20,628 nucleotides of DNA, taken from NCBI GenBank assembly GCA_017421885.1, contig JAFOHJ010000292.1:1-20628 (forward strand), given 5' to 3'. Both the position numbers and the translations under genes were made by a program. The notes under the pieces were generated by a model, which saw only the letters and a program-made list of their open reading frames with translations, ran no database searches and had not been told where the DNA came from. Shown in pieces: positions 1 to 20,628 of the stretch. The number at the start of each line of letters is the position of its first letter. Position 1 is the first letter of the stretch. The DNA is from Clostridia bacterium (GTDB lineage Bacteria; Bacillota_A; Clostridia; Oscillospirales; Butyricicoccaceae).

Positions 1-489
1 GACGCAGTACTTGCCGTTCTCGTCGCTGTTGATAAAGAAGAAGAACTCGTGGTTCAGCAGATTCATCTGCATGATAGCATCTTCGACTGTCATGGGCTTT
101 ACTTCGAGCTCCTTTGTGCGGACCAGAGCGAACTCTGTCTCCTCTGCGATGGGCTCTGTTACCTCTTCTGCACGGAGAGACTTTGCAAAAGATTCCTGAC
201 GTGTCTTCTTGGACAGTCTTGTCTTATTCTTCTGGATCTGGCGCTCAATGCTTGCGACAACACCGTCGACTGCCTTGAGCATATCGTCGGCTGTTTCTTC
301 CGCTCTGAAGTAGAAGCTGCGGTAGCTTACTGTCAGTTCAACTGTGTGCTCGTTTCTGTTGAAGCTGTATGCTACTGTAGCGTCAGCCTCTTCACCGAAA
401 TACTTGTTGAGCTTTTCGCACTTCTTCTCGATATATTCCTTGCGATCGCTATAGATCTTAGCCTTTCTTTCGTTAAACTGTACGTTCAT
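1..489 (-). CDS. hpf: Long-form ribosome hibernation promoting factor (partial)
   Basis: This gene is cut by the left window edge. It reads 163 codons from an ATG at 489 and is still open at base 1. The N-terminal ~95 residues match the HPF/RaiA (sigma-54 modulation) fold: start MNVQFNERK, a lysine-rich helix (EYIEKKCEKL), then two strands around HTVELTVSYRSFYFRAEE and a helix with DDMLKAVDG. A basic linker (KNKTRLSKKTR) leads to the C-terminal dimerisation domain, recognisable from VRTKELEVKPMTVEDAIMQM and HEFFFFINS. The family dimerises 70S ribosomes into inactive 100S particles in stationary phase. A good AGGAG lies 7 bases before the start. The gene sits 47 bases downstream of an amidohydrolase gene with no convincing promoter between them, so co-transcription is possible. 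Family lengths of about 175-190 aa suggest only a short tail is missing. Confidence 0.95.
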   Translation of the reverse strand, partial: MNVQFNERKAKIYSDRKEYIEKKCEKLNKYFGEEADATVAYSFNRNEHTVELTVSYRSFYFRAEETADDMLKAVDGVVASIERQIQKNKTRLSKKTRQESFAKSLRAEEVTEPIAEETEFALVRTKELEVKPMTVEDAIMQMNLLNHEFFFFINSDENGKYCV

Positions 490-536
490 AGTGTTACTCC
501 TTTTTATTGTGCTTGCTGCGCGGCAGGATGTCAGGG

Positions 537-1673
537 TTACTTCACTCTCTTGCCATCTACAAATACAGCCTCTGCCTTGCTGAGGAAGTCAAAGGGATGC
601 TTTGTCCATACAACGATTTCAGCATCCTTGCCAACTGCGATGGAACCAACACGGTCTTCAACTCCCGATGCCTTTGCGGCGTTAATTGTAATGGATCTGA
701 TAGCAGCCTCCATGTCGAGACCTTCTCTTACGCAGACTGCGGCACTTACATTAAGATGCTGCAGAGGGCCGACGGGATGGTCAGTAGTCAAAGCAACTTC
801 GATGCCCTGTGCGTTAAGAATGCCTGCTGTCTTAAGGCTTCTGTTGGAAGTCTCAGGCTTGCTGCTGCCCGAAAGTACGGGTCCGATGACGGGGATGACC
901 CCTGCCTCTTTAAGCTGGCGAGCAGCTCTGACTCCGTCGGTAGCATGGATAATAGTATAGCGGATACCGAACTCATTTGCAACTCTGATTGCTGTCAAAA
1001 TATCATCACATCTGTGTGCGTGGATATGTGCCATCAGTTCGCCCTTGATAACGGGAATAAGCGCTTCGCACTTTTCGTCATATGCGGGCTCTTTGCCGTC
1101 TTCCTTCTTTTCGAGATACTGCTTTGCCTTGAGCAGCGCATTTCTCAGAATAGCGGCCGAGGCCATTCTTGTCTGAGGTGCCTTCTGCTTAAGACCGTAG
1201 CTGCTCTTGGGATTTTCGCCCAGAGCCATTTTCATCGAGCAGGGTGCCTTTACGATCATATCGGAGATATCGTCGCCGGCCAGCTTGATGAATGCCATCT
1301 CACCGCCAATGATATTGGCCGAGCCGGGGCCTACAACTGCCGATGTTACACCGCAGCCGATAGAATCTGCGAAAGAGGGATCGAAAGGATAGATGCCGTC
1401 GACCGCCTTGAGATGAGGTGTTACGGGATCGGTCATCTCGTTGACATCGTTACCTTCCCATCTGACGTTCTGCTCATAAATGCCGATATGTGTATGAGCA
1501 TCGATGAAGCCGGGCATAATATAACCGCCCTTTGCATCATAAACCTCGTCGTTTGTCTCGGGTGCGTCTGCTATATCACCAAAGGCTGTAATAACGCCAT
1601 CCTTAAAATCAACATATCCGTTTTCGAATTCCTGTCCTTCCGCCGTAATAAGGCGGCCACCAAGTATTCTCAT
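537..1673 (-). CDS. Amidohydrolase, imidazolonepropionase-like
   Basis: A metal-dependent hydrolase of the amidohydrolase superfamily, 378 aa, probably cytoplasmic. The N-terminal beta-sandwich part is followed by GFIDAHTHIG (metal ligands H60 and H62). Further ligand-bearing segments are HIHAHRCDD, IIHATDG and ALTTDHPVG (catalytic Asp). The C-terminus has the usual SITINAAKASGVEDRVGSIAVGKDAEIVVW, where the chain returns to the sandwich. The segment WEGNDVNEMTDPVTPHLKAVDGI is typical of a subgroup common in Clostridia and Thermotogae whose substrate is not firmly established. I know of no reason to assign histidine degradation, as no hut gene is nearby. The start at 1673 is chosen because AGGAGG lies 8 bases upstream, whereas a start at 1706 has no ribosome site. 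A strong promoter lies about 70 bases upstream. Confidence 0.9.
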   Translation of the reverse strand: MRILGGRLITAEGQEFENGYVDFKDGVITAFGDIADAPETNDEVYDAKGGYIMPGFIDAHTHIGIYEQNVRWEGNDVNEMTDPVTPHLKAVDGIYPFDPSFADSIGCGVTSAVVGPGSANIIGGEMAFIKLAGDDISDMIVKAPCSMKMALGENPKSSYGLKQKAPQTRMASAAILRNALLKAKQYLEKKEDGKEPAYDEKCEALIPVIKGELMAHIHAHRCDDILTAIRVANEFGIRYTIIHATDGVRAARQLKEAGVIPVIGPVLSGSSKPETSNRSLKTAGILNAQGIEVALTTDHPVGPLQHLNVSAAVCVREGLDMEAAIRSITINAAKASGVEDRVGSIAVGKDAEIVVWTKHPFDFLSKAEAVFVDGKRVK

Positions 1674-1742
1674 GTCATGTTCCTCCTGTCTTTTTATTTT
1701 CGACACTTTTTCCTATTTACATTTATTGGAAACAGTGTTATT

Positions 1743-1771
1743 ATTATCTCAGAACACAGCGCAAATGTCAA
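1743..1771 (-). promoter_or_regulatory. Sigma-A promoter for the amidohydrolase gene
   Basis: On the minus strand a perfect TTGACA (1771-1766) is followed after exactly 17 bases by GATAAT (1748-1743, 5 of 6 to TATAAT). Transcription would start near 1736, leaving a leader of about 60 bases before the amidohydrolase start. It may also drive hpf. Confidence 0.75.
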
Positions 1772-1852
1772 ATACAAATTCGACCTTTGCGGTGTGCTCT
1801 GACAGTTTTCGGGGTCACACCATTCATATCTTTATCCCCACAACCCCACTTT

Positions 1853-1886
1853 GGCCGCTTTTCCATGTGAAGAGCGGCCCCTTTTT
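1853..1886 (+). terminator. Orphan plus-strand hairpin with T-tract
   Basis: GGCCGCT (1853-1859) can pair with AGCGGCC (1873-1879), and on the plus strand the stem is followed by CCTTTTTA, the form of an intrinsic terminator. On the minus strand no T-run follows it. No plus-strand gene is visible upstream, so what it would terminate is unclear: a small RNA, antisense transcription, or nothing. Confidence 0.35.
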
Positions 1887-1898
1887 ATTCGGGGGATA

Positions 1899-1940
1899 TT
1901 ATTGAAAAAGCGCAGACCACCTTACGCGGCCTGCGCTTTT
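1899..1940 (-). terminator. Intrinsic terminator after yabR
   Basis: AAAAGCGCAG (1906-1915) and CTGCGCTTTT (1931-1940) form a perfect 10-bp stem around a 15-base loop, starting 5 bases after the yabR stop. On the minus strand the stem ends in a T-run. The plus strand also has TTTTATTTTC after it, so it may work in both directions. It closes the yab cluster. Confidence 0.85.
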
Positions 1941-1945
1941 ATTTT

Positions 1946-2389
1946 CTATCTTCTTCTGCGAGACTTGGACCTCTTGTCGTTCTGCATACGCAGATCCGAC
2001 ATCTTGGATTCGCTGCGCTGCATGAACATACGGAGCTTATCTTCAAATATGCTGTCCTTGCTCTTTTCCAACATAGAACCGTCGGATATAGCCTCTTCGG
2101 CAGCCGGAGCTGCTGCTTTTTCCTGTTTTGGTGCAGCCTGAGGCTTCTCCTGGACGGGAAGCGCCTTTTTGATCGAAAGGTTAATCCTTCCGTTCTGATC
2201 AATTCCGATCAGCTTGACCTTAACAGTGTCTCCTTCATTGACATGTTTTTTTATATCGTCAACATATGTATTGGCGATTTCAGAGATATGTACCATTCCC
2301 GATTTTCCGGGAGCAAGCTGAACAAATGCTCCAAAACCGGTGACTCCCGTTACTTTTCCTTCGTAAATGCTTCCTACAGTAAACTCCAT
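1946..2389 (-). CDS. yabR: S1-domain RNA-binding protein, YabR family
   Basis: A 147-residue protein with one S1 (OB-fold) RNA-binding domain over roughly residues 1-75: VGSIYEGKVTGVTGFGAFVQL, then GMVHISEIA and GDTVKVKLIGIDQNGRINLSIKKA. This is the pattern of Bacillus YabR and general stress protein 13. An Ala/Pro/Lys/Glu-rich linker follows, and the tail is very basic (SRRRR at the end), which suits RNA or ribosome binding. Its exact role is not established in the family. It is the last gene of the cluster, as in Bacillus, where it follows divIC. The start at 2389 matches family N-termini. An in-frame ATG at 2410 adds seven residues, and neither start has a strong Shine-Dalgarno, so the choice is uncertain. 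Confidence 0.9.
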   Translation of the reverse strand: MEFTVGSIYEGKVTGVTGFGAFVQLAPGKSGMVHISEIANTYVDDIKKHVNEGDTVKVKLIGIDQNGRINLSIKKALPVQEKPQAAPKQEKAAAPAAEEAISDGSMLEKSKDSIFEDKLRMFMQRSESKMSDLRMQNDKRSKSRRRR

Positions 2390-2419
2390 CTGCAGTTCCG
2401 CGCCCCCCATGACAGTAAA

Positions 2420-2704
2420 TTATTTACTCGAGATATCAACAAACACTCTCTCGCCGGGAGAGATATATCCCAGCTTCTCTCTGGCGATCTCTGCGATATA
2501 CTCGGTGTCATCTTCGCATTCAAGGATATCCCTTATCTCGTCATTGCTGAGTTGCTGATCGCTGATGAGCAGGGCAAGCTGAGCCTTTTCTTTTTCCTTA
2601 TTTCTGATCTGAAGCTGGAGCGAAACAAGTGTGAAGGCTGCATAAACCGCAAATGCCAAAACAAATATTTTGACAAATGGATGTACTTTCCTTGTTCTTT
2701 TCAT
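2420..2704 (-). CDS. divIC: Cell division protein, DivIC/FtsB family
   Basis: A 94-aa bitopic membrane protein of the septum formation initiator family. It has a short basic cytoplasmic tail (MKRTRK), one transmembrane segment at about residues 10-30 (VKIFVLAFAVYAAFTLVSL) and a coiled coil (LQIRNKEKEKAQLALLISDQQ). The conserved end is EYIAEIAREKLGYISPGERVFVDI, which contains the family's AREKLGY and PGE signatures. DivIC partners FtsL and DivIB in the divisome and helps activate septal peptidoglycan synthesis. The start at 2704 has AGAAGGA about 5 bases upstream, whereas the longer reading from 2731 has none. The gene lies between yabQ and yabR as in Bacillus subtilis, with its own sigma-A promoter just upstream. 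Confidence 0.93.
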   Translation of the reverse strand: MKRTRKVHPFVKIFVLAFAVYAAFTLVSLQLQIRNKEKEKAQLALLISDQQLSNDEIRDILECEDDTEYIAEIAREKLGYISPGERVFVDISSK

Positions 2705-2751
2705 GCAGTCCTTCTCACCTCTCTGATCCATAAAGATTATTTGTTAGTTTA

Positions 2752-2780
2752 ATTGTATGCTTTTTTCCTTAAAAAGTCAA
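2752..2780 (-). promoter_or_regulatory. Sigma-A promoter for divIC-yabR
   Basis: On the minus strand TTGACT (2780-2775) and TACAAT (2757-2752) are separated by exactly 17 bases, each 5 of 6 to consensus. The site lies in the 85-base gap after yabQ, so divIC and yabR can be transcribed in growing cells independently of the sporulation genes before them. Confidence 0.75.
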
Positions 2781-2789
2781 TCCCAAAAC

Positions 2790-3173
2790 CTAATTTCCGG
2801 TGGGACCACTAAAGAGATTTTCGATAAAACACAGAACTTTTCTGCCTAATTTTACAAAGACAACAAAGCATTCCTCTATCGCGCACAGAAACACCCTTAC
2901 ATAGAACGCCGCGCCAAGAAAGTACAGCGTCAGGCCAATAAGCGCTCCGCCTAAGATATACCACCTGAGCACTCCGCCGGCACAGAAGATCACAAGGCCT
3001 GTGAAGCATACCATAAATACTGTGCAATAAAGAATATCACAAACTGCTCTTATATATCTGCGGCACACTATGCGCGGAAACACATTGACTATATCATACA
3101 CCAGTCCCATGCAAATACCCAGAAAACAGGCGAAGATAAAAGTCCTGGTCTGATCAAGAAGCACGATTTCCAT
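2790..3173 (-). CDS. yabQ: Spore cortex biosynthesis protein YabQ
   Basis: A 127-aa multi-spanning membrane protein with about four hydrophobic segments: TFIFACFLGICMGLVYDIVNVF, a central stretch around ILYCTVFMVCFTGLVIFCAGG, LRWYILGGALIGLTLYFLGAAFY, and a final amphipathic part. The opening pattern (Q-T-R-T-F ... G-x-x-x-G-x-x-Y-D) is that of YabQ, which in Bacillus is made under sigma-E in the mother cell and is needed for spore cortex assembly. It is shorter than the Bacillus protein (about 210 aa), as is common in Clostridia. The start at 3173 has AGGGGGC just upstream, and its stop-to-start gap from yabP is only 10 bases, so the two are co-translated. The assignment rests on both sequence pattern and gene order. 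Confidence 0.88.
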   Translation of the reverse strand: MEIVLLDQTRTFIFACFLGICMGLVYDIVNVFPRIVCRRYIRAVCDILYCTVFMVCFTGLVIFCAGGVLRWYILGGALIGLTLYFLGAAFYVRVFLCAIEECFVVFVKLGRKVLCFIENLFSGPTGN

Positions 3174-3183
3174 AGATGCCCCC

Positions 3184-3465
3184 TTAGAAAAGCTTAGACC
3201 AGAAGCTGCCTCTGTTCCTTCCGTCGCCAAGATATTCAAAGCTGTCGAGCCTGCCGTTAATGATAAGTTCGCCGGTATCAAGGCTCAGCCGCTCAACATG
3301 AAGCTCTTCTCCTCTTGTCACCAGTGTTCCGAGAACTGTCTCGGCCAGTATCTCGTTTTCGTCAAAGCTGATAACATCTTCAACCCCCGAAATACTCAGC
3401 CTTTCACGCCCTTCGAGGATAAGATTGCCTGTAGCTTCATTCTTTTTGCTGCTGTCCGCTGCCAT
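3184..3465 (-). CDS. yabP: Sporulation protein YabP
   Basis: A 93-aa soluble protein of the YabP/YqfC family. The diagnostic run is LILEGRERLSISGVEDVISFDENEI followed by ETVLGTLVTRGEELHVERLSLDTGELIINGRLDSFEY, closely matching the pattern of Bacillus YabP (GREQLMITGVKQVESFD, then ETVMGYLTIRGQNLHMKNL). In Bacillus it is a mother-cell sporulation gene under sigma-E, required for normal spore morphology together with yabQ. The start at 3465 is preceded by GGGAGGA, about 9-10 bases away. An ATG at 3486 has no ribosome site. The Shine-Dalgarno is the 3' arm of a long hairpin, and a sigma-E-like promoter lies just upstream; both are listed separately. Confidence 0.92.
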   Translation of the reverse strand: MAADSSKKNEATGNLILEGRERLSISGVEDVISFDENEILAETVLGTLVTRGEELHVERLSLDTGELIINGRLDSFEYLGDGRNRGSFWSKLF

Positions 3466-3474
3466 AAATAAAGA

Positions 3475-3515
3475 TCCTCCCTTCATGTGTCATAAATAAC
3501 AGTATGAAAGGAGGA
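3475..3515 (-). promoter_or_regulatory. Hairpin sequestering the yabP ribosome-binding site
   Basis: In minus-strand RNA the segment 3515-3504 (UCCUCCUUUCAU) pairs with 3486-3475 (AUGAAGGGAGGA): 12 pairs with a single G-U wobble and a 17-base loop (3503-3487). The 3' arm is the whole yabP Shine-Dalgarno, and the 5' arm lies just after the rqcP stop. The 3' arm is followed by UCUUUAUUU, so it could also act as a weak terminator. Pairing is seen in the sequence; the regulatory role is inferred. Confidence 0.65.
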
Positions 3516-3527
3516 AACGTTTTATTC
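3499..3527 (-). promoter_or_regulatory. Candidate sigma-E promoter for yabP-yabQ
   Basis: On the minus strand GAATAAA (3527-3521) is followed after exactly 14 bases by CATACTGT (3506-3499). The Bacillus sigma-E pattern is roughly GAATATT, 14 bases, CATACAAT, giving 5 of 7 and 6 of 8 matches at the expected spacing. The -35 overlaps the rqcP stop. Predicted start is near 3492. The yabP gene is a known sigma-E target in Bacillus, which supports the call. Confidence 0.6.
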
Positions 3528-3767
3528 GGTTATTTCGCTGTACATCAGGGCGGCATCCTGCTTGGTGACATGCTCAGGGATCGACAGAACCTTCACCTTA
3601 ACGGTGCGGGTACCGATAGTTATCTCAATGATGTCGCCTACCTTAACCTGATAGGACGCCTTAGCCTCTCTGCCGTTCACGACCACTCGCTGAGTATCAC
3701 AGGCCTCATTGGCCACCGTACGGCGCTTGATGAGGCGGGCCACCTTTAAATATTTGTCAAGCCTCAT
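3522..3767 (-). CDS. rqcP: S4-domain ribosome quality-control factor RqcP (YabO)
   Basis: An 81-aa protein that is essentially one S4 RNA-binding domain: MRLDKYLKVARLIKRRTVANEACD, then RVVVNGREAKASYQVKVGDIIEITIG. This matches RqcP (formerly YabO), the small relative of Hsp15 that binds stalled 50S subunits carrying peptidyl-tRNA and supports RqcH during C-terminal alanine tailing of nascent chains. The start at 3767 is preceded by GGAGGG at about 5 bases. Longer readings up to 3812 run into the hairpin after the HU gene. Its position between mazG/HU and yabP is the conserved one. The tail YSEITE is followed at once by the candidate sigma-E promoter for yabP. Confidence 0.93.
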   Translation of the reverse strand: MRLDKYLKVARLIKRRTVANEACDTQRVVVNGREAKASYQVKVGDIIEITIGTRTVKVKVLSIPEHVTKQDAALMYSEITE

Positions 3768-3785
3768 ATTTCCCTCCATAAAACC

Positions 3786-3813
3786 GATGGAAGCGGCATA
3801 GGCCGCTTCCATC
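3786..3813 (-). terminator. Hairpin between HU gene and rqcP
   Basis: GATGGAAGCGGC (3786-3797) and GCCGCTTCCATC (3802-3813) form a perfect 12-bp stem with a 4-base loop, 13 bases after the HU stop. On the minus strand it is followed by GGTTTTATGG, a poor T-tract. Likely a leaky terminator or an mRNA-stabilising 3' end for the highly expressed HU message, allowing read-through into rqcP, whose ribosome site begins about 10 bases later. Confidence 0.6.
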
Positions 3814-3826
3814 CTGTTATCGTTAC

Positions 3827-4102
3827 TTATTTTGCAACTACGTCCTTGAGAGCCTTGCCTGCCTTGAAAACAGGATACTTTGTCTCAGCCAGCTCGATGG
3901 GCTTCTTTGTCTGGGGATTGAAAGCTGTGCGTGCAGCTCTTGTCTTCACCTCAAAAGAGCCAAAGCCGATGAGCTGGACCTTGTTACCCTCTGCGAGCTC
4001 TTCTGTGATAGCAGCGATCATAGCTGTGAGAGCCTTCTCTGCATCCTTCTTGGAAAGCTCGGTCTTCTCAGCGATTGCTGCGATGAGTTCTGTCTTGTTC
4101 AT
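3827..4102 (-). CDS. hup: HU-family DNA-binding protein
   Basis: A 91-aa histone-like nucleoid protein of standard length. It opens with [28 protein letters not shown] (dimerising helices). The family signature follows at [30 protein letters not shown], where GFGSFEV and the arm RxxRxxxNPQT with the DNA-intercalating Pro are all present. It ends in [13 protein letters not shown] dimers bind and bend DNA without strong sequence specificity. GGAGGA lies about 6 bases before the start. The gene is inserted between mazG and rqcP, where Bacillus has none; many Clostridia show this arrangement. The 30-base gap after mazG has no clear promoter. Confidence 0.97.
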
Positions 4103-4132
4103 TTCGGTTCCTCCAAAATATTTGATTAATAA

Positions 4133-4912
4133 TTATCTGTGTTTGATCTCTTCCCAGATCTTATCCATCTCTTCGAGAGTCATCTCTGTGAGATCGCGGT
4201 CGGCAGCCTCTTCCATTTTGCAGAAGCGGCTTACAAACTTACGGCTTGCTCTTGTAAGAGCCTCCTCGGCATCTATATCGAGGAATCTTGCTGTATTGAC
4301 AACAGCAAAAAGCAGATCTCCCAGCTCGTCAGCAGGGTCGCCGTCTCCCTCCATTGCTCTGAGCAGCTCGGCCTTTTCTTCATCGATCTTCTGCAGCGCG
4401 CCATTAATGTCGGGCCAGTCGAATCCGGCCTTTGCGGCCTTTTTCTGCACCTTCTGGGCATACATAAGAGCGGGCAGCGACTTTGCCACCTGATTGATGG
4501 TGTCGCTGTGGGTCTTCTGGCTCTTCTCCACCTTCTTGATAGCGTCCCAGTTGTTAAGGACCTCTGCCGATGTTTCGGCAACCACATTTCCAAAAATATG
4601 CGGATGTCTGAGAATAAGCTTCTTGCAAACGCCGTCGCAGACATCATTTATATCAAAGGCGCCTCTTTCTTCCGCAAGATCGGCATGAAAGACACACTGA
4701 AGGATAACGTCACCCAGTTCTTCGCAGAGCAGAGCATCATCTTTGAGGTCGATGCCTTCACAGGCCTCGTATACCTCTTCGATAAAGTTCTTGCGGATGC
4801 TTTCATGGGTCTGTTCTCTGTCCCAGGGGCAGCCATTCTCGCCTCTGAGGATGTCCATAATCTGAAGAAGATCTTCAAAGCCATATTTTGGCTTGCTAAC
4901 AAAATTTATCAC
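4133..4912 (-). CDS. mazG: Nucleoside triphosphate pyrophosphohydrolase MazG
   Basis: A 259-aa all-alpha NTP pyrophosphatase with two tandem MazG repeats. The first is residues about 15-110, with GCPWDREQTHESI, EEVYEA (45-50) and EELGDVILQCVFHA (64-77). The second is about residues 155-240, with AGFDWPDINGALQKIDEEKAEL and DELGDLLFAVVNTARFLDIDAEEALTRASRKFVSRF. The Glu/Asp residues of EExxE and ELGD bind Mg. It hydrolyses NTPs to NMP and pyrophosphate, cleaning damaged or excess nucleotides. The start codon is GTG at 4912 with AAGGGG 8 bases upstream. In Bacillus the equivalent yabN carries an additional N-terminal tetrapyrrole-methylase domain; that domain is absent here and the enzyme has the length of E. 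coli MazG. Confidence 0.95.
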   Translation of the reverse strand: MINFVSKPKYGFEDLLQIMDILRGENGCPWDREQTHESIRKNFIEEVYEACEGIDLKDDALLCEELGDVILQCVFHADLAEERGAFDINDVCDGVCKKLILRHPHIFGNVVAETSAEVLNNWDAIKKVEKSQKTHSDTINQVAKSLPALMYAQKVQKKAAKAGFDWPDINGALQKIDEEKAELLRAMEGDGDPADELGDLLFAVVNTARFLDIDAEEALTRASRKFVSRFCKMEEAADRDLTEMTLEEMDKIWEEIKHR

Positions 4913-4969
4913 ACTTCTATCCCCTTTGCAAGTAAAATAATATATTTGATGATATTTTCCGGTGTTTTA

Positions 4970-6562
4970 TCACATTCTGAGCAATTTTGCTATTTTCTGT
5001 CCTTTAGGGAGCAGCAGCACATCTTCCTTGGGAAGGGCCTTAAGAGCGATCAGAAGCACAAGATATACTACTGCCGAGAGGCCGATCGTAACGACACAGC
5101 CCAGCTTACCGCCCAGAATATCGCTCATAGGCATATAGCAGAAATAGGTGAACACACCCATGATCGCCGATGCGGCAAAAGGCTTGAAGAAACTCTTTAT
5201 TACAGAAACACCCTTTACTGTCCTGGCTATTATGACCAGATTGATGATGGATATTGCACCGTAACATACCGTTGTACCGATAGGCGCTCCATATATCTCA
5301 ATTCCGGGAGTGCCGATAAGGGTGTAATTGGTGAGCAGTTTGATAACACCGCCGATAAGAACGCTGAACATAGGCATTTTTTCCTTGCCTACAGCCTGAA
5401 GGATGGCATTGGTTACCGACTGAAGGGCAACCAGCAAAACAGCTGGAGCAAGAATGACCAGCAGGGGCGCTGCTACCTCTACCTCTTCGAGCCTTCTGTA
5501 ATAAAGCAGCGAAAGAATGGGTTTTGCAAGAACAGCCAGGCCTGCGGCACAAGGCAGAGAGAAAATGGCTGTAAATCTGAGCGCTGTTGTAATAGTGCCC
5601 GAAGCCTTGAGATAATCCTTTCGAGCATATGCCGCTGCAACAGCAGGGATTATACTGATGGCAAGACCGACGATGAGAGCCTGGGGCATATTCCACATCT
5701 TGGTAGAGATATTATAGCAGCCGTAAATATAGTTGGCCTCTTCGACCGAATGACCCACATCCTGCAGGCGGTTGAGAACAACACCCATATCAATGAAGTT
5801 TACAACACTGAGGACCGATGCGCCGATAGTGATGGGAATTGCGATCTTGACAAGGCCTCTGGCGATCTCGGAATATCCGGTCGGAGCCACTGTCTGAACA
5901 GCCCCCTCAGGGATGCCGCTGCCTGCCTTGACACGGACAAGAATAATGTAAAGGGCGCTGAAAACCGTGCCCAGTGTAACACCGCCGATGGTGCCTGCAA
6001 CAACGATTTCAAGGCTGCAGCCGCGGTCCATAAGCACCTTGGTCAGCAGAAGGCCGAAAACAAGCTTACCTGCCGCCTCGATGACCTGCGAAATGGCTGT
6101 AGGAACCATGTTTGCAAGGCCCTGGAAATAGCCCCTGAAGGCCGAAACAATGGACACGATGAAGATGGAGGGTGCAATGGCCAGAACGGCATGATATGCC
6201 AGAGGATTGCCGATCATATTGACCAGTTCCTCGGCAAAGAACATCATTACAAATGTGCATATGCCGCCGATAACGGTAAAGAGAGACACCGCCACACGGA
6301 AGGTCCTTCTTACATCCTCATACTTACCGAGAGCATTGGCCTCGGCTACCATTCGCGACACAGCGACCGGAAGGCCGGCTGTAGAAATGGTGAACATGGC
6401 TGTGTATACATAGTATGCAACGGTGTAGATGCCGTTGCCCTCACCGCCTATCATATTTACGATCGGGATGTTATAAATAGCGCCGATGACCTTTACAAGG
6501 GCATTGGCTACAACGAGGACAAGGGCGCCCTCGAAGAACGAGCTGCTTTTACTTTTTTTCAA
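4970..6562 (-). CDS. Polysaccharide/lipid flippase, SpoVB-YabM-MurJ type
   Basis: A 530-aa integral membrane protein of the MOP (MATE/MVF) exporter superfamily, with about 14 hydrophobic segments across its length. The N-terminus FFEGALVLVVANALVKVIGAIYNIPIVNMIGGEGNGIY and the later TAGLPVAVSRMVAEANALGKYE, FRGYFQGLANMVPTAISQVIEA and LQAVGKEKMP are characteristic of the Firmicute SpoVB/YabM/YtgP group. These flip lipid-linked cell-wall precursors; SpoVB acts in cortex synthesis. Position next to mazG corresponds to yabM. I cannot tell from sequence alone whether it serves vegetative wall or cortex. The start is TTG at 6562 with only a weak AAAGG 13 bases upstream; no ATG or GTG is available in frame before an upstream stop. 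Confidence 0.88.
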   Translation of the reverse strand: MKKSKSSSFFEGALVLVVANALVKVIGAIYNIPIVNMIGGEGNGIYTVAYYVYTAMFTISTAGLPVAVSRMVAEANALGKYEDVRRTFRVAVSLFTVIGGICTFVMMFFAEELVNMIGNPLAYHAVLAIAPSIFIVSIVSAFRGYFQGLANMVPTAISQVIEAAGKLVFGLLLTKVLMDRGCSLEIVVAGTIGGVTLGTVFSALYIILVRVKAGSGIPEGAVQTVAPTGYSEIARGLVKIAIPITIGASVLSVVNFIDMGVVLNRLQDVGHSVEEANYIYGCYNISTKMWNMPQALIVGLAISIIPAVAAAYARKDYLKASGTITTALRFTAIFSLPCAAGLAVLAKPILSLLYYRRLEEVEVAAPLLVILAPAVLLVALQSVTNAILQAVGKEKMPMFSVLIGGVIKLLTNYTLIGTPGIEIYGAPIGTTVCYGAISIINLVIIARTVKGVSVIKSFFKPFAASAIMGVFTYFCYMPMSDILGGKLGCVVTIGLSAVVYLVLLIALKALPKEDVLLLPKGQKIAKLLRM

Positions 6563-6618
6563 TTTGTTCGCACTACCTTTTCCTGTAATTATCCTGCATA
6601 TCTATATTCCCTGTATTC

Positions 6619-7914
6619 TCAGAATATCTTGGGAATTACGCAGGAATCTATCTCATATCTTACTTTTTCAATATCAATGGTGGTATACTCTCCTGTGCGG
6701 TAAAGGATCCTGCCCCCTACCATGGTCATCGCCACATCACTGCCTCTTGCCGTATAGCAAAGAGTCGAGTGCACATCATGAAGGGGATACATCCACGGCG
6801 ATCGTGCATCGACCAATATGAGGTCGGCTGCCATACCCACCTTTATAATGCCGCAGTCTTCTCTGCCCTGAGACAGCGCTCCGCCGCGTGTCGCCATATG
6901 TAGGGCTTCCAGCGCGCTGACAGCTCTGGGATCATATCCCGTACCCTTCTGAAGGAGCGCCGCCAGCTTTACCTCTTCAAACATATCAAGATTATTGTTC
7001 GAGCAGGCTCCGTCGGTTCCAAGGGCCACCGGGACTCCCTTTTCCAGCATTCGGCTGACAGGAGCGACACCGCTTGCCAGCTTAAGATTGCTGACCGGGT
7101 TATGTACCGCCGTGACCTTTTTCCGTGCCATCAGCTCCATATCATCCTCGCTGAGCCATACGCAGTGAGCTGCCTGAGTTCTGCCATCAAAAACTCCATA
7201 TTTATCCATGACCTGAGCGGGGGTCATACCGTATTCCCTTATGCAGTCTTCCTGCTCTCTGCGAGTTTCAGAGAGATGGATATGCATGCCAAGGTCGTGT
7301 TCATGGGCAAATCCGGCAATAGCCTCCCACATATTCGGACGACTGGTATATGGAGCATGGATGGATGCATCAATGCGCACAAGGCCGTCAGGAGCATGGA
7401 ACTGCGCAAATGCCTCTCTGAGCATTTCATAGCATCTGTCGCCTTCAGGCCTCCAACCATCACCGCCGCCCGATGCGCCGTTTGACAGGTTGGCTCTGAT
7501 GCCCGATTCATATGCCGTCCTTGCAGTATCAAGGGTGGAAATATACATATCACTGACCGAAGTAACTCCGAATCTGAGCGACTCGGCAATTCCCAGCAGA
7601 GTGCCGAGATATACGGCCTTGCTGTCCATCCGTGCCTCTACCGGAAACACCTTTTCATTGAGCCATGTATGAAGCTCGCAATCGCCGCCATAGCCCCTCA
7701 TAAGGCTCATTGCAAGGTGCGTATGCGCATTGACAAGCCCCGGCATGAGGATCATTCCCCTGCCGTCGATATGTTCGCGCGCGGCGATCCTCGGCTGAAG
7801 AGGACTGAGATAAACTATCTTCCCCTCATCAATGACAACAAAGGCATCTTTGAGCACCGTTCCCTGTTCGTCAAGAGTGGCAACGGTGACATTTTCGATC
7901 ATATATTGCATCAT
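6619..7914 (-). CDS. mtaD: 5-methylthioadenosine/S-adenosylhomocysteine deaminase
   Basis: A 431-aa amidohydrolase of the MtaD/TrzN-like deaminase group. Metal ligands appear in PGLVNAHTHLAMS (H64, H66), GMHIHLSETR and the Asp of VALGTDGACSNNNLDMFEE. AAHCVWLSEDDM and HNPVSNLKLASG are further family markers, and the end has the usual KVGMAADLILVD. The enzyme removes the 6-amino group of methylthioadenosine, S-adenosylhomocysteine or adenosine, giving methylthioinosine, S-inosylhomocysteine or inosine. Its ATG overlaps the pnp stop (ATGA type), with a G-rich ribosome site inside the end of pnp, so the two are translationally coupled. The products are plausible substrates for the neighbouring phosphorylase. 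A second ATG three bases on is equally possible. Confidence 0.9.
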   Translation of the reverse strand: MMQYMIENVTVATLDEQGTVLKDAFVVIDEGKIVYLSPLQPRIAAREHIDGRGMILMPGLVNAHTHLAMSLMRGYGGDCELHTWLNEKVFPVEARMDSKAVYLGTLLGIAESLRFGVTSVSDMYISTLDTARTAYESGIRANLSNGASGGGDGWRPEGDRCYEMLREAFAQFHAPDGLVRIDASIHAPYTSRPNMWEAIAGFAHEHDLGMHIHLSETRREQEDCIREYGMTPAQVMDKYGVFDGRTQAAHCVWLSEDDMELMARKKVTAVHNPVSNLKLASGVAPVSRMLEKGVPVALGTDGACSNNNLDMFEEVKLAALLQKGTGYDPRAVSALEALHMATRGGALSQGREDCGIIKVGMAADLILVDARSPWMYPLHDVHSTLCYTARGSDVAMTMVGGRILYRTGEYTTIDIEKVRYEIDSCVIPKIF

Positions 7915-8741
7915 TCATCCCCCATGTCGGCGATGCATGCCATAACCAGCTCGGAGAAAGGCTTCTTCATTCTGTTTGCAGTCTCCACAACATCGCTTCC
8001 GCTGAGCTTTTCCGGAAGTACACCTGCCGCCATATTGGTCATCAGCGAAAGTCCCAGCACCTCCATACCGCAATGAGAAGCTGCGATCGCTTCGTATACC
8101 GTCGACATTCCTGCGGCATCGCCGCCCAGCAGCCTTGCCGCCTTTATCTCAGCAGGAGTCTCGAACTGAGGGCCTGTGAAGTAAAAATACACTCCCTCCT
8201 GAAGCCTTATGCCAAGCTCTGATGCATTCTTTCGCGCCGAATCGCGCAGGCGAGGTGAATAGGTATAGGTCATATCAAAAAACCTCGGCCCAAGCTCGGG
8301 GATATTTACCCCTCTGAACGGTGTTGGCGCACACAGCTTGATATGATCGCGGATGAGCATGATATCACCTACGCTGTAACCGATATTTATAGCTCCTGCC
8401 GCGTTGGTGAGAATAAGCTTTTTTATTCCCATGACATGGGCCACATTGATGGGAAATACCACCTGTTCGGGCTCATATCCCTCGTAATAATGGAAGCGTC
8501 CCTGCATGACCATAACACACTTGCCCGCAAGCCTGCCAACCACAAGCCTGCCTGCATGGTCGGGTGCCGTAGACCGCGCAAACCCATGGATATCACCATA
8601 AGGGATTACAGCGGCATCTTCCACAAGATCGGCAACTCCACCCAGCCCCGAACCCAGAACGACCATGATCTCGGGTCTGTGGGCGCCGATGCGTGAGTTT
8701 ATATATTCAGCAGCTTTGAGATAATCGTTATAGCAATACAT
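7911..8741 (-). CDS. punA: Purine nucleoside phosphorylase, trimeric (6-oxopurine type)
   Basis: A 276-aa phosphorylase that cleaves purine nucleosides with phosphate to base and pentose-1-phosphate. The phosphate loop GSGLGG is at 30-35, and GRFHYYEGY, LTNAAGAIN and RDHIKL follow the class II (human-like) PNP pattern. TGPQFETPAEIK and GMSTVYEAIAA form the base-binding region. Glu194 and Asn236 (in LSLMTN) correspond to human Glu201 and Asn243, which select 6-oxopurines such as hypoxanthine and guanine. The start at 8741 is preceded by AAAGGAG at 6 bases; a longer TTG start at 8759 is unlikely. It overlaps mtaD. No promoter fits between the upstream zinc-ribbon gene and this one, and its ribosome site can be masked by a hairpin. 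Confidence 0.93.
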   Translation of the reverse strand: MYCYNDYLKAAEYINSRIGAHRPEIMVVLGSGLGGVADLVEDAAVIPYGDIHGFARSTAPDHAGRLVVGRLAGKCVMVMQGRFHYYEGYEPEQVVFPINVAHVMGIKKLILTNAAGAINIGYSVGDIMLIRDHIKLCAPTPFRGVNIPELGPRFFDMTYTYSPRLRDSARKNASELGIRLQEGVYFYFTGPQFETPAEIKAARLLGGDAAGMSTVYEAIAASHCGMEVLGLSLMTNMAAGVLPEKLSGSDVVETANRMKKPFSELVMACIADMGDE

Positions 8742-8747
8742 CTCTTT

Positions 8748-8791
8748 CTCCTTTAGCAACTAAAGGGGAAGGACAGTGTCCCTCCCCTTTA
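8748..8791 (-). promoter_or_regulatory. Overlapping alternative hairpins in the pnp leader
   Basis: Hairpin 1 pairs TAAAGGGGA with TCCCCTTTA (8791-8783 and 8769-8761) and contains an inner GGAC/GTCC stem. It lacks a proper T-tract. Hairpin 2 pairs CCTTTAG (8766-8760) with CTAAAGG (8756-8750) over a 3-base loop, and covers most of the pnp Shine-Dalgarno AAAGGAG (8754-8748). The two share bases 8761-8766 and exclude each other. Hairpin 1 may double as a leaky terminator for the zinc-ribbon gene. Confidence 0.55.
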
Positions 8792-8802
8792 CATGATCTT
8801 GT

Positions 8803-9198
8803 TTATGCCAGCTTATGTCCGCACTTGCTGCAGAATGTATCTTCCTTGCTGCATTCTCTGCCGCAGCCGGGGCATTCAACAGTGGTCTTGGTGTGAGCAA
8901 TGGTCTCCTTGATCTCGGCGATCTTTGCCATTCTCTCATCTACCTGAGCGAACTTATCGTCCAGCTCAACAGTACGGCCTTCATTGCCGATATGTGCCTG
9001 ATAGATGATCTGACCGATCTCTTTATAAACGCCGTCGATATCGGAATTAAGCTCAAAAATCTGAAGATTCAGCTTTGTGATCGAAGCCATATCTCCTGCT
9101 TTCTTTGTTGCGGCATCAGCCATCTTTCCGGCTCTTTCAGCAGCAACAACAGCAGTTGCCTTAGCTCTGTCAAGAATTGCTTTTACATTGGGATCCAT
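8803..9198 (-). CDS. Small zinc-ribbon protein, unknown function
   Basis: A 131-aa protein with an Ala/Lys-rich helical N-terminal half (AILDRAKATAVVAAERAGKMADAATKKAGD), a probable coiled-coil middle (LNLQIFELNSDIDGVYKEIGQIIY, then DDKFAQVDERMAKIAEIKETIAH) and a C-terminal zinc ribbon, CPGCGRECSKEDTFCSKCGHKL, with two CxxC pairs. There is no signal peptide or membrane segment. Proteins of this design are frequent and functionally uncharacterised in Clostridia. The start at 9198 has AAAGGAG 10 bases upstream and the gene has its own strong promoter. It precedes pnp-mtaD by about 60 bases and may share its message with them. Confidence 0.85.
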   Translation of the reverse strand: MDPNVKAILDRAKATAVVAAERAGKMADAATKKAGDMASITKLNLQIFELNSDIDGVYKEIGQIIYQAHIGNEGRTVELDDKFAQVDERMAKIAEIKETIAHTKTTVECPGCGRECSKEDTFCSKCGHKLA

Positions 9199-9268
9199 AA
9201 TATATTTTCTCCTTTCGAAGCACCGTATTATAAACCGACCGCCTGACATGCAGGCACTATTTACTGTA

Positions 9269-9297
9269 ATTATACCACCGGATGTTCCGACTTTCAA
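9269..9297 (-). promoter_or_regulatory. Sigma-A promoter for the zinc-ribbon gene
   Basis: On the minus strand TTGAAA (9297-9292) and a perfect TATAAT (9274-9269) are 17 bases apart. The -35 overlaps the last codons of hemZ. Start of transcription is expected near 9262. This is also the nearest convincing promoter upstream of pnp and mtaD. Confidence 0.8.
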
Positions 9298-10727
9298 TGC
9301 CTTTCAAGTGCTTTTGAAAGTTTTAACAAATTACTGTCGATCTTCTCGGGCCCATCAATATACTCGATGGGATATTTGGGGTTGGTTATCCTCTCAATGC
9401 TGCCGTTCTCATAGACAAGCTTGGTAACGCCGCCGCTTCCCAGAGCAGCAACATCGCCGATCTCTTCCATCATGACAACATTATAGCGGCATTCGGTTCC
9501 CGGCTTGGCAAAACCAACATTTTCAAGCCCGCCCGCAATATATTTCTGACGATAAAGATAATAAGGCATATATCCGGCAGCACCGATCATTGCATGGCAT
9601 TTATCCACAGTTTCGGCTGCCAGAACACCTGTTTTTCCGAACCTGAGAGGTGCTCCGCGCTTTCTTGCCATGCAGTGCAGCGTGATATTATCAGGCGCAA
9701 GCTCTATGACCCTTCTCACGCTGTCAATCAGGCTGTCGTCATCATCACCGGGCATTCCGGCGATAAGATCCATATTTATCTGGAAATCAGCCGTTCTGCG
9801 CGCCATCTCATAGCAGTCAACTATGTCCTGGGCTGTGTGCAGCCTGCCAACGCCTCTCAGCACCTCTTCATTCATCGTCTGAGGATTGACGCTGATCCTT
9901 CTTACACCGCCCTCATAGGCAATGCGGAGCTTGTCGGCAGTTATCGTTTCGGGTCTGCCGGCTTCGAGTGTGAACTCGGCCATCGAACTGAGATCCATAT
10001 GCCTGTTCAGAGCTTCGATCAGCCTTGCCAGCTGATCTTCGCTGAGAATAGAGGGCGTTCCTCCTCCGATATATATACTCTTTATATCGCGTTTCTGCTC
10101 CCTGAGTACATTTCCCATGCCCTCAACCTCGTGCAGCAACGCCTGCAGATAGGGTTCTACCATATGCCCCCATCGTCTTACATCATTGCTTACAAAGGAG
10201 CAGTAGCTGCACTTTGCAGGACAGAAAGGTATACCAATGTAAAGGTCAATATCTCTCGGCCCCATCTCTTCCTTGTAATGACGGGAAACAGCGCCCGATC
10301 TGACGGCAAGGCTGACACGCTTATCGGTGACATAATAATCGTTTCTGAGCGATTCGGCAGCCTGAGCTGTCGTCATTCCTCTTGCCAGCATATTTCTGAC
10401 CAGCTTGGCGGGCTTTACGCCGGTGAGCATTCCCCACGCAGGTTTCTGTTCAAGGCGAGGCTCAAGGAGAAGGTACAGCGAACGCCTTACGTATTCGTTG
10501 AGCTCAGACGAATCCTCATTGATATGACCCGGAACAGAAAGCTCTACCGAGTCTCCCCACCATCCGGCTGCCATGGCAAAAAGGCCCTCTTCCCTGCGCT
10601 CAACCGTCGAGATAAGCACATCGCCCTCAGGAGAATCAACTCGGATATGCTCGTCGTCGGGATAAAGGCAGATAAGAAGCTGCTGGACAGGGTTTATCCT
10701 GTCGTGTCCGTTAAGATAAAAGTTCAT
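9294..10727 (-). CDS. hemZ: Radical-SAM coproporphyrinogen dehydrogenase HemZ
   Basis: A 477-aa radical SAM enzyme. Residues about 160-350 hold the SAM barrel: YIGIPFCPAKCSYCSF with the iron-sulfur cysteines C169, C173 and C176, GGGTPS at 221-226 for SAM binding, EAGRPETI, and RISVNPQTMNEEVLRGVGRLH. The N-terminal ~155-residue extension with WGMLTGVKPAKLVRNMLARG and the C-terminal YYLYRQKYIAGGLENVGFAKPG are typical of HemZ rather than HemN. The annotated reaction is oxygen-independent decarboxylation of coproporphyrinogen III, though activity of HemZ-type proteins has been questioned and no other haem genes are nearby. The ATG lies 3 bases after the MBL gene's stop and has no visible Shine-Dalgarno, so coupling is likely. 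Confidence 0.92.
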   Translation of the reverse strand: MNFYLNGHDRINPVQQLLICLYPDDEHIRVDSPEGDVLISTVERREEGLFAMAAGWWGDSVELSVPGHINEDSSELNEYVRRSLYLLLEPRLEQKPAWGMLTGVKPAKLVRNMLARGMTTAQAAESLRNDYYVTDKRVSLAVRSGAVSRHYKEEMGPRDIDLYIGIPFCPAKCSYCSFVSNDVRRWGHMVEPYLQALLHEVEGMGNVLREQKRDIKSIYIGGGTPSILSEDQLARLIEALNRHMDLSSMAEFTLEAGRPETITADKLRIAYEGGVRRISVNPQTMNEEVLRGVGRLHTAQDIVDCYEMARRTADFQINMDLIAGMPGDDDDSLIDSVRRVIELAPDNITLHCMARKRGAPLRFGKTGVLAAETVDKCHAMIGAAGYMPYYLYRQKYIAGGLENVGFAKPGTECRYNVVMMEEIGDVAALGSGGVTKLVYENGSIERITNPKYPIEYIDGPEKIDSNLLKLSKALERH

Positions 10728-10730
10728 AGT

Positions 10731-11405
10731 TTAATGAGGCTGCGCCACTGCACGGCGCATATATATATTATACCGTCTTTCGGCATCCAATGTTGTGGGA
10801 ATGCCATGACCGCTGAATACTCGATAGTTACCTTCAAGGTCATGCAGCCTTCTGAGGCTTACCATCATGTCATCCTCGCTGCCGCTGGTCATATCCCAGC
10901 GTCCGCAGGCATCCTTGAACAATGTATCGCCCGAGATCATCACATCGCCGCAGATAAATGTGCAGGAACCTGCTGTGTGTCCCGGAGTGTTGAGCACTTT
11001 GAAGCTGAGGTCGCCCAGTTCGATGGTGTCGCCGTCGTGAAGCAGACGGTCGACACGGGGCATCTTATACTCGGTATCCCTGACCTCGCCCTTGCGGATG
11101 ACTTCGCGGAGATAACCCTTACGGTTGGCCTCGGGATTATCGGGGCTGAGGAGCGGCGCATCCTTTTCATGGATAAGGAGCTCTGCTCCCGTTGCATCCT
11201 GAATGGCGGGAGCTGCCATGACATGGTCAAAATGGGCATGTGTAAGGACGATATAACGAACCTTCATGCCGCTTTCTTCGATAAAGCCCATAAGCTTGGT
11301 GATGGATGCGCCGGGATCAAAGAGGATGCATTCATTTGTTTTTGTGTCACCTACGAGATAACAGTTGGTGTGAAACATTCCTGTTTCGAGTACTTTCATT
11401 ATCAT
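10731..11405 (-). CDS. MBL-fold hydrolase, glyoxalase II-like
   Basis: A 224-aa metallo-beta-lactamase-fold enzyme of the YcbL/GloB-like group. The metal motif THAHFDH (H56, H58, D60, H61) is followed by the third-His segment NTPGHTAGS, the bridging Asp in MISGDTLF and the last His in VFSGHGIPT. The N-terminus MKVLETGMFHTNCYLVGD is characteristic of this group, which hydrolyses thioesters such as lactoylglutathione analogues; the true substrate here is unknown. The start at 11405 is chosen because AAAGGTGA ends 5 bases upstream. That Shine-Dalgarno covers the dtd stop, so the pair are tightly coupled. An ATG two codons further in and a GTG at 11414 are alternatives. Confidence 0.88.
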   Translation of the reverse strand: MIMKVLETGMFHTNCYLVGDTKTNECILFDPGASITKLMGFIEESGMKVRYIVLTHAHFDHVMAAPAIQDATGAELLIHEKDAPLLSPDNPEANRKGYLREVIRKGEVRDTEYKMPRVDRLLHDGDTIELGDLSFKVLNTPGHTAGSCTFICGDVMISGDTLFKDACGRWDMTSGSEDDMMVSLRRLHDLEGNYRVFSGHGIPTTLDAERRYNIYMRRAVAQPH

Positions 11406-11410
11406 AAGGC

Positions 11411-11869
11411 TCACCTTTTCTTCATCATTGTATCGGTGTCCATGATCAGCGTTACAGGGCCGTCATTAACATGGTCGATCTTCATGTCTGCGCCGAACTC
11501 ACCGCATATATACTCCACACCCAGCTCTTCGAGATGCTTTTTGAAGGTCTCATAGAGAGGTATGGCGACATCGGGCTTGGCAGCTCCGAAAAAGTCGGGG
11601 CGGCGGCCATGAGAACAGTCGGCATAAAGGGTAAAATTGGAAACCACCATCATTTTACCACCGATATCGGCCATACTCTTGTTCATCTTTCCGTTTTCAT
11701 CTTCAAAGATGCGCTGAACAGCACACTTCTCAGCCAGATATAGGGCTTCCTTCTCAGTGTCGTTGGGTCCGATACCCAGAAGCACCAGAAGACCCTGTCC
11801 CATGCTTCCGCCGGGCTGCCCATTGATCTCGATCGAGGCTCTGCTGACCCTTGTCACAACTGCTCTCAT
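11411..11869 (-). CDS. dtd: D-aminoacyl-tRNA deacylase
   Basis: A 152-aa proofreading enzyme that removes D-amino acids (and mischarged glycine) from tRNA. The start MRAVVTRVSRASIEI, SNFTLYADCSHGRRPDF (residues 77-93) and the cross-subunit Gly-cisPro motif NDGPVT (135-140) are present, and the length is normal. In most family members the active-site stretch is SQFTL; here it reads SNFTL, a conservative variant at residue 78. The start at 11869 has AAAGGG about 8 bases upstream. The gene follows rel by 28 bases, a pairing that is widely conserved in Firmicutes (rel-dtd). Confidence 0.95.
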   Translation of the reverse strand: MRAVVTRVSRASIEINGQPGGSMGQGLLVLLGIGPNDTEKEALYLAEKCAVQRIFEDENGKMNKSMADIGGKMMVVSNFTLYADCSHGRRPDFFGAAKPDVAIPLYETFKKHLEELGVEYICGEFGADMKIDHVNDGPVTLIMDTDTMMKKR

Positions 11870-11897
11870 ATATATTTCCCTTTCAGAAATCAAATTG

Positions 11898-14075
11898 TTA
11901 TTCGTTGCCTCTTACGACGTCGGAAACACCCTTGATCTTGCGGAGGCGGTTCATCAGAAGCTCAAGCTGGTCGACGCTGTTAACGCCTGCAAGGAGGCTG
12001 TAGCGGCTATGACCGTCATCAAGGTCTTTACCGCTGAGCTCGCCGATGTTTATCTTCATATTGGTGAAAATCTGAACGATATCGGCAATGGCGCCGACTC
12101 GTGTGCGTATCTCGACTGTGAGAGGCGCATAGAAGCTCTGGTTCTTGCTATTGTCCCAGAACACCTTTACCCATCGGCCGGCATTCTCGGGGTTCTTCTG
12201 GCCGTTTATGGCATTGGGACAGTCCTGCTTGTGAACCGAAACACCGAATCCGCGGCTGACAAAGCCAACTACAGAGTCGCCCGGAATGGGGCTGCAGCAC
12301 TTTGCAAACTTTACAGGGCAGTTGTCGATGCCCTCGATGATTACGCCGTTGCTGGAAGTCTGCTTCTTTATGGGCTTCTTGACAACATTTTCGGGCGTAA
12401 GAGGTGTTCTCGACCTTGCGAGCTTTGTGGCCTCTTCCTTTACCTTTGCAACGACTCGCGAAACAGTCACACCGCCATAGCCTACGTTTGCATAAAGCTC
12501 TTCTTCGGTGTTCATCTTGAGACGCTTAAGGATAAAGCCCTTGAGCTCGGGATCGCTGAAATCGTCCATCAGCAGGTTTACGCGGAGCTCGCGTTCGAGC
12601 TCGGCCTTGCCTTCAATGATGTTTTCTTCTTTACGTTCGCGCTTGTACCACTGGCGGATCTTTGTCTTTGCGCTGGTGGTCTTTACGATCTGCAGCCAGC
12701 CGCGCTTGGGGCCGCCCGAGGACTTGGAGGTTGTGATATCTACGATCTCGCCGCTCTTAAGTATATAGTCGAAGTTGACTATTCTTCCGTTTACACGGGC
12801 GGTGGTCATGTTGTTGCCTACTTCGGAATGGATGGCATAGGCAAAGTCGATGGGTGTCGATCCCTGAGGAAGGTTTACGACGTCGCCGCCGGGTGTGAAT
12901 ACATATACCTCGTCGGCAAACATATCGACCTTGATGCTCTGAACGAACTCTTCCGCCTCGACATCCTGCTGAGACTCCAGCAGCTGACGGACCCATGCAA
13001 AGGCTTCTTCCTTCTGCTGACCCTTAAGTCCGCCCTTATATTTCCAGTGCGCAGCGATGCCGTATTCAGCAGTATGGTCCATCTCCTCAGTCCTGATCTG
13101 AACCTCGAAGGGGATGCCGTCCTTACCGATAACTACTGTATGAAGCGACTGATATCCGTTAGGCTTGGGCGAAGAGATATAATCCTTGAATCTGCCGGGA
13201 ACGGGACGATAATTCTCGTGGATAAGGCCGAGAACATGATAGCACTCGCCCAGAGTCTTTACGATTACGCGGGCCGCGCACAGATCATAAAGCTCGGAGA
13301 ATGTAAGATTCTGTCCGTAGAGCTTGCGGTAGATGCTGTAGACCTGCTTTACCCTAGCCTTGACTGTGCAGGAAATCCCCTGCTGTTTGACGGTTTCTTC
13401 GATATTGTCCTTGGTCTTGGCCAGGAAATTATCATAGAGTGTGGCTCTCTCGGAGATATAATTGCTGATCTCCTCATAGCCATAGGGGTCGAGGACTTTA
13501 AGAGAACGGTCCTCAAGCTCCCACTTTACGGCCTGCATGCCCATTCGATGGGCGATAGGCGCATATATTTCCATGATCTCCAGCGCCTTCTTGCGCTGAG
13601 ATTCTATTCTCTTGAACTCGATGGTTCTGATGTTATGTGTGCAGTCGGCGAGCTTGATGATGATTACTCGGATGTCCTTTGCCATTGCAATGAACATCTT
13701 GCGGAGGTCCTCCATCTGCTCTTCTTCTCGGCTCTGATATTCGACATGGCCCAGCTTTGTTACACCGTCGACCAACTCGGCAACCGAAAGGCCAAACTTT
13801 TTCTCGACGTCATGGAATGTGACATCGGTGTCTTCGATGGTATCGTGCAGCAGACCTGCCAGTATCGACTCGATGTCAAATCCCCAACTGTCGATGATAT
13901 GCGCAACCGAAATAGGATGAACGATATAAGGCTCACCGCTCTTTCTGCGCTGCTCGCCATGATGATTGAGTGCAAAATCAAAGGCGCCGTAAACAAGCTC
14001 CTTTTCTTCAGGATGATGTTCGGCGATCTCGTCGATCATTTTAAGATAATTTTCAGGAATATCTGATCTGGTCAT
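11898..14075 (-). CDS. rel: Bifunctional (p)ppGpp synthetase/hydrolase Rel
   Basis: A 725-aa long RelA/SpoT homologue controlling the stringent response. The hydrolase HD domain keeps R44, H53, H77-D78 (LLHDTIED) and D144 at the same positions as the Streptococcus enzyme. The synthetase domain (about 200-345) has RFKD (295-298), typical of bifunctional enzymes, YQSLHT (308-313) and EVQIRT (324-329). TGS follows at about 388-450, a zinc-finger region with DNCPVKFAKCCSPIPGD, and a C-terminal ACT domain (TVEIRTRVGAIADIVQIF). The loop usually reading KLADRxHN is KLADCTHN, so residue 145 is Cys instead of Arg. The ribosome site AGGGG lies within the last codons of recJ, 5 bases away, indicating co-transcription from the recJ promoter. 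Confidence 0.97.
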   Translation of the reverse strand: MTRSDIPENYLKMIDEIAEHHPEEKELVYGAFDFALNHHGEQRRKSGEPYIVHPISVAHIIDSWGFDIESILAGLLHDTIEDTDVTFHDVEKKFGLSVAELVDGVTKLGHVEYQSREEEQMEDLRKMFIAMAKDIRVIIIKLADCTHNIRTIEFKRIESQRKKALEIMEIYAPIAHRMGMQAVKWELEDRSLKVLDPYGYEEISNYISERATLYDNFLAKTKDNIEETVKQQGISCTVKARVKQVYSIYRKLYGQNLTFSELYDLCAARVIVKTLGECYHVLGLIHENYRPVPGRFKDYISSPKPNGYQSLHTVVIGKDGIPFEVQIRTEEMDHTAEYGIAAHWKYKGGLKGQQKEEAFAWVRQLLESQQDVEAEEFVQSIKVDMFADEVYVFTPGGDVVNLPQGSTPIDFAYAIHSEVGNNMTTARVNGRIVNFDYILKSGEIVDITTSKSSGGPKRGWLQIVKTTSAKTKIRQWYKRERKEENIIEGKAELERELRVNLLMDDFSDPELKGFILKRLKMNTEEELYANVGYGGVTVSRVVAKVKEEATKLARSRTPLTPENVVKKPIKKQTSSNGVIIEGIDNCPVKFAKCCSPIPGDSVVGFVSRGFGVSVHKQDCPNAINGQKNPENAGRWVKVFWDNSKNQSFYAPLTVEIRTRVGAIADIVQIFTNMKINIGELSGKDLDDGHSRYSLLAGVNSVDQLELLMNRLRKIKGVSDVVRGNE

Positions 14076-14080
14076 GATTA

Positions 14081-16162
14081 CTACCCCTTTATGATTTCCA
14101 TAAGTTTCTTCAGGATCCAGGAGCCGTTGATATCCACCTTGCCCTTATAGTCAAGGTCACGGACGACGATATTATCACCGGTCATCTGATAATCGAAGAT
14201 ATCAAACTCCTTAAGAATATCCATGCAAACAAGAAACCTCCCCTGATTCATGCAGCATTTAGATTCATATTTTATCTTTCTGTATAATGTTCTGGGCATA
14301 CCGCAAAGCATGCCGTCCTGTTTGTTTGCCTTTACATGTCTGAACACAGCCACAAGATCGTCTCGGCAGGGACAAAGGAAAAGCGCCTGCTCTCTGTCCA
14401 GATTTTCTCCCGAAACAAAGCGTTCGTAAATATCAAAAGAACACTCGTCGCATTTTTCTGCCGACTGGCTCCACTTTATATCCTTGACCACCAGCTGAAC
14501 ACTCTCTCGGCCGCGGAAATAGTTGACTTCGGCAGAGAACACTATATCGGCCTCGTCGCCGGTCACAAACGGGCAGGATCTCGCCCCCATTCCGAAAACA
14601 AAGCCATAGAAACGATAGCCATTCTTTGAGAAAAGCAGCTTTATATGTCTGTCGTGACTGATAGGTGTGATCTCCTCTATCACAGCATCACGAAGGATGA
14701 AAAGCGGCATCGGGTTGCCCATGCCAAAGGGTTCCAACACGCTGAGGCTCTTTACGGCATCAAGGCCCAGCTCATAGGGCTCGACTGCATAGTCGATATT
14801 GATGCAGGGTTCAAGCTCTTCATCTACTGCGCACCTCTCGGCATATTCCTGCAGCCTGCTTCTGAGTTCCTCAAGATTTTCGCGGTTCACTGAGAGGCCA
14901 ACAGCCAGTTCATGGCCTCCGAAGCGCTCGAGGATATCAGCATTTTCGCTGAGGGCGCCGTAAAGGTTAAAGCCCTTTATGCTTCGGCCCGAACCCTTGC
15001 CGCAGTCGCCTGTCATCGAAACAAGAACACAGGGCATTCCATAACGGTCGGCCAGTCTTGAGGAAACTATGCCGATAACACCGGTATGCCAGCCATCTCC
15101 CCAAAGCACCATGATTTTTCCTGAAGCCAGCGAGGGATCGCGCTCGATATCACCGAGGATCTGCTCGTAAATCGTATTTTCGGCCTCCTGACGCTGGCGA
15201 TTAAGCTCACAGAGATGCTCTGCCAGCTCTGCCGCTTCCATGCCGCTGCCGGTAAGCATAAGCCTTGCTGTACAATCGGCCTCTCCCATTCTTCCAGCAG
15301 CATTGATGCGGGGTGCCAGCACAAAGCTGACCGAATTGGCCGTTATGGGCTTGGTATCAAGGCCCAGCTTCTGCATCAGAGTCCTGATACCTATATTATC
15401 GGTATGCCTGAGCCTTTTCAGTCCTTCTGAGATAATAATTCTGTTTTCGCCAAGCACCGGCATGACATCAGCGATGGTGCCGAGAGCCACAACATCGGCA
15501 TACATATCGAGCAGTTCCTTTATTGGGCGGCCCTTTTCCATGGCACAGATGACCTTAAAGGCAACGCCTACGCCTGCAAGCTCTCTGAAGGGACATTCGC
15601 TGTCGCTTCTTCTGGGGTTTACAACAGCATCTGCGCGAGGCAACTCGTCCTTACATTCATGGTGGTCGGTTATAATGACCTTGATACCCATGGCCTTGGC
15701 ATAGTCGGTCTCTTCCACGGCAGTTATACCTGAATCGACTGTCACAAGCAAAGTGCAGCCGTCATTTTTCAGTTCGGCGATAGCCGCTTCATTAAGGCCA
15801 TAGCCCTCATTGAGCCTGTCGGGAATATAATACCGGCAATCTGCCCCTCTGCTGTTTAGATACCGGATCATGATGGAGGTGGCGGTGACACCATCGACAT
15901 CATAATCGCCATATACAGCGATGCGCTCACCCTCTTCTATCGCCTTCTCCAGAATAGATACGGCTTTATCCATATCCTTTATCAGGAAGGGGTCAAAGAG
16001 ATGAGCGCTGTCACAATCCATAAAGGCAAGAGCTTCTTCGGGCGTAACAATACCTCTGGCCGACAGAATAGCGGCAGCCAGATGAGAAATGCCCAGTTCA
16101 TGCTGAAGGCTTTCTATATTTTCTTTATTCTGTTGTGCTACGATCCATTTTTCCTTTTTCAT
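14081..16162 (-). CDS. recJ: Single-stranded-DNA exonuclease RecJ
   Basis: A 693-aa 5'-3' single-strand exonuclease acting in recombination and mismatch/base-excision repair. DHH-domain motifs are intact: VYGDYDVDGVTA (83-94), VTVDSGI, IITDHHE (164-170; D166-H167-H168) and NPRR, followed by LAPRINAAGRMGEA. The DHHA1 domain carries DGWHTGVIGIVSSRLADRYG, GSGRSIKGFNL and ERFGGHELAVGL. An OB-fold follows, then a C-terminal extension of about 110 residues, seen in many Firmicute RecJ proteins. The start at 16162 is preceded by AAAGGAC about 12 bases away, a rather distant site. It heads the recJ-rel-dtd-MBL-hemZ operon, with a long structured leader upstream. Confidence 0.95.
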   Translation of the reverse strand: MKKEKWIVAQQNKENIESLQHELGISHLAAAILSARGIVTPEEALAFMDCDSAHLFDPFLIKDMDKAVSILEKAIEEGERIAVYGDYDVDGVTATSIMIRYLNSRGADCRYYIPDRLNEGYGLNEAAIAELKNDGCTLLVTVDSGITAVEETDYAKAMGIKVIITDHHECKDELPRADAVVNPRRSDSECPFRELAGVGVAFKVICAMEKGRPIKELLDMYADVVALGTIADVMPVLGENRIIISEGLKRLRHTDNIGIRTLMQKLGLDTKPITANSVSFVLAPRINAAGRMGEADCTARLMLTGSGMEAAELAEHLCELNRQRQEAENTIYEQILGDIERDPSLASGKIMVLWGDGWHTGVIGIVSSRLADRYGMPCVLVSMTGDCGKGSGRSIKGFNLYGALSENADILERFGGHELAVGLSVNRENLEELRSRLQEYAERCAVDEELEPCINIDYAVEPYELGLDAVKSLSVLEPFGMGNPMPLFILRDAVIEEITPISHDRHIKLLFSKNGYRFYGFVFGMGARSCPFVTGDEADIVFSAEVNYFRGRESVQLVVKDIKWSQSAEKCDECSFDIYERFVSGENLDREQALFLCPCRDDLVAVFRHVKANKQDGMLCGMPRTLYRKIKYESKCCMNQGRFLVCMDILKEFDIFDYQMTGDNIVVRDLDYKGKVDINGSWILKKLMEIIKG

Positions 16163-16189
16163 AATTTCAAGCTGTCCTTTTCCAGTTGC

Positions 16190-16273
16190 CTAAACAGCAG
16201 AAAACGCGGTCTGTACACCCAAAAGATCGATCTCTGCGCCGGGCCGATCGCTGTTCATTATCCAAATCATCAT
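16190..16273 (-). other. Possible 27-codon upstream ORF in the recJ leader
   Basis: An ATG-ATG at 16273 opens 27 codons (MMIWIMNSDRPGAEIDLLGV, then QTAFSAV) ending in TAG at 16190, 27 bases before the recJ start. No Shine-Dalgarno precedes it and the start codons lie in the 3' arm of the leader palindrome. I do not recognise the peptide. It could be a regulatory uORF, but chance is more likely. Confidence 0.2.
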
Positions 16274-16309
16274 CCACAAATGTTTTTTAATGGGTGATCA
16301 TTTGGACAA
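16258..16309 (-). repeat. Imperfect palindrome in the recJ leader
   Basis: Bases 16258-16275 and 16292-16309 are inverted copies: 16 of 18 positions pair as RNA (one of them G-U), with mismatches at 16268/16299 and 16273/16294, around a 16-base AT-rich loop. It lies about 25 bases after the predicted start of transcription of recJ. It may be a folded leader element or an operator. The rest of the 300-base space between recJ and the amidohydrolase holds only the promoter and terminator listed here. Confidence 0.5.
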
Positions 16310-16340
16310 TACAACATAGCATTTATTATTAATAAAATTT

Positions 16341-16369
16341 ATTATATCAAAATGCCCCGACTTATACAA
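16341..16369 (-). promoter_or_regulatory. Extended -10 promoter for the recJ operon
   Basis: On the minus strand a perfect TATAAT (16346-16341) is preceded by TG one base upstream (extended -10) and by TTGTAT (16369-16364) at a 17-base spacing. The -35 matches only 3 of 6, but the extended -10 compensates. Start near 16334 would leave a leader of about 170 nt. Confidence 0.65.
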
Positions 16370-16397
16370 GCCAAATAATCAGTTAAAGTTGCCTGCA

Positions 16398-16449
16398 TTT
16401 AAAATAAATAACTCAAAGAGGCACAGTCACATACCATGCCTCTTTGAGT
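16398..16449 (-). terminator. Intrinsic terminator after the second AbgB-like gene
   Basis: ACTCAAAGAGGCA (16411-16423) and TGCCTCTTTGAGT (16437-16449) form a perfect 13-bp stem with a 13-base loop. On the minus strand it is followed by TATTTATTTT. It separates the amidohydrolase from the recJ promoter. Confidence 0.9.
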
Positions 16450-16461
16450 ATTTTCATATGA

Positions 16462-17877
16462 TTACAGAGTGGGCTTTACATCCGCGGGAATGGGGCACTC
16501 ATACTTGCCGCCGGTTGCCTTATTAAGCTCTTCTCTTGCCTTTACAAGAATGGAGGGATCGGCAATAGCCTTAGCCGCTGTCAGAGCCATTACCTTGGCC
16601 GCTGCCATGTTGCCCTTATTGGCAATGGACGAACGGGACTGAGCTGTCATCTGCCAGCTGTGGCCGGGAGTCGCCAGCGCAATAGTTGCAACATTGCACT
16701 GAGCTGTGGGTGTGCAGTAACTTACATCGCCGACATCGGTCGAGCCGGGCATTGCCTTATCGATGGGTGTATAGGGCAGAATACTTGTATGCAGGGGCGA
16801 ATCGCCGAATGCCTCTTCGGCAGTCATGCCGTAATCAGCGAGGGCTGCCGATATATCGGCAATGTCTGCCTCGCTGAAGGTTGCGCGGAACTGATTTGCA
16901 AGGGCAAAGTCGGCCTCGTCGAACTGAGGTGCGCCGACTTCTTCAAAAGCTTCCTGCATGAGCTTTTCAAGAGTGCGGTTATTGCAGCAGTCGCTGAGAG
17001 CCTCGTGGAAATGAAGCTTCATTGTTGTGCCTGTCATCTTTGCAGCACCCTCAGCACAGTCGAGAACGCGCTGGAAGATCTCCTGAGCAGCCTTGATCTT
17101 GGGTGCGCGGACAAAATAGTGGATCTTTGCCTTGTCGTGGACGACATTGGGCGCAATACCGCCTGCGTTTACATATGCATAATGAACACGCGCCTCGGGA
17201 ATGATGTGCTCACGCAGATAGTTGACGCCAACATTCATCAGCTCGCAGGCATCGAGAGCCGAGCGGCCGAGATGGGGATTACCTGCCGCATGAGCCGATA
17301 CGCCTGTAAACTCGAAGAATGCGCTGATGCATGCAAGGCTGGATGTGCCCTTTACATTGTTCATGTCGCCGGGATGCCATGTCAGTGCACAATCGAGATC
17401 TTCAAACAGACCGTTTCTTGCCATAAAGACCTTGCCCGAACCGTATTCCTCACCGGGGCAGCCGTAATAACGGACTGTGCCGGAAATGCCGTTTTCCTTA
17501 AGATAATCTCTGAACGCCAGAGCAGCGCCTGCAGCTGCAGCGCCGAGGCTGTTATGTCCGCAGCCCTGACCGTATGCGCCCTCAACGACAGGCTTTTTCT
17601 CAGGCAGGGAAGCTTCCTGAGAAAGTGTAGGCAACGCATCGTATTCGCCGAGGAAGCCAATGATGGGCTTGCCCTCTCCCCAACTTGCGACAAAGGCTGT
17701 GGGCACCTCGCCGACACCCATGTCGACCTTGAATCCGCGTTCTTCAAAGAACTTACCATAGAACTCGGCCGACTTATACTCCTTCATGCCGGGTTCAGCA
17801 TATTCCCAGATCGTGTCGTTGACCAGATTGATATCGGCGGCATTGCGCTCGACCAATGCAGAAATAATCTCTTTCAT
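16462..17877 (-). CDS. AbgB-like M20 amidohydrolase, copy 2
   Basis: A 471-aa M20D-family metallohydrolase resembling E. coli AbgB (p-aminobenzoyl-glutamate hydrolase subunit) along its whole length, including ALTWHP, SAHAAGNPHLGRSALDACELM, GSTDVGDVSYCTPTAQC and the ending CPIPADVKPTL. Metal ligands expected in M20D are present: C106 and H108 (GQGCGHN), E143-E144 (PGEE), H168, and the late His in TPGHSWQ. The usual HGCGHN reads QGCGHN here (Q104). It probably cleaves an N-acyl or aminobenzoyl amino acid; the substrate is unproven. The start at 17877 is set by AAAGGAG about 11 bases upstream; the longer reading to 18006 runs back through the previous gene's terminator. It is a tandem paralogue of the next gene. 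No abgA or abgT partner is in view. Confidence 0.88.
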   Translation of the reverse strand: MKEIISALVERNAADINLVNDTIWEYAEPGMKEYKSAEFYGKFFEERGFKVDMGVGEVPTAFVASWGEGKPIIGFLGEYDALPTLSQEASLPEKKPVVEGAYGQGCGHNSLGAAAAGAALAFRDYLKENGISGTVRYYGCPGEEYGSGKVFMARNGLFEDLDCALTWHPGDMNNVKGTSSLACISAFFEFTGVSAHAAGNPHLGRSALDACELMNVGVNYLREHIIPEARVHYAYVNAGGIAPNVVHDKAKIHYFVRAPKIKAAQEIFQRVLDCAEGAAKMTGTTMKLHFHEALSDCCNNRTLEKLMQEAFEEVGAPQFDEADFALANQFRATFSEADIADISAALADYGMTAEEAFGDSPLHTSILPYTPIDKAMPGSTDVGDVSYCTPTAQCNVATIALATPGHSWQMTAQSRSSIANKGNMAAAKVMALTAAKAIADPSILVKAREELNKATGGKYECPIPADVKPTL

Positions 17878-17925
17878 GTTTATTTTCTCTCCTTTTTCAG
17901 GTGAATATATATTTGTTTTCATGAT

Positions 17926-17954
17926 ATCATATTCTATGCCGAAAAGCAAAACAA
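17926..17954 (-). promoter_or_regulatory. Promoter for AbgB-like copy 2
   Basis: On the minus strand TTGTTT (17954-17949) and TATGAT (17931-17926) lie 17 bases apart. The -35 falls within the T-tract of the preceding terminator. A second pairing, TTGCTT with TATCAT a few bases downstream, is also possible, so the exact hexamers are uncertain. Confidence 0.5.
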
Positions 17955-17984
17955 AAAGAAGCCCCGGAGAATAAACTCCGGGGC
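17942..17984 (-). terminator. Intrinsic terminator after AbgB-like copy 1
   Basis: GCCCCGGAG (17961-17969) and CTCCGGGGC (17976-17984) form a perfect GC-rich 9-bp stem with a 6-base loop, followed on the minus strand by TTCTTTTTGTTTTG. A textbook terminator, placed 18 bases after the stop. Confidence 0.95.
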
Positions 17985-18002
17985 CGATCTTATTACTGAA
18001 AA

Positions 18003-19424
18003 TCAAACATTGGGCTTGATATGTGCAGGCATTGCCGAGACATACCCGCCGCCTGTGGAAGCCTTGAGCTCGGCTTTCGCCTTTGCCATCATTTCCTTGT
18101 CTTCAATGGCCATGGCTGCGGTCAGCGCAAGCACCTTTGCAGCTACAACTGTACCCTTGTGGGCAATGGACGAGTTGGACAGAGCTGTGATCTGCCAGCT
18201 GTGGCCCGGTGTGCCAAGAACTTCGGTTGCAACACCGCACTGAGCTGTGGGAGCACAGTAGCTTGCATCGCCAACATCGGTAGAACCCGACATAGCCTTA
18301 TTGAGAGGCTTATAGGGCAGCACCTTTGTGTGAAGAACTTCGTCGTCACCAATCAGGTAAGTGTCGAGGTCAAGGCCTGCAAGGCCTGCCTTTACCGATG
18401 CAAGGTTGCCTGCATTGAAGGTCTTACGGAACTCCTGAGCCAGTGCATAGTCGTTCTCGTCAAACTCGGGAGCACCGATCTCATTGAGAGCCTGCTCCAT
18501 AACATGGCTGAGGGTGATATTGGGCAGATAATCGTAAATTGCCTCCTTGAGGTCAACCACATGTGTGGTGCCGGTCATCTTGGCAGCACCTTCGGCGATA
18601 TCCTGAACTCGCGCATAGATCTCCTGAGCCTGGCTCATCTTGGGAGCACGGATAAAGTAGTGTATAGTAGCCTTGTCATGAACGACATTGGGAGCAATGC
18701 CTCCGGCATTTACATATGCATAGTGAACACGAGCCTCGGGGATGATGTGCTCGCGCAGATAGTTGACACCGATGTTCATCAGTTCGCAGGCATCAAGCGC
18801 CGAGCGGCCAAGATGGGGGTTGGCAGCGGCATGAGCCGTTACACCTGTGAATGTGAACATAACGCTGATGTTTGCAAGGCTTGATGTTGCCCATACATTG
18901 TTCTTGTCGGCAGGATGCCATGTGAGGCAGATGTCGAGATCGTTGAACAGGCCGGCTCTTGCCATATAGATTTTGCCCGAGCCATATTCCTCACCGGGGC
19001 ATCCGTAGAAACGGACTGTGCCGGGAAGGCCGTTTTCCTTGAGGTAATCCTTAAATGCCAGCGCAGCGCCTGCAGCACCTGCACCGAGGCAGTTATGGCC
19101 GCAGCCATGTCCGTACGCGCCCTCAACGATGGGCTTCTTCTCTGCCAGAGATGCCTCCTGAGAAAGTGTGGGAAGAGCGTCGAACTCGCCAAGGAAGCCT
19201 ACAACAGGCTCACCTTCGCCCCACGAAGCGACAAATGCTGTGGGCATATCGGCAAGACCCATTTCAAGCTTGAAGCCCTGCTGCTTCCAGAACTCTTCAT
19301 AAAATTTTGCGGTCTTATATTCCTTCATACCGGCTTCGGCATATTCCCAGACAGTATCGCTGACCTTGATGATATCATCATAATAATTGTCTACCAGACG
19401 GGAGATCATTTCTTTCTTGCTCAT
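18003..19424 (-). CDS. AbgB-like M20 amidohydrolase, copy 1
   Basis: A 473-aa M20D metallohydrolase, the paralogue of copy 2, again AbgB-like over its full length (E. coli AbgB is 481 aa). Metal ligands: C108 and H110 in GHGCGHN, E145-E146 in PGEEYGSG, H170 in LTWHP and H408 in TPGHSWQ. The lid/dimerisation domain holds FTGVTAHAAANPHLGRSALDACELMNIGVN. The canonical His of HGCGHN is kept here. Likely substrates are aminoacyl or aminobenzoyl amides such as folate breakdown products or N-acyl amino acids; this is inference from family. The start at 19424 has GAGGTG 5 bases upstream. It is transcribed first of the pair from a promoter that abuts the divergent ATP-grasp promoter. Confidence 0.9.
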   Translation of the reverse strand: MSKKEMISRLVDNYYDDIIKVSDTVWEYAEAGMKEYKTAKFYEEFWKQQGFKLEMGLADMPTAFVASWGEGEPVVGFLGEFDALPTLSQEASLAEKKPIVEGAYGHGCGHNCLGAGAAGAALAFKDYLKENGLPGTVRFYGCPGEEYGSGKIYMARAGLFNDLDICLTWHPADKNNVWATSSLANISVMFTFTGVTAHAAANPHLGRSALDACELMNIGVNYLREHIIPEARVHYAYVNAGGIAPNVVHDKATIHYFIRAPKMSQAQEIYARVQDIAEGAAKMTGTTHVVDLKEAIYDYLPNITLSHVMEQALNEIGAPEFDENDYALAQEFRKTFNAGNLASVKAGLAGLDLDTYLIGDDEVLHTKVLPYKPLNKAMSGSTDVGDASYCAPTAQCGVATEVLGTPGHSWQITALSNSSIAHKGTVVAAKVLALTAAMAIEDKEMMAKAKAELKASTGGGYVSAMPAHIKPNV

Positions 19425-19468
19425 GATGCACCTCTTTCAGATTTTTAGGCGGATCTTCCGCCAAGAAT

Positions 19469-19497
19469 ATTTTAACACAAGCAAATTGATATGGCAA
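19469..19497 (-). promoter_or_regulatory. Promoter for AbgB-like copy 1
   Basis: On the minus strand TTGCCA (19497-19492, 5 of 6) and TAAAAT (19474-19469, 5 of 6) are separated by exactly 17 bases. The message would begin near a small GGCGG/CCGCC hairpin (19448-19462), which could protect its 5' end. Confidence 0.7.
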
Positions 19498-19525
19498 TTA
19501 CAAGCGAACTATTGTAAAATATAAT
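19497..19525 (+). promoter_or_regulatory. Promoter for the ATP-grasp gene
   Basis: On the plus strand ATTACA (19497-19502, 4 of 6) and a perfect TATAAT (19520-19525) are 17 bases apart, giving a leader of about 25 bases. Its -35 shares base 19497 with the -35 of the divergent promoter. Confidence 0.65.
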
Positions 19526-19557
19526 ATATCCAGAAGCGGTTATTCCCGGAGGTTATC

Positions 19558-20628
19558 ATGAAGGCCATCATCACCGATGTAAAATACAGGATGTCCATAT
19601 CCCTCATACGCGATCTTGCCGAAAAAGGCGTCGAGATCATTGCCTGTCACAGTGGCAGCGGTGCCCCTTTTGCCTTTTCATCCAAGTTTGTTTGCGGGAC
19701 CGCCGTCCTGCCCGACAGCCAGACTCAGCCAGAGGAGTTCCTTTCGTCGCTGGCAGAGCTGTGCCGCATTCATATGTCGGGCGAAGAGCTCCCCGTCGTT
19801 CTGCCTGTAGGAGCCAAGACCCTCGGCCTGCTGGCAAGCCGCGAAGGCCGCAAAGCAATGAACGGAGTGTGCCGTCTGTGCCTTCCCGATTCCGCCTCGC
19901 TCGATCTTGCCAACGATAAGGCAAGGCTTGCTGAGCTTGCAAAACAAATAGGTGTACCTGTACCTTTTGAATATGATCCTTCCTCCGATCCTTCAGTTTT
20001 CAATTATCCGGTAGTGATCAAGCCGGTGTGCGGCGAAAAGCAGGGCCTCTCGGCCGAGCAGCGATATATCATCGCCCATGACCCCGAAACCGCCGCAAAG
20101 GCTATTTCCCATTTCACCTTTGACGGCGTTCCCCCGGTCGTTCAGCAGTATCTCAGCGGCATCGGTCTTGGATATTCTGTAGTTGCTTATGAAGGTGAAA
20201 TAATCAATGCGATCTGCCACAAAAGGCTTCGTGAATACCCTCTTTCGGGCGGACCTTCCACCTGCTGCCAGGTCATCGACGGCTATTTTGTCAGAAAATA
20301 TGCCGAAAAGCTTATAAAGGCCCTAAACTTTACAGGCCTTGCCATGATTGAGTTCAAGCTGGATGAGGACGGAAAGCCTTACCTCCTTGAGATCAATCCG
20401 AGGATATGGGGCACATTTCCCCTCACCCGCGCTTCAAAAAGCAGCCTCGGCTACGACTGGTTCTGCCTTGCCGCGGGGATCGAGCCGATCAGAGTGCCTC
20501 CAAGACAGGGTACAAAGATGTATTATCTGCTCTCCGATGCCCGCCGTGCCGCAGCCTGCCTGAAAAAAGGGCAGCTCAGACAGGCTCTTTCCACCATATG
20601 CTCGTGGGTCATGCCGGGATACAACGAA
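19558..20628 (+). CDS. ATP-grasp ligase-like protein (partial)
   Basis: The only clear plus-strand gene. It runs 357 codons from an ATG at 19558 and is open at the window end. GGAGG lies about 6 bases before the start. The N-terminal pre-ATP-grasp domain (MKAIITDVKYRMSISLIRDLAEKG, CHSGSGAPFAFSSKF) resembles the CarB/PylC/PurK-type fold. The ATP-grasp core has the nucleotide-binding Lys in YPVVIKPVCGE (K155), and the metal-binding set in AMIEFKLDEDGKPYLLEINPR (E265, E278, N280, R282) followed by IWGT. Such enzymes join a carboxylate, via an acyl-phosphate, to an amine or similar nucleophile; the substrates cannot be read from sequence. It diverges from AbgB-like amidohydrolase copy 1, which breaks amide bonds, so a functional link is possible but unproven. 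Confidence 0.85.
   Translation, partial: MKAIITDVKYRMSISLIRDLAEKGVEIIACHSGSGAPFAFSSKFVCGTAVLPDSQTQPEEFLSSLAELCRIHMSGEELPVVLPVGAKTLGLLASREGRKAMNGVCRLCLPDSASLDLANDKARLAELAKQIGVPVPFEYDPSSDPSVFNYPVVIKPVCGEKQGLSAEQRYIIAHDPETAAKAISHFTFDGVPPVVQQYLSGIGLGYSVVAYEGEIINAICHKRLREYPLSGGPSTCCQVIDGYFVRKYAEKLIKALNFTGLAMIEFKLDEDGKPYLLEINPRIWGTFPLTRASKSSLGYDWFCLAAGIEPIRVPPRQGTKMYYLLSDARRAAACLKKGQLRQALSTICSWVMPGYNE

Follow-up and report, generated by a model that had tools for sequence, protein, structure and literature searches.

A sigma-E-type promoter nested in a predicted insulator hairpin upstream of the sporulation gene yabP in Clostridia

Introduction

In IS10 and IS50, RNA that reads through into the element hides the Shine-Dalgarno (SD) sequence of the transposase gene, whereas the element's own transcript does not. 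In enterobacterial pyrC, the position of the transcription start decides whether a hairpin over the SD sequence forms. The early transcripts of gene e of phage T4 are folded, and the transcripts from its late promoter lack the 5′ part, according to the accessible portions of the published accounts (PMC3014915, PMC2988022). Sporulation genes can lie within longer operons, and the natural assumption is that the sigma cascade alone silences them during growth. In Bacillus subtilis, yabPQ is under sigma-E control by an internal promoter, and the control of divIC-yabR is separate from that of yabPQ; the accessible part of this account mentions no insulating hairpin (PMC1925097). The open-access literature, judged by titles and the beginnings of abstracts, contained no report of a start-dependent hairpin for yabP or sporulation genes, and we found no open-access report of an insulator formed by a promoter within the loop of a terminator.

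Here, we analyse the region upstream of yabP in a 20,628-nucleotide stretch of DNA from a Clostridia bacterium (contig JAFOHJ010000292.1), which is referred to as the window. An earlier note, made from the letters of this sequence, had claimed that the yabP SD is paired in read-through RNA, and that a sigma-E-like promoter begins a shorter mRNA within the loop of the same hairpin.

Results

Organization of the yabP locus

The minus-strand genes of the window are ordered spoVB-like, mazG, HU, rqcP-like, yabP, yabQ, divIC/ftsL-like, and S1-domain, and all features described below are on this strand. The yabP gene (3465-3184) encodes the sporulation protein YabP, which matches TIGR02892 with 82.9 bits at a cut-off of 75.4, and PF07873. 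The yabQ gene (3173-2790) encodes the spore cortex protein YabQ (TIGR02893, 47.5 bits), and its SD overlaps the stop codon of yabP, so yabQ may depend on the translation of yabP. Upstream of yabP is an S4-domain gene (3764-3522, PF01479), which we take to be rqcP. It is presumably expressed in growth and is the presumed source of read-through into yabP. The stop codon of rqcP, which ends at position 3522, is separated from the yabP start at position 3465 by 56 bases, and most of the promoter and the inverted repeat are contained within this gap. A longer yabP reading frame starting at position 3486 was considered and rejected; its ATG belongs to the 3′ arm, and the corresponding ATG at locus L053 is out of frame with yabP.

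The divIC/ftsL-like gene is preceded by a sigma-A-like promoter, TTGACT-17-TACAAT (2780-2752), with a 10/12 match, although the stretch contains three sigma-A-like matches where 3.0 are expected from shuffles. If this promoter is real, the silencing of yabP-yabQ need not extend to the division gene. The gap between HU and rqcP contains a terminator-like hairpin of 12 pairs with a short U-run (3813-3786), positioned directly before the rqcP SD, which may limit the amount of read-through into both rqcP and yabP. Elsewhere on the minus strand (16462-19424), two similar amidohydrolase/peptidase-like reading frames, recognized by eye, are adjacent in tandem and are likely the product of a duplication.

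Structure of the hairpin and the promoter

In the predicted folds of the read-through RNA, nucleotides 3515-3504 pair with nucleotides 3486-3475 exactly as the earlier note had described, in 12 pairs including one G-U. The 5′ arm (3515-3504) is complementary to the yabP SD and is absent from the predicted sigma-E mRNA. The 3′ arm (3486-3475) includes the SD, AGGGAGG (3482-3476), the start codon being 10 nt away; both the sequence and the fold bear out this part of the claim. The loop is structured by an inner stem of five pairs, in which nucleotides 3501-3497 are predicted to pair with 3492-3488. The spacer between the SD and the start codon, TCTTTATTT (3474-3466), is U-rich and resembles the U-tract of a terminator. 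An intrinsic terminator consists of a GC-rich stem with a U-run directly behind it. The tail that follows the hairpin, UCUUUAUU, has six U in eight positions, and the U-tract is interrupted. A terminator scan did not list the hairpin, the loop of which is large and structured; the loop limit of the scan was 8. A search of positions 2300-5000 against Rfam gave no family match, and its one hit lies elsewhere, far under the gathering score of the family concerned.

The read-through RNA, 106 nt in length, has a folding energy of -26 kcal/mol, compared with a mean of -16.5 kcal/mol for shuffled sequences (z -3.38, 0/200). The pairing between the parts upstream and downstream of the predicted transcription start, termed cross-start pairing, amounts to -18.3 kcal/mol (z -5.6), which was reached by none of 200 dinucleotide shuffles. 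yabP is the most extreme of 18 start positions in the window, a set in which the starts of yabQ and rqcP were mis-assigned. The second-strongest pairing in the window belongs to the start at position 8741 on the minus strand (z -3.3, p 0.01), where it involves the SD of a gene that was named nucleoside-phosphorylase-like by reading its sequence.

The consensus of sigma-E promoters consists of a KMATATT-like -35 element, a spacing of 14 nt, and a CATA-type -10 element. A promoter scan of the yabP upstream region identified a sigma-E-type -35 element, GAATAAA (3527-3521), which overlaps the end of rqcP, and, after a spacing of 14 nt, a sigma-E-type -10 element, CATACTGT (3506-3499). The promoter GAATAAA-14-CATACTGT thus spans positions 3527-3499. 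Its -10 element overlaps the 5′ arm of the hairpin, in agreement with the motif and geometry that had been proposed. From the motif spacing, transcription is predicted to start approximately 7 nt after the -10 element, near position 3492, between the two arms. In the read-through fold, the -35 element can in addition pair with nucleotides 3472-3466 of the U-rich spacer.

Promoters were scored by hand-made rules built on this consensus, in which the 14-nt spacing earned a slight bonus. The comparison comprised 97 yabP upstream regions: the window, 83 loci of the family that contains its closest relative, and 13 loci of other genomes. The -10 element was placed by hand in L009, L044, L074, L097, and L106, and for L044 and L097 the start codon was as well. 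The promoter of the window has a score of 19.0, the maximum, a value shared by 9 of the 97 upstream regions. Scores of at least 15 were found in 94 of the 97 real upstream regions and in 12.7% of shuffles, and the 14-nt spacing, which the score slightly favours, is present in 90 of the 97. The CATA of the -10 element is unchanged across the aligned close relatives. A sigma-E gene was matched with at least 300 bits in 78 of the 87 genomes of the family, 34 of them over the curated cut-off; the draft genome of the nearest relative (G001) gave no clear sigma-E match, its best hit being 210.6 bits.

Accessibility of the Shine-Dalgarno sequence

The opening of the yabP SD is computed to cost 13.6-14.7 kcal/mol in the read-through RNA of the window and 2.2-4.2 kcal/mol in an RNA starting near position 3492. 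In the model of the read-through RNA, the probability of the SD being unpaired is 0.000. In the sigma-E RNA it is 0.41 when 30 nt of coding sequence are included and 0.15 with 60 nt, and the SD is predicted to pair weakly with the leader and early codons. The sigma-E mRNA, which had been expected to leave the site open, does not leave the SD wholly free, although opening is predicted to be far cheaper.

Among loci with an rqcP-yabP gap of at most 64 nt, the SD is less accessible in the read-through RNA in 20 of 20 cases, the window included, with a median accessibility of 0.00 compared with 0.55 in the sigma-E RNA. The masking logic put forward for yabP is thus upheld comparatively in the short-gap loci, but masking is only part of the picture. 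A ribosome that terminates at the rqcP stop codon (3524-3522) would sit on some of the 5′ arm and might thereby open the hairpin, which argues against a function as an insulator.

Recurrence in relatives and at control starts

The closest sequence found is that of L001, from a goat-colon draft genome, which shares 89% YabP identity with the window and keeps the hairpin. In the family to which L001 belongs, 83 of 87 genomes contain yabP. Cross-start pairing with p <=0.05 was detected at 62 of the 83 family loci (median z -3.0) and at 6 of 13 loci outside the family. With the window added to the 83 family genomes, 58 of 84 yabP loci have a hairpin of -14 kcal/mol or lower around the promoter, as opposed to 11.1% of shuffles, and the predicted start lies past the 5′ arm in all 58. 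At the same cut-off, the terminator form was found at 53 of 84 loci (null 2.9%) and the SD-mask form at 28 of 84 (null 8.9%); one locus may satisfy both. The hairpin recurs with arm sequences that differ between lineages.

At control starts, pairing with p <=0.05 was found for 2 of 70 HU starts (13 of 83 loci were untestable) and for 1 of 14 sigma-E starts of spoIIIAA, where the remainder of the 30 loci had no start combining an SD with a promoter score of 15. For yqfC, a sigma-E-controlled paralogue of yabP, 5 of the 18 scorable loci out of 30 fetched showed pairing at p 0.05. Of the rqcP starts, tested at 78 of the 83 loci, 14 reached p <=0.05, eight of them at z -3 or lower, perhaps owing to HU terminators directly upstream; their median z was 0.10. 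Cross-start pairing is therefore not unique to yabP, although the four sets of counts indicate that it is no general feature of gene starts or sigma-E promoters. The gene spoIVA was dropped as a control; by eye, it seems in most cases to follow another reading frame, and its own start seems to lack a sigma-E promoter. Upstream of yqfC at locus L137 (G086), an SD mask surrounds a possible sigma-E -10 element (z -4.4), the sole clear case by eye.

A class-wide draw of 245 genomes contained yabP in 186. Of the best-scoring 30 of these 186 loci, which are no random sample, 28 were scored, with a median z of -0.25, and nine of the 28 have significant nested pairing, so that the recurrence is less well supported beyond the family. 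By eye, L229, L216, and L221 contain clear SD masks or nested terminators, and in several other class-wide loci a terminator appears to precede the promoter.

Forms of the putative insulation and their evolution

Under a looser rule, the 84 loci can be divided into 27 with an SD mask, 34 with a nested terminator and the SD beyond it, 22 with a separate upstream terminator, and one with none of these. Upstream-terminator loci were counted first, and a nested hairpin occurs in addition at two of these 22. Six of the 27 mask loci (L029, L039, L085, L086, L087, and L091) were assigned by predicted accessibility alone, L079 was put in the terminator class at -13, and L087 and L108 are weak members. 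A nested or upstream insulator is present at 83 of 84 loci under the looser rule and at 78 of 84 under the strict cut-off of -14 kcal/mol, which gave two loci with both, 56 with the nested element only, 20 with the upstream element only, and six with neither. The near-exclusion of the nested and upstream elements is tied to the length of the gap, since an upstream terminator does not fit into a short one. A YabP tree, the resolution of which is limited, requires 13 changes of form, and the well-supported branches alone force fewer. At locus L036 (G094), a relative of the SD-mask clade, a second SD stands behind a nested terminator, which gives the SD region the look of a duplication.

The two RNAs differ in SD opening cost by at least 3 kcal/mol at 23 of 27 mask loci, compared with 3 of the 34 nested-terminator loci and 2 of the 22 upstream-terminator loci, a contrast that is partly by construction, since the mask class is defined by masking. 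In the terminator classes, the costs are nearly equal in both RNAs (medians of 1.7 and 1.6, and of 2.1 and 1.3 kcal/mol). The eight nucleotides before the start codon contain on average 4.9 T in the SD-mask class, compared with 1.8 for HU and 2.2 for rqcP, and six in the window; termination may therefore contribute in the window too.

The upstream halves of the region were swapped among 41 loci, each representing a different cluster and none with an upstream terminator. Mean pairing is -17.3 kcal/mol with the own half and -7.5 kcal/mol with a foreign half, none of 20000 permutations reached the observed total, and at 20 of the 41 loci no foreign half surpasses the own one. This outcome indicates that the arms have changed together. 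Covariation between the arms, which had been suggested as a check on the hairpin, is present but weak in the seven closest sequences: 93.9% of cells are paired, but only two pairs are changed on both sides, and 55 of 500 shuffles have an equally high number of double-sided changes. Two outer pairs present in five of these seven sequences are missing from the window, and L068, in which the helix is in another register, was omitted from the comparison.

Discussion

The best explanation for the region upstream of yabP is, in our judgement quite probably, a promoter-nested insulator hairpin. RNA entering from rqcP would contain both arms and fold into the 12-pair hairpin, which would bury the yabP SD; together with the U-rich stretch that follows it, the hairpin may also terminate transcription. 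Sigma-E polymerase would initiate in the loop. The start in the loop implies an mRNA that lacks the 5′ arm and cannot fold the hairpin, and such an mRNA would be made and translated. The expression of yabP-yabQ would hence be bound to the sporulating mother cell, even though the genes follow rqcP. Several observations weigh against this explanation: the sigma-E RNA of the window still pairs its SD in part, double-sided changes are few among the closest sequences, two outer pairs common there are missing from the window, the recurrence is less well supported beyond the family, rqcP starts also show some cross-start pairing, the terminator scan did not list the hairpin, and the nearest relative's draft genome gave no clear sigma-E match.

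How the silencing would be divided between masking and termination can be read in two further ways. The hairpin may act chiefly as the intrinsic terminator that closes the upstream operon, with a 3′ arm that doubles as the SD so that the mask is a by-product, and we give this reading a little less than an even chance. At least five of the eight nucleotides before the start codon are T at 20 of the 27 SD-mask loci, and in sister lineages the SD lies beyond a plain nested terminator, as it would lead one to expect. It accounts less well for L001 and L030, and for L008 and L010 outside the family, where poor U-tracts accompany strong masks, or for the interrupted U-tract of the window; the difference in SD opening cost at 23 of 27 mask loci also speaks against it, albeit partly by construction. 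The same four mask-only loci, along with the geometry and predicted energies, are what would be expected of a purely translational mask, as in the T4 late genes, with no part for termination. The U-rich spacer, like the nested terminators that relatives have, points away from that reading, which we regard as possible but somewhat doubtful. Considering masking at short-gap loci, the U-richness of the mask class, and L001 with its poor U-tract and strong mask together, we hold insulation to be the shared function.

Two readings without RNA-level insulation appear very improbable. An inverted repeat lying across a promoter could be a DNA operator, at which a repressor covers the sigma-E -10 element. 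However, pairing is kept while the arm sequences vary between lineages, the 3′ arms are SDs or precede U-runs in the mask- and terminator-class loci, and only two of 22 upstream-terminator loci also have a strong dyad. Chance pairing of an anti-SD stretch with a C- and T-rich -10 flank, by composition, deserves equally little credence: shuffles do form hairpins often under weak cut-offs (42% at -8 kcal/mol), but none of 200 did so to the observed extent in the window, and the recurrence is strong.

Beyond the window, we lean towards the view that Clostridia keep a general, evolvable device, in which a promoter for a stage-specific sigma factor lies within a hairpin that silences upstream transcripts. 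The position at which the polymerase starts would decide the fate of the RNA, and in the course of evolution the silencing end would switch between masking the SD, terminating with the SD as 3′ arm, and plain termination. The promoter-nested hairpin would render leakage from upstream unproductive at little cost to the authentic transcript. It would extend the logic of phage T4 to development in bacteria, and it makes a prediction for the layout of internal promoters in compact genomes. Its signature, a stage-specific -10 element in a hairpin with a 3′ arm that either is an SD or lies ahead of a U-run, lends itself to genome-wide searches.

Among the known systems, B. subtilis yabPQ resembles the locus in being sigma-E controlled within a longer operon, as far as the accessible part of that account goes (PMC1925097). 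The locus differs from IS10 and IS50, which are mobile elements and involve no stage-specific sigma factor, and from pyrC, where nucleotide pools shift the start by a few bases at one promoter; at yabP, the alternatives are read-through and an internal promoter. The closest likeness is to T4 gene e, and also to soc, 49, and I-TevI, the longer early transcripts of which fold and hide the SD. Two features of the T4 type are predicted in the window: the long transcript folds into a stable hairpin whose 3′ arm holds the SD, and, by motif and geometry, the promoter of the later stage overlaps the 5′ strand and gives a transcript without the structure. Unlike gene e, yabP is a chromosomal sporulation gene with a sigma-E-type promoter, its relatives have variously an SD mask, a nested terminator, or a terminator further upstream, and a terminator-like U-tract follows the SD. 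The gene e logic invoked in the earlier note is the same as that proposed for yabP, to the extent that the accessible portions of the T4 accounts describe it, and the membership of yabP in this group is mechanistic only.
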